From: Bacteroidia bacterium
Lineage (GTDB): Bacteria; Bacteroidota; Bacteroidia; Chitinophagales; Saprospiraceae
Reading direction: 5' to 3'
NCBI GenBank assembly: GCA_030429045.1
Contig: JAUIEA010000005.1
Coordinates: 1-64,000 of the forward strand
Length of the DNA stretch: 64,000 nt
The position numbers and the translations under genes were made by a program. A model generated the notes under the pieces. The model was not told the DNA's origin. It saw only the letters and a program-made list of their open reading frames with translations, and ran no database searches. Positions 1 to 64,000 of the stretch are shown here, one piece after another. Numbering within the stretch: position 1 is the stretch's first letter; each line of letters starts with the position of its first letter.

Positions 1-1452
1 AGGTGCATTTGCAGTCACATACGGGATATACCCTTCTTCTCTGGTCTGTCTGCGGAAGCCTAGATCGATATAGAAGTTTCGTTCCCGAATTCCGAGGCCA
101 GCTGACCAGGAGCGCGACCACATGTTAGTATTAGCATACTCCGTGCCAGAAAATCCCATTCCTGCCCGAAATCGAAAAATTGTATAGGCCAGTTCGCCGC
201 CGACCCGGATGTTCAATGCATCCTGCAGGGTTTCCAGGATGGCCTGGTTGGCTTGTCGTTCTGCCTCTCGAAAGGCAGGATTATCGACCTCCGGGGTGAA
301 ATTGAAGCTGGAGGTACTGTAATCAACCCATTCGATCTCTGCGCTGAGGAAGCCGGATGGTCGCTCGATACCCGACAGGTCTTTCCCGCCGCCGAGGACA
401 ATGCCGAGATCACCGATCAGCCGCCACGGCGTATAGAGGCGATAGTCGAAGATGCCATCTGGCGAACTGGCAGTCGGATTATAGGTCTGACCATTTAAAT
501 CGTATGAATAAGTCAGCTCCTTTGTAAAATTGTCAGTTATCGCAAAGGCCGTAGGGGTATGCACAGCCGCTCCTACCCGGATCATCTGGTTAACCCGGTA
601 GATCATACCCAATTTGAGGTTGACCCCAGTGCCACTACTTTCCAGGTTTTCCTGCCAGGTCAGGCTGTTGAAGAACGGAATGGTATCCAACTGGTCTTCT
701 TCCCGGTACACCTTGCTTTCTTCATAGTTGAGTATGGGAATGCCTACCGTTGCACCTAAAAAGAGCTTGTGGTCATAATTGCCTGCGAACCCCAGTTGCA
801 ACTCATTCTGATATCCGGACGTGGTAATAGTTTGCTCCTTGTGCACAAGAGCACTCCGGTCCGGAACGAGAAGAAAATCGGAGGTATAAAAACTGGGATT
901 ATTCTGGTCTTCATATATAGCGGTAGACTCATAGGCCAGACCGGCTTCAAATTCATCCAGGTCATCCGGGTGGATACCATCAGCCAGTTCGACAAACCGA
1001 TCCGTGAGGGAGCCGGGCGCTAACCCTTCCCAATATTTCTGTGACCGGTAGTTGGCCATTTGGGTGATCCCGATACCGAAGTTGGCGGATTTCCATCGTC
1101 CGCGACGGGGTTGATGGGCCGCCACGATATTCCCATTATTGAAATGGAATCGATTCAATTCTTCCGGATAGATCCCGTTCTCACCCTCCAGCAAGCGACT
1201 GTCGTTGGAAATGTGATAAAGCCCCGGAGTTAACGCCAGTTCTGAACGTCGGAATGCAGCAAGCCCAGCCGGATTGGTAGAGAGGGTGCCAAAGTCGGCA
1301 CCCAGTGCGCCCAGGCTGCCCATGACACCGATATATCGGGCTCCTCCATTTCGATCCAGCCGACTGAATCTCAATGCATCACTGGCGGATTGTGCCATCA
1401 GGCCCTGCATCGCTACCAGGCAAAATAGGAGTAATGTGGTCTGTATTTTCAT
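1..1452 (-). CDS. Outer membrane beta-barrel protein (OmpP1/FadL-like), 3' end cut by window edge
   Basis: Own translation from ATG at 1452 (MKIQTTLLLFCLVAMQGLMAQSASDALRFSRLDRNGGARYIGVMGSLGALGADFGTLSTNPAG...). Signal peptide and the N-terminal 'GGAR..GMG.A..AxG.D...NPAGL' pattern of Bacteroidota OMPs. Absent from the ORF track because it runs off the edge. Confidence 0.8.
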   Translation of the reverse strand, partial: MKIQTTLLLFCLVAMQGLMAQSASDALRFSRLDRNGGARYIGVMGSLGALGADFGTLSTNPAGLAAFRRSELALTPGLYHISNDSRLLEGENGIYPEELNRFHFNNGNIVAAHQPRRGRWKSANFGIGITQMANYRSQKYWEGLAPGSLTDRFVELADGIHPDDLDEFEAGLAYESTAIYEDQNNPSFYTSDFLLVPDRSALVHKEQTITTSGYQNELQLGFAGNYDHKLFLGATVGIPILNYEESKVYREEDQLDTIPFFNSLTWQENLESSGTGVNLKLGMIYRVNQMIRVGAAVHTPTAFAITDNFTKELTYSYDLNGQTYNPTASSPDGIFDYRLYTPWRLIGDLGIVLGGGKDLSGIERPSGFLSAEIEWVDYSTSSFNFTPEVDNPAFREAERQANQAILETLQDALNIRVGGELAYTIFRFRAGMGFSGTEYANTNMWSRSWSAGLGIRERNFYIDLGFRRQTREEGYIPYVTANAP

Positions 1453-1554
1453 CGGATAACTATTCTATTCAAAAGTGAAATAAAAAGGTGGATGAAGCCC
1501 GTTGGGCCTGTCATCCACCTTTGCACATATTACTTTGGAACGCTGCGATAAGGA

Positions 1555-3066
1555 TTACTGATCGCCGCCTCGTCCTCTTTTCCGTCCGCTACTGCTTCCG
1601 GAACTGCTGTTACTTCTCTGTCTGCTGGAATTGCTTCCGCTGTTGAAGGAACCACCGCTGTTACTGTTGCTCCGTGAAGGACGTTCAAAGGTGCGACTCG
1701 GTGTCTGCTGCCGGGGTGGAGATGGTGCCTGATAACTCGGGCGATCTTTTTTCCGGTCGTTTTGCTTCCGGTCGGGGAAGGTGCGTGACGGACGCTGGTT
1801 TGAACGATTATCATCCTTGTTCGGACGGGTTTGCGGAGATCTGTCTGGTCTGGTTCTGCTCCTTGATTCAGGGAAGGTGCGGGGTTCAGCTGAAGTTGGA
1901 GGTTTTTGACGGCGACGCAGATATTCATCCCGATAGCTTTCCCGGCTCCTGTCTTCACGAGACGGACGATCAGCCCTTTGGGCAGGTCGTTTTTCCGGCA
2001 CTTCACTCAGACCGCTCCTTTCTCGTACCGGATCAGTGGGTCGAGTGGAAGGATTGGCTGCAGGGGACAATGGATCTCTGCGTGCGGGATCCTTGACCTG
2101 CTGGTTTCTGGGGTTCGCTGGTTGGTCCAAACCAGGGCGAACGGTGGATACATCACGATCACGGACAACACCATTGTCGCGGATCACCCGGCCGCCACTC
2201 ATGCCGTCCTGGTCTCCTGGCAAGTTGCCAGCCGGGCGGCCGATGGATTCTTTGAGGATGGGGATGCCACCTCCGACATATTCCGGATCGCGAACAGTAC
2301 CCCGACTGGGTCCGGTGCGTGAACCAGGGATCCGAGGTCCGTAGTGGGTGCCTTTCGGATTCTGATTGACGGTGCCGTTCCCGTTGCCATACCAATAGCC
2401 GGGCTGGTTGTAGACATCGTTATAGTAGTAATTGTTGTTGACGTAGTAGTTGTTTCCCCAACCCGGGCCCCAACCACTATTCCAACCACTATTCCAGCCA
2501 TAGTTCCAGCCTCTGTTGAAGCAGGCGCCTCCCCAATACGGATCAAACCAGGGATCATAGACCCGGAATGCACCCCAGCGGTTGTAGGACCAGGGGTCGC
2601 TGTAATAGCGCCATCCCCAGGTATTCCAGCCACCACCGATCACGATACCCGGTCCCCAGCGCATCCGGTTGTACCGGCGCCATGACCAGTAATCAGAACC
2701 ACCTCCGATATTGATATAGATCGAAGAGCCCGGCATGATCCACGGATCATAGAATCCAAGGTCGGTGTATACGGGGTCGTAGTAATCAAATCCGCGGTAG
2801 GGATTGTGGAAGCGGCGAAGACGGGATGAATAGAAATAGCCCTGGTCTTCCCAGTATTCGTAATCATCATAGTCGTCCTCATATTCGGGAAGTTCTTCCC
2901 GATAGGTCGTTGGTGGAGGAGTTGATTCCACCACAGAAACGACGGGTTCAGGTGAGACATCCCAAACAGGGTCGTAATAAAGGTCGTCATCAGATTGTGC
3001 TTGCATCATCAGCGGCAGGGCAGCTGCGAACAAGAACAGAATCCGGTTTTTCCAAAGATTTTTCAT
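1555..3066 (-). CDS. Secreted low-complexity protein: Tyr/Trp/Gly/Asn-rich middle and Arg/Ser/Pro-rich C-terminus
   Basis: 503 aa ORF, signal peptide MKNLWKNRILFLFAAALPLMMQAQ, then WNYGWNSGWNSGWGPGWGNNYYVNNNYYYN tract and RS/NS-rich tail. Confidence 0.75.
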   Translation of the reverse strand: MKNLWKNRILFLFAAALPLMMQAQSDDDLYYDPVWDVSPEPVVSVVESTPPPTTYREELPEYEDDYDDYEYWEDQGYFYSSRLRRFHNPYRGFDYYDPVYTDLGFYDPWIMPGSSIYINIGGGSDYWSWRRYNRMRWGPGIVIGGGWNTWGWRYYSDPWSYNRWGAFRVYDPWFDPYWGGACFNRGWNYGWNSGWNSGWGPGWGNNYYVNNNYYYNDVYNQPGYWYGNGNGTVNQNPKGTHYGPRIPGSRTGPSRGTVRDPEYVGGGIPILKESIGRPAGNLPGDQDGMSGGRVIRDNGVVRDRDVSTVRPGLDQPANPRNQQVKDPARRDPLSPAANPSTRPTDPVRERSGLSEVPEKRPAQRADRPSREDRSRESYRDEYLRRRQKPPTSAEPRTFPESRSRTRPDRSPQTRPNKDDNRSNQRPSRTFPDRKQNDRKKDRPSYQAPSPPRQQTPSRTFERPSRSNSNSGGSFNSGSNSSRQRSNSSSGSSSGRKRGRGGDQ

Positions 3067-3114
3067 GTGCTTTACTCGTTAGGGTCTATCTCCTCTCTTC
3101 CAATACTAATGTAG

Positions 3115-3122
3115 TACTTTTG
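3115..3122 (+). promoter_or_regulatory. Bacteroidota -7 promoter element (TACTTTTG)
   Basis: Matches TAnnTTTG; lies about 150 nt upstream of proS. Confidence 0.4.
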
Positions 3123-3269
3123 GCGCCTGAAAGGTGTTAAAACGCTCTTAATTCAGTTAAAGGGCGTGTTAAACCAGACCTCATCTATCCAACAAAAGAA
3201 GAGTTCATCCGGTTCCGGCGCAACGAAGAGAGCCAATCATCCGTAAAGAGCTTCAACCCAAACGCAGAC

Positions 3270-4736
3270 ATGGCAAAGGCAATCACCTCCCGCAGCGAAG
3301 ACTACAGTCAATGGTATAACGACATTGTCCGGAAGGCCGGTATGGCCGATTACAGCGCCGTACGCGGCTGTATGGTGATCAAACCACACGGTTTTGCCAT
3401 CTGGGAGAATATGCAGAAACAACTCGACAGCATGTTCAAGGATACCGGACATGTCAATGCCTATTTCCCTTTGTTTATTCCCAAAAGCTTCCTGAGCAAG
3501 GAAGCCCAGCACGTGGATGGTTTTGCCAAGGAATGTGCAGTGGTCACCCACCACCGGCTGATGAATGCGCCGGATGGATCCGGGGTGATAGTCGATCCGG
3601 ATGCTAAACTAGAAGAAGAATTGATCGTCCGGCCCACGTCCGAGACCATTATCTGGAATACCTACAAGGATTGGATTCAGAGCTATCGCGACCTCCCCCT
3701 GTTGATCAATCAGTGGGCGAACGTGGTGCGCTGGGAGTTGCGTACTCGCCTGTTCCTGCGCACGGCAGAATTCCTCTGGCAAGAGGGTCATACCGCCCAT
3801 GCCACCAGGCAGGAGGCCCTTGATGAGACCCGCCTGATCCTGGATATCTATGCCACCTTCGCCGAGGAATATATGGCCATGCCGGTCATCAAGGGCGTCA
3901 AGACAGCAAATGAACGGTTTGCAGGTGCTGACGATACCTACTGTATCGAAGCCCTGATGCAGGATGGCAAGGCTCTCCAGGCCGGGACCTCCCATTTCCT
4001 TGGCCAGAACTTCGCCCGGGCGTTTGACGTGACCTTCCTCAATAAGGAGAATCAGCAGGAATTGGTGTGGGCAACCTCCTGGGGTGTATCGACCCGTCTG
4101 GTTGGCGGACTGATCATGACTCACAGTGATGACGACGGCCTGGTATTGCCTCCCAAGCTGGCCCCAACCCAGGTGGTGATCGTACCGATCCCGAAACCGT
4201 CTCCCGAGATCAATGATGCCGTCGAGGCACTGATGAAGAACCTGCGTTCCCTGGGAGTCTCTGTCAAATATGACAATGATGAGACCAAACGTCCCGGATT
4301 CAAGTTTGCCGAACACGAGATGCAGGGCGTACCTGTCCGTGTCGGGGTCGGTATGCGCGACCTGGAAAAGGGCCAGGTAGAGATCGCTCGCCGGGATACC
4401 AAGGAAAAGGTATTCGTACCGAAGGATGGAGCGGGCGATTATATCGTCAAGCTGCTCGATGAGATCCAGGAAAACCTGCTTCAGCGGGCGAAGGACTATC
4501 GAACAGAGAACACCCGCAATGCGGATTCCATGGAAGAGATGACCAGCATCCTCGATGGCCCAGGCGGATTTGTTTCTGCCCATTGGGATGGCACTTCTGA
4601 GACAGAACTGGCCATCAAGGAACAGACCAAGGCCACTATCCGCTGTATTCCCCTGGATGGTCCGGTTGAAACCGGGTCTTGTATCCTGACCGGGAACCCC
4701 AGCAGTCAACGGGTGTTGTTCGCCAGAGCGTATTGA
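3270..4736 (+). CDS. proS: Proline--tRNA ligase, archaeal/eukaryotic-type (ProS type 3)
   Basis: 488 aa; [59 protein letters not shown] class II core. No bacterial INS editing insertion is apparent. Confidence 0.97.
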
Positions 4737-4804
4737 TCGCGACTGGCGATCGACCATTTGGAACGACAACCACAAGCAACCCGATTCGTTGTTCGGGACT
4801 GATA

Positions 4805-4832
4805 GGACAAGTCACTTGTCCGGGGTTTTTTC
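4805..4832 (+). terminator. Candidate rho-independent terminator after proS
   Basis: GGACAAGT-C-ACTTGTCC inverted repeat followed by GGGGTTTTTTC. Confidence 0.5.
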
Positions 4833-4855
4833 TATTTTGACCGCAAATTCAACCT

Positions 4856-5188
4856 ATGCACATTGACACTGACCAATGGGATAAGCAGGACTACCTGGCC
4901 TTTATCCTGTTGTATCTGGCTGAAGCTGATGGTCAACTGGAGGAACAGGAACTACAGTACATAGCAGATCATCTGGGTAAAGAACACCTGGATCATATCC
5001 GGAAACCGGCGAGTCAGTGTAATGACATTCAATGCCTCGAGGTCATGCAGGCACTCCGACCACGGTTCTATCCTGGCGACGCAGGCCTGGATGCCTTGAA
5101 AATGGAAATGACGGGACTTTGCCAGGCAGGCGGTCGTTTCAGCCAGTTTGAACATGAGGTCATCGAGATGATCGCCAAACAATTGTAA
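4856..5188 (+). CDS. Small acidic TerB-like protein
   Basis: 110 aa; 'AFILLYLAEADGQLEEQELQYIADHL' resembles TerB-type helical repeats. Confidence 0.6.
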   Translation: MHIDTDQWDKQDYLAFILLYLAEADGQLEEQELQYIADHLGKEHLDHIRKPASQCNDIQCLEVMQALRPRFYPGDAGLDALKMEMTGLCQAGGRFSQFEHEVIEMIAKQL

Positions 5189-5207
5189 GGGCCCATGTCG
5201 AGCCGTT

Positions 5208-5243
5208 AAAAAAGTCCCGTACCCTACAGTACTGGACTTTTTT
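5208..5243 (+). terminator. Intrinsic terminator
   Basis: AAAAAAGTCC...GGACTTTTTT inverted repeat with inner GTAC/GTAC pairing. Confidence 0.7.
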
Positions 5244-5312
5244 CATGCCATTCCGTGAATTTTGTGGTGAAGAATTTCCAATGGAAACCATGCATCCAAG
5301 TGAGATTCCGCC

Positions 5313-5320
5313 TAATTTTG
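5313..5320 (+). promoter_or_regulatory. -7 promoter element TAATTTTG
   Basis: TAnnTTTG 23 nt upstream of the yebC-family start. Confidence 0.5.
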
Positions 5321-5343
5321 CAACGCCATAGAAAAGAACCACC

Positions 5344-6054
5344 ATGGGAAGAGCATTCGAATATCGCAAGGCCACAAAAATGAAGCGTTGGGCCAGTATG
5401 GCCAAGGCCTTTACCCGCATTGGAAAGCAGATCGCGATCTCTGTCAAAGAGGGTGGACCCGACCCGGAATCGAATCCGAAACTGAGGGCCGCCATCCAGA
5501 ATGCCAAGGCGGCCAATATGCCCAAGGAAAATGTGGAGCGTGCGATCAAGAAGGCTTCTTCAAAAGAACAGGAAGAGTACAAGGAATTGATCTACGAGGG
5601 GTACGCGCCCCATGGGATCGCCGTCCTGGTCGAATGTGCTACGGACAACCCGACCCGAACGGTTGCAAATGTGCGCTCTTACTTCAACAAGTGTAATGGC
5701 AGCCTGGGCACATCCGGTTCAGTAGATTACCTGTTCGAACATAAATGCTTTTTTAAGGTGGTTCGCCCCGAAGTTCTGGACCTGGAAGAGCTGGAATTTG
5801 AAATGATCGATCATGGAGGCGAGGAACTGGGGGAGGATGAGGGCCTGATCGTGATCTATGGGGCCTTTGAGTCGTTTGGCTCCCTGCAGACCTTTTTGGA
5901 AGAAAAGGGTCTGGAAGTCGATTCCTCCGGATTCGAACGCATCCCCACCATGACCAAGGAACTGACGGAAGAACAGATCGCAGACGTGGAGAAATTGCTC
6001 GAGCGGATGGAAGAAGATGACGATGTCAACCAGGTATTCACCAACCTGGCGTGA
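5344..6054 (+). CDS. YebC/PmpR family DNA-binding regulatory protein
   Basis: MGRAFEYRKATKMKRWASMAKAFTRIGKQIAISVKEGGPDPESNPKLRAAIQNAKAANMPKENVERAIKK signature. Confidence 0.96.
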   Translation: MGRAFEYRKATKMKRWASMAKAFTRIGKQIAISVKEGGPDPESNPKLRAAIQNAKAANMPKENVERAIKKASSKEQEEYKELIYEGYAPHGIAVLVECATDNPTRTVANVRSYFNKCNGSLGTSGSVDYLFEHKCFFKVVRPEVLDLEELEFEMIDHGGEELGEDEGLIVIYGAFESFGSLQTFLEEKGLEVDSSGFERIPTMTKELTEEQIADVEKLLERMEEDDDVNQVFTNLA

Positions 6055-6061
6055 TCTGATC

Positions 6062-7174
6062 CTACCGAAACAGTTCGGAGCTGATATGGTCTGCAAAATC
6101 CAGCCCGGTATCCGTTAGCCGATAGGTGTTCTCTGAAACACGAACCCAGCCTTTCTCCAGAAATGGTGCTATCGCCATTTTGAAAAACATCTGATCCTCA
6201 CCAGAAAGGTCAGCCAGGCTGCAGCCCCATTTGGTGCGCAATCGGGTGAGGACATATTCATTATACCGATCAGAAGTGGAAAGGATCTCCGTTTCCCGAA
6301 CGGGCTTCCCATCCTGCAGTCCCTTGATGTAGGCTGGATTATGGGCCACGTTCCAGGACCGGGTTCGACCGTCATAGCTATGGGCTGCCGGCCCAAAACC
6401 CAGATAATGGGCACCTTTCCAATAACTTGTATTGTGTTGGGATTCTCGCCCGGGCAGAGACCAGTTGCTGATCTCATAATGATCAAATCCGGCCTCTGCC
6501 AGGACATGCCGAAGCAGGGCAAACTGACGAACGGTCTGTTCATCATCTGGTGAAGGGGAGGAACCTGATTTGACAAAATGGGCCAGAGCTGTTTTGGGTT
6601 CGACCGTGAGCGCGTAGGCTGAGATGTGGTCTACTCCGGCATCCACCATCGTCTGGATATTCTCCAGGAAGGTGGCATCGGTCATACCCGGTGTGCCGTA
6701 GATCAGATCGGCATTGAGGCTGGGAAAACCGGCTTTTTTGGCCCATTCGAGGGAGCTGATCGCCTGTCGGGCATCATGACTCCGGTTCATATAGGCCAGA
6801 TCCGAGGGTGAAAAGGACTGGACGCCGATGGATAACCGGTTGATCCCGATGGCGCGGAGCTGTGCCAGATATTCTTCGGTCAGGTCGTCGGGGTTAGCTT
6901 CCAGGGTGATCTCCGGATCCGCAATGACAGGGTAGTGTTCCCGGAGCAAATCTAACAGACGGTCCAACTCAACCGAGGTCAGGACAGAAGGAGTGCCACC
7001 TCCAAAATATATCGTGGTGAATTCCTCTGCAGTGAGTTCCTTTTTTCGGGAAATGATTTCCAGTCGGAGAGCAGACAGGAGCTCATCTTTCAGACGCAAT
7101 GAGGTCGAGAAATGAAAATTGCAGTAGTGGCATGCCTTTCGACAGAATGGGATGTGGAGATAGATGCCGGCCAT
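6062..7174 (-). CDS. hemW: Radical SAM heme chaperone HemW (coproporphyrinogen III oxidase-like)
   Basis: MAGIYLHIPFCRKACHYCNFHFS radical SAM CxxxCxxC; YFGGGTPS; GVQSF; HemW-like C-terminus. Confidence 0.95.
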   Translation of the reverse strand: MAGIYLHIPFCRKACHYCNFHFSTSLRLKDELLSALRLEIISRKKELTAEEFTTIYFGGGTPSVLTSVELDRLLDLLREHYPVIADPEITLEANPDDLTEEYLAQLRAIGINRLSIGVQSFSPSDLAYMNRSHDARQAISSLEWAKKAGFPSLNADLIYGTPGMTDATFLENIQTMVDAGVDHISAYALTVEPKTALAHFVKSGSSPSPDDEQTVRQFALLRHVLAEAGFDHYEISNWSLPGRESQHNTSYWKGAHYLGFGPAAHSYDGRTRSWNVAHNPAYIKGLQDGKPVRETEILSTSDRYNEYVLTRLRTKWGCSLADLSGEDQMFFKMAIAPFLEKGWVRVSENTYRLTDTGLDFADHISSELFR

Positions 7175-7179
7175 ATCCC

Positions 7180-7187
7180 CAAAGGTA
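7180..7187 (-). promoter_or_regulatory. -7 promoter element TACCTTTG, 5 nt from the hemW ATG
   Basis: CAAAGGTA on + strand; implies a leaderless or near-leaderless transcript. Confidence 0.5.
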
Positions 7188-7282
7188 GAGGAAAGACCGT
7201 CAGGAGGAGCTATGGCAAATCCTGAAGGCGTGCATCTCGGCTTGCGGAAGCCGGGATTGCAGATCTCGTTTTGACAGGTAGA

Positions 7283-7624
7283 CTATAACTGCTTGCGCAC
7301 GGCTTCGATCAGGGCTGGAGCAGGGGCTACACCCGACTGTCGCCAGACTGCCTTCCCGTTCTTGAAGATCATTATGGTCGGGATAGACTGGACCTTCAGC
7401 GATCCGGCCAGCTGACCGTTGCGATCCACATCGATCTTGATGATCTCCACATCATCTCCAAGGGCCTTTTTAACCTCTTTGAGGATGGGGGGCATCATGC
7501 GGCAAGGGCCGCACCAATCGGCGTAAAAATCGACCAGAACAGGCCGTGGGCCCTTGATCAATTCGCTGAAGCTCACCTTCTTGGGCGCTTCAGTTGTCTC
7601 TGTTTTCTTGTTCATTCCAAACAT
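7283..7624 (-). CDS. Thioredoxin family protein
   Basis: VLVDFYADWCGPCRMMPPILKEV, WCGPC active site. Start set at MFGMNKK (7624) rather than the track's 7648. Confidence 0.93.
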   Translation of the reverse strand: MFGMNKKTETTEAPKKVSFSELIKGPRPVLVDFYADWCGPCRMMPPILKEVKKALGDDVEIIKIDVDRNGQLAGSLKVQSIPTIMIFKNGKAVWRQSGVAPAPALIEAVRKQL

Positions 7625-7748
7625 GATACAAAGATGAAGGAGCGGCACGCATCAAGTCAGTGACATGGATCACAGCATTCATTTGCCGGATTTTGATGAT
7701 CTTCACGAATAGAGCCAATACCCAATGCCAAGCGCCTAACACCTTTCT

Positions 7749-8345
7749 ATGTTTTACAGTTTCAAAGGATTCACACCGGTCGTTCACCCCTCTTCTTTTG
7801 TGCATCCGCAGGCAGTCATTACCGGGAATGTGGTGATCGGTCGGAATGTTTATATCGGTCCCGGAGCGGCGATCAGGGGTGACTGGGGTGGCATCGAGAT
7901 CCAGGATGGCTGTAATGTCCAGGAGAATTGTACCATTCACATGTTTCCAGGTATCACCGTCGTATTGGAGCAATCGGCGCATATCGGTCATGGGGCGATC
8001 ATCCACGGTGCACGAATTGGTCGCAACAGCCTGATCGGGATGAACAGTGTACTGATGGATGAAGTCGTCATTGGCCCGGAGAGTATTGTTGGAGCGTTGA
8101 CCTTTATCAAGGCGGGAGAAGAGTTCCCGGCCAGGAGCATCATTGCCGGAAATCCGGGGAAGGTCATCAAGGAGGTTTCGGATGACATGCTGGCCTGGAA
8201 GACCAAGGGGACCGAATTGTATCAAGCATTGCCTGGTGAGTGTCATGAGCACCTCAAGCCTTGCGATCCGCTTCCGGAGATGCCCGCATTTCGTCCGGAG
8301 CAGGAGATGTTGTACCAAACCTGGAATACGATCAAGAAAAAATAG
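7749..8345 (+). CDS. Hexapeptide-repeat protein, gamma-carbonic anhydrase/PaaY-like
   Basis: Left-handed beta-helix hexapeptides: GNVVIGRNVYIGPGAAIRGDWGGIEIQDGCNVQENCTIH...IGHGAIIHGARIGRNSLIGMNSVLMD. Confidence 0.88.
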   Translation: MFYSFKGFTPVVHPSSFVHPQAVITGNVVIGRNVYIGPGAAIRGDWGGIEIQDGCNVQENCTIHMFPGITVVLEQSAHIGHGAIIHGARIGRNSLIGMNSVLMDEVVIGPESIVGALTFIKAGEEFPARSIIAGNPGKVIKEVSDDMLAWKTKGTELYQALPGECHEHLKPCDPLPEMPAFRPEQEMLYQTWNTIKKK

Positions 8346-8351
8346 GATGAG

Positions 8352-8867
8352 ATGAGAAAGATAATCCTCTATACCGCCATCAGTCTGGATGGATTCATCG
8401 CGGGCCCGCAAGGGGAGATCGACTGGCTGTACAGTGATGATGACTATGGATATTTCGACTTCTACGCGGGTATTGATACCCTCCTGATGGGCCGAACGAC
8501 CTATGACTTTGTGGCGCAGATGTCTCCCTATCCGCACACGGACAGAATGAACTACGTCTTTACCCGGACCCTGACCAGTGCCCCGGCGGATCATTTACGA
8601 TTTGTAGCGGGCGACCCGGTCGAATTTACCCGTGCATTGAAAGGACAGGAAGGCAAGCCGATCTGGTTGGTGGGCGGCGGACAGATCAATGCCATCCTGT
8701 TCGAGGCGGGTCTGGTCGATGAGATCATCCTGTCCATTCATCCCGTCGTACTCGGGAAAGGGATCCACCTGTTTACCGGACCCGTTTCCCAAACCGGGTT
8801 TCATACTATCAGCGCCAGGACATTTCCGTCAGGACTGGTCCAGTGGCATGGAGAGCGGATTCCGTAA
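8352..8867 (+). CDS. Dihydrofolate reductase family protein (RibD C-terminal-like)
   Basis: MRKIILYTAISLDGFIAGPQGEIDWL...LLMGRTTYDF...IWLVGGGQINAILFEAGLVDEIILSIHPVVLGKG. Confidence 0.9.
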   Translation: MRKIILYTAISLDGFIAGPQGEIDWLYSDDDYGYFDFYAGIDTLLMGRTTYDFVAQMSPYPHTDRMNYVFTRTLTSAPADHLRFVAGDPVEFTRALKGQEGKPIWLVGGGQINAILFEAGLVDEIILSIHPVVLGKGIHLFTGPVSQTGFHTISARTFPSGLVQWHGERIP

Positions 8868-9256
8868 TGGCCGTTCCCCTGCTCGAAAAACTGGAATACA
8901 AGGAAGGCATGGCCGTAGGTCATTGGCCGGACGCCATCGTATATGGCGAACAGCTTTATCCTGTCTGGGAGCCTGTGACCGTCCCTCCCCGAAAGCCTGA
9001 GCTGGATCTGGTCCATATCTTCTGTCCGGATCAACACACGCTGGAAGCCCTGTTTTTTCCCTGGAAGAAAGCCCTCAAAAAAAATGGACGGTTCTGGATC
9101 AGCTGGCCGAAAAAGAGTTCGAAAGTGCGGTCAGACCTGGATGAAAATATCCTGCGGGATTTTGGACTGGCAAATGGGCTGGTCGATGTCAAAGTGGCTT
9201 CTGTGGACGAAGTCTGGAGCGCGCTCAAGTTTGTCTACCGCCTCGAGGACCGTTAA
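8867..9256 (+). CDS. DUF3052-like protein
   Basis: Overlaps the upstream stop (TAATGG). MAVPLLEKLEYKEGMAVGHWPDAIVYGEQL...PELDLVHIFCPD..LEALFFPWKKALKKNGRFWISWPKKSSKV. Confidence 0.75.
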   Translation: MAVPLLEKLEYKEGMAVGHWPDAIVYGEQLYPVWEPVTVPPRKPELDLVHIFCPDQHTLEALFFPWKKALKKNGRFWISWPKKSSKVRSDLDENILRDFGLANGLVDVKVASVDEVWSALKFVYRLEDR

Positions 9257-9720
9257 CGGCCTGCTTCTGGACCGAAGAGACGATGATCGAGGGGGAAGGG
9301 TTTTTCACTGACCAATTGAACATGATAAAAATCCGGAAGTTGAGGGTTGATCAGCAGGTTCCATTCTCCCTCTACAATGGAAGAAGGTACCAGCACAAAA
9401 GTATGATTGGCCAGGAGTGATGCTCCGAATCGTTGGGACACAGGACCTGGTGGAATTTGCTGCCATCGATCAGGCAGTTCCGCTACATTGACCCTGTGAA
9501 CGGGTAAGTTCGATGGTATATCCAGGATCTGGAGAATAAAGTCCTGCGGGATCAACTTTCGGGGAAGATGGACCAGAATTTCCAATAAGGCCAGAGACCG
9601 GCTGGTTGCAGAATAGATCGTTTCCTGTCCAGCGAGATTCCATCGCCCCGGATACAGGGCGGCGCCGTGACCCGAAAGGGAGCCGGCGTATTTCTGCCGT
9701 GTCAGTCGGAAAGCCTCCAT
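9253..9720 (-). CDS. RES-domain toxin (NAD+ phosphorylase-like)
   Basis: MEAFRLTRQKYAGSLSGHGAALYPGRWNLAGQETIYSATSRSLALLEILVHL = RES fold (R, G.RWN, Y.S.S..LALLE..VH). Confidence 0.92.
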   Translation of the reverse strand: MEAFRLTRQKYAGSLSGHGAALYPGRWNLAGQETIYSATSRSLALLEILVHLPRKLIPQDFILQILDIPSNLPVHRVNVAELPDRWQQIPPGPVSQRFGASLLANHTFVLVPSSIVEGEWNLLINPQLPDFYHVQLVSEKPFPLDHRLFGPEAGR

Positions 9721-10223
9721 CAGGAGAAGAGACCGTGTTCCATCCGGCCCAACTCATCGCAAAGGAGGGAGCAGCCGTGAGAATCTGCGAGCATATCAAC
9801 AGGCTTTTGATCTCTGAATTGGAAATTGGGGGTATCCAGCCACTCGCGAAAGGCGGATGTGGTGTCAAAAAAAGCCAGCCCGAGATCCGTCACTTGAGCG
9901 ACATCAAGGATTTTTTCGGACTGATATCGCCGAAATCGGAAATGAGGACCTTCCCTGGCATAACGGGAGAGGGTCTTTTCGGAGATATCCAGGATGTGAC
10001 TCCATTCTTTCTCTGTGAGGGGGGCCCGTTCCTGAATGTGGGCGAATAGCCCATAGGGCAAGCCAGCCTGGATGATCAGGGAGAGCTCCAAAGGATGAGT
10101 GAACAAGTGCCCGGGCAAGATCGCTTTGCGAGGGGAATGTGGTGCCTGACCCTTCGCAGGGTAGACGATCAGGGACTCCATGACCTGGCTGATCTTGGAT
10201 TCTAAGGTGGATAGAGGGCTCAT
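9720..10223 (-). CDS. Xre/MbcA/ParS-type antitoxin partner of RES toxin
   Basis: Directly upstream of the RES ORF. 'GLFAHIQERAPLTEKEWSHILDISEKTLSRY...DLGLAFFDTTSAFREWLDTPNFQFRDQKPVDML' = Xre-like plus ParS toxin-binding domain. ATG at 10223 preferred over the track's TTG at 10253. Confidence 0.88.
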   Translation of the reverse strand: MSPLSTLESKISQVMESLIVYPAKGQAPHSPRKAILPGHLFTHPLELSLIIQAGLPYGLFAHIQERAPLTEKEWSHILDISEKTLSRYAREGPHFRFRRYQSEKILDVAQVTDLGLAFFDTTSAFREWLDTPNFQFRDQKPVDMLADSHGCSLLCDELGRMEHGLFS

Positions 10224-10319
10224 CTTGGAAAGTTGTCTGTAATATATGGACAAATTTCCAGACTAAAAAGTTCCAACTCCCTCCCTGGGACTCGGGTCAC
10301 AGAGCAAAACAGGAACTGT

Positions 10320-11210
10320 TCAGATTCCCTGGCCGGGGAATTTGGTGATCTCGATGGTCGTAGAGGCCATCTGGATCCGACCGCCACTGGCGTCGACCTC
10401 CTGGAGAAGGGCCCGCATCAAGGTATCCTTGGTGACTCTTCTGCGTTTGAAATCCACGGTGTAGCGCAAGGTGAATTCAACCCAATTGTCATTGGCCATC
10501 AGGGTGACCATCGGTTTGGTAATGGCATCTTCGATCATATACTTTTTCACCATGCTCGCCCAGGTCATTTTGGCGATCTCTGCGCTTTCTTTCAGGTGGG
10601 TATCAGCGATTCGCAACAGCATTTTTTCCGTTTCCTGGTAATCGCTGCCATATCGGATCGGCACCCTGATCTCATCCCAGATGAAGGGAAAGTCAGCGGA
10701 ATAGTTAAATACCGGCTCCTTGAAGACAAAACTGTTGGCAATTCGGACGATTCGACCGTTATACTGATCGGCATCGACCCATTGCCCCATTTCCATCAAC
10801 GTCGTGCGCAGAACACCGATGTCGATGACATCCCCTTTGATACCACCCAGCTGGACCCGGTCGCCGGTCTGGTAAAATCCGCCAAATACAATGGCCAGCC
10901 AACCGGCCACACTGGTGATGACCTCCTGGAGGGCAAAGGCAATCCCTGCTCCGGCAACACCCAGGGCCAATCCCAGGCCACTCAACCGGACCTGGAAGGC
11001 CATCAGGATAGCGATGAGAATGACGAGGTAACCCACAAATGTCACCCCCTTCCGAAATCGATACCGGTTTTCTGTATCCTCGATCCGGGAAAAGATGCGC
11101 TGGCGGAACAGGACGACCAGGCCCCAGATCAGGGCCACCCAAATGGCCGCAACGACACTTTGGCGCAACAGCGGATCAGGGAGCCAGTTTTCCAGGAGTT
11201 GGTTCATCAT
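10320..11210 (-). CDS. Mechanosensitive ion channel (MscS) family protein
   Basis: GLALGVAGAGIAFALQEVITSVAGWLAIVFGGFYQTGDRVQLGGIKGDVIDIGVLRTTL, MscS TM3/beta domain. Confidence 0.93.
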   Translation of the reverse strand: MMNQLLENWLPDPLLRQSVVAAIWVALIWGLVVLFRQRIFSRIEDTENRYRFRKGVTFVGYLVILIAILMAFQVRLSGLGLALGVAGAGIAFALQEVITSVAGWLAIVFGGFYQTGDRVQLGGIKGDVIDIGVLRTTLMEMGQWVDADQYNGRIVRIANSFVFKEPVFNYSADFPFIWDEIRVPIRYGSDYQETEKMLLRIADTHLKESAEIAKMTWASMVKKYMIEDAITKPMVTLMANDNWVEFTLRYTVDFKRRRVTKDTLMRALLQEVDASGGRIQMASTTIEITKFPGQGI

Positions 11211-11437
11211 GTGGGAAGATTTAGAGGTTTAACAGACAGATCATCGATCGTGGATATGTCGTCAGTTCGTCATCTCCAAGTTACGGCAGATGAACCTAAA
11301 AAAGTCAATAGACTTTATTGCACATCGTTCAGACGATCAATGTCTGGGTCAACCCGGACAAACCCGCTGATCGTGCAGTTTTCGTCCGCGAGATGGGCGA
11401 ATTGTACTTTTCTACTACACGATTCGGGATGAACCGC

Positions 11438-12556
11438 TTATCCACGTTTTCTGTAATTCCAGATCGCGACACCATTCAGCACAGCTGCCAGCAAGCCCAT
11501 CGCACCGAATTGCATGCCCAGGTCAGTAAATCCGGAACCTTTGATCACCACCATCCGCATCACCGACACAAAGTAAGTAACCGGGTTGAACCGTGCAATG
11601 ACCTGTGCCCAATCTGGCATGCTTTCGATCGGCGTATACAATCCGCTCATCAGGATGAAGATCAGCATGAAAAAGAAGCCGACCAGCATCGCTTGTTGTT
11701 GCGTATCCACGATCGTGGAAATCAGGAGCCCGAAACCGAGGACAGCGAGTAAAAATACAGCTGCAAAGGCATAGATAACGACCAGGGAACCAACGGGGAC
11801 GATGCCATAGACCACATAGCTGATGATCAATCCAACCGTCAACACCACAAACCCCAGAACCCAGAAGGGGATCAATTTCCCCATGATGACTTCAGATTTT
11901 TTCAGCGGGGTGACATTCAATTGTTCGATGGTCCCCACTTCTTTTTCGACCACGATATTCAGGGCCGCCAGAAATCCTCCCACCATGGTCAGAAGGATGG
12001 TCAGGATACCCGGCACCATAAAGAGGGGATAGGAAAGGTGGGGGTTGAACCACACATTGGGGACCACCTCGATGCGTGGCTCCGGGAAGTACCGTGGAAA
12101 CTGCACCCATTCCGTTCGGACCCCTGTGTTGAAGTTGCGAATGGATTGGGCGAGATAGGCACTCCCCAGGTTGGCTTTTACACCATTGATGGCGTTCACT
12201 GCCATGAAGAGTTTGGCCTCATTTTCCCGGATGAGGTCTCGTTCAAATCCATCTGGAATTTGCAGGACGAGGTCGGCCTGGTCTTCTTCGACGGCATCCA
12301 AAGCCTGTTCAAATGAGGTGCTCAACTCGTTCAGTCTGAAATACGGTGATCCATCGATCATGCTGATCAGCTGTCGGCTGTAGGGAGAATGATCCTGGTC
12401 GACGATGGCCACATCCACGTTCTTCACCTCATAATCAGCGGCCATAGGCAGGACGATGAGCTGGATAGCCGGCATGAGGAACATGATCCGCAGAATGGCC
12501 GGATTGCGAAAGATCTGTCTGAATTCCTTCTCGAGGATGAATCGGAGTGTGCGCAT
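11438..12556 (-). CDS. ABC-2 type transporter permease (YbhR-like)
   Basis: 372 aa; EKEVGTIEQLNVTPLKKSEVIMGKLIPFW ABC2 motif; N-terminal TM plus large periplasmic loop. Confidence 0.92.
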   Translation of the reverse strand: MRTLRFILEKEFRQIFRNPAILRIMFLMPAIQLIVLPMAADYEVKNVDVAIVDQDHSPYSRQLISMIDGSPYFRLNELSTSFEQALDAVEEDQADLVLQIPDGFERDLIRENEAKLFMAVNAINGVKANLGSAYLAQSIRNFNTGVRTEWVQFPRYFPEPRIEVVPNVWFNPHLSYPLFMVPGILTILLTMVGGFLAALNIVVEKEVGTIEQLNVTPLKKSEVIMGKLIPFWVLGFVVLTVGLIISYVVYGIVPVGSLVVIYAFAAVFLLAVLGFGLLISTIVDTQQQAMLVGFFFMLIFILMSGLYTPIESMPDWAQVIARFNPVTYFVSVMRMVVIKGSGFTDLGMQFGAMGLLAAVLNGVAIWNYRKRG

Positions 12557-12572
12557 GTTGAATCGATTAGGG

Positions 12573-13679
12573 TCAGGTCAGTCGGATGTCAAATTTGCGC
12601 CAGCTCAGGACGAAGAGGAAGACCGTCATGCCCAGGAGGATCAGGGTCTCCTTCCAGATCGCCGCAAAGCCAAGACCCTTGATCATCACGTCCTTGACGA
12701 TCAGATAATACCATTTGGCGGGAACCAGGTTGGACAGCACCTGCAGGGGCATGGGCATATTTTCGATCGGGAACATGAACCCGCTGAACATCAACGTCGG
12801 GAGCAGCAGACCGACCAGTGAGATGAACATGGCCAGCATCTGACTATTGGTCGATGTGGAGATCAGCATCCCCAGGGCCAGAGCTGTCATGATAAAGAGC
12901 CCGGACTCGGCATACAGCAACAACAGGCTCCCTGCAATGGGCAATTCCAGCAACCAGACGCTGAGGATCAGGATGGTGGTGAGATTGACCAGGGAAAGGG
13001 CCAGATAGGGTACCGTCTTAGCCAGGATCAAGACCATGGGTCGCAAGGGAGACACAAGCAGGACCTCCATATTGCCCTGTTCCTTTTCCCGGACAATGGC
13101 AATGGATGTCATCATGGCACAGATCAACATCATCACCATCGCCATCACGCCCGGTACGAAATTGAATGCACCTTTTTGCTGGGGGTTGTACAACATGCGC
13201 ACCTCTGTGGTGATCGAATAGGGCAATTGGCGGTCATCCCACAGTTCCATCTGATGGTCCCGGATGATCGCTCCGGCATAATTGAGGAGGGAGGAGCCCA
13301 GGTTGGGATCTGACGCATCTGCGATAAGCTGGATCTGGGCATGGTGCGATTGGTTGAGGTCCTGGCTGAATCCGGCCGGAAAGACGATCACCATATTGGA
13401 GCGACCAGCTTGAAAACTGGACTCGATCTGGTCGAAATGGGTCAAGTTTTCAGACAGATTGAAAAACTGACTCGCGGCGATCCGTTCCGTGATTTGCCGG
13501 GTCTCGGAGTCCTTGCTCAGGTCGAGGACCGAAAACTTGCTGTTCTTCACCTCATTGGATAAGGCAAACCCGAACAGCAGGATCTGGGCAATGGGAATGC
13601 CCAGAAGGACGAACAGGGTTCGCCAGTCCCGGAGGATATGCTTGAACTCTTTGATGACGTATGTCCAGAATTGGCTCAT
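12573..13679 (-). CDS. ABC-2 type transporter permease (YbhS-like)
   Basis: 368 aa; REKEQGNMEVLLVSPLRPMVLILAKTVPYL; MFSGFMFPIENMP. Confidence 0.92.
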   Translation of the reverse strand: MSQFWTYVIKEFKHILRDWRTLFVLLGIPIAQILLFGFALSNEVKNSKFSVLDLSKDSETRQITERIAASQFFNLSENLTHFDQIESSFQAGRSNMVIVFPAGFSQDLNQSHHAQIQLIADASDPNLGSSLLNYAGAIIRDHQMELWDDRQLPYSITTEVRMLYNPQQKGAFNFVPGVMAMVMMLICAMMTSIAIVREKEQGNMEVLLVSPLRPMVLILAKTVPYLALSLVNLTTILILSVWLLELPIAGSLLLLYAESGLFIMTALALGMLISTSTNSQMLAMFISLVGLLLPTLMFSGFMFPIENMPMPLQVLSNLVPAKWYYLIVKDVMIKGLGFAAIWKETLILLGMTVFLFVLSWRKFDIRLT

Positions 13680-13716
13680 GATCGCTTGTTTCGTCTATAC
13701 AGGTTCAGATCCTTCA

Positions 13717-14460
13717 TTATCCATCAGTACGAGTGGCTTTCCGGGCCAGTTGAAGAAAGACTTCATCCATGCTCCCGGCATCGTAAATCTTTTTCAGGTT
13801 GGCGGGCGTGTCCAGGGCGTCGATCCGACCGTCTACCATGATCGAGACCCGATCGCAATACTCCGCCTCATCCATGTAGTGGGTGGTGACAAAGACCGTG
13901 ATCCCACTGGCCGCTGCTTCATAGATCATTTCCCAGAACGCACGCCGGGTAACAGGGTCTACACCTCCCGTCGGTTCATCGAGGAATACAATGCGCGGCC
14001 GGTGAAGAATGGCTACCGAGAAGGCGAGTTTCTGTTTCCAGCCCAGCGGCAGGCTGCCCACCAATTGACCGGATTCAGATTCCAACCCGAGGCGCTGCAG
14101 GAGCTCCGCTGTCCTGGAAGCCAACTCCTGATCACTGAGGCCATAAATGCCCCCGTAAAACCGGATGTTTTCACGGACCGTCAGGTCCTGGTACAACGAA
14201 AACCGCTGACTCATATAGCCGATGTTTCGCTTGATCTGCTCGGGTTGTTTGAGTAAGTCAAATCCGGCCACCTTCGCGCTGCCGGAGGTGGGAAAAGACA
14301 AGGCGATCAACATGCGCATGGCCGTCGTTTTTCCTGCACCATTGGCGCCGAGAAATCCGAATATTTCACCTTTTGAAACATCAAAGGAGATATTGTCCAC
14401 GGCCGTAAACGCACCAAACTTCTTGGTCAACTCCCGGGCTTCGATGGCATAGTCAGACAT
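13717..14460 (-). CDS. ABC transporter ATP-binding protein (equivalent to YbhF C-terminal half)
   Basis: Walker A GANGAGKTT, degenerate signature SLPLGWKQ, Walker B IVFLDEPTGGVDP, H-loop VTTHYMDEAE. Confidence 0.94.
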   Translation of the reverse strand: MSDYAIEARELTKKFGAFTAVDNISFDVSKGEIFGFLGANGAGKTTAMRMLIALSFPTSGSAKVAGFDLLKQPEQIKRNIGYMSQRFSLYQDLTVRENIRFYGGIYGLSDQELASRTAELLQRLGLESESGQLVGSLPLGWKQKLAFSVAILHRPRIVFLDEPTGGVDPVTRRAFWEMIYEAAASGITVFVTTHYMDEAEYCDRVSIMVDGRIDALDTPANLKKIYDAGSMDEVFLQLARKATRTDG

Positions 14461-15397
14461 GAGATTCGGTTGTAAAGGCCATGAATCGGTCTTCTATTGT
14501 CGGGTCGATCCGTTTCCAGGTGATCCCGGTATGTCCACACTGCCGCAGCCATTCCTGAAGCTGATGTTCACTGGCCGGAGTGGGGTTAGCCAGGGTGACG
14601 TGATGGCTGTCACCAAATGCAAAGGCCGTTTTCACCTCGGGCGAACGACGGAGGTCCTTCAATAGGGGGTACATCTCGTCGCTGGCAGCCGCCCATAGTG
14701 GGGTGGTAAATTCATCACAGATCCCCTGGGGCGTATCTACAGAGAAGAGTGATCCTTCCTGGATCAGGCCCACTTTGTCACATCGGGCAGCTTCGTCCAT
14801 GTAGGGCGTAGATACCAGGATGGTCAGCCCCTGGGCTTTGAGGCGATCCAGCATATCCCAGAACTCCTTGCGACTGACCGCATCCACGCCGGTTGTCGGT
14901 TCGTCGAGGAGGAGGATACGAGGTTGATGGATCAATGCGCAGGAAAGAGCCAGCTTCTGTTTCATTCCCCCGGAGAGTTGTCCGGCACGACGGTGTTTGA
15001 AGGGCTCGATCTGCTGATAGATCTCCTTTACCAGATGATAATTCTCCCTGACTGTGGTGTGGAAGATGGATGCGAACAGATTCATATTCTCCTCCACCGT
15101 GAGATCCTGATACAACGAAAACCGCCCAGGCATATAGCCCACCCGTTTTCTGATTTTGGCATAATCGCGAACGATATCCAGTCCGTCCATGGAGGCCTGG
15201 CCGCTGTCGGGCAGGATCAGGGTGGTGAGAATGCGAAAGAGGGAGGTTTTTCCAGCACCATCCGGACCGATCAAGCCAAAGATCTCCCCTTCTGCACAGG
15301 CAAAACTGATGCCGCGCAGGGCTGGCGTTTCCACCCGTTTTTTCCCCTTGCCCGTGGCGTAGGTTTTGGTGATCTGATCGACAATGATACGGTCCAT
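14453..15397 (-). CDS. ABC transporter ATP-binding protein (equivalent to YbhF N-terminal half)
   Basis: Walker A GPDGAGKTS, signature LSGGMKQ, Walker B ILLLDEPTTGVDA, H-loop position VSTPYMDEAA (His replaced by Pro). Overlaps the next gene by 8 bp. Confidence 0.94.
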   Translation of the reverse strand: MDRIIVDQITKTYATGKGKKRVETPALRGISFACAEGEIFGLIGPDGAGKTSLFRILTTLILPDSGQASMDGLDIVRDYAKIRKRVGYMPGRFSLYQDLTVEENMNLFASIFHTTVRENYHLVKEIYQQIEPFKHRRAGQLSGGMKQKLALSCALIHQPRILLLDEPTTGVDAVSRKEFWDMLDRLKAQGLTILVSTPYMDEAARCDKVGLIQEGSLFSVDTPQGICDEFTTPLWAAASDEMYPLLKDLRRSPEVKTAFAFGDSHHVTLANPTPASEHQLQEWLRQCGHTGITWKRIDPTIEDRFMAFTTESHV

Positions 15398-15400
15398 AGG

Positions 15401-16411
15401 TTATTCGTTGAGGTCTACTTCGGCATACATGCCGATCTTGAGCAGCCCGTCATTGGCCACTCTTACCTTGGTGGCATACACCAGGTTGGCTCGCTCATCA
15501 CGGGTCATAATAGTTTTTGGAGTGAATTCTGCCTGATCTGCGATCCAGGTAATGGTACCGGGATAGGCCCGGTATCCCCCTTTGCCGTCATCCACCATGA
15601 CCTGGACAGATTGACCAATTTTAACCGTGGGTAACTGTCCGCCCGTCAGATAGGTTCGCAGAAACAGGGTATCCGTTTTGGCGATCTTGTACAATGGCTT
15701 TCCGGGTCCTGTGATTTCGCCGGCTTCCGCATAGGTGATGAGCACTGTCCCACTCAGTGGGTTCTTGACAGCTGTCCGGGAGAGTTGATCGTCCACCTGG
15801 GCAGCGCGTTTGTCGAGTGGATCCTTTTCACTGAGGATGGCCCTGTTCTGCCGCCGGGCAGTGGCCCGCTGAGCGGCGATCTGTTTCTCCAGGATGTCAA
15901 TCTGGCTTCTGGCAGCTACCTGTTGTTTGGACAGGACATCGATCTGACCTTCAATGTCCTCCAGTTGCTTTCGGGGGACGGCATCAGCATTCACCAGCTT
16001 GGTGAACCGTTCCTTTTCCCGTTGCAGGACAGACATCTGTCCGGCGAGGACGTCGATCTGCCGGCGCTGTGCCTGGATCTGGCCGTTCAGGACATTGATC
16101 TGGGGCTCCACATCCATGGTCTTCAGATCCAGAGATGATTTGGTGGCTTCGATCTGCTCCTTCTGCAGGGAAAGACTCAAAGGGTCGATCCGGGCGACGA
16201 TGGTCCCGGCACCCAGGGAATCCCCTTCATGTGCTGAAAAGGAAAGAATTCGGCCGGCTACTTCCGCGGAGACGATCACATCAGTTGCCTCAAATGTGCC
16301 ACTGGCATCAAATTCCAACCCGTTATTGAGGCAGGACGTCACCAGCAGGGCAGGCAGGATCATCAGGGTAAGGACGTGAATACGATGGCGTTTCAGTTGG
16401 ATCTGATTCAT
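15401..16411 (-). CDS. HlyD-family periplasmic adaptor (YbhG-like) lipoprotein
   Basis: GTFEATDVIVSAEVAGRILSFSAHEGDSLGAGTIVARIDPL biotinyl-lipoyl-like plus coiled coil; LLVTSCLN lipobox. Confidence 0.93.
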   Translation of the reverse strand: MNQIQLKRHRIHVLTLMILPALLVTSCLNNGLEFDASGTFEATDVIVSAEVAGRILSFSAHEGDSLGAGTIVARIDPLSLSLQKEQIEATKSSLDLKTMDVEPQINVLNGQIQAQRRQIDVLAGQMSVLQREKERFTKLVNADAVPRKQLEDIEGQIDVLSKQQVAARSQIDILEKQIAAQRATARRQNRAILSEKDPLDKRAAQVDDQLSRTAVKNPLSGTVLITYAEAGEITGPGKPLYKIAKTDTLFLRTYLTGGQLPTVKIGQSVQVMVDDGKGGYRAYPGTITWIADQAEFTPKTIMTRDERANLVYATKVRVANDGLLKIGMYAEVDLNE

Positions 16412-17691
16412 TTCTGTTGTGTTTTTCCAGCGAGGAGTCGGGTTTGAACAGTGGCCTGGGCAGCCTGTATACGGTGGAGTTCATTTTGCAGGATGGCCTG
16501 GTACCAGGCATCTACTTCGCGTAAATAGTCCGGGGTGGGAATGATGCCTTCCTCCAGTTGAAGGGCAGCGGTATCCTTGATCCGGGTCCGCCTTTCCAGA
16601 ATGTCGCGATCGGATTCCAAATAGGTGGCATAGGTGGCTGCCTCTGTTTGAGCCTGACGCACCTGCATGTCGAGGGCCCGGCGGAATCCAGACTCCTGTT
16701 GACCGACCATTTCCTGGCCCAGGCGGATCAGTTCGCGATCCGGGCCGTCTGCGTAAAAGGAGCTCAGATTCCACCGCAAGCGGGCGCCGGCCATAAAAAG
16801 AGGTGATGGATCAGGATTGAAGAGGTTGAATCCGGGCCGGCCCAGTCCACCCTGGGCAAACAGGATCAATTTGGGTAGTTGTTGGGATTGGACCAGTTTT
16901 GCCTGGGCATCCAGTGCAGACTTTTTGGCCTCGAACAGGGCCCATTCCCGGCGCGGCTGGTCACCGGCATCTGCTTGACCCGGCAGGGAGAGCGCTGTAT
17001 CCATCGACACTTCCCTGCCGATCAATTGACCGAGGTTGGCCCGGAGGAGCTCCTCCTGGAACCGGTTTTTTTCCAGGGATTGCCGGTGTTTGATCAGCTC
17101 AACGGCCAGCAGGTCGATATCTTTTCGCTGGACGATCCCTCCCTGGTACAATTCGGCCAATTGCGCTTCGCGACGTTGCAGTTCCGACTGCACTAATTCG
17201 AGAGCCTTTCGGTGTTGCTGTGTAAGGAGGATACCGAAATAGAGTTGATGGACCTGGAACTTCAGTCCGTATAATTCAGCTTCGTGCTGCAGGCGTACAG
17301 CTCCCTGTTCAGCCCGACTGGCAGCTTTGAGGTGCCGGGTTGCTCCACCGTCATACAGGGTTTGCGTGAGCTCGCCGACGACCCGGTATTGATCCTGAGG
17401 CGCAGATGGGGCTTCGAACCCGGGAATGGATAGAGGGATATCTACCACGGTTACTTCATTCTGCCAGGTCGCCTGTCCCTGGATCTCCAGTTTTGGCCAG
17501 TAATTCCGGTTGAGTTTGGCGTGATGGGCAGTGCTGATAGCCGACTGCAGAGCCACCTGGTGTGCCAGAGGGTGCTGGCGTTCAAGCAGCTGGAAGCACT
17601 CCGACAGAGAGAGCGCATCCTGACCATATGCCGGAAGGCATGCCAGCCATATTGCCAGGATCTGGAAAACTTGGATGAAAGTCGATTTCAT
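16408..17691 (-). CDS. TolC-family outer membrane efflux protein
   Basis: Signal peptide; ALSLSECFQLLERQHPLAHQVALQSAIS; overlaps the adaptor start by 4 bp. Confidence 0.92.
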   Translation of the reverse strand: MKSTFIQVFQILAIWLACLPAYGQDALSLSECFQLLERQHPLAHQVALQSAISTAHHAKLNRNYWPKLEIQGQATWQNEVTVVDIPLSIPGFEAPSAPQDQYRVVGELTQTLYDGGATRHLKAASRAEQGAVRLQHEAELYGLKFQVHQLYFGILLTQQHRKALELVQSELQRREAQLAELYQGGIVQRKDIDLLAVELIKHRQSLEKNRFQEELLRANLGQLIGREVSMDTALSLPGQADAGDQPRREWALFEAKKSALDAQAKLVQSQQLPKLILFAQGGLGRPGFNLFNPDPSPLFMAGARLRWNLSSFYADGPDRELIRLGQEMVGQQESGFRRALDMQVRQAQTEAATYATYLESDRDILERRTRIKDTAALQLEEGIIPTPDYLREVDAWYQAILQNELHRIQAAQATVQTRLLAGKTQQK

Positions 17692-18305
17692 TATTGGGGT
17701 TTCAATGAAGTAGTGAGTAGTTGGATCACCTCTTCCTGTCGATCGACCAGGAATTGGTCAAATTCTGGTTCGGAATACTGGAAAACCATTTTCATGAGCG
17801 GGCGCCCCAGATAGGGAAAAATGCAGAGGCCCATGATATGCGCCCACAACTGAAATGGATCGATCGGTCGGATATGACCCGCCTCGACTTCCCGGGTCAC
17901 GAATTTTTCAAATGCCTGTATGGGAAAGGGGGCTGACCCTGAGCTGTTCAGTGCGTCCCAGAGGGCTCGGGGGTTCCGGTTGATCTCTTGAATGATAAAG
18001 GCTGCCAGATAGGGTTGCCGATGCAGCATTGTCAAGTACGACTGGACAAACCCCCGGATCATGGTGTTCATATCCGGTGTGGATTTGAAGATCGATTGGA
18101 TCTGGGGCAGGAAGGACTGGACAGCTTCCTGGAAGATGAGGAAGAAGAGCTTTTCCTTGTTGCGAAAGTAATAGTGCAGGAGAGCCTTGTTGATCCCTGC
18201 CCGATCGGCAATATCCTGCATCCGGGCGCCAGACATGCCCTTCTCGAAGAAGACCTGCTTGGCAGCGTGGATGATCCGTTCCTGTGTAGACTGGTCTGTA
18301 TCCAT
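17691..18305 (-). CDS. TetR/AcrR family transcriptional regulator
   Basis: MDTDQSTQERIIHAAKQVFFEKGMSGARMQDIADRAGINKALLHYYFRNKEKLF = TetR HTH. Start refined from 18428 to 18305. Confidence 0.93.
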   Translation of the reverse strand: MDTDQSTQERIIHAAKQVFFEKGMSGARMQDIADRAGINKALLHYYFRNKEKLFFLIFQEAVQSFLPQIQSIFKSTPDMNTMIRGFVQSYLTMLHRQPYLAAFIIQEINRNPRALWDALNSSGSAPFPIQAFEKFVTREVEAGHIRPIDPFQLWAHIMGLCIFPYLGRPLMKMVFQYSEPEFDQFLVDRQEEVIQLLTTSLKPQ

Positions 18306-18317
18306 TTGCCCAAATGG

Positions 18318-18335
18318 TTTAACCAAGTGGTTAAA
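18318..18335. promoter_or_regulatory. Palindromic operator candidate TTTAACCAAGTGGTTAAA upstream of tetR
   Basis: Inverted repeat with 2-nt centre, 13 nt from the TetR start; flanked by TGGTTTAACCA so half-sites alternate. Confidence 0.7.
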
Positions 18336-18434
18336 TCTGATACAAACCTCGTGTATGCGCGGTAGAAATCCAAATTTTTTAACAAAAATCAGCTGAAGGC
18401 TGGATGCGGGACCGTCAGAACCGTTCATTCTGGC

Positions 18435-18442
18435 TACCTTTG
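18435..18442 (+). promoter_or_regulatory. -7 promoter element TACCTTTG
   Basis: TAnnTTTG 23 nt upstream of the DUF3127 gene. Confidence 0.5.
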
Positions 18443-18465
18443 AACCTCCATAAAAAACATGTCAA

Positions 18466-18846
18466 ATGGCCTTCGAGATCAGCGGGAAATTGGTCAAAAT
18501 ATTCCCTACAGAAAACAAATCAGCCACATTCCAGGCGAGAGAGTTTGTCATCGAGATTCAGGATGGTAACTATCCTCAGTTTGTTAAATTCCAATTGACC
18601 CAGGACCGCTGTCCTTTGGTAGATCCCTTCCAGGAGGGTGAAGAGATCAAAGTATGGTTCGACCTCCGGGGCCGGGAATGGCAAGGGAAGTATTTCACCA
18701 ATCTCAATGCCTGGCGGGTAGAAGGCGCACAAAGCGGCCCCCCACAGCCTGCCGGACAGGATCCTTTCGGTGATGTCTCCTTTCCAGAGGTGAAGAATGA
18801 ACCTCAATTCCAGGATGAAGGTGGTGATGATGATCTTCCATTCTAA
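18466..18846 (+). CDS. DUF3127 domain protein (OB/SSB-like)
   Basis: MAFEISGKLVKIFPTENKSATFQAREFVIEIQDGNYPQFVKFQLTQDRCPLVD...; acidic DDDLPF C-terminus like SSB tails. Confidence 0.88.
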   Translation: MAFEISGKLVKIFPTENKSATFQAREFVIEIQDGNYPQFVKFQLTQDRCPLVDPFQEGEEIKVWFDLRGREWQGKYFTNLNAWRVEGAQSGPPQPAGQDPFGDVSFPEVKNEPQFQDEGGDDDLPF

Positions 18847-18849
18847 CCG

Positions 18850-19425
18850 ATGATCAGGTCGATCCTTCACCGGCTACTCTGGATCAGCATATTTGCTGGG
18901 TTCCTTTTCGGGACGCCTCTCCGGAGTGCTGCCCAGAATATGGGTGGCATCTACGCACTATGGGCAGATGACCTGAGAGAATGGGTCATTTTGGATGATG
19001 AAGGGGATGAGATCGGAACGCTCAAGATGCGCTGGTCCATGCAATATGATCTTTCCTTTTGGGATTACACCTTTGGCGAACACACGGGTGAGATCCGAGC
19101 TCGCTGGCGAGATAATTATCGAGAATGGCAGGTTCAGGAAGGATCGGAAATAATTACCATGCGCCAAACCTGGCGGGATATTCCCACAGAATGGGAACTG
19201 ACCGACGATGGTGATATCCAGTTGAGCTGGCTGACCCGTTGGGCGAATACCCCGGAGGAATGGGAACTTCGCGAGAAGAGTGATGTTGGCCGGTTTGAAG
19301 TGTTCACTGCCTATGAGGGTGATCCTCGTGACTGGGTTATTATCGACGAACTGGATCCGGATTTTTCGGTGGCCGCAAGAATGGGGATGATCTTCATACC
19401 CATCATGATGATTTTGCCCAAGTAA
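18850..19425 (+). CDS. Secreted EW-repeat protein of unknown function
   Basis: Signal peptide, then about six ~23-aa units with (E/D)W cores (REW, REW, TEW, EEW, RDW). Confidence 0.7.
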   Translation: MIRSILHRLLWISIFAGFLFGTPLRSAAQNMGGIYALWADDLREWVILDDEGDEIGTLKMRWSMQYDLSFWDYTFGEHTGEIRARWRDNYREWQVQEGSEIITMRQTWRDIPTEWELTDDGDIQLSWLTRWANTPEEWELREKSDVGRFEVFTAYEGDPRDWVIIDELDPDFSVAARMGMIFIPIMMILPK

Positions 19426-19446
19426 TTCAAACCACGACCCCAATAA

Positions 19447-19474
19447 AAAAGGGCTGCCTTCAAGCAGCCCTTTT
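19447..19474. terminator. Bidirectional terminator between convergent genes
   Basis: AAAAGGGCTGC-CTTCAA-GCAGCCCTTTT. Confidence 0.85.
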
Positions 19475-19498
19475 CTTGTTCTGGTCCTCCTGGAATGC

Positions 19499-19969
19499 TC
19501 AGGAAGCCACACCCATCAGATCCAGGATCTGATCCGCATGTTCTTTTGTCTTGACCTTGCTGATCACTTCGGCGATCTTTCCGTTTTCATCGATGATAAA
19601 GGTGGTCCGGATCACACCCATATACTCCCGTCCCATGAACTTCTTCAATCCCCAGACGCCATAGGCTTCAAGGATCTGATGGTCGGGATCTGCCAGGAGG
19701 GAGAAGGGCAGATCATATTTATCGATAAACTTCTGGTGTTTGGTTTCCTTATCCGGACTCACTCCCAATACAGCAAAGCCATTGTTGAGAAATCGGTTGT
19801 AGTTGTCACGGATACTGCAGGCTTCTGCCGTGCAACCGGGCGTGTCGTCCTTGGGATAGAAGTAGAGTACCAGTTTCTGGCCTTTGAACTGATCCAGGGT
19901 GATGGTTTCACCCTTTTCATTGGGTGCAGAAAATGCCGGGGCCGGATCTCCGGGTTTCAAATTGATCAT
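19499..19969 (-). CDS. bcp: Thioredoxin-dependent thiol peroxidase (Bcp/PrxQ)
   Basis: LVLYFYPKDDTPGCTAEACSIRDNY = PrxQ active site. Confidence 0.96.
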   Translation of the reverse strand: MINLKPGDPAPAFSAPNEKGETITLDQFKGQKLVLYFYPKDDTPGCTAEACSIRDNYNRFLNNGFAVLGVSPDKETKHQKFIDKYDLPFSLLADPDHQILEAYGVWGLKKFMGREYMGVIRTTFIIDENGKIAEVISKVKTKEHADQILDLMGVAS

Positions 19970-20010
19970 GTTGTTCTTTTTTGGAGTAACAGGTTATTCC
20001 TGTTGATGGT

Positions 20011-21699
20011 TCATCGATGAATGTTCGCCGTGTACCGGCTTCTGTTATTCCGTTCATCCCAGACTTCCAGGAGAAGTGTCCTGGCCTTGTTCCGGAGATT
20101 GTCCGGAGGGCGAATTGTCAGGACTTCCTCCTGATTGGACCATTCTCCGGGGATCCATTGACCATCCAGGGTGATGTTCCACTGCAGATTGCGCATATGA
20201 TCAGCAGCCAGGACATTATCCTGGATCCGGAAGGACCAGCTATCTGACTCGGCTGGATTGCGATCAAACAGGGGTGTGATCACCGGGGCAAGGGAATCCG
20301 CCATCAATTGATAGGTGCCCAGTTGCCGACTCTGAAATACAAGTTGGCCATCCTTGATCTGTCCGCCACAAGAGACGGGCCTGGAACCATCCACATAAAC
20401 ACCGACCCATTTTTCAGGGGCCACATCCGTTTTCTCGGGAAGTCGGATGGACACCGTCATGAACTGATGAAGAGGCGTCTCAGGTGTGTGGATTTTGTAG
20501 GAGATGAGGCCATCTTCAGATTCCTGGCGGGAAAACTGAAAAAATACGGTTTCATAAAAGGCTCCTGCCGGAATGCTGAATCGGATATCCTGGTCCGAAT
20601 GGGCAAAAGATTCCCCAAAGGGGATGCGGTACTGAAACAGTCTTGCCGGAGGTTCTTTCATTTCAGATGCCCGTTTGATCCAGAATCGCATCTGGGTTTT
20701 GTTGCCGGAAGCATCCATGATTTCGATGACCACCTTTTTTGCCTTCTTCTGGCTGAGTGTGATCAGCCCTGCCTTTTTCATTTCCGGATAGAAGGGCAAG
20801 CGGTTGCCTGGAATCTGATAACAGCGGTGAAACCCCCTGCCCGTGCGCACCCATTCTCCATAATCCAGATGTGCGTTCATATACCGGTTGAGATGAAAGT
20901 CGACCCGGTCGATCACAAAGGAATAGACCAGCTCTTCATCTACCGTTATCGTCATCCGCTGAATGCCTGTTCTGAATCTGTTTTCAGCAATTTTATCCTG
21001 CACTGAAACACCAAGGCCGACCCTCCAGGCGCCGATCAGGACTGTATCACCTTTCACTTTATAGGCCTTCCCCCTCCGAATGGGAGCGATCTCAGTCTCA
21101 AAGAGCGGCAGCAGTTTGTCATCCAGAGCATATAATTTCAACCCCTGGAAAACAGGAGGGATGTTGTCCTTGATCCGCAATCCGTGTAGAAGGGGATTGA
21201 GCGCCGTATGGTGGTCCTGATCGCGAACTTCGTAGTGAAGGTGGACCCCATTGGCCCGGCCCGTTTTGCCCATGGTGCCGATGACCTGGCCTTTGACAAC
21301 CGGAAATTGGTTCGGTTCGAAAACCAGGTCAACCTCTTCTCGATGCGTAGCATATCGGATCGTATCCACGTAGGCCTGCAATCGGGGAGAAAAAGAAGTC
21401 AAATGTGCGTACAGCGTCATTCGGCCGTCGGGATGTTGTACGTACAGGGCCCTCCCATATCCGTCGCGTTGCAGGATAGCCCTGCTGATGTAACCGGCGC
21501 CGGCAGCCAGGATCGGGTCGCCTGCTCTTCCGGTTCTGGATCGGAGATCCACACCAGCATGAAAGTGATCGGGACGCAACTCGCCAAACCCGCCTGTGAG
21601 CACAAGGGGATGCTGAATGGGTGCACCAAGCTGTTGGCTCACCGCTGTGGACAACGCAGCTGATGCGAACAGAAATAGAAGAAGAAGGTGTCGGACCAT
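20011..21699 (-). CDS. M23 (LytM) family metallopeptidase, secreted
   Basis: Start reset to MVRHLLLLFLFASAALSTAVSQ. HFHAGVDLRSRTG...YVQHPDGRMTLYAHL...GRANGVHLHYEVRD catalytic motifs. Confidence 0.9.
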   Translation of the reverse strand: MVRHLLLLFLFASAALSTAVSQQLGAPIQHPLVLTGGFGELRPDHFHAGVDLRSRTGRAGDPILAAGAGYISRAILQRDGYGRALYVQHPDGRMTLYAHLTSFSPRLQAYVDTIRYATHREEVDLVFEPNQFPVVKGQVIGTMGKTGRANGVHLHYEVRDQDHHTALNPLLHGLRIKDNIPPVFQGLKLYALDDKLLPLFETEIAPIRRGKAYKVKGDTVLIGAWRVGLGVSVQDKIAENRFRTGIQRMTITVDEELVYSFVIDRVDFHLNRYMNAHLDYGEWVRTGRGFHRCYQIPGNRLPFYPEMKKAGLITLSQKKAKKVVIEIMDASGNKTQMRFWIKRASEMKEPPARLFQYRIPFGESFAHSDQDIRFSIPAGAFYETVFFQFSRQESEDGLISYKIHTPETPLHQFMTVSIRLPEKTDVAPEKWVGVYVDGSRPVSCGGQIKDGQLVFQSRQLGTYQLMADSLAPVITPLFDRNPAESDSWSFRIQDNVLAADHMRNLQWNITLDGQWIPGEWSNQEEVLTIRPPDNLRNKARTLLLEVWDERNNRSRYTANIHR

Positions 21700-21764
21700 C
21701 GTAGTACGAAGATACCACGTGCGTTCCACCTTCGACTGGGCAGTGAAGGGGAGTTGGCAAAGGA

Positions 21765-22454
21765 TCAACTGTCGAAAGCCCATGCCCCTCTTCTGGTCGT
21801 TGAATAGTCCTGTTCCTGGAGATGGTATAAAAAGGTTTCCCGGAGGATGGGTTCGGCGCCCAGGCTGATCAGATGGCTGGTGCCTTGCTGGCAATCGATG
21901 AGCTGGAAATTCCATTCTGCCAGCTGTTGGACCAGCCGGATGAAACCGAACTTGGAGGCATTGGAACGATGGGTAAACATACTTTCGCCAAAGAAAAGTC
22001 GACCCAAACTCAACCCGTAGAGGCCTCCGACTAGTTCCTCCTCGTGCCACACTTCGACGCTGTGGGCATACCCGATCCGGTGAAGTTCGATATAAGCCGC
22101 CTCCATCTCGGCGGTGATCCAGGTACCGGATTCTGATCGTCCGAGTGAAGGACGGGCGCAAGCCCGAATGACCCGTGCAAAATCCCTATCCAGGGTCACC
22201 TGGAAGGAATGGCGTTTCAGTAATGTCCGCATGCTTTTACTCACGTTCAAATGCTCAGGATACAGGACATATCGCGGGTCTGGGCTCCACCACATCGGGG
22301 GCTCGCCAGTATTAAACCATGGAAAGATACCATGTTCATAGGCCAGGAGAAGGCGCTCCGGGCGAAGGTCACCCCCCACGGCCAGTAAGCCCTCCTCACT
22401 GGCAAGCCTGGGGTCTGGAAACAAGAGTCGGTCGTCTAGTCGATATACGGGCAT
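21765..22454 (-). CDS. aat: Leucyl/phenylalanyl-tRNA--protein transferase
   Basis: [19 protein letters not shown]...[28 protein letters not shown]...[29 protein letters not shown]...[16 protein letters not shown]. Confidence 0.98.
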
Positions 22455-22517
22455 GCGAACGGGAAAGATCGCCTTTTCTCCTAATTCTTATTGAGTCGCC
22501 ACACATCCTCACCATCC

Positions 22518-22525
22518 ACTACCTT
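22518..22525 (+). promoter_or_regulatory. -7 promoter element TACCTTTG, 6 nt from ATG
   Basis: TACCTTTGACCCATGATC; near-leaderless arrangement. Confidence 0.5.
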
Positions 22526-22531
22526 TGACCC

Positions 22532-23200
22532 ATGATCCAGCAGTTCGCGCTTCCACAACCTCAATTCCCGGTGATGGGACCCTCCTTTACAAAAGAGGAT
22601 GCCACTTTTCTGGACCTCAGTGTGACAGGACAAACGTTGCGTGGCGTAGATCTCGCCGATCAGACCCAGCTTCATGCCGCCATCTGGAAAGCCATCGAAG
22701 ACGGAGGTGGACGCCTGGGATATGGAGGGTATCTTGAGCATCGTGGGATCTACAGGGCTTCCCCGCACTTTCTGGAAGGAGCGGTTGACCGGTCTTTGCA
22801 TCTCGGAGTGGATTTGTGGGCAAGCGCTGGCCACCCGGTGTATGCCCCCCTGAATGGTATCGTACACAGCCTGGCCATGAATGCCCAACCATTGGATTAT
22901 GGGGCGACCATCATCCTCCAGCACGACACGGACAACGGTTCGTTCTGGACATTATACGGGCACCTTTCCGAGCGGGACCTGCATTGGTCTCCCGGGGATG
23001 AGATCATTTCCGGATCGGCATTTTGTCATTTAGGGGAGCCCCATGAGAATGGCGGATGGGTCCCCCACCTCCACTTTCAGGTGATCCTGGATATCGCAGA
23101 ATACGTCGGAGATTTTCCCGGTGTGGCTCCACTGGAAGACCAGGAAGAATGGGCTGACCGATGCCCCGATCCGATGCAACTGATACAATTTGCCTCATGA
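22532..23200 (+). CDS. M23 family peptidase domain protein
   Basis: SLHLGVDLWASAGHPVYAPLNGIV...ILQHDTDNGSFWTLYGHLSERDL...VPHLHFQVI. Confidence 0.87.
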   Translation: MIQQFALPQPQFPVMGPSFTKEDATFLDLSVTGQTLRGVDLADQTQLHAAIWKAIEDGGGRLGYGGYLEHRGIYRASPHFLEGAVDRSLHLGVDLWASAGHPVYAPLNGIVHSLAMNAQPLDYGATIILQHDTDNGSFWTLYGHLSERDLHWSPGDEIISGSAFCHLGEPHENGGWVPHLHFQVILDIAEYVGDFPGVAPLEDQEEWADRCPDPMQLIQFAS

Positions 23201-23553
23201 AAACCGATGATCTACTCCTCGTTCTTGGCCTTGTCCTGATAGCCATGATGGGGTCGGCCTGCCAGGCCACCTTGGAACCTGTTCAGCATGCACAACGGAT
23301 CTGTGCGTGTTTGCACCCGATCGACTCACTGAATCAGCAATTGGTCGTGACCCTGGATCAGGGCAAACAGGAAGAAGCCATGGAGATCATGATGGACCTG
23401 GATGAATGGAGTCAGCGTGTCGCCGACTGTCTGGATGCCGGCCTGCCTGAAGATCTGGCCTCCTGGCCTTCTGAAGAAGTAAAGACAGAGCTGGACCGTC
23501 AATGCCCGCAATGGGAAACGATGATGCGTTCCTTGTCGGGATATTCGGAATGA
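23197..23553 (+). CDS. Small exported Cys-containing protein
   Basis: ATGA overlap with the upstream gene; MKTDDLLLVLGLVLIAMMGSACQATLEPV signal/lipobox-like. Confidence 0.6.
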   Translation: MKTDDLLLVLGLVLIAMMGSACQATLEPVQHAQRICACLHPIDSLNQQLVVTLDQGKQEEAMEIMMDLDEWSQRVADCLDAGLPEDLASWPSEEVKTELDRQCPQWETMMRSLSGYSE

Positions 23554-23593
23554 CAAGGACCCATTCCGGGCACAATTCAGTCGTCCACCATAA

Positions 23594-23625
23594 AAAAAGG
23601 GCCTTTCCACGGAAAGGCCCTTTTT
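23594..23625. terminator. Bidirectional intrinsic terminator
   Basis: AAAAAGGGCCTTTCC-AC-GGAAAGGCCCTTTTT perfect hairpin between convergent genes. Confidence 0.9.
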
Positions 23626-23648
23626 ATCTGATCGAGTTCGATCTATAG

Positions 23649-24296
23649 CTACTCATTCGTCATGCAGGGACGCAACTTGACCCGCTTGGTAATGGACTGT
23701 CCATTCTCGGCACTGGTGATCCTGACCTCAGCCTGGTTGCCACAAGCACAATCGATGCGCTGGGCGTGACCCGCTTTGTTGCCATCCACTGTCCAGAGGA
23801 AGGTGAATGCATCTTTCTTGTAATTGCGATTGATCCCGTTGCCCAGGACATATACATCCAGGGTGTTTCCGCCGTTGATACAGACCGATTGGAGGATTTC
23901 CGCCTGGAAAGGTGGAGTCGGACGATCTCCGCCGGAGAAGGTCCTCCGCTCTGAATCGACAACCGCCTGGGTGGATACACCTACAGATGAGCAGATGGCC
24001 GGATCCGGCTGCAGAAAGACAGTGGAATAAAGCGGGTGACGTGATTCACGCTCCAAACAAAGAATGCAGGTCTCCTGTGTTTCACAGCTGGTATTGGCCT
24101 TACGTTGCAGATCCTTCGTAATCCGAGGAATGATCTGATCGCAATAGGGGATATTCTTGATATCTGGATCCTTGTACAGTTCCGACCCTTGCAGGGTGGT
24201 TTTTGTAGGCTTGTTCTGGGCATCCAGAGTGGAAAGGCCAAAAGCACATAGCAGGACGATCAAAGTAGAGATCCGGAATACGGTCGTTACGCGCAT
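23649..24296 (-). CDS. Secreted Cys-rich hypothetical protein
   Basis: Signal peptide MRVTTVFRISTLIVLLCAFGLSTLDAQ; multiple Cys (CETQETCILC, CINGG, CACG). Confidence 0.65.
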   Translation of the reverse strand: MRVTTVFRISTLIVLLCAFGLSTLDAQNKPTKTTLQGSELYKDPDIKNIPYCDQIIPRITKDLQRKANTSCETQETCILCLERESRHPLYSTVFLQPDPAICSSVGVSTQAVVDSERRTFSGGDRPTPPFQAEILQSVCINGGNTLDVYVLGNGINRNYKKDAFTFLWTVDGNKAGHAQRIDCACGNQAEVRITSAENGQSITKRVKLRPCMTNE

Positions 24297-24477
24297 GTTG
24301 ATTGTTTTTCTTGGGGTAAGTGATGGGTGTTGTCTATCCTGTAACCGGAGATAGAGGCGGAAGTTACCACTTCCCGTTCATTCGGCCCAAATTTCCCCTG
24401 GATTGGTCCATTCTTCAGGATCAGTTGTGAGCAAAAAGAGTCGCATATAAAGCAATGGGAATCCAGAGGTTTGGCAC

Positions 24478-26811
24478 CTATTTCGTTGGGTCAAATGTTT
24501 CCATCAGTGCCTGCCAGCGTTGGGTCCGGGCTCGAAGAGGGGCCAAATGCGGATTTTTCGAAAGGGTTTCCAGGTCGGACCAGCCCAGGGTAAGCGCCTT
24601 TTCCAGGGATGTAAAGGCGATATCGATCTGCCCGGTCTTTGCTTTTAGCAGGCATTGGTTAATGTGTGTCAATGCACTCCCGGGCGTCATCTGCAGGGCT
24701 TTCCTGACCGGCGCCTCTGCTTCGTTCAGACGATCCGCCTCGATCAGGGCCGTCGCCAGGCGAGAATAGGCAAGGCCATTCTCCGGTTGGATTTCAATGG
24801 CGGATTGAAAGTCGGCTATTGCCCGGGCAAACTGACCCTGCTGATGCCTCAGGTAGCCGCGATTGAGCAGCCATGTGGTATGGAGGACGGGGTCTTCTAT
24901 CAGAGACAGAGAATCCACATCCAGAACGTTCTGGAATTGTCGTTCTGCCTGCCTCCATTGGCGGGCCAAGGTATGGATCATTCCAAGATTGATATACGCG
25001 GACAGATCGGACGGATCCGCTTCCAGGGCCTTTTCCAGGTGTTGCCCGGCTTCAGCATACTGGCCTTCCATCAGGTAGGTATGTCCGATCCGGTTTTCAA
25101 TACATGGGATGCAGGTATTCTGATCTGCAGCATCCAGGAGGGACATCCATTTCTGTCGGGCATCTACATGCCGTCCCTGTCGGGTCAGCAAGTTCGCCTG
25201 GGCGGTGACAACCAGGTCGGACTCCGGTTCTGCCAGAGCGGCTTTGTCCAGCATTTCCGATGCCTTCGAAAGGTCCTGCAGGGTATCCTCATAATACCGG
25301 GCCATGGTGAGATAAGGTAATGCCCAGGTGGTAGTCAGTGCTGCCGCTTCTTCCGTATAGTGGATCGCCGAGTCAGCTTCCGGCGACGCAAAGGTGGGTA
25401 TCAGGCCTGTCATCAGGTGAGGCATTTCGGCGTCCCATTTCAAGCCTTCTGCAAATGCTTTTTGACGTGTATCAACAGACGAATGAGATAATCCCTGGAA
25501 AAAGAGTTTGTTGGCCTGGATGGTCCGATACAGGACGTGCTCGGGGCCGAGGATCCGGGCGGCTCTTTCCAGCTTGTCAGCGCTGGATCTGTAGGATGCG
25601 ATTTGAAGGCTGTTTCCGAAGGACATCATGAACTGTCCCCTGGACAGGATAGCGCACATCTCATTCTGCACATCATCCAGGAGAGCAGCGGCATAGCTTC
25701 GGCGTATCTCGGGATGCCAGGACATGATCGTGCTGTCCCGCATCAACTGTTCATAATAGCGATCTGCACTGGTCGCCATAGGGGCCAGATAGCGGCCTTC
25801 TTCCAGGGCTTCGGAAAAGAGCTGGAAATTCTTTTGTGCAGCGTCGCTCAAGGATTCTTCCGGCGCAGACCGGATGCCTTTTTCATTCAGGGAACGGGAG
25901 GCTAATAAGTCACGGGGAACGTCCCCCTCCGAACTCAGCATACTAAGCAATTCGGGGACCACAGTGGTCAGTTTTTCTCTGGGATTCCCCACTGTCATCG
26001 GCGTCTGGAGTGCCGGATCGACATCTTCGATCACCTGATCTTCCAGGTAGCGTCCAATCTCGGACAGGGTGATCTGCTGATCATTGTTATTGTCAGCAAG
26101 GCCGTAGAGCCCCCGGAGCAAATGGTAACTGAAGACGCCTCTTCCTCCGCCCCATTGGGTGCCTTCCAGGCTGTTTTCTTCTGGTTGACAGGAGAGGATC
26201 TTGATCTCATTACCCATTTTGGCCGCCAGGTTCTGTCCGACGATCTGTTTCCCATTCACCGCATCTCCGGCCAGCGTGCCGGACCGACACGCGTCTGTCA
26301 CCAGGATGATGCGGGCCTTGTTCTCTGTAGACAAGGTGGTGATAATGTCCTGGAGGTCTTGAAGTTTGATCGCGCCACCGACCATATAAGCCCTGGCATT
26401 TGCGTTGTGGCACAGCAGATATCCGGGTTGAGAGACACGTTTGCTTTCTACGTCTCCGTGTCCTGAAAAATAGATGACGATGGTCTCATTTTCCCGGGCC
26501 ACGTCCATCAGCCAGTACAACGCCATGACGACTTCCGCCTGGGTAGCCGCTTCATTGGTCAACACCTTGAGATGGTCATCGTCCAGTGATCCTCCTGCAG
26601 GAGATCGGAGGTATTCGGCAAATTCTTCGGCATCCTTGTCGGCAAACCGCAAGTCTGTGATGGTTGGATCCTGATAATCCGACACCCCGACGACTAACCC
26701 GTAATGAACGCCTTGCTGCTCCTGCTCAGAAGCTGCTGGCTGGAGTCCTTTCTGTTGTGCGACAAGTGCAGAACACATGAAAAGACTCAATAATGTGAAG
26801 GGTAATCGCAT
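24478..26811 (-). CDS. Exported caspase-family (C14) protease with C-terminal TPRs
   Basis: IVIYFSGHGDVES (His) and IILVTDACRSGTLAG (Cys) dyad motifs; TPRs AEAGQHLEKALEADPSDLSAYINLGMIH etc.; signal peptide. Confidence 0.9.
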   Translation of the reverse strand: MRLPFTLLSLFMCSALVAQQKGLQPAASEQEQQGVHYGLVVGVSDYQDPTITDLRFADKDAEEFAEYLRSPAGGSLDDDHLKVLTNEAATQAEVVMALYWLMDVARENETIVIYFSGHGDVESKRVSQPGYLLCHNANARAYMVGGAIKLQDLQDIITTLSTENKARIILVTDACRSGTLAGDAVNGKQIVGQNLAAKMGNEIKILSCQPEENSLEGTQWGGGRGVFSYHLLRGLYGLADNNNDQQITLSEIGRYLEDQVIEDVDPALQTPMTVGNPREKLTTVVPELLSMLSSEGDVPRDLLASRSLNEKGIRSAPEESLSDAAQKNFQLFSEALEEGRYLAPMATSADRYYEQLMRDSTIMSWHPEIRRSYAAALLDDVQNEMCAILSRGQFMMSFGNSLQIASYRSSADKLERAARILGPEHVLYRTIQANKLFFQGLSHSSVDTRQKAFAEGLKWDAEMPHLMTGLIPTFASPEADSAIHYTEEAAALTTTWALPYLTMARYYEDTLQDLSKASEMLDKAALAEPESDLVVTAQANLLTRQGRHVDARQKWMSLLDAADQNTCIPCIENRIGHTYLMEGQYAEAGQHLEKALEADPSDLSAYINLGMIHTLARQWRQAERQFQNVLDVDSLSLIEDPVLHTTWLLNRGYLRHQQGQFARAIADFQSAIEIQPENGLAYSRLATALIEADRLNEAEAPVRKALQMTPGSALTHINQCLLKAKTGQIDIAFTSLEKALTLGWSDLETLSKNPHLAPLRARTQRWQALMETFDPTK

Positions 26812-26970
26812 TTGAGGTGGCGTGGATTCAAACTATCAAGATACGAAAGAAGAGGCAGCAAGGCCATTTTACCCGGGCCAGATCGATCTTCATGTTAATA
26901 TGAATACATGAAGGTTGAGCTCATTGCGCATCCACAATGAGGAGTGATCTATACCCAAAGAATGGTCAGC

Positions 26971-28218
26971 TCAAACGGAAGCTTGCATCAACCAGGCACA
27001 GAGAAGGGCGCCATACGTGCCAACGGCATATCCCAAGACAGCTAGCAGGACACCTACAGGTGCCAGGCTGGGGCTGAAGGCTGAAGCGACCACCGGTGCA
27101 GATGCCGCACCCCCGATATTGGCCTGGCTTCCGACGGCCAGGAAGAAAAAGGGCGCCTTGATCCATTTGGCAACCAGGATCATGATCCCCGCATGGATCA
27201 ACATCCAGATCAGTCCTATGGCAAACAGACCGAGGTGGCTGAACACCTCTTGCAAATTCATCTTCATGCCAATGGTAGCGACCAGGACATAGATAAACAG
27301 CGATCCCCACTGGCTGGCACCGACACCTTCCAGCTGTCGTGCGCGGGTAAACGAAAGGGTAAGCCCAAACGTCGTGGCAATGACCACCAACCAGAAAAAA
27401 TTGGACAAAAGGGAGTGCATGCCCATTTCTTTCAGGCTGGTTTCATAGTGGCCGAGGGCAGGGGTAATGACATCCGCTCCAAAATGGGCAAGAGCGGTGC
27501 CACCAAAACCGACAGCTGCAATCAGGAAGAGGCTGTATGTAGACGGGATCTTGGCAATACTGGACCGATAGTCTTCCACCCGTTTTTTCAGATCCTCAAT
27601 CGCTGATGAATCGGCTTTCAGCCATTTGTCGATCCGATTGTTGATGTTGGTTCCGTACAACAGGAATCCCATCCAGATATTGGCGACGATGATATCCACC
27701 ACCAGCATGCTGCCGAAGAGGTTGTCACCCACTTCAAACACTTCCTTCATGGCGGTCTGGTTGGCGCCACCCCCGATCCAGCTTCCGGCAACGGTGCTCA
27801 ATCCTTTCCACAGTTCATCGGGAGGGACACTTAACAGCTCGGGGAAAAATACAGTGACGGTCAACAGGGCAACGGGCCCACCCAGTACGACACCCAGCGT
27901 GCCCGTCAGGAACATGATCAGGGCTTTCGGACCGAGATTGAGGATGGCCTTGAAGTCGATACTCAGACAGAGCAGGATCAGCGAGGCGGGTAGCAGATAG
28001 CGGGATGCCACGAAATACAGGTGCGACTCCTCGCCCGAAACCCATCCCAGGGGCCAGTTGAACAGAGCTGGGACAAAATAACAGAGGAGCAGGGCTGGAA
28101 TGTAGGTGTAGAATTTTTTCCAGAACGGCTTGATGCTTCGGGACGTCCACATGATCAAGGCCAGGATGGTCATGAGAAGTCCCAACACTACTGCATCATT
28201 CGTCAAAATCGGGTCCAT
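26971..28218 (-). CDS. DUF819 family membrane protein
   Basis: Multi-TM; GSWIGGGANQTAMKEVFEVGDNLFGSMLVVDIIVANIWMG. Start reset to MDPILTNDAVVLGLL (28218) because the track's 5' extension runs into rnpB. Confidence 0.85.
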   Translation of the reverse strand: MDPILTNDAVVLGLLMTILALIMWTSRSIKPFWKKFYTYIPALLLCYFVPALFNWPLGWVSGEESHLYFVASRYLLPASLILLCLSIDFKAILNLGPKALIMFLTGTLGVVLGGPVALLTVTVFFPELLSVPPDELWKGLSTVAGSWIGGGANQTAMKEVFEVGDNLFGSMLVVDIIVANIWMGFLLYGTNINNRIDKWLKADSSAIEDLKKRVEDYRSSIAKIPSTYSLFLIAAVGFGGTALAHFGADVITPALGHYETSLKEMGMHSLLSNFFWLVVIATTFGLTLSFTRARQLEGVGASQWGSLFIYVLVATIGMKMNLQEVFSHLGLFAIGLIWMLIHAGIMILVAKWIKAPFFFLAVGSQANIGGAASAPVVASAFSPSLAPVGVLLAVLGYAVGTYGALLCAWLMQASV

Positions 28219-28345
28219 ATGCTCTCGTTTTGCACGCAAAATAAGCGGAACATCTGCATTCACGGCAGTTTCTCGTCCTTCCGGGCCAATTGACTGGTGG
28301 ATTGAGTAAAAAATAGCAGAAGGCGTACTGCACGGTCGAAGGATG

Positions 28346-28353
28346 TATCTTTG
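28346..28353 (+). promoter_or_regulatory. -7 promoter element TATCTTTG of rnpB
   Basis: TAnnTTTG immediately upstream of the inferred RNase P RNA 5' end. Confidence 0.7.
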
Positions 28354-28357
28354 AAGG

Positions 28358-28756
28358 GTCGCCGGCCACTCTGTCGCTTCGAATTTCAGATTCGGGGAGG
28401 AAAGTCCGGACAACGCAGAGCACCACACCAGCTAACTGCTGGGGCTCTGACGCGAAGGCGTCAGGGTACAGATCGGGTCACAGAAACATACCGCCGATCC
28501 CGTCTTCGGACGGGAGGTAAGGGTGAAATCGTGTGGTAAGAGCGCACGCATCCCCGGAGTAATCCAGGGATGGGATAAACCTTGTGGGTTGAAATGCCAT
28601 GTACATCCGGGTCTTCGGACAGGTCGGCTCGGCCTGATCCACCTCGGTGGAACCCGGAGGGGTAGGCAGCTTCATTCCGCCAGTGATGGCGGAAGCAGAT
28701 AAATGACAGAGTTTCGCCTTCGGGTGAAAACAGAATCCGGCTTATCGGCCGGCGAC
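28358..28756 (+). ncRNA. rnpB: RNase P RNA (bacterial class A)
   Basis: Hallmarks GAGGAAAGTCCGGACA and ACAGAATCCGGCTTAT; terminal P1 pairing GTCGCCGGC/GCCGGCGAC. Confidence 0.95.
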
Positions 28757-28765
28757 ACTTTTACA

Positions 28766-28803
28766 AAAAAAGGTCTGACAGGTTATCCTGTCAGACCTTT
28801 TTT
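28766..28803. terminator. Bidirectional terminator of rnpB and porV
   Basis: AAAAAAGGTCTGACAGG-TTAT-CCTGTCAGACCTTTTTT. Confidence 0.92.
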
Positions 28804-28821
28804 AACAGAATGATCAATTGA

Positions 28822-30000
28822 TCATTCTGTTGCACCAAACACTCCGAAGTCGAACAGCATGCTGAATCGCAACGTGTTGTCCAATGGATTTCGCTGGCTG
28901 GTGGTTGGGACCAGGTAGGAGATATTAATGCCAAAGATGTTGTACTTCACACCAAGCCCCAGGGTGAAATAACGACGACCTCCTTTGGTGATATCTTCGA
29001 AGAAATAACCGGCACGGAGAGCAAACTGCTGATCGTACCAATATTCGATACCCAGGGAATAATACAGTTCCCGCATCTCTTCGTTGAAGCCACCCGGGGC
29101 GTCTCCAAAGCTGCTGAAGATACCTTCGATCGGACTCTTGTCCCGGTAATCCGGGCGATTGTCATTGTCCAGGTCCAGGGTGTCCGGAGTCGGGACCAAC
29201 AGTTTGTTGATATCCAGGGCCAGGGTCAGGGAGTTGTGATCGTCTAGCTGCATTTCCCAGGCAGCTCCCAGGCCCAGATTGGCCGGCAGGAAGTCCCGCT
29301 TCTGCGAGTTGGTATAGGTGATCTTGGATCCGACGTTGGATACGACGGCGCCGATCCGCAGGACAGATGGCCGCTCGTTGAACTTTAACTTCTTTACATA
29401 GGTCGCAGAGATATCGGCGGCTCCGGCAATTCCCGGATCAATGATATTTCCGTCAACTTCCTGGCCAGAGGCCAGGTTGGAGTAAATGAATTTCCCGGTG
29501 ATCCCGACAGAGAATTGGTCGGAGAGCTTTCGCGCATATGCAGCGGCTAACTCAAATTCGTTGGGGCGACCTGTACCCCGACTTTCGCCCTGCAATCCGG
29601 TGTATTGGATGTTACCCAGCGAAAAATAGCGCAAACCGACACCGATGGTTTGGAATTCGTCCAGTTTCTTGTAGCCAGTGAGATACGCCAGGTATACATC
29701 ATTGAGTCCGAGGTTGCGCAGCCAGGGAGTATAGTTTGCCGCGATGCTCAGATCTTTCTCTGCAAATGCCAGCTTGGAGGCATTGAAATGCATTGAATTG
29801 GCATCCGGAGAGATGCCGATGCCGACATCACCCATAGCACCGGACCGTGCATCCGGGTTGATCCGTAAGAAGGGGACCGCCGTAAAGATGGTATTGATGC
29901 AATCACCACCAATGGTTTGGCCGATACAGATCTGTCGATTCTGGGCCATCACCGGGCTGATCAGGCCAAGGGCCATGACGAGTACTACGAGTTTTTTCAT
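28822..30000 (-). CDS. porV: Type IX secretion system outer membrane protein PorV (LptO)
   Basis: AVPFLRINPDARSGAMGDVGIGISPDANSMHFNASKLAFAEKDLSIAANYTPWLRNLGLNDVYLAYL. Start at MKKLVVLVMALGLISPVMAQ. Confidence 0.95.
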   Translation of the reverse strand: MKKLVVLVMALGLISPVMAQNRQICIGQTIGGDCINTIFTAVPFLRINPDARSGAMGDVGIGISPDANSMHFNASKLAFAEKDLSIAANYTPWLRNLGLNDVYLAYLTGYKKLDEFQTIGVGLRYFSLGNIQYTGLQGESRGTGRPNEFELAAAYARKLSDQFSVGITGKFIYSNLASGQEVDGNIIDPGIAGAADISATYVKKLKFNERPSVLRIGAVVSNVGSKITYTNSQKRDFLPANLGLGAAWEMQLDDHNSLTLALDINKLLVPTPDTLDLDNDNRPDYRDKSPIEGIFSSFGDAPGGFNEEMRELYYSLGIEYWYDQQFALRAGYFFEDITKGGRRYFTLGLGVKYNIFGINISYLVPTTSQRNPLDNTLRFSMLFDFGVFGATE

Positions 30001-30085
30001 CCTGTTTGTCAAATTAAAGCGCAAAATTAACGATTCTGGCCACTAGGCCCGGGGGAACCGGATAGATAACTGCTTTTTTTCCTGT

Positions 30086-33000
30086 TTATTTTAGCAAAAC
30101 CAATTTCTCTACTGTGCTTTCGGCATCCTGGCCGGCTCGAAGACCATCCAGGGCCTTAATGTGGATCTTGTATAGATACAGACCATTCGGCAGTTCGCCG
30201 CCGTAATCGTTCTTTCCATCCCAGCCCATGGAGCTCACCCGGTTGCTTTGTCCGGTCAATACCTCACGGATGGTTTTCACTGCTCTTCCGGTCATATCAA
30301 AGATCTGGATATCGACCTGGAGAGATTGCCCGGCCAGATTGTGTTCAAACTGGAAGTTGGTCCAGGTGCCGAACGGATTAGGATAATTCAAAACATGTGC
30401 CAAGGCGCCATCGTCGAGGTTTCCAACCACAAACTCCGTTGATCCTTCTCCCGGATTGTTGTGGATATCCCAGGCCCTCACCCGGATGGAATAGCGACCG
30501 GGTTCCAGCTTTTGCAAGGGATAGCGAATGATCGCTCGCCTGAAGTCATCCTTGACAGGCTCGAAGAAGTCGTTCAGTGCGTACGTATTCTTCGTGTCCT
30601 CATTCAATACACCGATCGGGTCATGTCCGATGCTGTTCCCAGAGATATTGAACCCCGAATCATCATACAATTCGGCATACAGGATGGGCCGATCGCCGGT
30701 AAGGCCCCCGAATGACCAGTCCGAGTCATTCATGAACACATTGACAATGGGGGGAAGGTTGTCTTCCGGAGCAGTTTCATCCACGCCGAAGATCACAAAG
30801 TCTTCAAAGTTGCCGGTCGCGTCACGATCCACGCCGTCAAAGGCGTAATAGGACAACTTGCCATTTCCAAATTCAAATATGATGTCCTTCGGGAGGGTCA
30901 TCGTCACCGTAAAGGTGCCATTGGCTACGGAAGCAGCACCCTCAAAGAGAATGTTTTTCTGGAGCCTGAACTCCTTTACATAGCTGTCGGGGTCATTGGC
31001 CAGGGTTTTGGCGGTAATGGCCTTATCGAACAGGGTCGGATAGATCGTGCCATTGAAGTCTTTCACCAATTGCCCGGTGCCGGTTTCGATACGCCCTTCG
31101 ATGGTCACCGTTTGCAGGGCTTTCAGCGTATCGAATGGCGCCGTTGGATTGGGGGTGATGTCAATGCCATTGAGCTTGGTCGTGACCACACGAAGCCGGG
31201 GATAGGCCAGGTGTTGGGCCGGATCTCCGAGCATCATGAATTTGCGATCATTCTGGCCGTTGCCGCGTTTGTTCTTCGCCCGGCGAAGTGCTTCGCCCAT
31301 ACTTTTATCGTAGGGTTCCCCATCATTGAAGAGTTCCTTCAGGGCATTTTCAGCCAGATCCTTGTTCAAACCGGCATAGACGGGTCGAACCGTGCTGAAC
31401 AGGGCTATGCTACCGCCTTTCGGGTTGAGCAGCACCAGTTCACCGGCGCTTTTATTTCCAGGATTGTCAAAACCGGCAAACGTACAGGTGGCTGTGATGA
31501 AGAGCGGCAAACGGTTGCTATTCGACCAGTTCTGGATGTCTGTCAGATGAAGTACGCGTTCCTGGGTCCAGCCGGAGGTGCCACCATGGCCGAGATAATT
31601 GACCACGAGCGCCCCTTTGAACATATTGTTGTTCAGGGCTTTATTAGCATCCGGATAGCGTTCACCGCCCGGTGTAGAGATCTGCTTGAATGCGTCGATA
31701 TAGATCTTGTCCTGGTTGAGCTCAGGCCTCCAGTTGCGGACCAGCTCAGAAAGTTCGTCTGCATCATTGAGGTGATAGTTGTCATCCTCATCATCCGCCA
31801 TGTTGACAAAACGGAGGCGCCAGTCGTCAAAGAAAGCGGGGTCAGAATCGTAAGCGATGATCTTGTTGACTACGCCGGTTGCTTCCTCCACGGTTTCGAC
31901 AGGCAGGCGGCCAACGGCAATGTCGATCGTATGTCCGGTCGCTGATCCACCTTCCTGATCCTCCAAGATGCCAAAGTGGTCATCGGTGGGAAAGGCTCTG
32001 ACGGGATCCAGGGATTCATCTGTTTCAAACACAGGCACAAAGTCGCCGGGGTTGCTGAGATTCTTGATGTTCCGATAGTCAAAGGAGGCATCTCCAAATA
32101 GGAGCAGATGGCCAAAGAGGCTGTCGCGTTGCCAGATCATCCGCGCGAGGTCGCGGATCGCATAGGGATCTTTAGCGCCTGATGAATATTCATTGTATAC
32201 CTGATCGACGGATGCCATGGCCACCTTCAGTCCGGAATGGGATTGGCGGTGTTCCGCCAGCTGCTCAGCAGCGGCTGTAAAATCCGGGTGGTAGACGATC
32301 AACAGGTCGGCTTCCAGAATGCCGTGCAGATTCTGGTTGGGGATCTTACCAATGGCCTGTGGTGCCTGGAAAGAACCATTTGTGCGGAAGGCTATAAACG
32401 TATGGAGGCTCTCAGGTTCGTAAGTAAAGGTGGCCTGGTTACCGTCGCTCTGGTATGCCTGGATGACCGGGGACAGGGGATCGCGGATGTCCCAGATCAT
32501 GGTTTGCGCATCGACCTGGTTAAGGGTCAGGGTGGCTTTGTCTTGTCCGACCGTGCGTAGATCGGCAAAGCGAAGGGGTTTGCTTCCGAGGATCAGCGCT
32601 CTTCGCATGCGCAGCTCGATATAGTCCACCCATCCGGCAGCGCCACTTCCCAGGGCGCTGTAGCTGACCTTGACGGAGAAGTTGTCTCCAGTGGGGAAAT
32701 AGGTCTCCTGAATATTCCCCAGGCGGGCATAGACCGCTTCGACATTCCCCAGATTGGTACTTCCCAGCGTGTTGGACTTCAACGCTGTAGTACCCAGGGT
32801 GAGGGTAAAGGTATTGGAGGCATCACTGCGCGATGCAAATCCGCCGGAGACGCCCACCGGTTCGCCGGGAACAAGGTTGGTCAGGTCGAACCGGGAACTG
32901 TAATTGATGGTCGTCAGGGCAGATGACATGCGATCGCCAAACCAGCGCATGCCGGAGCCCTGCGTGCCAGAGGCACCATCCAGCAGGTTGTAGAGTTCGT

Positions 33001-33697
33001 CTTCGATGCGCTGGACATCATCATAGGATGTGGTGGTATATCCTCCCGGAGCAAGGTTGTCCCTGGAGGTTACCCGCAAGCCATCAAAGGCATCCACCTT
33101 GAGAAAGTAGTAGCTCCGGGTATCATACAGGTGGGTGATCTGCGTGAGTTTTCCGCTGACCTCGTCATAGACCTCCTGTATCGGGCCAGCAGCATAGAAC
33201 AGGATATAATCTGATGGATGAAATACACCATCCTCCTCTCCGGCGACATATATGGCGTTCTCTACCAGGTCATCCGGCCGGGCCAGAGCATTCGCCCGGG
33301 GAAGCATGGCTCCGCCATTGCCGTACAGGTGAAGGTCTCTGGGATCGATCTGGTCGATTGGTAACTTCAAAGTGTTTTTCAGATAGTCATAGGACATCTT
33401 GTAGATCCCCTCCTGCGATACGGCGATCTTGTAGATATCCCCACCGGCCAGAACGGATTCTTCCGTGCCTCCGCGCAAGGAAGCATGTGGGCCGTTGCCC
33501 GGGGGTTGAAACCCTGGGGTCTCTAGCGGAAATTCTGCATCTTCCTCGGCAAGGGCTGGTGCGGTCTGTACGAAATGCGTATTTTGCATGACTGCTTCAG
33601 CCACCTGAAGAGGTTGTGGTTGTGACCACAGGGGCAGCGTAAGGAATGTTAGGATCCCGAATCCCGCGGATCTCAAGGTTAAAACGGCCATGTGCAT
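30086..33697 (-). CDS. porU: Type IX secretion system sortase PorU (C25 gingipain-like)
   Basis: VNYLGHGGTSGW (His) and FITATCTFAGFDN (Cys); C-terminal NYPNPFGTWTNFQF...LPNGLYLYKI CTD. Start at MHMAVLTLRSAG preferred. Confidence 0.95.
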   Translation of the reverse strand: MHMAVLTLRSAGFGILTFLTLPLWSQPQPLQVAEAVMQNTHFVQTAPALAEEDAEFPLETPGFQPPGNGPHASLRGGTEESVLAGGDIYKIAVSQEGIYKMSYDYLKNTLKLPIDQIDPRDLHLYGNGGAMLPRANALARPDDLVENAIYVAGEEDGVFHPSDYILFYAAGPIQEVYDEVSGKLTQITHLYDTRSYYFLKVDAFDGLRVTSRDNLAPGGYTTTSYDDVQRIEDELYNLLDGASGTQGSGMRWFGDRMSSALTTINYSSRFDLTNLVPGEPVGVSGGFASRSDASNTFTLTLGTTALKSNTLGSTNLGNVEAVYARLGNIQETYFPTGDNFSVKVSYSALGSGAAGWVDYIELRMRRALILGSKPLRFADLRTVGQDKATLTLNQVDAQTMIWDIRDPLSPVIQAYQSDGNQATFTYEPESLHTFIAFRTNGSFQAPQAIGKIPNQNLHGILEADLLIVYHPDFTAAAEQLAEHRQSHSGLKVAMASVDQVYNEYSSGAKDPYAIRDLARMIWQRDSLFGHLLLFGDASFDYRNIKNLSNPGDFVPVFETDESLDPVRAFPTDDHFGILEDQEGGSATGHTIDIAVGRLPVETVEEATGVVNKIIAYDSDPAFFDDWRLRFVNMADDEDDNYHLNDADELSELVRNWRPELNQDKIYIDAFKQISTPGGERYPDANKALNNNMFKGALVVNYLGHGGTSGWTQERVLHLTDIQNWSNSNRLPLFITATCTFAGFDNPGNKSAGELVLLNPKGGSIALFSTVRPVYAGLNKDLAENALKELFNDGEPYDKSMGEALRRAKNKRGNGQNDRKFMMLGDPAQHLAYPRLRVVTTKLNGIDITPNPTAPFDTLKALQTVTIEGRIETGTGQLVKDFNGTIYPTLFDKAITAKTLANDPDSYVKEFRLQKNILFEGAASVANGTFTVTMTLPKDIIFEFGNGKLSYYAFDGVDRDATGNFEDFVIFGVDETAPEDNLPPIVNVFMNDSDWSFGGLTGDRPILYAELYDDSGFNISGNSIGHDPIGVLNEDTKNTYALNDFFEPVKDDFRRAIIRYPLQKLEPGRYSIRVRAWDIHNNPGEGSTEFVVGNLDDGALAHVLNYPNPFGTWTNFQFEHNLAGQSLQVDIQIFDMTGRAVKTIREVLTGQSNRVSSMGWDGKNDYGGELPNGLYLYKIHIKALDGLRAGQDAESTVEKLVLLK

Positions 33698-33768
33698 AAG
33701 GTTTGCTGTTACAGAAACGTTACCAGTATACTTGTATTGCCAAAGGGAAGTAATCTTAAAAGTACGAT

Positions 33769-34806
33769 ATGGTTGAACGTCCACGGGCTATCTTCTTGAA
33801 TCTTTTTCTGACCATCGCACTGTTGATCACAATGGTGTGTAACACTTTTGGGCAGGATCCGGTTTTCTCACAATATTATGCGGCTCCCCTGCAGACCAAT
33901 CCGGCCTTTGCCGGGAACACCAACCTGCCCCGGATCGGCTTGCACTATCGCAACCAATGGCCGAACCTGCCCAATGCATACGCCACTTATATGGTGACGT
34001 ACGATCAGTTTGTGCCAATGCTCAACAGTGGTTTCGGCTTGACAGCCATGGGCGATGTTGCGGGAGACGGGATCTACAAGACCGTCGGCATGAGTGGCCT
34101 GTACAGCTATCGGCTCGACTTTGGTGGGGATGTCTATGCCAAAATGGGCATTGAAGGGACTTACCTGCAGCGGTCACTGGATTGGGACCGACTGGTCTTT
34201 TACGATCAGCTGGATCCGGTCAATGGACCGAATGATCCATCCGGCAATCCCAACCCCAGCGGGGAAGGCCGTCCGGAAGATCTGGTGCAGGGCAATCTGG
34301 ATGTAAGTGCAGGAATTCTGGTCTACAGCCGGATGTTCTATGCCGGCTTCAGTATGAATCACCTGACCACCCCGGATGAAAGCTTCCTCCAGATCAATGA
34401 CAACCTCTATTTCGGGTTGCCGATGCGGTTGTCCTTCATGGGAGGGGCACAGTTTAACATAGACAATAACCTGGATGGCCCTACGTTCCTATCTCCGAAC
34501 ATATTGTATACCAGACAGGGCGGGTTTTCCCAGTTGAATGCCGGCCTGTACGGGCAGTTAGGCCTGGTTTTTGCCGGAGCGTGGTACCGTCACGCAGGGA
34601 GTAATCCGGATGCGGTCATCGGCCTGGTCGGCATGCAAAAGGGGATTTTGAAGGTGGGGTATTCCTATGATCTCACGATATCCGGTGCGTCCGGATTTGG
34701 TGGCGCTCATGAAATCTCCCTGATCCTGAATTTTGACAACAGTGCCCAGGCAGAAGCCAATCGTCGCCGCGGTCGTTATAGTGACTGTCTAAAGATGTTT
34801 CGATAG
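33769..34806 (+). CDS. PorP/SprF family type IX secretion membrane protein
   Basis: FGQDPVFSQYYAAPLQTNPAFAGNTNLPRIGLHYRNQWPNLPNAYATYMVTYDQF. Confidence 0.95.
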   Translation: MVERPRAIFLNLFLTIALLITMVCNTFGQDPVFSQYYAAPLQTNPAFAGNTNLPRIGLHYRNQWPNLPNAYATYMVTYDQFVPMLNSGFGLTAMGDVAGDGIYKTVGMSGLYSYRLDFGGDVYAKMGIEGTYLQRSLDWDRLVFYDQLDPVNGPNDPSGNPNPSGEGRPEDLVQGNLDVSAGILVYSRMFYAGFSMNHLTTPDESFLQINDNLYFGLPMRLSFMGGAQFNIDNNLDGPTFLSPNILYTRQGGFSQLNAGLYGQLGLVFAGAWYRHAGSNPDAVIGLVGMQKGILKVGYSYDLTISGASGFGGAHEISLILNFDNSAQAEANRRRGRYSDCLKMFR

Positions 34807-34831
34807 GTCTAGGTGCTTTCGGTAAAAGGTT

Positions 34832-34839
34832 TATATTTG
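34832..34839 (+). promoter_or_regulatory. -7 promoter element TATATTTG of gldJ
   Basis: TAnnTTTG 23 nt upstream of the gldJ ORF. Confidence 0.6.
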
Positions 34840-34862
34840 TTCCTCAATTTTAGAAAAATCGG

Positions 34863-36374
34863 ATGATCACGATGAACTCTTGGAAAAGCATTCTATTTAC
34901 AGTAGCCGTAAGCGGTCTCCTCTTCGGCAGTTGTGGTAAGGGCGATCGCTCTTCCTCCACTGGATGGAAATACAACGACGCCGAATGGGGCGGATTCGAA
35001 AAGCTCGATTATGAAGGTCAGGTTACCGGACCCAACCTCGTCCTGGTACAAGGTGGAACCTTTACCATGGGACTCACAGAGCAAGATGTGGCAATGGAGT
35101 GGAATGCGATTCCACGCCGTGTGACCGTTTCTTCCTTCTACATGGATGAAACTGAAGTCTCCAACATCGATTATCGCGAATATCTCTTCTGGTTGACCAA
35201 CACTTTTGGTGAGTCTTATCCGGAGGTATACAGCAACGCACTGCCCGATACCCTGGTATGGCGTGAAGAGCTTTCCTTCAACGAACCATTCGTAGAAACC
35301 TATTTCCGTCACCCCGCTTATGACAACTATCCGGTTGTCGGCGTGAACTGGATCCAGGCCAATAATTACTGCCAGTGGCGGACTGACCGTGTGAACGAGA
35401 TGATTCTCATCGAACGCGGCATCCTGAACCCTAATCCGGAGCAGCGGGATGAAGACAACTTCAACACTGAAGCCTATCTGGCCGGTCAGTATGAAGGTTC
35501 TGTTCGCAAGAATCTGGAGGATATCCGTTCAGGCGGCGAACGTAAAGTTCGCTTCGAAGATGGCATCATGCTGCCAGCTTACCGCCTGCCTACAGAAGCG
35601 GAGTGGGAATATGCGGCGCTTGCCCTGATCGGCAACCAGGCTACGGATAATGAAGAACTGATCACTGATCGCAGACTCTATCCATGGAACGATAATACCG
35701 TTCGTTTCCAGAAGCGCAACAAGTATCAGGGTGAAATCCTGGCCAACTTCAAGCGTGGCAGTGGAGACTATATGGGTATGGCAGGTAAGCTGAATGACCA
35801 GGCCCACATTCCAGCGGATGTCCGTTCCTTCATGCCAAACGACTTCGGTCTGTACAACATGGCGGGTAACGTTTCTGAGTGGACCATGGATGTCTATCGC
35901 GCCCTGACCCCGGAGACCCTTCGCGATGTAGACAACCACGATCTGAACCCTTTCCGTGGAAACAAGTTTATGACCAAGGTGAAGGATGAGGACAACAAGC
36001 CGGTGGAGAAAGACTCATTGGGCCGCCTGCAGTATCGCATGGTGGAAGATGATGAGGTTGCAACCCGCGATAATTATAAGCGAGGCGATGTGCTCAACTA
36101 TATGGACGGTGACAAAGAATCTGCCGCGACATATGAATATGGCAAGTCCACCTTGATCAGTGACAAGGCCCGTGTGATCAAGGGCGGATCCTGGATGGAC
36201 CGCGCCTGGTATCTCTCTCCTGGTGCCCGTCGTTTCAAAGAAGAAGACAAGGCTGATCGCAGTCTCGGTTTCCGTTGTGCCATGACCCGTACGGGTGGTC
36301 CTGAAGGAAACGAGGACAGTGCCGGTAACAAGTTCAAAGTGAAAAAGAACAAGGTCAAGCGTCGTTACAAATAA
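34863..36374 (+). CDS. gldJ: Gliding motility lipoprotein GldJ (SUMF1/FGE fold)
   Basis: Lipobox GLLFGSC; STGWKYNDAEWGGFE; VQGGTFTMG...YRLPTEAEWEYAA...GLYNMAGNVSEWTMDVY...GFRCAMT. Next to porU/porV and murF, as in other Bacteroidota. Confidence 0.92.
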   Translation: MITMNSWKSILFTVAVSGLLFGSCGKGDRSSSTGWKYNDAEWGGFEKLDYEGQVTGPNLVLVQGGTFTMGLTEQDVAMEWNAIPRRVTVSSFYMDETEVSNIDYREYLFWLTNTFGESYPEVYSNALPDTLVWREELSFNEPFVETYFRHPAYDNYPVVGVNWIQANNYCQWRTDRVNEMILIERGILNPNPEQRDEDNFNTEAYLAGQYEGSVRKNLEDIRSGGERKVRFEDGIMLPAYRLPTEAEWEYAALALIGNQATDNEELITDRRLYPWNDNTVRFQKRNKYQGEILANFKRGSGDYMGMAGKLNDQAHIPADVRSFMPNDFGLYNMAGNVSEWTMDVYRALTPETLRDVDNHDLNPFRGNKFMTKVKDEDNKPVEKDSLGRLQYRMVEDDEVATRDNYKRGDVLNYMDGDKESAATYEYGKSTLISDKARVIKGGSWMDRAWYLSPGARRFKEEDKADRSLGFRCAMTRTGGPEGNEDSAGNKFKVKKNKVKRRYK

Positions 36375-36396
36375 TACGGCCCTGATCGAATCACTG

Positions 36397-36428
36397 AAAA
36401 CTCCCAGTCCTGCAGGACTGGGAGTTTT
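36397..36428 (+). terminator. Intrinsic terminator between gldJ and murF
   Basis: Perfect palindrome AAAACTCCCAGTCCTGCAGGACTGGGAGTTTT. Confidence 0.85.
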
Positions 36429-36440
36429 TTATTTTGTGCC

Positions 36441-37763
36441 ATGAATATCTCCGCCCTTCATACCCTGTTCCTGGACTGCAATCGGGCGGTCATCGACAGT
36501 CGTCAGTGCCAACAGGGTGACCTGTTTTTTGCATTGCAGGGGCAGGTGGATGGCAACCGCTTTGCTGCAGATGCCCTGGCCCGAGGGGCGAGCTATGCGA
36601 TCGTGGATGATCAGAAATGGGTGGCCAATGAGCAAACCCTTCTCGTTCCGGATGCCCTGAAAGCCCTTCAACTCCTGGCCCAGTATCACCGCCGGTATTT
36701 GGGCATACCCATCCTGGCCCTCACCGGATCCAACGGCAAGACAACCACAAAGGAACTGATGGCACGAGTCCTTTCCCAAACCTACCGGGTATATGCCACA
36801 CCGGGAAATTTCAACAACCATATTGGCGTGCCCCTTACTCTGCTGGGTATACCGGAGGATTCTGAGATGGTGATCGTTGAAATGGGTGCCAATGCACAGG
36901 GTGAAATAGCAGATCTGTGCGCCATTGCCGAACCCGATTTCGGAATGATCACCAATATTGGAAAGGCTCATCTGGAAGGGTTTGGCGGGTTGGAAGGGGT
37001 CCGGAAAGGGAAAAGTGAACTGTACAGGTATCTGCAGGACCACAAGGGATTGATCTTCTATAGTGTTGATGAACCTCACCTGGGTGATCTGGTCGGTCGC
37101 TATCAACCCTGTGTCACCTATTCGGCACAGGATGTAAACGCCGATATGCATTACGTCCTGGATCGGGAAGCGCCTGAGATCCAGCTTCACTACATGGATG
37201 GATCCGGCCGAAGGATCGATGTTCAGTCGCCTCTATATGGTGTTCATAATTTCAGGAATATCATGGCGGCGATCACCATCGGTCGGCACTTTAGTGTCCC
37301 GGATGCCCATATCTGTGAGGCGATCGGCCGGTATCGTCCGGATAATAACCGATCCCAGCGGATCCTCGCCGGGACCAACACCTGGGTGATGGATGCCTAT
37401 AATGCCAACCCGACCAGTATGGCGATGGCCTTGCGCAGTCTGGACCAGTCTGAGGGCTCAGGCAAGATGGCCATCCTGGGGGATATGCTGGAACTGGGTG
37501 AGGACACGGGGAAAGAACATCAAGCTATCATCGATCTTCTGGTCGGGATGACCCATGTAGAACCGGTGTTGGTGGGTCCGGCTTTTTCCAAAACCGATCA
37601 TCCGGCCCACTGGCCGGCATTGCAGTCTGCCCAGGAGCTTGATGAGTGGTTGGCCGCTCGCCAGCCGGAACAGATGACCATTCTGGTGAAGGGCTCACGA
37701 GGTGTGGCGCTTGAAAAGGGTGTAGATCGCTGGATTAACGATAGCGGAATTGCGCCTGCATGA
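36441..37763 (+). CDS. murF: UDP-N-acetylmuramoyl-tripeptide--D-alanyl-D-alanine ligase
   Basis: IDSRQCQQGDLFFALQGQVDGNRFAADAL; LTGSNGKTTTKELMARVL; VMDAYNANPTSMAMALRSL. Confidence 0.97.
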   Translation: MNISALHTLFLDCNRAVIDSRQCQQGDLFFALQGQVDGNRFAADALARGASYAIVDDQKWVANEQTLLVPDALKALQLLAQYHRRYLGIPILALTGSNGKTTTKELMARVLSQTYRVYATPGNFNNHIGVPLTLLGIPEDSEMVIVEMGANAQGEIADLCAIAEPDFGMITNIGKAHLEGFGGLEGVRKGKSELYRYLQDHKGLIFYSVDEPHLGDLVGRYQPCVTYSAQDVNADMHYVLDREAPEIQLHYMDGSGRRIDVQSPLYGVHNFRNIMAAITIGRHFSVPDAHICEAIGRYRPDNNRSQRILAGTNTWVMDAYNANPTSMAMALRSLDQSEGSGKMAILGDMLELGEDTGKEHQAIIDLLVGMTHVEPVLVGPAFSKTDHPAHWPALQSAQELDEWLAARQPEQMTILVKGSRGVALEKGVDRWINDSGIAPA

Positions 37764-38835
37764 TTCTGTCGGGCAACTCATTTCGGCAGGCCTCCTGGTA
37801 GTCGCTGTAGGAACAGGGAACCAGGCGATGCCGTTCATGGCCCGCTTCTTCACGGACCGGAACCTGTAACCACCATCTGCCTGTTCGGGAACTCTTCCAG
37901 AAAACAAGCTGATCATGGAAGTGATCATGCTGCACATGGAATTCGATCAGACCGTCCATCGAAACCGGAAAATCACCCTGCCGCTGGGAGACCGCTTCCA
38001 GGAAATACCATAATATCTGCCCTGCCATCCGTGCGGTGATGTGTTTTCGATCCCGACTGGGGGCCCAGTCTCCTATACTGAGAGAGCTCAGTTTTTCGCT
38101 TAAGCCGGCATACCGGACGATCTGGCATATCTCCATCCCATCCAGGCCGTTGGGCCCTGGATGGCCAGCTGCAGGCGCATAGGCGGAAGCCAGGGCAGAC
38201 AGGTTGATGCTGAGCATATCGGCATCCCGGAGTATGGGTTCCATCTTGATCGGATCTTCCTTGACCATGCCCAACCCGTGCAACTCAAAGTGTTCTTCCT
38301 CGATGAGGTGGCGGATCACCGCCGGATCTGCATGATGTCGCTGATAGGCCAGCAAGCTGAGATGGAACAAGTGGTGTTCGCCGGGTTTCAGCATCCGGTT
38401 GAGGAGGGGCAACTTTTTATTATCCGGCTTCAGAAGGTATTGGGGACGGTCCTGTACCAGAGAAGCACTCACACCCTTTACCTTGTCTCCGTAGGCCTGG
38501 TATTGATAGAAGGACAGATCCGGGTCGCTTCCGATCAGGATGACGACTTTTCGTCCATCGATCAACTCTTTCAATACCTGAATGGCAAAGGAGGGTTCGG
38601 CCTTTCGCAGATTGCCCAGATCGACTATAGGCATGTTGCCAAAACTCCAGCCCATTTCATACAATTCTTTGCGGACGGCATCAGCGGCCTTGTCGTTATA
38701 GCCGAGGAGGGTGACAGCCTCTTCCGGGATTTCGTTCATTTCCGGAAAGAACGGGAGGATCCGGTTGCCCAGCTGATAAGAGGACCAGCGTTTCTTGTTC
38801 GGATGCTCGTGGGGTTTGAGCCAGTGTGCAAGCAT
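37735..38835 (-). CDS. Arginase/formimidoylglutamase-fold protein with degenerate metal motifs
   Basis: Ureohydrolase-like architecture (NGLDGMEICQIVRYAGLSEKLSSLSIGDWAPSRD), but GGxH, DAHxD and SxDxD positions read GSDPD, LVQDRPQ and SINLS. Start reset to MLAHWLKPHEHP (38835). Confidence 0.8.
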   Translation of the reverse strand: MLAHWLKPHEHPNKKRWSSYQLGNRILPFFPEMNEIPEEAVTLLGYNDKAADAVRKELYEMGWSFGNMPIVDLGNLRKAEPSFAIQVLKELIDGRKVVILIGSDPDLSFYQYQAYGDKVKGVSASLVQDRPQYLLKPDNKKLPLLNRMLKPGEHHLFHLSLLAYQRHHADPAVIRHLIEEEHFELHGLGMVKEDPIKMEPILRDADMLSINLSALASAYAPAAGHPGPNGLDGMEICQIVRYAGLSEKLSSLSIGDWAPSRDRKHITARMAGQILWYFLEAVSQRQGDFPVSMDGLIEFHVQHDHFHDQLVFWKSSRTGRWWLQVPVREEAGHERHRLVPCSYSDYQEACRNELPDRIMQAQFRYR

Positions 38836-38839
38836 AACC

Positions 38840-38847
38840 CAAAGGTA
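38840..38847 (-). promoter_or_regulatory. -7 promoter element TACCTTTG, 4 nt from ATG at 38835
   Basis: Reverse strand reads TACCTTTGGGTTATGCTTGCACAC. Confidence 0.5.
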
Positions 38848-38936
38848 GGGAATCACAAGCAGGAGAAGAGCCGTTCACATTTGATATCGCCGGGAAAATA
38901 GCCTGCTGTTTTGATGGTGACCACAAGGCAAAGGCC

Positions 38937-38944
38937 TACCTTTG
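38937..38944 (+). promoter_or_regulatory. -7 promoter element TACCTTTG
   Basis: 20 nt upstream of ATG 38965, inside the track's 5' extension. Confidence 0.5.
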
Positions 38945-38964
38945 GCGCACGAAAATCAGTAGAA

Positions 38965-40197
38965 ATGGATCAGCGATTAGAGACCTATAAGTCAGATGCC
39001 CCGGAAATTGTGTTTGAGTGGCACGACAGTGAGACCGAAGCCCGCGGGTGGGTGGTGATCAATAGCTTGCGAGGCGGGGCAGCGGGTGGAGGAACCCGGA
39101 TGCGCCAGGGTCTGACCCGTGATGAGGTGGTTTCATTGGCCAAGGTCATGGAGATCAAATTCTCCGTGAGTGGTCCTGCGATCGGTGGTGCCAAATCAGG
39201 CATTGATTTCAACCCCAATGATCCGCGTCGTGATGGCGTGCTTCGCCGCTGGTACAAGGCCGTTTTCCCCTTGTTGAAAAACTACTACGGAACGGGAGGG
39301 GATCTCAATGTGGATGAAATGAAGGATGTCATTCCGATCACGGAGGACCTGGGCCTGTGGCATCCACAGGAAGGGGTCGTGAACGGGCACTTTAAGAGTG
39401 CCAAGGGAGATCGGATCCAGATCATCGGGCAATTGAGATATGGCTGTGCCAAAATGGTAGAAGACCCGGCCTATGCCCCTCCGGGACGGCATAAGCATGC
39501 AGTTGCTGACCTGATCACCGGTTATGGTGTCAGTGAGTCCATCCGGCATTATTACGACCTGTTCCGGCATGAGACCTTGCAGGGAAAACGGGTCATTATC
39601 CAGGGGTGGGGGAATGTGGCAGCTGCGGCAGGATATTACCTGTCGGCCCACGGGGCGTTGATCACCGGTATCATCGATCTGGGTGGGGTGGTGCTCGCTC
39701 CGGATGGTCTGGATTACCACCAGGTGGAGGATATCTTCCTCAGCCGGAAAGGAAATAAACTGGATCATGCCATGGCCATACCCTATGAAGAGGGAAAGGA
39801 CAGGGTCTGGGAGATGCCTGCTGATATCTTTATGCCCGGAGCCGCGAGTAAGATTGTTTCACCCGAGCAGATCCGGGGTCTGATGGATCGCGGGCTGGAG
39901 GTCATCAGCTGCGGGGCCAATGTCCCGTTTACGGATGATGGCGTCTTTTTTGGCCCCACTGCGATAGAAGTCGACAAACGGATCAGTCTCATTCCGGATT
40001 TTATCGCGAATTGTGGCATGGCACGGGTATTTGCCTATCTCATGCAGCCGGATATTCAAGTGACGGATCACGGTATTTTTGAGGATGTGTCTGCGACGAT
40101 TCGCAAGGCCTTGCAGGACGTCAAAGCGGAATCAGCAGATCTGACCCGAATTTCCACCCGGGCCACTGAAATTGCCATGAAAAAGCTGGGGTTCTAG
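38965..40197 (+). CDS. Glu/Leu/Phe/Val dehydrogenase family protein
   Basis: LRGGAAGGGTRMRQGLTRDEVVSLAKVMEIKFSVSGPAIGGAKSGIDFNPNDPRR; KRVIIQGWGNVAAAAGYYL Rossmann. Confidence 0.93.
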   Translation: MDQRLETYKSDAPEIVFEWHDSETEARGWVVINSLRGGAAGGGTRMRQGLTRDEVVSLAKVMEIKFSVSGPAIGGAKSGIDFNPNDPRRDGVLRRWYKAVFPLLKNYYGTGGDLNVDEMKDVIPITEDLGLWHPQEGVVNGHFKSAKGDRIQIIGQLRYGCAKMVEDPAYAPPGRHKHAVADLITGYGVSESIRHYYDLFRHETLQGKRVIIQGWGNVAAAAGYYLSAHGALITGIIDLGGVVLAPDGLDYHQVEDIFLSRKGNKLDHAMAIPYEEGKDRVWEMPADIFMPGAASKIVSPEQIRGLMDRGLEVISCGANVPFTDDGVFFGPTAIEVDKRISLIPDFIANCGMARVFAYLMQPDIQVTDHGIFEDVSATIRKALQDVKAESADLTRISTRATEIAMKKLGF

Positions 40198-40565
40198 GCG
40201 ACCAGGTCATAATTGCCAATGGCCAGCATCACCAGGGTACAGGCTCTGATCACCTCGATACCGGCAGCGCTGGCCATACGCATCAGTTCCGGGTTCTCTG
40301 TTCCCGGGTTGAAGATGATCCGTCTGGGGTGATATCCCAGGATCCGGTCATACACGGGTATCTGGTTGGCAGGCCCCAGATAGAGGGTGATGGTATCCAG
40401 ATCGTCGATAGTAGCGGGCCATTCGGTCAGAATATCCACATCTTCAATGCGCCCCTTTCGGGAGCCGACGGCAATAACTTCATGGCCCTTCCAACGCAAT
40501 TGTTCAACGGCGGAATAGGAATAACGGATCGGGTTGGGAGAGGCCCCCAGCACTAAAGTCTTCAT
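40194..40565 (-). CDS. CoA-binding domain protein (YccU-like)
   Basis: MKTLVLGASPNPIRYSYSAVEQLRWKGHEVIAVG...IIFNPGTENPELMRMASAAGIEVIRACTLVML. Confidence 0.9.
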   Translation of the reverse strand: MKTLVLGASPNPIRYSYSAVEQLRWKGHEVIAVGSRKGRIEDVDILTEWPATIDDLDTITLYLGPANQIPVYDRILGYHPRRIIFNPGTENPELMRMASAAGIEVIRACTLVMLAIGNYDLVA

Positions 40566-40610
40566 GAATGTACAACCCGGTAGGCGGTCAATAAGTTGGC
40601 GACAGGGACA

Positions 40611-41858
40611 TCAGACCAGCATCCGGACAGGAGCACTGAGCATCTGGCTGAAGGTCTGCAGGAATTTGGCACCCATTGCCCCGTCGACTACGCGATGATC
40701 ACAGGACAGGGTCACCTTCATCCGGTGACCAACCGTGATCTGCCCATCTTTCACCACAGGCTTTTGGGAAATACCTCCAACAGCCAGGATGCAGGCATCC
40801 GGAGGGTTGATGATGGCGGTAAACTCCTCAATGCCAAACATGCCCAGGTTGGAGATGGTAAACGTATTCCCCTGCATTTCTTCCGGTTGCAGCTTTTTAT
40901 TCTTTGCCTTTTCAGCGAATGCGGCCACTTCCTGATTGATCTGGGTGAGTGACTTCAGATCTGCCTGTCGCACTACGGGGACCAGCAATCCTTCGTCGAC
41001 GGCTACAGCGACACCGATATTGATATCATGATTGGTCCGGATCCGATCGCCGAGCCAGGAGGAGTTGATACCCGGATGTAAACGAAGGGCCTTGGTCGCG
41101 GCCTTGATCACCAGGTCGTTAAAGGAGATTTTAGAAGGTGCGAGCTCATTGATCATTTTCCGGTCGATCATGGCTTGATCCATATCGACCTCAATGGTCA
41201 GATAGAAGTGAGGTGCGCTGAATTTGCTTTCACCCAGACGTCGGGCAATGGTTTTGCGCATTTGTGAAACGGGGACATCGGTGAATCCACCGGCGGGCAT
41301 GGTCACCAAAGGGGCAGGTGCTGGACCGCTCATGGAGGCGGGTTGGCCTTCCAGGAAGGCTTCGATATCCCGTTTGACTACTCGTCCGCCATCGCCTCCC
41401 GATCCGGCAACCCGGCTCAGGTCAATACCGGCTTTTTCGGCCATGGCCTTTGCGAGGGGAGAAGCCTTCACCCGCTGACCCTCTGCGGCAGGGGCTGGCG
41501 CGGGCGCCTGTGTGGAAGATGCGGATGTCTCGTCAGGGGTACTGGCAGGCACCGACTCAGGGGCAGGGGCTGCCCCGTTCCCGCCGGATTCGGCCTGATC
41601 CAGGAGGGCCTGGTAATCCTCTCCTTCTTCTCCGACGATGGCCAGCAGACCATTTACCGGGATCACTCCCTGTTCTACGCCAATGTAGAGGAGGGTCCCT
41701 TCCTGGTAGGTTTCCAATTCCATGGTCGCCTTGTCCGTTTCGACCTCTGCCAGGACGTCACCTGACTCTACTTTATCGCCCACTTTCTTGAGCCAGGAGA
41801 CAATATTGCCTTCTTCCATGGTGTCGCTCATGCGCGGCATCCGGATGATCTCTGCCAT
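40611..41858 (-). CDS. Pyruvate dehydrogenase complex E2 (dihydrolipoamide acetyltransferase)
   Basis: Lipoyl domain VETDKATMELE; PSBD ASPLAKAMAEKAGIDLSRVAGSGGDGGRVVKRDIE; catalytic SCDHRVVDGAMGAKFL. Start MAEIIRMPRMSDTMEEG. Confidence 0.96.
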   Translation of the reverse strand: MAEIIRMPRMSDTMEEGNIVSWLKKVGDKVESGDVLAEVETDKATMELETYQEGTLLYIGVEQGVIPVNGLLAIVGEEGEDYQALLDQAESGGNGAAPAPESVPASTPDETSASSTQAPAPAPAAEGQRVKASPLAKAMAEKAGIDLSRVAGSGGDGGRVVKRDIEAFLEGQPASMSGPAPAPLVTMPAGGFTDVPVSQMRKTIARRLGESKFSAPHFYLTIEVDMDQAMIDRKMINELAPSKISFNDLVIKAATKALRLHPGINSSWLGDRIRTNHDINIGVAVAVDEGLLVPVVRQADLKSLTQINQEVAAFAEKAKNKKLQPEEMQGNTFTISNLGMFGIEEFTAIINPPDACILAVGGISQKPVVKDGQITVGHRMKVTLSCDHRVVDGAMGAKFLQTFSQMLSAPVRMLV

Positions 41859-41979
41859 GCCAGGAGTTTTGTGTCTTGCAAAAATGCAAACTTTTCCCCA
41901 AACCGCCGGGTTTGTTGATTGATCAACGAAATGCATAAAAAGGGACTGCGGTTCAATTCAGGCAGGTTATTTTTACGGG

Positions 41980-42594
41980 ATGAACCATTCTTCACGCCTG
42001 CTTCAGGATGCTGTGGAGGCGTTTTCCAGTTTGCCGGGTATCGGTCGGAAGACGGCCTTGCGCCTGGCCTTGCACTTGTTGAAGCAGGAACCGGGGCAGG
42101 TTGACCAGCTGGCCGGTGCCATCAAACAGTTCAGGCGGGAGATCCGCCTGTGTTCTTCCTGCTTTAATCTGTCCGATGAGGACCGCTGTGCGATCTGTAC
42201 CGATCACCACCGGAACAAGAAGACCATCTGTGTCGTCGAAAGTGTCCGGGATGTGATGGCCATTGAAGAAACCCAGCAATACAGCGGCCTGTATCATGTA
42301 TTGGGAGGTGTGATCAATCCACTGGACGGCGTAGGTCCGGAACAATTGCAGATCGAATCTCTGGTATCCCGGATCCGACAGGAAGAACCGGAGGAGATCA
42401 TCATGGCTATTTCCCCAACCATTGAAGGTGAAACAACCATCTATTATATCTCCCGGCTGATGCGTGAATTACCCGTCAAGATCTCCACCATTGCCAGGGG
42501 AGTGGCCTTCGGGGGAGAATTGGAATATGCCGATGAGATCACGCTGGGCCGCTCGATCATGAGCAGGATCCCCTATGCATCCAATACGAAATGA
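41980..42594 (+). CDS. recR: Recombination mediator RecR
   Basis: LQDAVEAFSSLPGIGRKTALRLALHLL; zinc finger CSSCFNLSDEDRCAIC; Toprim ICVVESVRDVMAIEETQQYSGLYHVLGGVINPLDGVGPEQL. Confidence 0.98.
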   Translation: MNHSSRLLQDAVEAFSSLPGIGRKTALRLALHLLKQEPGQVDQLAGAIKQFRREIRLCSSCFNLSDEDRCAICTDHHRNKKTICVVESVRDVMAIEETQQYSGLYHVLGGVINPLDGVGPEQLQIESLVSRIRQEEPEEIIMAISPTIEGETTIYYISRLMRELPVKISTIARGVAFGGELEYADEITLGRSIMSRIPYASNTK

Positions 42595-44540
42595 TGGATC
42601 TGACCGTCATCATCGTCAGTTATAATGTCCGCCACTTTCTGGAGCAGGCCCTGCTTTCGGTCCGCAAAGCGGTTGCCGGGTTGGACGCGGAGGTGATCGT
42701 GGTGGATAATGACTCCGTTGACGACTCAGTCCTCATGGTCCGGGAACGCTTCCCGGAGGTCCGATTGATCGCCAACCAGGCCAATACGGGATTTGCCGTT
42801 GCCAATAATCAGGCGATCCGCCTGGCGAAAGGCCGATTTATCCTGTTGTTGAATCCGGACACTGTTGTTGAAGAGGATACTTTTTCCAAATGTATCCAGT
42901 TTATGGATGCCCATCCGGATGCCGGTGCGTTGGGTGTGCGGATGATCGATGGCGGGGGGAAATACCTCCCGGAGTCGAAGCGTGGATTTCCCTCTCCGTT
43001 TGTGGCCTTTTGCAAGGCCTTTGGACTGTCCCGTCTGTTCCCCAAATCGGCCACATTCAATCGATATCATCTCGGTCATCTGGGGGAAATGGAGACGTCA
43101 CCGGTTGATGTACTGGCCGGTGCATTCATGTGGCTGAGAAGGGAGGCCCTGGACAAATCCGGATTGCTGGACGAGGCGTTCTTCATGTACGGTGAAGACA
43201 TCGATCTGTCCTACCGGATCCGGGAGGCAGGATATCTCAATTATTATTATCCCGAGGTCACCATCATCCACTATAAAGGGGAGAGTACCCGAAAGGGAAG
43301 TCTGAACTATATCCGGATCTTCTACCAGGCCATGATCCTGTTTGCGGAGAAGCATTTTTCCGGCAGTCGGAAGTCGTGGTATGTCCTGTTTATCCGTTTA
43401 GCCATCTATCTGCGCGCCTGGATGACTGTGATTCGCAATGTTTTCAGGCGTTGCTGGCTGTTCCTCCTGGATGTCCTCTTGCTGTGGGGCGGGGTGATCC
43501 TGATCAAGGATTTCTGGGCAGAGTTCTATTTCAATGATCCCTCCTATTATCCGGCCCACTTCAATTCGATCAATGCCCCTCTCTATGCCCTGATCTGGAC
43601 GGGAGGACTCTACCTCAGCGGGGCATATGATCGCAAGGACGATCTGTGGTCAGCTGCAAGAGGGCTGTTACTGGGAAGCTTGCTGATCGCTGCAGTGTAC
43701 GGCTTTCTGGACCAGCCCTATCGAACATCGAGAGCAGTGATCCTGATGGGTACGGTCTGGGCCCTGCTGTCCGTCCTGCTCATCCGGATGTTGGCTCATT
43801 ACGTGAAATATGGTGAATGGCGGGCGGGGGTCCGAAAAGCGGCCAGTCTGGTGGTGGTCGGTTCACATGCGGAATGCGAGCGGGCCATGCAGTTGCTGAG
43901 CAAGCTGCACATCTCCAAAAACCTGGTGGGTTACCTTTCTCCGGAGGATGATTATGATCCCCATCTTTTCCTCAACCATATCCGTCGTCTCGACGAGGTG
44001 GTCAGTGTCTTCCGGGTGCAGGAAGTGATCTTTTGTGCGCGGGATGTGCGTTCTGATCACATGATGCAGTGGATGAACCTGATCGGGTCCGCAGTGGAGT
44101 ACCGGATCCTTCCGGAAGGAGGCGTCAGTATCATAGGTAGTGCATCTTCCATGTCGTCCGGTGAATTATACACGACGGATGTGCGTTTTCGATTGGCAGA
44201 CGCGGTGAAGCGCCGGCATAAGCGGATCCTCGATATCGGTATTTCCCTGGTGTTGTTGATCAGCAGTCCGATCCTGGTCTGGTTTCAACGGCAGAAGGGT
44301 CGGTTCTTTCGGAACATGGCCCTCCTGCTCACGGGTCGGCGGACCCTGGTGAGCTATGGCGAATCCAGGGATGCCCTGCCGAGGTTGCGCCCGGGATTGC
44401 TCCAGCCCTCCGATGCCCATCCGTGGTTGAACCTGGATCAACGAACGGCCCACCATCTGGATTTTCTCTATGCCAGGGACTATGGTATCGAAAAGGATCT
44501 GCGCATCCTGATGCGAAATTTCAGGCGTTTGGACCGCTAG
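42591..44540 (+). CDS. GT2 glycosyltransferase fused to TM/CoA_binding_3/bacterial-sugar-transferase-like region
   Basis: N-terminus DLTVIIVSYNVRHFLEQAL...LLLNPDT...EDIDLSYRIREAGY (GT2). C-terminus has TM segments, Rossmann-like VVVGSHAECERAM and KRRHKRILDIGISLVLLISSPILVWF like the N-terminus of sugar transferases. Confidence 0.85.
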   Translation: MMDLTVIIVSYNVRHFLEQALLSVRKAVAGLDAEVIVVDNDSVDDSVLMVRERFPEVRLIANQANTGFAVANNQAIRLAKGRFILLLNPDTVVEEDTFSKCIQFMDAHPDAGALGVRMIDGGGKYLPESKRGFPSPFVAFCKAFGLSRLFPKSATFNRYHLGHLGEMETSPVDVLAGAFMWLRREALDKSGLLDEAFFMYGEDIDLSYRIREAGYLNYYYPEVTIIHYKGESTRKGSLNYIRIFYQAMILFAEKHFSGSRKSWYVLFIRLAIYLRAWMTVIRNVFRRCWLFLLDVLLLWGGVILIKDFWAEFYFNDPSYYPAHFNSINAPLYALIWTGGLYLSGAYDRKDDLWSAARGLLLGSLLIAAVYGFLDQPYRTSRAVILMGTVWALLSVLLIRMLAHYVKYGEWRAGVRKAASLVVVGSHAECERAMQLLSKLHISKNLVGYLSPEDDYDPHLFLNHIRRLDEVVSVFRVQEVIFCARDVRSDHMMQWMNLIGSAVEYRILPEGGVSIIGSASSMSSGELYTTDVRFRLADAVKRRHKRILDIGISLVLLISSPILVWFQRQKGRFFRNMALLLTGRRTLVSYGESRDALPRLRPGLLQPSDAHPWLNLDQRTAHHLDFLYARDYGIEKDLRILMRNFRRLDR

Positions 44541-44616
44541 GGCGGCGAGGGGGCGATCCACCTCTGACCAGTTCGTATCTTCGAGGATCGCATTTCACTT
44601 ATCCGGAGTCACTATT

Positions 44617-45819
44617 ATGCACCTTATCGAAAAGATCCAGGCTCACGCACAGAAAGGCCATGCAGATGTCGTCGGAATTCGGCGCCACCTGCATATGTAT
44701 CCGGAGCTGTCCTTTGAAGAACAAGAAACGGCTGCCTATATCGCCGCCCGCCTGACAGAATGGGGGATTCCCTTCACCTCCGGCTGGGCAGGTCACGGGC
44801 TGGTCGCTGTGTTGCAGGGAAGCGGACCCGGGCCAACAGTTGCATTGCGGGCAGATCTTGATGCTTTGCCCATTACCGAAGCCAATGAGGTGGACTACCG
44901 ATCCCGGAATCCAGGTGTCATGCACGCCTGTGGGCATGATGTTCATTCTGCCTCCCTCCTCGGGGCCTTGCGAATTCTTTGGTCCTTACAATCGGAATGG
45001 AAGGGTACGGTTCGGGCCATCTTCCAGCCAGCTGAAGAAAAACATCCCGGAGGCGCATCCCTCCTGATCAAGGAAGGTGTCCTGGAGAATCCGCGGCCAT
45101 CCGCCATATTCGGTCAACATGTATTGCCCACCATGCCGGCGGGCAAAGTTGGATTCAGGGAGGGGGTCTGCATGGCCTCCGCAGATGAATTGTACCTCAC
45201 GATCGAAGGGAAGGGGGGGCATGGTGCCATGCCTCATCTGACCCGGGACCCCATCGCTATCACCTCGACCTTGATCAATGCCTTGCAGCAGATCGTCAGC
45301 CGAAATGCAAACCCTATCTCTCCGTCCGTTCTCACCTTTGGCCGTATCTGGTCGGATGGGGGAGCGACCAATGTGATCCCGGACAAGGTGCATCTGGAAG
45401 GTACTTTCCGGGCCCTGGATGAGACCTGGAGGGAAGAAGCCCATCGCCTGTTGACCAGTGTCTGTACCGGAGTGGCCCAATCGATGGGTGCGACCTGCCA
45501 CCTGGAGATCAGGAAAGGGTATCCTACCCTGATCAGTGATGTGGAGACAACCCGTCGGGCGAGGTCCTGGGCCGAGGCCTATCTGGGCCGGGATGCCGTC
45601 GAAGAGCTTGATATCCGCATGGGGGCTGAGGATTTTGCGTATTACAGTCAGGTGATGCCGGCCTGTTTCTATCGCCTGGGCACCGGAAATACTGCTGCCG
45701 GGATCACGTCAGGCCTGCATACGCCGCGCTTTGATGTAGATGAGACTGCCCTGGAGATCGGGAGTGGCCTGATGGCCTGGATGGCAATGGCGCAGTTGTC
45801 AGAACAAATCGCGGAATAG
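44617..45819 (+). CDS. M20 family amidohydrolase/metallopeptidase
   Basis: RRHLHMYPELSFEEQETAAYI; ALRADLDALPITE; HACGHDVHSASLLGAL; FQPAEE; GAEDFAYYSQVMPACFYRLG. Confidence 0.96.
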   Translation: MHLIEKIQAHAQKGHADVVGIRRHLHMYPELSFEEQETAAYIAARLTEWGIPFTSGWAGHGLVAVLQGSGPGPTVALRADLDALPITEANEVDYRSRNPGVMHACGHDVHSASLLGALRILWSLQSEWKGTVRAIFQPAEEKHPGGASLLIKEGVLENPRPSAIFGQHVLPTMPAGKVGFREGVCMASADELYLTIEGKGGHGAMPHLTRDPIAITSTLINALQQIVSRNANPISPSVLTFGRIWSDGGATNVIPDKVHLEGTFRALDETWREEAHRLLTSVCTGVAQSMGATCHLEIRKGYPTLISDVETTRRARSWAEAYLGRDAVEELDIRMGAEDFAYYSQVMPACFYRLGTGNTAAGITSGLHTPRFDVDETALEIGSGLMAWMAMAQLSEQIAE

Positions 45820-45933
45820 ATGAAACATTTTTCTCATATGAACAGTAAACGGGAGGAGTGACCTAGCATTATATAGGATATTTATTTATATTTATTCTAT
45901 AGTTACATTGAACTCCAAACCTAGCAATACCCC

Positions 45934-47145
45934 ATGGCCAAGATCCTGATCGCTGATGATGAACAGAGTATCCGTCGCACGTTGCGCGAGATCCTCGAAT
46001 TTGAGAAGTACAAAGTGGACGAAGCTGGTGACGGCTTGGAATGTCTGGCCAAGGTCAAACAGAACAAATATGATGTCATCATTCTGGACATCAAGATGCC
46101 CAAAATGGATGGCATGGAAACCCTGGAAAAGATCCAGCATATCGCACCGGACACCCCGGTGGTGATGATCAGTGGCCATGCCAGTATTGACACAGCTGTC
46201 GAAGCGGTCAAGAAGGGGGCATTTGACTTCATTTCCAAGCCACCGGATCTGAACAGGATGCTGATCACCATTCGCAACGCGATGGACAAATCCAGTTTGA
46301 TCGTCGAGACGCGCGTTCTGCAACGCAAGGTGGGTCATATCAAGACCCAGGAGATGATCGGTCAATCAGAGAGCATCCAGCAGATCCAGGAAACCATCGA
46401 ACGTGTCGCTCCGACGGATGCGCGGATCCTGATCACCGGAGAAAATGGTACAGGGAAAGAGCTGGTGGCCCGATGGGCACATGCCAAGAGCCCCCGCAAT
46501 CCGCATCCACTGATCGAGGTCAACTGTGCAGCCATCCCTTCCGAGCTCATTGAAAGTGAGTTGTTTGGACATGAAAAAGGGGCGTTCACCTCAGCTGTCA
46601 AACAGCGAATCGGCAAATTTGAACAGGCCAATGGCGGCACACTTTTTCTGGATGAGATCGGTGATATGAGCCTTTCTGCCCAGGCTAAGGTCTTGCGGGC
46701 TCTCCAGGAAAACCGCATTACCCGTGTCGGTGGGGACAAGGAAATTTCGGTTGACGTGCGCGTCATTGCCGCGACCAACAAAGACCTCCGGAAAATGATC
46801 CAGGAGGGCAAGTTTCGGGAGGATCTGTACCACCGACTGGCCGTGATCATCATTCATGTCCCCTCGTTGAACGATCGCCTGGAAGATATCCCCGAACTCG
46901 TCGAGCACTTCATCACCCAGATCTGCGGCGATTACGGTATTTCAACCAAGAAGATAGATACCGATGCGCTGGCCGCATTGCAGCAGATCACCTGGACCGG
47001 AAATATCCGGGAGCTCCGGAACGTGGTCGAACGCCTGATCATCCTGAGTGGTAAGTCCATATCGGAAGAGGATGTCCAGCGTTATGTCGTGCCTTCCAGC
47101 GCCAAACCATCCAAGGTGGTCGACAAGTTGGAGACGATCGGGTAA
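45934..47145 (+). CDS. NtrC-family sigma-54-dependent response regulator lacking a recognisable C-terminal HTH
   Basis: Receiver VIILDIKMPKMDG; AAA+ TGENGTGKELVARWAH, HEKGAFTSA, GGTLFLDEIGDMS, WTGNIRELRNVVERL; ends 38 aa after the last. Confidence 0.93.
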   Translation: MAKILIADDEQSIRRTLREILEFEKYKVDEAGDGLECLAKVKQNKYDVIILDIKMPKMDGMETLEKIQHIAPDTPVVMISGHASIDTAVEAVKKGAFDFISKPPDLNRMLITIRNAMDKSSLIVETRVLQRKVGHIKTQEMIGQSESIQQIQETIERVAPTDARILITGENGTGKELVARWAHAKSPRNPHPLIEVNCAAIPSELIESELFGHEKGAFTSAVKQRIGKFEQANGGTLFLDEIGDMSLSAQAKVLRALQENRITRVGGDKEISVDVRVIAATNKDLRKMIQEGKFREDLYHRLAVIIIHVPSLNDRLEDIPELVEHFITQICGDYGISTKKIDTDALAALQQITWTGNIRELRNVVERLIILSGKSISEEDVQRYVVPSSAKPSKVVDKLETIG

Positions 47146-47275
47146 ACCCCGTTTTCAAACATCAATAGTTGCACCGGGTCCTGCCCCTGACCCATTTGAT
47201 AACAAATCTCGGGGATTCACGTTATATCCTTCTGTGAATGCCCATACTGGCATCAGAGATAGATTTATTTCAACT

Positions 47276-48010
47276 ATGGAACCAAACGGAAAAGAAACCG
47301 TGGTGCACAAAAACACCATGAAGCAATGGAGCCGTATTAAAGGTGAGAATGCCTGGACCATGTTCAAGGTCATGGCCGAGTTCGTGGACGGCTTTGAAAA
47401 ACTCAATCATATCGGTCCGTGTATTTCGATCTTCGGTTCGGCGCGAACAAAACCCGATCATCCCAATTATAAGCTGGCAGTGGATATCGCCAGGCGACTG
47501 ACAGAAGAAGGATTTGGCATCATCACCGGTGGTGGTCCCGGGATCATGGAGGCCGGAAACAAGGGTGCGTCGCTCTACGGCGGACTCTCTGTAGGCCTCA
47601 ACATCCACTTGCCTCATGAACAGAACAACAACCAGTTTATCGATATGGAGAAGAGCCTCAATCACCGCTACTTCTTTGTTCGAAAGGTGATGTTCGTCAA
47701 ATATGCCCAGGCCTTTGTGGTCCTGCCCGGCGGCTTTGGTACCCTGGACGAGCTTTTTGAGGTCCTGACCCTGATCCAGACCAAAAAGATCAACCCGGTA
47801 CCTGTTGTACTGGTCGGCACCTCCTTCTGGAGTGGACTGAAGGACTGGATAGAAACCACGATGCTGGGTCAGGAAAACAATATCAATGCAGAGGATCTGA
47901 ACCTCTTCAGTATCACCGACGATCCGGCCGAGGTGGTCCAGGTCATTAACGACTGGTATTCTGTAGGCCCGACCGGACAAGGAGAGCTGAGTCCGAACTA
48001 CGAATTGTAA
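47276..48010 (+). CDS. LOG family (TIGR00730) protein, lysine-decarboxylase-like
   Basis: ISIFGSARTKPDHPNYKLAVDIARRLTEEGFGIITGGGPGIMEAGNKGA; VVLPGGFGTLDELFEVLTLIQT. Start ATG 47276 rather than the track's GTG 47048. Confidence 0.94.
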   Translation: MEPNGKETVVHKNTMKQWSRIKGENAWTMFKVMAEFVDGFEKLNHIGPCISIFGSARTKPDHPNYKLAVDIARRLTEEGFGIITGGGPGIMEAGNKGASLYGGLSVGLNIHLPHEQNNNQFIDMEKSLNHRYFFVRKVMFVKYAQAFVVLPGGFGTLDELFEVLTLIQTKKINPVPVVLVGTSFWSGLKDWIETTMLGQENNINAEDLNLFSITDDPAEVVQVINDWYSVGPTGQGELSPNYEL

Positions 48011-48037
48011 GCACAGCACAGATTAATAATCATTCAG

Positions 48038-48070
48038 AAAAGCCTGCCCATTTCCGGAGCAGGCTTTTTT
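48038..48070 (+). terminator. Intrinsic terminator after LOG gene
   Basis: AAGCCTGC-(loop)-GCAGGCTTTTTTT. Confidence 0.75.
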
Positions 48071-48155
48071 TGTTTGGCAAATGTGGCATTCCCTTCCTTC
48101 CATATGCGGATTGCAGAAGCTCATTTCCATCAGATTTACGCTGAGAATCCAATTC

Positions 48156-48413
48156 CTACTGTGCTGCGGCAATGATTCGATCGACATAGGGCAGGGCTTC
48201 CAGAGCATCGATCTCATACTGGTCCTGGGTGTTCTGGAAGGACGTAAACCAGAACCATGGCCGCTCAGGTAGGGGTAGCTCAACCTGAAAATGAGTGGTG
48301 AGAAAAGGGACAATGACCTGTGGGTCCAGCCCCCCGCCCCTTTGGGACCAGGGTTGATCCTGGATCGGTGGCATCCTGATCAAGTTGAGCCTGCGCAGTT
48401 CAGGTCGACAGAG
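48156..48413 (-). pseudogene. Possible remnant, weakly like a subtilase (S8) prodomain
   Basis: Frame reads CRPELRRLNLIRMPPIQDQPWSQ...HFQVELPLPERPWFWFTSFQNTQDQYEIDALEALPYVDRIIAAAQ*; no obvious start codon or SD. Confidence 0.3.
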
Positions 48414-48415
48414 GG

Positions 48416-48856
48416 TTACTCTGCCGTTTCGGATTGCTCCTCTGATATCGTACGGATGGTGGGCATGAGGGCCAGGCGGACGGTCAGGAAAGCCAACGCT
48501 ATGGATACAGGTGCAAAAAAGAATCGTTCCAGGTTGGTTTCCCCCATCACATTGGTCAGGGTGTTGATGATAAAATAGATGGCCATCATCCAGAGGCCCA
48601 GTTGAGCCAGGGGCTTGATCCAATCCATATCAATGATATTCACTTTCGCCATGACGATCATGGCAAAGAGGAGCAACATGGAGATGGAGGCCAATTCCAT
48701 GTGGATCAGGTCCTGACCAGACTGTATTTTTCCACCCCAGACAAATTCGGGTGATATCCAGCCGATGATCACAAGACAGTGAAACAGGATGAGCATTCCG
48801 AAAATGACAAACATCGGAATGATGATCAGCCGTGAATTCTTGTTCTGCTTGCGCAT
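48416..48856 (-). CDS. Four-TM hypothetical membrane protein
   Basis: MRKQNKNSRLIIIPMFVIFGMLILFHCLVIIGWI...; four hydrophobic segments; 5 nt after the DUF3365 gene. Confidence 0.75.
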   Translation of the reverse strand: MRKQNKNSRLIIIPMFVIFGMLILFHCLVIIGWISPEFVWGGKIQSGQDLIHMELASISMLLLFAMIVMAKVNIIDMDWIKPLAQLGLWMMAIYFIINTLTNVMGETNLERFFFAPVSIALAFLTVRLALMPTIRTISEEQSETAE

Positions 48857-48861
48857 AGAGC

Positions 48862-49455
48862 TCAGTCCATCTTGTTGAGGAAACGAATGCTCCACATCCC
48901 CCGCAGATCACCTAATGCATAACCGGTGGCTCGATCGTCAGGATAGAGGGTTTGGAGCAGGGCGAAATTTTCGGGGGTGATCTCCTGGCCTACCTGACCA
49001 TGACAATTCAGGCACAAGGGCTGAATGCGGATGGGTGCATAATACATCACCGTATCCGGGGTGATTTCCTGGACGACAGCTGTGATCTCCTTGCCATCCT
49101 TGAGGTCGGAGGCCCAATCTTCCAGGATGGCAGATTCATAGTCATTCGCCTGATTGATCGGGTTGCGTGTTTGAAGGGTGGCTCGTCTGATGGTGCAATC
49201 ATACATGGCGGACAGTGAATCCGTCAGGGGATGGGCGGTGAGGCTGCAGTATTGAATGGCTTCACTTACACCTTGTTTGCCCATAACGCCTTTCAGTTTG
49301 GTGCTGAGCACAGCAAAGCTGGCAGCCTGTACGCGACTGCCTTTATCCAGCCAAGGCGTCGGGTCGAAGGAATGAACAGGTTCAGGCCCGGATGCAGTTG
49401 TACAGGCAGCAATAAGGCCGAGTAAAAGGACAAGTGCAAGGATGGAATGGCGCAT
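48862..49455 (-). CDS. DUF3365-like exported c-type heme protein
   Basis: MRHSILALVLLLGLIAACTTA lipobox; CLNCHG heme motif; YYAPIRIQPLCLNCHGQVGQEI...YPDDRATGYALGDLRGMWSI. Confidence 0.85.
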   Translation of the reverse strand: MRHSILALVLLLGLIAACTTASGPEPVHSFDPTPWLDKGSRVQAASFAVLSTKLKGVMGKQGVSEAIQYCSLTAHPLTDSLSAMYDCTIRRATLQTRNPINQANDYESAILEDWASDLKDGKEITAVVQEITPDTVMYYAPIRIQPLCLNCHGQVGQEITPENFALLQTLYPDDRATGYALGDLRGMWSIRFLNKMD

Positions 49456-49591
49456 AATCAGATTGTGAAACGAAGATATAGAAGGAATCCCGACCAGTGC
49501 ACATCTCTTCAACGGAAGTGTTCAGTTGCACTGGGAACCGATCATCGGTCCGGGATGAGGATATGGCCGCATTTCTGATGGAATGCCAGCT

Positions 49592-49936
49592 TCAGGTGGA
49601 CGAACCCATCGAAGCGGCGACGGACTTGCCCAGCCGGTCAACCTGCTGCCAGCTGCCTCCATTGATCGCTGTGAGTCCGGCTTGACGCAGGATGCCGGCA
49701 GCGATTCCACTCCGGCGGCCCGTCGCACAACAGGCCACGATGGGCGTATTCTGTTTTTTCAGCCTTGAGATCTGCGCGTCCAACTGGTCCAGCGGGATAT
49801 TGAGGGATCCGGGTACGTGGCCCTGTGCAAATTCACCCTTCGTTCGTACATCTATGATGATGGCTTTCTGACGGAGGAGATCCAGCGTTTCCTGGTCGCG
49901 ACCACTGTTGAACAGCTTTTTAAGGAAGGACAACAT
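49592..49936 (-). CDS. Rhodanese-like domain protein
   Basis: IIIDVRTKGEFAQGHVPGSLNIPLDQL...IVACCATGRRSGIAAGIL. Confidence 0.93.
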   Translation of the reverse strand: MLSFLKKLFNSGRDQETLDLLRQKAIIIDVRTKGEFAQGHVPGSLNIPLDQLDAQISRLKKQNTPIVACCATGRRSGIAAGILRQAGLTAINGGSWQQVDRLGKSVAASMGSST

Positions 49937-49940
49937 CAGT

Positions 49941-50228
49941 TCAGGCTTGATTTTTCATCAGGTGAAGCATGTCCTCCAATCCCCCGCCATTGTAGATGTC
50001 ATGAACCCCCAGCCCGCCCAGGAAGGCGACCGCCTGGCCACTGCGCATCCCAGATCGGCAATAGAAGATGATCGGTTTGTCAACCGTCCTGAATTCGTCG
50101 ATATGTCCGGGAATTTGTCCGAGGGGAATATTTCGGGCACCCTCGGCGTGGCCCATTTCAAATTCAAACGGCTCTCGGACATCAACGATGAGTGGTTCCG
50201 ATTGCTGGAGTAGTTGGTGCAAGTTCAT
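49941..50228 (-). CDS. Rhodanese-like domain protein
   Basis: LIVDVREPFEFEMGHAEGARNIPLGQI...IIFYCRSGMRSGQAVAFLGGLG. Confidence 0.93.
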   Translation of the reverse strand: MNLHQLLQQSEPLIVDVREPFEFEMGHAEGARNIPLGQIPGHIDEFRTVDKPIIFYCRSGMRSGQAVAFLGGLGVHDIYNGGGLEDMLHLMKNQA

Positions 50229-50406
50229 ATCTGGTTGGATCAATAGGTCAGGATTCTGGAGGATACGGCAATAGACCTCTTACGAGGCAAAGAAAATTGA
50301 AAATTGCGAAAGGTTGTAGCAAGGGGTTGGTAGAGGCATGAATCATTTTTCGGGCACAAAGTTCACCAATGGGCCGGAAAAGCTTTGTGATCGTCGTCAC
50401 GGGTGG

Positions 50407-52155
50407 TCAAGGGTTGACCTGAGTGGAATAGGACCTGTAGCTGTCATCCGCAGGGTGTTTCTTGCGTTGATCATCAAAGGCATCCACTGCTTCCTGGACA
50501 CTCATGAACATATTTTGGGTCCCGATCAGGTCAAGCAGTCCGGTCAGTCCCATCTTGTCCCGAACAGGTCCGATCACGCTGTTCAACAGAACAATATACC
50601 CTCTCTGACGAAGTTCCCTGACCAGATCCGCCAGAAAATGTGCAGCACTGGAATCAATATGGCTGATACTTTCAGCATTGAGGATGATGCCACGGAGGGC
50701 ATCTCCTTTTTCCCGGATCTTTTCGTTGATGTGGTCCTTGCAATAGTTCAGGTTGGCGAAGTAGAGTTGGGCGTCCAGACGGAGGATCAGGAGGTCGGAG
50801 GGAACTTCCAGGTCACTGAACCGATCGACATTCCGATAGAACGAGGAGCCGGGTACCCGTCCGAGAGTGGCAATATGGGGCCTGGATGTCCGGTAGATGA
50901 CCAGACCGAGGGAAAGGATCACACCGATGCCGATCCCTTCTTCAATGCCCAGGCCCAATGTGGCAAAAAAGGTGATCAGGAGCATCCAGAAGTCACTCCG
51001 ATCGGTTTTCCACAATCGAATGGCTTCGGTATAATCGATGAGGCCGAATACGGCCACCATGATCACCGAGGCCAGGATGGCGTTGGGCAGATCGTGAAAC
51101 AGGGGGGTCAGAAAGAGCAGGGTGAGGATGATCAGGAGGGCACTGATCATGGAAGCCAGGCCTGTTCGTGCCCCGGCCTGGTCATTCACGGCAGTGCGGG
51201 AAAATCCGCCAGTGACCGGATACCCCTGAAAAAGAGCACCTCCCAAATTGGCGCTCCCCAGCGCGATCAGCTCCTTGTTGGCATCCAGCTCATAATCCTT
51301 GTGTCTGGACTGGATGGCCTTGGCCACTGCAATGCTCTCCATGAAGCTGACAAGCGAAATGGCCAATGCAGTTCCGAGCAGTGCTTTCAGGCTGGCGCCA
51401 TCCAGTTGGGGGAACATCAGGGAGGGTAGCCCTCCGGGTACTTCACCAACCACCCTGACGCCGCCCTGGTCCAGATGCCAGACTGATACGGCACCGATGC
51501 CGACGATCACTGCAAGCAGGGGTGCGGGAATCCGCCTGTCGATTCGACGGGCGATCAGGATGAGCGCGATACCGCTGATACCCAAAAGAAGGGTGGGCCA
51601 ATGGATCTGGTCCATGTGTTGTACTGCGCCGATCAGGATCTCGTGGACCTTTTGTGACTTGGGTAGTGAAACGCCCATCAGGTGCTTCAATTGACTGAAT
51701 CCGATGATCAGGGCTGCCGCGGAGGTAAAGCCAGAAACGACAGGATGGGAAAGAAAGTTGACGAGGAATCCGAGACGAAAAACGCCCAGAAGAAACTGGA
51801 TGGCCCCGACCATGAATGCCAGGGTAATAGCCAGCATGATATAGGTCTCTGTGTTGGGTTCGGCCAGGGCCGCAACGCCTGTTGCGGTCAACAGGGAGAC
51901 CATCGCGACAGGACCGACGGCCAGCTGTCTGGATGTTCCCAGCAGGGCGTAAATGATCAGCGGCAGGGTGCTGGCATAAAGGCCGTAAATAGGAGGCAAT
52001 CCGGCGATCATGGCATAGGCCATGCCCTGGGGGATCAGCATTACACCCACAGTGAGACCGGCGGCGAGGTCGCCTTGAAACTGTTTGCGGTCATAGGTGG
52101 CGATCCACTGAAATGCAGGGATATGCCTGGAGAAGAAGGACATGGGCGAATTCAT
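50407..52155 (-). CDS. SulP family anion transporter with C-terminal STAS domain
   Basis: DLAAGLTVGVMLIPQGMAYAMIAGLPPIYGLYASTLPLIIYALLGTSRQLAVGPVAMVSLL; STAS LNAESISHIDSSAAHFL. Confidence 0.96.
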   Translation of the reverse strand: MNSPMSFFSRHIPAFQWIATYDRKQFQGDLAAGLTVGVMLIPQGMAYAMIAGLPPIYGLYASTLPLIIYALLGTSRQLAVGPVAMVSLLTATGVAALAEPNTETYIMLAITLAFMVGAIQFLLGVFRLGFLVNFLSHPVVSGFTSAAALIIGFSQLKHLMGVSLPKSQKVHEILIGAVQHMDQIHWPTLLLGISGIALILIARRIDRRIPAPLLAVIVGIGAVSVWHLDQGGVRVVGEVPGGLPSLMFPQLDGASLKALLGTALAISLVSFMESIAVAKAIQSRHKDYELDANKELIALGSANLGGALFQGYPVTGGFSRTAVNDQAGARTGLASMISALLIILTLLFLTPLFHDLPNAILASVIMVAVFGLIDYTEAIRLWKTDRSDFWMLLITFFATLGLGIEEGIGIGVILSLGLVIYRTSRPHIATLGRVPGSSFYRNVDRFSDLEVPSDLLILRLDAQLYFANLNYCKDHINEKIREKGDALRGIILNAESISHIDSSAAHFLADLVRELRQRGYIVLLNSVIGPVRDKMGLTGLLDLIGTQNMFMSVQEAVDAFDDQRKKHPADDSYRSYSTQVNP

Positions 52156-52260
52156 CTGATGTCAAGTACAAAGGTAGACCTGAGTAAAGGAGGCTTGTGC
52201 AACCCGGATCACAAACCGATCGGAACCCACCAGTCAAGGGGGTCCCCGGGAGCAAGGGGA

Positions 52261-52644
52261 TTACCTTCGGGCGGGGAGGAAGGATTTGAATTGCTGCCAG
52301 CGCCAGCGCAATAAAACGGCACAGCAACCCATAACGGTACAAGCCAGGCCGAATAGCAGGCCTCCATCACCTTGCACATCAATGCCCAGCGGACCCAGAT
52401 GAGCAAACAGGGCTCCGGCCATGACGATCACTCCGACAAAAGCGCCCACCGGGACAGTGCGGGGCAGAAGCAGGAGGATGGCAGCGGCGAGTTCGGCTAT
52501 CCCGGCCAGATATCGTCCGGCAGGCTCGACACCCAGGGTCTCGAAAATGTAAATGCTTTCCGGCGCACCGGTAAATTTGAAGAAGAGGGTCTGCAGCAAG
52601 ATGACCGCGGAAACGATGCGCAGGATCCAGTCGATGGTTTTCAT
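52261..52644 (-). CDS. DoxX family protein
   Basis: MKTIDWILRIVSAVILLQTLFFKFTGAPES...EPAGRYLAGIAELAAAILLLLPRTVPVGAFVGVIVMAGALFAHLGPLG. Confidence 0.85.
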   Translation of the reverse strand: MKTIDWILRIVSAVILLQTLFFKFTGAPESIYIFETLGVEPAGRYLAGIAELAAAILLLLPRTVPVGAFVGVIVMAGALFAHLGPLGIDVQGDGGLLFGLACTVMGCCAVLLRWRWQQFKSFLPARR

Positions 52645-52760
52645 GTGGAGGTATTCTCCCGGAATGTCCGAAAATTCTACCACATGAAGGAAAAGCGGGT
52701 TGAAAAGATGTGGTGCGGCATTGCCGCTACTACGGCAGATGTGGTGCAGGATCGGGTATC

Positions 52761-52790
52761 AAAAAAACCCACTCCGAGAGTGGGCCCTTT
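52761..52790 (-). terminator. Intrinsic terminator downstream of ftsK
   Basis: Reverse strand CCCACTC-TCG-GAGTGGGTTTTTTT. Confidence 0.8.
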
Positions 52791-52823
52791 ACTTGTGGCT
52801 ATACCGGAGCATAGCCAACGTTC

Positions 52824-55265
52824 CTAACCAGTCATTCTTTCCTCCAAATACCGTTCCAATTCTGCGGGATCGTAGATCAGAACCTCTCTGGGCTTGCTGC
52901 CTTCACTGCCTCCGACAATACCCATGGCTTCCAGTTGATCCATGATTCGACCGGCCCGATTGTATCCCAGTTTAAGGCGTCGCTGGATCATACTGGTCGA
53001 ACCGTGCTGGTTGGAAACGACCAGGCGGGCAGCATCCTTGAACAGATCGTCCAGGTCTTTGGGGTCGAGCGGGCCACCCCCGTTCGGATTGTCCGGATTG
53101 AATTCCGGAAGGAAGTAGGGTTCCGGGAAACCCTGTTGCTTGCCGATAAAGTCAATGACCCGTTCGACCTCAGAAGTGTCTACAAAGGCGCCCTGAAGCC
53201 GGATCATATCACCTCCGACACTGAGCAGCATGTCTCCCTGGCCGATCAGCTGATCGGCGCCACCGCCATCCAGGATGGTCCGCGAGTCGACCTTGGAAGC
53301 GACCTTGAAGGCAATTCGAGCCGGGAAGTTGGCCTTGATGCTCCCCGTGATAATATTGACAGAAGGCCGCTGTGTTGCAATGATCAGGTGGATGCCAACG
53401 GCACGGGCCAGTTGGGCCAGGCGGGCCAAAGGTTGTTCGACTTCGCGGCCTGCTGTAAGGATCAGATCGGCAAACTCATCGATGACCAGAACGATGAAGG
53501 GCATGAACCGATGACCATCGTTTGGATTGAGGCGACGTTCAGTGAATTTGTCATTGTATTCCCGAAGATTCCGTGTCTTAGCCCGCTTCAGTAATTCATA
53601 GCGGGCATCCATTTCGATACACAGCGAATTGAGGGTATAGATCACCTGATTGTTATCGGTGACGATGGGTTCCGTCTGTTCAGGCAGAAAAGCCAGGAAG
53701 TGATTTTCCAGGAAGCCATAGGGGTAGAGCTCTACCTTTTTTGGATCGATCAGGACCAGCTTCAGCTGAGACGGATGCTTGCGATAGAGCAGGGAGATCA
53801 GCACAGAGTTGATCCCAACGGATTTGCCCTGTCCGGTCGCCCCGGCGATCAGCAGGTGTGGCATCTTGGCCAGATCGGCCACAAAAACCTCATTGGAAAT
53901 GGTTTTTCCAATGGCGATGGGCAAGTCCATCTTGACGTTCTTGAACTTGTCCGATGCGATGACCTCGCGCAGTCCCACGATCTGTTTTTTCTTGTTGGGG
54001 ACCTCGATGCCGATGGTTCCTTTACCCGGAATGGGCGCAATGATCCGAATACCCAGGGCAGACATGCTCAGCGCAATATCGTCTTCCAGGCTGCGGATCT
54101 TGGAGATCTTGATACCCGGAGCCGGGACGATCTCAAACAGGGTAACGGTGGGTCCGATGGTTGCCCGGATCTTGATGATCTCGATCTTGTAATTGAGCAG
54201 GGTCTCGATGATCTGGTTCTTGTGGACCTCCAGTTCGGCCCGGTCGATCTCTACCTGAGACTCGCTGTAGTCGTGGAGCAACTCGATTCCCGGGATCTTA
54301 TAGCGAGACAGCTCTTTTTTGGGATCATACGGTTCCATGTTGGCAGCCTCATCTTCTGAAACTACCGGGTGGGTCCCCTCTTCGAGGGAAACGGGAGTGG
54401 TTTGGAGTTCGGAAACCGGTGCCTTCTGGTCCCGGGAAGCATTGTCGGGCATGCCCACCGTCTCCAGCTCCAGGTCCGGACGATTGCCGGTGACATGGGC
54501 AGGCTTTATGGGATCGTTGCCCACTTCCAGGTCCAGGACCTCACCGGGAAGAGGAGCCAACGCTTCTTTTATGCTCTTCTTTTTTTGCTTCGATTCTGAG
54601 GGGTCAGATTCTTCAGCATCATCAGATCCACTGCCAAAAAGCTTGAACTGCTGGATGGCACGGAACGGAGCTGTCATCCAGGCAGGGATCCCCAGGTTGT
54701 TGAAATCCGGATTGAAAAACCAGACCAGGGTACCAATGATGGTCGCGACCAGCAACAGGGTCATACCGACCTGTCCGATCAGGCCGATCAGCCAGGTGCT
54801 GACCTTGCTGCCAAAGGCACCGCCATAGGGAAAGCCGGCCTGTTGGAAGATAAAGGCGCAATACACGGAAACAACGACCATGAGCAGAATGCCCTTTCGG
54901 AAGCTCACCCAGTAGGGCTTCAGTTTTTGCTCCAGTACGAGGTACAGTCCCAGCCGGAAAAGCAGATAGACCAGGATAAATGATCCGATACCGAAACCCC
55001 AGTAAATGCAGAAGTTGGAGGTGATGGCACCCAGCTTTCCCAGCCAGTTGTCGACTTCGACATCTCCTTCAAAAAGGAGCGACCAGGAGAAAAAGAGGAC
55101 CTGGTTTTGGTCGCGATACCAGGTAAACAGATAGGAAACGAAGGCTATACCCAGGTAGGAAGACAGCAGAAGTGCAATCAGGCCACCGATCTTTGGATGG
55201 CGTTGATCTTTTTTCATCTTGAGGTCCAGGGCCAACTGGCTGCTGTTCTTCTTCTTTTTTGGCAT
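52824..55265 (-). CDS. ftsK: DNA translocase FtsK/SpoIIIE
   Basis: N-terminal TMs; HLLIAGATGQGKSVGINSVL Walker A; LVLIDPKKVEL; FIVLVIDEFADLI; C-terminal winged-helix gamma domain. Confidence 0.97.
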   Translation of the reverse strand: MPKKKKNSSQLALDLKMKKDQRHPKIGGLIALLLSSYLGIAFVSYLFTWYRDQNQVLFFSWSLLFEGDVEVDNWLGKLGAITSNFCIYWGFGIGSFILVYLLFRLGLYLVLEQKLKPYWVSFRKGILLMVVVSVYCAFIFQQAGFPYGGAFGSKVSTWLIGLIGQVGMTLLLVATIIGTLVWFFNPDFNNLGIPAWMTAPFRAIQQFKLFGSGSDDAEESDPSESKQKKKSIKEALAPLPGEVLDLEVGNDPIKPAHVTGNRPDLELETVGMPDNASRDQKAPVSELQTTPVSLEEGTHPVVSEDEAANMEPYDPKKELSRYKIPGIELLHDYSESQVEIDRAELEVHKNQIIETLLNYKIEIIKIRATIGPTVTLFEIVPAPGIKISKIRSLEDDIALSMSALGIRIIAPIPGKGTIGIEVPNKKKQIVGLREVIASDKFKNVKMDLPIAIGKTISNEVFVADLAKMPHLLIAGATGQGKSVGINSVLISLLYRKHPSQLKLVLIDPKKVELYPYGFLENHFLAFLPEQTEPIVTDNNQVIYTLNSLCIEMDARYELLKRAKTRNLREYNDKFTERRLNPNDGHRFMPFIVLVIDEFADLILTAGREVEQPLARLAQLARAVGIHLIIATQRPSVNIITGSIKANFPARIAFKVASKVDSRTILDGGGADQLIGQGDMLLSVGGDMIRLQGAFVDTSEVERVIDFIGKQQGFPEPYFLPEFNPDNPNGGGPLDPKDLDDLFKDAARLVVSNQHGSTSMIQRRLKLGYNRAGRIMDQLEAMGIVGGSEGSKPREVLIYDPAELERYLEERMTG

Positions 55266-55488
55266 GTTCTGCGGGGATTATGCAAAACCCAAATCGGCCA
55301 ATGATCTGTTGATGTTGACAGACTTATACATAACCGGAAATGAGCATGGCAAAAGTACAACTTTAAGTTTGCCCTCCCATATGAAGACTCCCGATACTGG
55401 TGTGAAAACCGCTGAAATCCCGTTTTATTGTTGTATTTGAACAAAGTGAAGCTGAAATTTCATGGTGTGGGAAACCTTTAGTTTTCTG

Positions 55489-55496
55489 TAAATTTG
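55489..55496 (+). promoter_or_regulatory. -7 promoter element TAAATTTG
   Basis: TAnnTTTG 21 nt upstream of ATG 55518. Confidence 0.5.
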
Positions 55497-55517
55497 TTTC
55501 CGTTAAACGGTTACGAT

Positions 55518-56366
55518 ATGGACTTGCAACAAGTAGATCGACGATCTGGCCTGACCAAGGATTCATTCAAACATGAATACCTTGACCCCCGGTGTCCTGT
55601 AGTTTTTACAGACTTGATGGACACATGGCCGGCCAAGACCAAGTGGAGTGTGGAGCATCTGAAATCAAATTTCGGGCACATCAAAGTACCTGTCTATTCA
55701 GAAAACTACTCCAAACCGGGAAAGAATTACATGGAGCCGGACAAGATCCTCCCCTTTCGGGAATACCTCGAAATGTTGGAATCCGGCCCGACAAAGTACC
55801 GTCTCTTCCTGTTTAACATCTTTCGTCATGCGCCCTCCATGTGCAAAGACTTTTCACTGCCGACAGTCATGGACGGATTCTACAGTGAATTTCCGTTTAT
55901 GTTCTTCGGTGGTAAAGGGTCTTCCGTGGCCCTGCATTACGATATCGATCTGGCCCATGTCTTCCTGAACCAGTTTCACGGAAGGAAACGAGTGGTCCTT
56001 TTTGCACCTGAAGAATCGCGTCATCTGTACCACCATCCCTTTACCGTGGCCAGTTACGTGGATGTCAATCACCCGGATTACCAGGCTTATCCCGCCCTGG
56101 AGAAGGTGCACGGCTATGAAACCATTCTGGAGCCCGGTGAAACCTTGTTCATGCCCGCCGGCTACTGGCATTACATCGAATACACGGACGGAGGGTATTC
56201 GATGTCCCTCCGGGCAAATGAATCCTATACCCGACGAGCCATTGGCCTGTTCAATATTGCCCGCCATTATGTCGTCGATAAGGGCATGAATCGGTTGATG
56301 GGTGAAAACTGGCGCACCATGAAGGCCGAGATTGCCCGCCGGAGAGCGGAAGAAGAACTGGTTTGA
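55518..56366 (+). CDS. Cupin-like/JmjC-fold protein (putative Fe(II)/2OG oxygenase)
   Basis: SSVALHYDIDLAHVFLNQFHGRKRVVLFAPEES...LEPGETLFMPAGYWHYIEYTDGGYSMSLR (HxD...H). Start shortened because the promoter overlaps 55494. Confidence 0.88.
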   Translation: MDLQQVDRRSGLTKDSFKHEYLDPRCPVVFTDLMDTWPAKTKWSVEHLKSNFGHIKVPVYSENYSKPGKNYMEPDKILPFREYLEMLESGPTKYRLFLFNIFRHAPSMCKDFSLPTVMDGFYSEFPFMFFGGKGSSVALHYDIDLAHVFLNQFHGRKRVVLFAPEESRHLYHHPFTVASYVDVNHPDYQAYPALEKVHGYETILEPGETLFMPAGYWHYIEYTDGGYSMSLRANESYTRRAIGLFNIARHYVVDKGMNRLMGENWRTMKAEIARRRAEEELV

Positions 56367-56616
56367 CCGAGGTCCGAGTATCCAAACTGGAATTTGTTGG
56401 ATCCGACCGGTAATTCTGCGGCCTCAATCATTGTACGTGTAAAACTGTCTGTCCTACCTTTAGCTTTGTCCCATTCGCTCTAAGCGAGCCGAATGTGAAG
56501 AATAGTCTATTCTAATACGCAGGATAGGACCCTTCCGTATCTTTACAGAATATCCAGACCAAAACGGTTTTGCCTCTCCTTCCCGAATCAAGGAGGGTGA
56601 TGGCAGACGATTGAAT

Positions 56617-59600
56617 ATGTCCACTATGATTAAGACGACGTTGAAAAAGCTGTTCGATCGACTCTTCTCTACTTCGGCAGCAGGACTATATATGGTCCTG
56701 TTCGCTGCAGCGATTGGCGTGGCCACGTTTATTGAAAATGACTTTGGAACCAGTGCCGCTCAAAAACTGGTCTTCAAAACAAAGTGGTTTGAACTGTTGC
56801 TGGTCCTCTTTGGCATTACGCTAATTGTCAACATCTTCAGATTTCGCATGGTCCAGCAGAAAAAGTGGGCCATTCTGACCTTTCATGCGTCCATGGTGAT
56901 CATTCTCATCGGGGCAGGGTTGACACGCTATCTCGGCAGTGAGGGCATGATGCATATCCGCGAAGGCAACGCCTCGAATTCCTATATCTCTGCCGAAACA
57001 TACCTGCTTTTCAATGCCAGAAATGGACAGGAGGAATTCCGCTTTGATGAACCGGTCTACTTTGCCTCCAGAGGGCGGAATACCTTTGAGCAGACCTATC
57101 AGCTTGGAGACAAGGCAGTCGGCGTAGAGGTCCTCGACTTTTTACCCAATCCGACAGAGGTCATGGTAGACGACCCGGTCAATGGTATACCCATTCTGAA
57201 AGTGGTCATCGGAGGTGCCAATGGCCGTGAGGAGTACTACTTGCGCTATGGTGAGGCCTCTACCATACGGGGCACCCGCTTTGCATTCGGAATCCCCGAT
57301 GACGGCACTGCATTCACGATCCAATATGAGAATCAGGCCCTGACCTTTACCGCACCCCGGGCCTATACCCAAATGGTGATGGCCACCCAAACCCGGGATT
57401 CCATTGCGCCAGGCACCGTCTATCCCCTTATCCTCCGCAGCTTGTATTCAAGCGGGGCAGACGGATTTGTCTTTGGAGATTTTAATCCGAAAGCCAGGGT
57501 AGAGATCACCTCATCCTCTCCCAAAATGCTCAGTAGCAGTATGGGTGGGGTCCTGGTAAAAGTCTCCTCTGGGGGGCAGGAACAGACCCAATATGTTTTT
57601 GGCCAGCAGGGAGTGGAAGGCCGACCCAGGGGGTTCAAGGTCAACGGTGTGGAACTGGCCATCTCCTATGGCTCCAAGCAAATGCAGTTGCCCTTTTCCC
57701 TCCAGTTGCATGACTTCATCATGGAGCGTTATCCCGGTACCAACAGCGCCTCCTCCTATGCCAGTGAAGTGACCCTGATCGACCCGCGAACCGGATTGAA
57801 TCGGGATCAGCGCATCTATATGAACCATATCCTGGACCATGATGGATATCGGTTCTTCCAATCCTCGTTTGACCAGGATGAGCTGGGTACCTATCTCAGT
57901 GTCAATCACGATGCGCCGGGTACCTGGGTCAGCTATATCGGCTATATCCTGCTGACCCTGGGGATGATCATGACCCTGTTTTCCCCCAAGAGCCGGTTTC
58001 GCAAACTGGCCGAGCATATCCGCAACATGCGCCAGTCTACAGCCACGATCCTGATCCTCGGTATCAGCTTGTTCGGACTGACCACGGACCTGGCCGCCCT
58101 GACACTGCCAGCGGAGGAGCATGCTATTCAATTTGGAAAGCTCCTGGTCCAGGACCAGAATGGGCGATTCAAGCCCATGAATTCCATGAGTAGTGAAGTC
58201 CTCCGCAAACTTTCCCGAAAGGAGACCTATCAGGGGGCATCAGCAGATCAGGTCATGCTGGGCATGGCAGTCCGCCCGCCGGACTGGTACAATGAACCCA
58301 TGATCAAGATCGGCAACCATGAGCAGATCCTGGCCCTCCTGGGCGTCGAAGGTCCACTGGCCAGTTATAACCAGTTCTTCAACAAGGATGGTTCCTACAA
58401 GCTGCGGGAAGAAATTCGAAATGCCTTCAATACGGAGCCGCGAGATCGGGGGATCTGGGAGAAGGAATTGATCAAGATCGATGAACGGGTCAATATTATC
58501 AATATGATCTTTTCCGGCCGGTTCTTTCGGGTGTTCCCCACCCCCGGGGATGCATCGCACACCTGGCAATCGCCAGCCGACCTGAATCAGCACCAACATC
58601 AGCATCAGGGAGAGGATTCGTTCATGGCCCGGTTCTATCCGGCCTATGTTCAAACCGTCCAGCAGGCCATACAGGATGGCGACTGGTCCCTGGCCAATCG
58701 TCTGCTGGAGGAACTGGGCAGCTATCAGCGCCAGTTGTCCGGTGAAGTCCTGCCTTCAGCTACGCAGGTCCGGGCAGAGCTGGTCCTGAATAAAATGAAT
58801 GTGTTCAGCCGGTTGGGGTCGTTGTACGGACTATTGGCCCTGGCATTTCTGGTGTTGCTGTTTACCTCCGTGTTCAGTCATCAACTCAATTTGCTGTGGC
58901 CCATTCGCATCGCCACCGGGTTGCTGGCCTTTGGTTTTCTGATGCACACGGTGGGCCTGGGATTGCGCTGGTATATTTCTGAGCGAGCACCCTGGAGCAA
59001 TGGCTATGAGTCCATGATCTATATCGGATGGACCACTGTCCTGGCCGGTCTGATCTTCTCCAGGAAATCGATCGGGGGTCTGACGGCAACTTCTGCCTTG
59101 GCAGCCACCATCATGATGGTGGCCGGATTGAGTTGGCTGGATCCGGAGATCACCCCGTTGGTGCCGGTACTGAAATCCTACTGGCTGACCATTCACGTGT
59201 CGCTGGAAGCCGGTAGTTATGGCTTCCTGATGCTGGGCGCGATCATCGGTGTGTTGAACCTGATCTTCATGATCACCCTGACACCCGGCAACAAGCACAA
59301 GGTGTACAGGATGATCCGGGAAATGACCTATATCAGCGAAATGACCCTCATCGGCGGCCTGTTTATGATCAGTATCGGGACCTACCTCGGTGGCGTTTGG
59401 GCCAACGAATCCTGGGGCCGGTACTGGGGTTGGGATGCCAAGGAGACCTGGGCACTGGTGACCATCCTGGTGTACGCCTTTATTCTGCATATGCGGTTTA
59501 TTCCCGGATTGCGTGGGTTGTATGCATTTAATGTGGCCTCGCTGTTTGGATGGGCGTCCGTAGTGATGACCTATTTCGGGGTGAATTATTATCTGTCAGG

Positions 59601-59724
59601 GTTGCACTCTTATGCGGCCGGGGACCCCGTTCCCATTCCGGATTTTGTGTATTACACGGTGGTCGGGCTGGTGGTCATCAGCCTGCTGGCTTTGTGGCGT
59701 CTTAAAAAGGTACCGCAGGGGTAA
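56617..59724 (+). CDS. ccsBA: Cytochrome c biogenesis protein, ResB-CcsA fusion
   Basis: ~1035 aa. ResB-like N-terminus ([34 protein letters not shown]); CcsA WWD-type motif [32 protein letters not shown]. Confidence 0.93.
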   Translation: [1035 protein letters not shown]

Positions 59725-59768
59725 TTGCCTGGAAAATTGGCGATTGTCGTGTGTGTTGTTTTGTCATC

Positions 59769-59865
59769 ATTTTTGCGGGGCAAAAATGCCGCCAAAACGA
59801 ACTGGTGTGGATCGGAAACCCCGGGTTGGCACCCGGGGCTAATGATGTTCAACCCCTCCGGGGTT
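59769..59865. repeat. Intergenic array of three hairpins (REP-like)
   Basis: ATTTTTGC-GGG-GCAAAAAT; CCCCGGGT-TGGC-ACCCGGGG; AACCCC-TCC-GGGGTT. Confidence 0.65.
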
Positions 59866-60027
59866 GGTGATTTTAAAATATTCTGATGATCGTATTCCAG
59901 GCCTTTCTACCGTAAATATTGGAGCATTAAAATTTCTTGAATCTACCTCCACGACTTTTCAACTCTTCCGTACCTTAACTGAACTGACCAAAGTGGTTCA
60001 TGAGTTTAAATATCAATGCACAAATAC

Positions 60028-60081
60028 CCTTCGCGTCTCCGCGCCTTTGCGTTTCTTCCAAACACCGAACACCCAACACCG
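60028..60081. repeat. Candidate interspersed repeat (CCTTCGCGTCTCCGCGCCTTTGCGTTTCTTCC plus AACACCGAACACCCAACACC)
   Basis: Low-complexity near-periodic GCG/TC sequence of a type common in intergenic repeats. Its translation (PSRLRAFAFLPNTEHPTP) forms the spurious 5' end of the next ORF. Confidence 0.5.
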
Positions 60082-60417
60082 ATGAACAACCACCAGCGCC
60101 TCCTGCTCATCAAAAGTGCACATACGGTGATCTGGGCGTTTTTTGTGGCTGTGATCTTCTACATTTTATATTGCGGAATTGTAGATGAGGTGCAAGTGTA
60201 TACCTGGGTGGCGATCGGTCTTATCTTGGGAGAGGGGTTGGTGTTGCTACTCTTCAAGATGTATTGTCCATTGACTATTTGGGCCAGGAAGTATTCCTCT
60301 TCCTCAAAGGACAATTTTGATATTTTCCTGCCTGAGTGGCTGGCACGGAACAACAAGGTGATCTTTACAACACTTTATTTGATCGGAGTTGCATGCGTAA
60401 TTTTACGGGTGCTATAA
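60082..60417 (+). CDS. Small DUF2784-like membrane protein
   Basis: MNNHQRLLLIKSAHTVIWAFFVAVIFYILYCGIVDEVQVYTWVAIGLILGEGLVLLLFKMYCPLTIWA. Confidence 0.65.
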   Translation: MNNHQRLLLIKSAHTVIWAFFVAVIFYILYCGIVDEVQVYTWVAIGLILGEGLVLLLFKMYCPLTIWARKYSSSSKDNFDIFLPEWLARNNKVIFTTLYLIGVACVILRVL

Positions 60418-60612
60418 TGTTTATTTCCCCTTCCCTTTGATTAATTCTATTAAAAGATTACGACGATTTTCATCGATTCAAGTCTGCATTGCTCCAGTGT
60501 AACCATTCTAATTGTTTTAGACAATTCATTATTTTGGCCACGCAAGGTGGTGGTCGCTGGGAAGATTTTCGAGCATGATCATCTAAATAGATTGATTTAA
60601 GAGGATAACTGT

Positions 60613-61290
60613 TTGATGAAGGATCGACAAAAGGTTGGATTGTTGGCAGGGATCTGTCTTCTGGTAATGGCATTGGCAGCCGGATTTTCTTTTGGATTTG
60701 TATATAGCGAACTGGTCATTCCCGGCCAGGAGGGTCAAACCCTGGAACGTATTCGAGATAGACTTGGATTGTTTCGCGTCGGAGCAATTGGCTGGATCCT
60801 GATTCTCGTTCTGGATGTTGTGGTTGCACTGGCCTTGTTTCGGTATTTCGAAGGAGTACAGCGGACATTGTCATCGATTACCGCTGGATTACGCCTTGTC
60901 TATTCGGCCTTTCTGGGTCTGGCGATCAGTTATCTTTTTGCAGCGATCGGTCAGGTGACGGACGGAGCTGATAGCGGACAGGTCATTGCCTTACTGGAGT
61001 CATTTGAGGGGGTGTGGTCCGCAAGCCTGACGTTGTTTGGACTGCATCTGGTCGGATTGGGTGTATTGAGTCTGAGGTCCGATTTCGTGCCTCGATTCTG
61101 GGGCTGGCTGTTGGTTTTTGCCGGGCTGTGTTATACAGGCGTTCATGGAGCTAAGGCGATGTTGCCGTCGATGGAAGAAAAAGTGCAACAGGCTGAAGTG
61201 ATCCTGGGTTTGCCGATGGCGCTGGGTGAGTTAGGATTTGCCGTCTGGCTAATCTATGCGTTCTTTCGGTCCAAACGTTCAGCCGTATGA
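60613..61290 (+). CDS. DUF4386-like membrane protein
   Basis: [33 protein letters not shown]...[26 protein letters not shown]; multi-TM. Confidence 0.75.
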
Positions 61291-62720
61291 CGCACCTGAT
61301 AAGAGTAATGAAGATCCTGAGCGTTCTGTTGCTACTCCTGCTCTTGTTTGTCGGGGGAGTATTTTTGATGGACTCCTGGCAAACAGGGTATTTGGAAGTT
61401 GATCAGGTAGAGGAAGCTGGTTTGGACAGCTATGTCCTCCATCATGTCCATATCATCCCCATGACCTCCGATACTGTATTACCAGATCACCGGATCCGGA
61501 TCAGGAACGGAGTGATCGAGGCCATTGGTCCCGACCTGAAAGCTGAAGGACTGGCTGTTATTGACGGGGAGGGCAGTTACCTGGTACCCGGGCTGATGGA
61601 TATGCATGTGCATGTTTGGGATAAATACGAGCTGGGCCTCTATCTGGCGAACGGGGTGACGACAGTGCGCAACTTGTGGGGCCTTCCGATGCATTTACGC
61701 ATGAAAAAAGCAACGGCCAAGGGAGATGTTCTCAGCCCTGCCTTTTTTACTTCATCACCAAAATTATCGGGACCGGGCTATCCGGGTGATGATAACTTGC
61801 AATTGTCTTCCGCAGACGAAGCCAGGAAGAAGGTCGCTGCCTATAAGAGGCGGGGTTACGATTTCATCAAGACCTATAATGGATTAACCGGACCCCTATT
61901 TGATGCCATCCTGGATGAAAGCATAAAATTGGATCTGGATGTAGTGGCTCATCCCAGTGCCGAGCTGGATTATGCAGAACACTTCCATGAGGGGATCCGG
62001 TCCATCGAACATGTCGAGGACATCGTACAGCAACCTCTGGACTACCATCTGGATACGACTAAACTGAAAGAAGTTGTTGCAGGGTACGTGGCTCACCCGG
62101 GTTCTGCATTATGCCCGACAGCAGTCGTCTTTGCCAATATCCATCGCCTGATCGCTGAGCCGGAGATTCTGGAGGAGGAAGGATTGCAACTGATGAACCC
62201 CCTGATTCGCAAGGTGGACAGTCAGGCCCAATATGACCGGTGGGTCCAAACCCGGCAGGAGGACCCTGAAATCGGAGATCGGATCAGGGTGCAACACGAA
62301 TTCCATCTTTTAGCCATTCGCAAACTCCATCAAGCCGGGGTCAGGATCATTTGTGGAACGGATGCAGGTATCGGGATAACACCTCCGGGAACGTCCATCC
62401 ACGAGGAGCTCGCCTTCTATGTGGAGGCGGGTATGAGTCCCTTCGAAGCACTGAGGACGGCTACGGTTTACCCAGCGGAGATTCACGCGTTTCTCGGAGA
62501 CATGGGTACGATCGAGCCAGGAAAACGCGCCAATTATATCCTGACGAATGGCAACCCGCTGGAGGACCTGTCTGTCCTGGCTCAGCCCCAAACGGTCAGT
62601 GTCAACGGTCGCCGGATGATGGAAAAGACTTTGCAGACCTTCAGGGAAAAGGCTGTTCTACGCCGCAACCTGGTTGCAACAGGGCTACGGTATGCAGAAT
62701 ATCTGGTTGTGGAAAAATAA
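61287..62720 (+). CDS. Amidohydrolase family protein (imidazolonepropionase-like)
   Basis: ATGA overlap with the upstream gene; [64 protein letters not shown]...[22 protein letters not shown]. Confidence 0.93.
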
Positions 62721-62756
62721 CGGAAACTGCTCCTTGCATTTATGGCCTTGTCATGA

Positions 62757-62942
62757 TCACTTCACCACCACGGCTCCTTCCATGATGAGGTCATACCGGT
62801 ATCCGGCACCGAAATCTTTATTCAGTGCGATGGTGCCCTCTACGGTGACAATGCCGCCCAATGAAATGTTTTCGGCGGTGGTAACGGTCAGATCATTCTT
62901 ATCCGCAGTGCCATCCTGGAGGTGGATCCAGTTGCGGTTCAT
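62757..62942 (-). pseudogene. Truncated C-terminal OB-fold-like fragment
   Basis: MNRNWIHLQDGTADKNDLTVTTAENISLGGIVTVEGTIALNKDFGAGYRYDLIMEGAVVVK resembles the last ~60 aa of larger Bacteroidota exported proteins; TAA lies three codons upstream. Confidence 0.5.
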
Positions 62943-63222
62943 GATACTTTATAAGCCTTTTGGGGTGTAAAGGTAACAGCCCGGAAATGAAAACAGTGAA
63001 TTCGCGACTCATCGGGGTGTCTTGAAGGCGCATTTGATGGCCATTATTGCCTTTGATCCGCATGTTTGGTATATTTGAGTGATTGACCATAACATCCTTA
63101 CGTTTAGGATATTAAGGTCCTTGTTAGGGAATGCAAGCATCATGGACATGTTCGGGCGGTGAAATTGAAACGACTTTTTCTGTTACGCCTCGTCGATTAA
63201 TTCATTTCTTCAAACGCAGTAT

Positions 63223-64000
63223 ATGAAATACAGGATGTTAGCCTTGGTCATTTTATGTTTCTATGCAGGGGCATTATTAGCGCAAACGCAGGTGAGTGAT
63301 ATAGAATACCTCGTCAAACGAGATGATTATCCAAGAAAGGGGTTTTTGTCGTTAGATAGTGCTGAATATTTTATTGAGCAGGGAGTGGAAGGAACGATAA
63401 TTTCAATAGTTAAGGATGACGGATTGGAGGTCATTCATAATTTGCAACACCGTCCAACCGATTCAAGTATTAAATATTATGCCTATTCCAATTTTTATGA
63501 TAATAGCAATTCGGGATTGATCTATGAAGGCAAGTACCTATATGAATTGTATTGGGATTATATTTATGTAGTAGATATTCTCACTGGTGATCTACAGGAG
63601 GTTATCGATTTGAAATCATTTGATCTCCGATTGCAATCAAACTTTGTACTTGGCGATACATATTATTCATTTAACGCATTGGGTGAGACCGGATCGTATT
63701 CTGTCAGATATGATCGACCGACAAGTACGATGAAAAAAGTCGATTTTCAAGGACTGCGGTTGGGTCCAGATGTATATCAGGTAAATGCGACTTTTGATTC
63801 TATTATATATTATAATTATGAGCAAGACACAATTTTGTCAATCCCATATCAATTTTCAGAAATTCATTCTTTGTCAGAATTATTTGTAGGGGGTGTGCAA
63901 TCATTGATCGTACGTGATGCTAGTGGTGTTTTTGTTGTTCAAGATAATGATGTGGTAAAGAACATTATTTGTTCTGTTCCTGAGGTATTGTCGATATTGG
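63223..64000 (+). CDS. Secreted hypothetical protein, AT-rich, 3' end cut by window edge
   Basis: Own translation MKYRMLALVILCFYAGALLAQTQVSDIEYLVKRDDYPRKGFLSLDSAEYFIEQGVEGTIISIVKDDG...; signal peptide; open to window end; absent from the ORF track. Confidence 0.75.
   Translation, partial: MKYRMLALVILCFYAGALLAQTQVSDIEYLVKRDDYPRKGFLSLDSAEYFIEQGVEGTIISIVKDDGLEVIHNLQHRPTDSSIKYYAYSNFYDNSNSGLIYEGKYLYELYWDYIYVVDILTGDLQEVIDLKSFDLRLQSNFVLGDTYYSFNALGETGSYSVRYDRPTSTMKKVDFQGLRLGPDVYQVNATFDSIIYYNYEQDTILSIPYQFSEIHSLSELFVGGVQSLIVRDASGVFVVQDNDVVKNIICSVPEVLSIL

Follow-up and report, generated by a model that had tools for sequence, protein, structure and literature searches.

Metal-free proteins of the arginase family are known, and few of them have an assigned function. 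An arginase-like protein of Trypanosoma brucei reportedly has no binuclear Mn cluster and is said to be of unknown function. By this description it resembles the protein analysed here, denoted ARGL, in belonging to the arginase family and in having no metal centre; however, the trypanosomal protein is eukaryotic, whereas the context of type IX secretion system (T9SS) genes and a C-terminal domain are specific to ARGL. Another such protein is MetCb of metformin hydrolase, a non-catalytic subunit that has lost its metal ligands and functions as a protein binder (PMC11271267). MetCb shares with ARGL both the family and the ligand loss but is paired with an adjacent active subunit, MetCa; no active partner is encoded next to ARGL in the window, and some genomes with ARGL have no other detected ureohydrolase, which places ARGL outside the MetCb type. 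With MetCb and the T. brucei protein as examples, this kind of protein is already known. The best match to the core of ARGL, by profile over most of the length, is formimidoylglutamase HutG (TIGR01227; structures 3m1r and 1xfk), from which the ARGL analysed here differs in having no catalytic metal ligands and in carrying the extra C-terminal domain.

A different set of described proteins is relevant through gene order. GldJ, GldK and GldN have been proposed to form one moving track (PMC12635249), and the genes for GldJ and GldK-N adjoin ARGL in two arrangements. The Gld proteins are exported lipoproteins or envelope proteins, whereas no signal sequence is evident for ARGL when its orthologs are aligned, for which reason it is probably cytosolic. 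The literature searched contains no description of the ARGL family or of such a gene beside gldJ or gldK, and no reported T9SS role or mutant phenotype was found for it there; this is weak evidence that a family so widespread in the class, with such a domain and context, is new. The gene was recognized in a 64,000-nucleotide stretch of a Saprospiraceae genome (Bacteroidia bacterium, assembly GCA_030429045.1, contig JAUIEA010000005.1), here called the window.

The ARGL gene and its metal-ligand positions

The gene and its altered active-site motifs are as follows, with residues numbered according to the 373-amino-acid form that begins at a GTG codon and ligands numbered as in human arginase.

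37735..38835, minus strand: ARGL, pseudo-ureohydrolase coding sequence including the stop codon (open reading frame, start conserved in relatives, PF00491 match, orthologs)
38518..38532, minus strand: GSDPD, residues 109-113, replacing GGxH (H101 to Pro)
38440..38460, minus strand: LVQDRPQ, residues 133-139, replacing DxHxD (D124, H126 and D128 to Gln, Arg and Gln)
38197..38211, minus strand: SINLS, residues 216-220, replacing SxDxD (D232 and D234 to Asn and Ser)

The alternative GTG start extends the reading frame to 38856; the eighth codon of this form is the ATG at 38835 (Met8), which we take to be the conserved start because congeneric orthologs begin there with MLAHWL. The reading frame, the ATG start and the three replaced motifs were correctly given in the first-pass annotation.

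By sequence, ARGL belongs to the arginase/ureohydrolase superfamily. The window protein matches PF00491 with 33.1 bits (cut-off 22), over residues 212-285 only, and its score of 47.5 bits against TIGR01227 is far below the equivalog cut-off of 229, too low for assignment to HutG. A profile built from 40 ARGL orthologs finds its best match in the Bacillus formimidoylglutamase 3m1r (E = 7.5e-21, positions 45-301) and also matches solved formimidoylglutamases and agmatinases across most of the core. The single-sequence AlphaFold model of full-length ARGL has a pLDDT of 35.6 and is unusable for the fold or the metal site. The stretch NGLDGMEICQIVRYAG...SRD, which had been described as fold-specific, is indeed present but is largely a signature of the ARGL family and not of arginases generally.

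The ligand positions were read from an alignment with canonical ureohydrolases of the phylum, all 21 of which keep the ligand at five positions, and 17 of which keep it at H101. In the window ARGL none of the six Mn ligands is left, the residues at H101, D124, H126, D128, D232 and D234 being P, Q, R, Q, N and S; together with the PF00491 match this bears out the original identification of an arginase-superfamily pseudoenzyme, and metal-dependent hydrolysis by a window-type ARGL is very unlikely. None of the 96 aligned orthologs possesses all six ligands. The complete loss seen in the window, however, is not general: most orthologs outside Saprospiraceae have three or four of the six left, those of the Mn-A site (H101 is retained in 44%, D124 in 91%, H126 in 7%, D128 in 84%, D232 in 89% and D234 in 5%), and what is mostly gone there is only the Mn-B pair, H126 and D234, lost in 93-95%. 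Retention among the Saprospiraceae orthologs is 8%, 46%, 3%, 8%, 33% and 10% at the same six positions. Under the simplest reading of these alignments, the Mn-B ligands would have been lost first, class-wide, and the Mn-A ligands would have eroded later in Saprospiraceae, with the three-motif loss in the window as the probable endpoint of a graded series.

The least eroded ortholog observed (locus L103, 6233-7378) has five of the six ligands, with H, D, H, D, D and S at these positions. A second strongly eroded lineage is family f24 (loci L076, L077 and L078), in which the orthologs retain GG and nearly all ligands are gone.

Such a distribution of ligands might also be expected if many ARGL proteins were still enzymes, either mononuclear (Mn-A only) or metal-free, with changed chemistry, the lineage of the window being a degenerate branch. 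The retention of D124, D128 and D232, and partly of H101, outside Saprospiraceae is consistent with this possibility, as is the location in the core of five invariant, family-specific residues (R62, D79, Q172, E206 and R210). Against it, Gln is as frequent as His at the H101 position in these orthologs, and the window gene is under strong selection despite having no ligand left. On balance we consider this explanation unlikely; a reduced-metal or altered enzyme in members outside Saprospiraceae is possible.

Gene neighbourhood in the window and across the class

The window genes that bear on the context of ARGL are these.

30086..33784, minus strand: peptidase C25 protein (PF01364), PorU-like by domain and context only
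33769..34806, plus strand: PorP/SprF-family gene (PF11751)
34863..36374, plus strand: gldJ-like T9SS/gliding lipoprotein gene (best matches TIGR03524 and TIGR03530)
36441..37763, plus strand: murF (TIGR01143, 352.5 bits, over the cut-off), convergent with ARGL, 29-base overlap of the ends
38911..40197, plus strand: Glu/Leu/Phe/Val-type dehydrogenase gene (PF00208), divergent from ARGL

The gldJ-like product scores just under the respective cut-offs (411 bits against 458 for TIGR03524 and 367.7 against 382.9 for TIGR03530). The window also encodes a class A RNase P RNA (RF00010, 231.7 bits; 28358-28760, plus strand), the first bases of which overlap a predicted reading frame on the opposite strand (26971-28428).

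The order C25 (PorU-like)-porP/sprF-like-gldJ-murF, with ARGL convergent to murF, is present at most of the examined Saprospiraceae loci, and the porU-porP-gldJ-murF-ARGL arrangement is also found in five other families of the order to which the window belongs. Since ARGL and murF are convergent in the window, gldJ and ARGL cannot share an operon there. A different arrangement is seen in other lineages, where ARGL is flanked directly by topA on one side and gldK-gldL-gldM-gldN on the other, all on one strand and sometimes with a porP-like gene before gldK; this flavobacteria-type neighbour is thus gldK, a paralog of gldJ, and not gldJ itself. The topA-ARGL-gldK-gldL-gldM-gldN order is conserved at seven loci (L089, L090, L096-L098, L118 and L119), in one of which, L089, 6 bases separate topA and ARGL. 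Because GldJ, GldK and GldN are proposed to be parts of a single track, the two arrangements are better evidence than one would be.

Among the 104 class genomes for which both genes are listed, ARGL is located within 10 kb of gldM in 58, at distances of 3.3-6.6 kb, against about one case expected by chance according to a rough estimate from genome sizes; in many families, ARGL is distant from T9SS genes. The co-occurrence of ARGL and GldM is also strong (186 genomes with both, 5 with neither, 3 with GldM only and 4 with ARGL only; p = 3e-6, a value that ignores kinship and reflects few losses, with some absences in incomplete genomes). Three of the four genomes with ARGL and no GldM are incomplete. 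Conversely, ARGL is missing from three T9SS-bearing genomes (G446, G493 and G501), and two more (G247 and G307) have the T9SS and no ARGL by a weaker single-sequence search.

The linkage of ARGL to T9SS genes is real, although in the flavobacterial arrangement it may partly be inherited gene order. Of the linkage to T9SS and cell-wall genes that had been noted for the window, the T9SS part holds and extends more widely than was seen at first, whereas the cell-wall part is weak: murF is convergent and is adjacent only in the order of the window, the flavobacteria-type neighbours being topA and gldKLMN. A structural or regulatory function had been suggested on this basis; such a role in the T9SS is a reading of genome context, and the T9SS-bearing genomes that have no ARGL weigh against it.

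The other neighbour in the window suggests a different role. ARGL could regulate nitrogen or amino-acid metabolism without catalysis, by sensing a ligand of the ureohydrolase type, such as an amidine or an amino acid, and acting on the adjacent Glu/Leu-type dehydrogenase, in which case the T9SS neighbourhood would be incidental; we regard this combination as rather improbable. ARGL and the dehydrogenase gene are in divergent orientation not only in the window but at several loci in several families of the order, and at some loci (L079, L080, L105 and L112) the two adjoin even where gldJ-murF is not alongside. At the flavobacteria-type loci, however, ARGL was not seen to have such a dehydrogenase gene as a neighbour, and the binding of a ligand by ARGL is putative. 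The window dehydrogenase itself is far below the cut-off of every NCBIfam equivalog, its best score being 83.5 bits where 536 is required.

Distribution, selection and the C-terminal domain

Orthologs of ARGL were identified in 60 of 61 relatives; in the remaining one (G023, locus L068) the match is a canonical paralog and was left out of the count. The nearest ortholog, from a Saprospiraceae MAG, is 88-89% identical. The ARGL profile matches 190 of the 198 class genomes, a few of the weakest matches possibly being paralogs, and among the matches listed 150 score at least about 365 bits. In the phylum sample outside the class there are just weak matches, like those that canonical arginase-family proteins give, and the viral and plasmid collections contain no relative of ARGL. 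In a tree computed without the ligand columns, a single branch (SH-aLRT 99) splits 49 orthologs from 21 canonical paralogs; ARGL is a single clade apart from the canonical ureohydrolases of the phylum.

Many genomes that encode ARGL, including that of the window, contain another arginase-family gene, and ARGL could be a pseudoenzyme subunit that regulates an active ureohydrolase, for which MetCb with its partner MetCa in metformin hydrolase is a precedent (PMC11271267). Nevertheless, such an arrangement is most improbable: no ureohydrolase gene is adjacent to ARGL in the window, and six near-complete genomes (G008, G010, G016, G029, G030 and G035) encode ARGL and have no other PF00491 match, which makes an obligate active partner unlikely.

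ARGL is under purifying selection, as had been proposed in preference to decay. Comparison with the 88-89% identical ortholog gives an uncorrected pN of 0.069 and pS of 0.686, and a dN/dS of about 0.04 with dS near saturation. The ligand positions differ even between congeneric orthologs, as they might in a pseudogene on its way out, but with an intact reading frame in nearly all genomes, purifying selection that is strong and a C-terminal domain that is near-invariant within the genus, that explanation is refuted as far as sequence can refute it and retains next to no probability.

The C-terminal part of the protein is a separate feature.

37738..37971, minus strand: C-terminal domain, residues 296-373 (about 78 residues), only in the ARGL family

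Each of four comparisons within the genus shows stronger constraint on the last 83 residues than on the core (pN ratio about 1.6 to 6), so that the most constrained part in the genus of the window is a domain not mentioned in the first-pass annotation; family-wide the core and the C-terminal part are on average about equally conserved. Many of the near-invariant residues of the family lie in the C-terminal part (F319, S322, R327, W328, W329, C348, D352 and Y353). In 297 genomes of the phylum the domain occurs at 63 places, all of which, where compared, are ARGL genes, and it is absent from the phylum genomes outside the class. Neither a supported match in Pfam nor a relative in the PDB was found for it. 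The AlphaFold model of the domain (pLDDT 77.7, pTM 0.68) comprises four strands and two helices, and a fold search with this model yields nothing at E < 0.001. Judging by these searches, the domain appears to be undescribed and is found only in ARGL proteins.

The top rows of the fold search, PC4 and Pur-alpha, are not significant (E 0.6-3, TM about 0.2), and a relation to the WGR domain (PF05406) was rejected with an hhalign probability of 0.1%. In six genomes of family f24, no C-terminal domain was detected.

A proposed role for ARGL

Given that a metal-dependent hydrolase is very unlikely and an obligate active partner unlikely, an adaptor or regulator is favoured. ARGL would have evolved from a formimidoylglutamase/agmatinase-like ancestor through loss of the Mn-B ligands, followed in the lineage of the window by loss of the remaining ones. 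The formerly catalytic core would have been kept to serve as a scaffold, which, as in related proteins, is probably oligomeric, and the new conserved C-terminal domain would bind a partner, so that ARGL might act through the binding of a protein or a small ligand. Its most probable task would be to help make or control the GldJ/GldK-N track of the T9SS/gliding system. We thus tentatively favour the interpretation of ARGL as a class-wide, probably cytosolic pseudo-ureohydrolase that serves as a non-catalytic adaptor or regulator, most probably for this track. The pseudoenzyme part of this interpretation is well supported, and it is only the genome context that points to the T9SS.

ARGL is an old, class-wide family in which the active site has been lost by degrees, with a domain that appears to be undescribed and a recurrent location beside the moving-track genes. 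Automatic annotation of these genes as formimidoylglutamase would mislead metabolic models. With some doubt, ARGL could be an unrecognized cytosolic T9SS/gliding factor, near-universal in the class, with an assisting or regulatory part in how the GldJ/GldK-N track is produced; if so, it would be a missing accessory of the T9SS/gliding machine.
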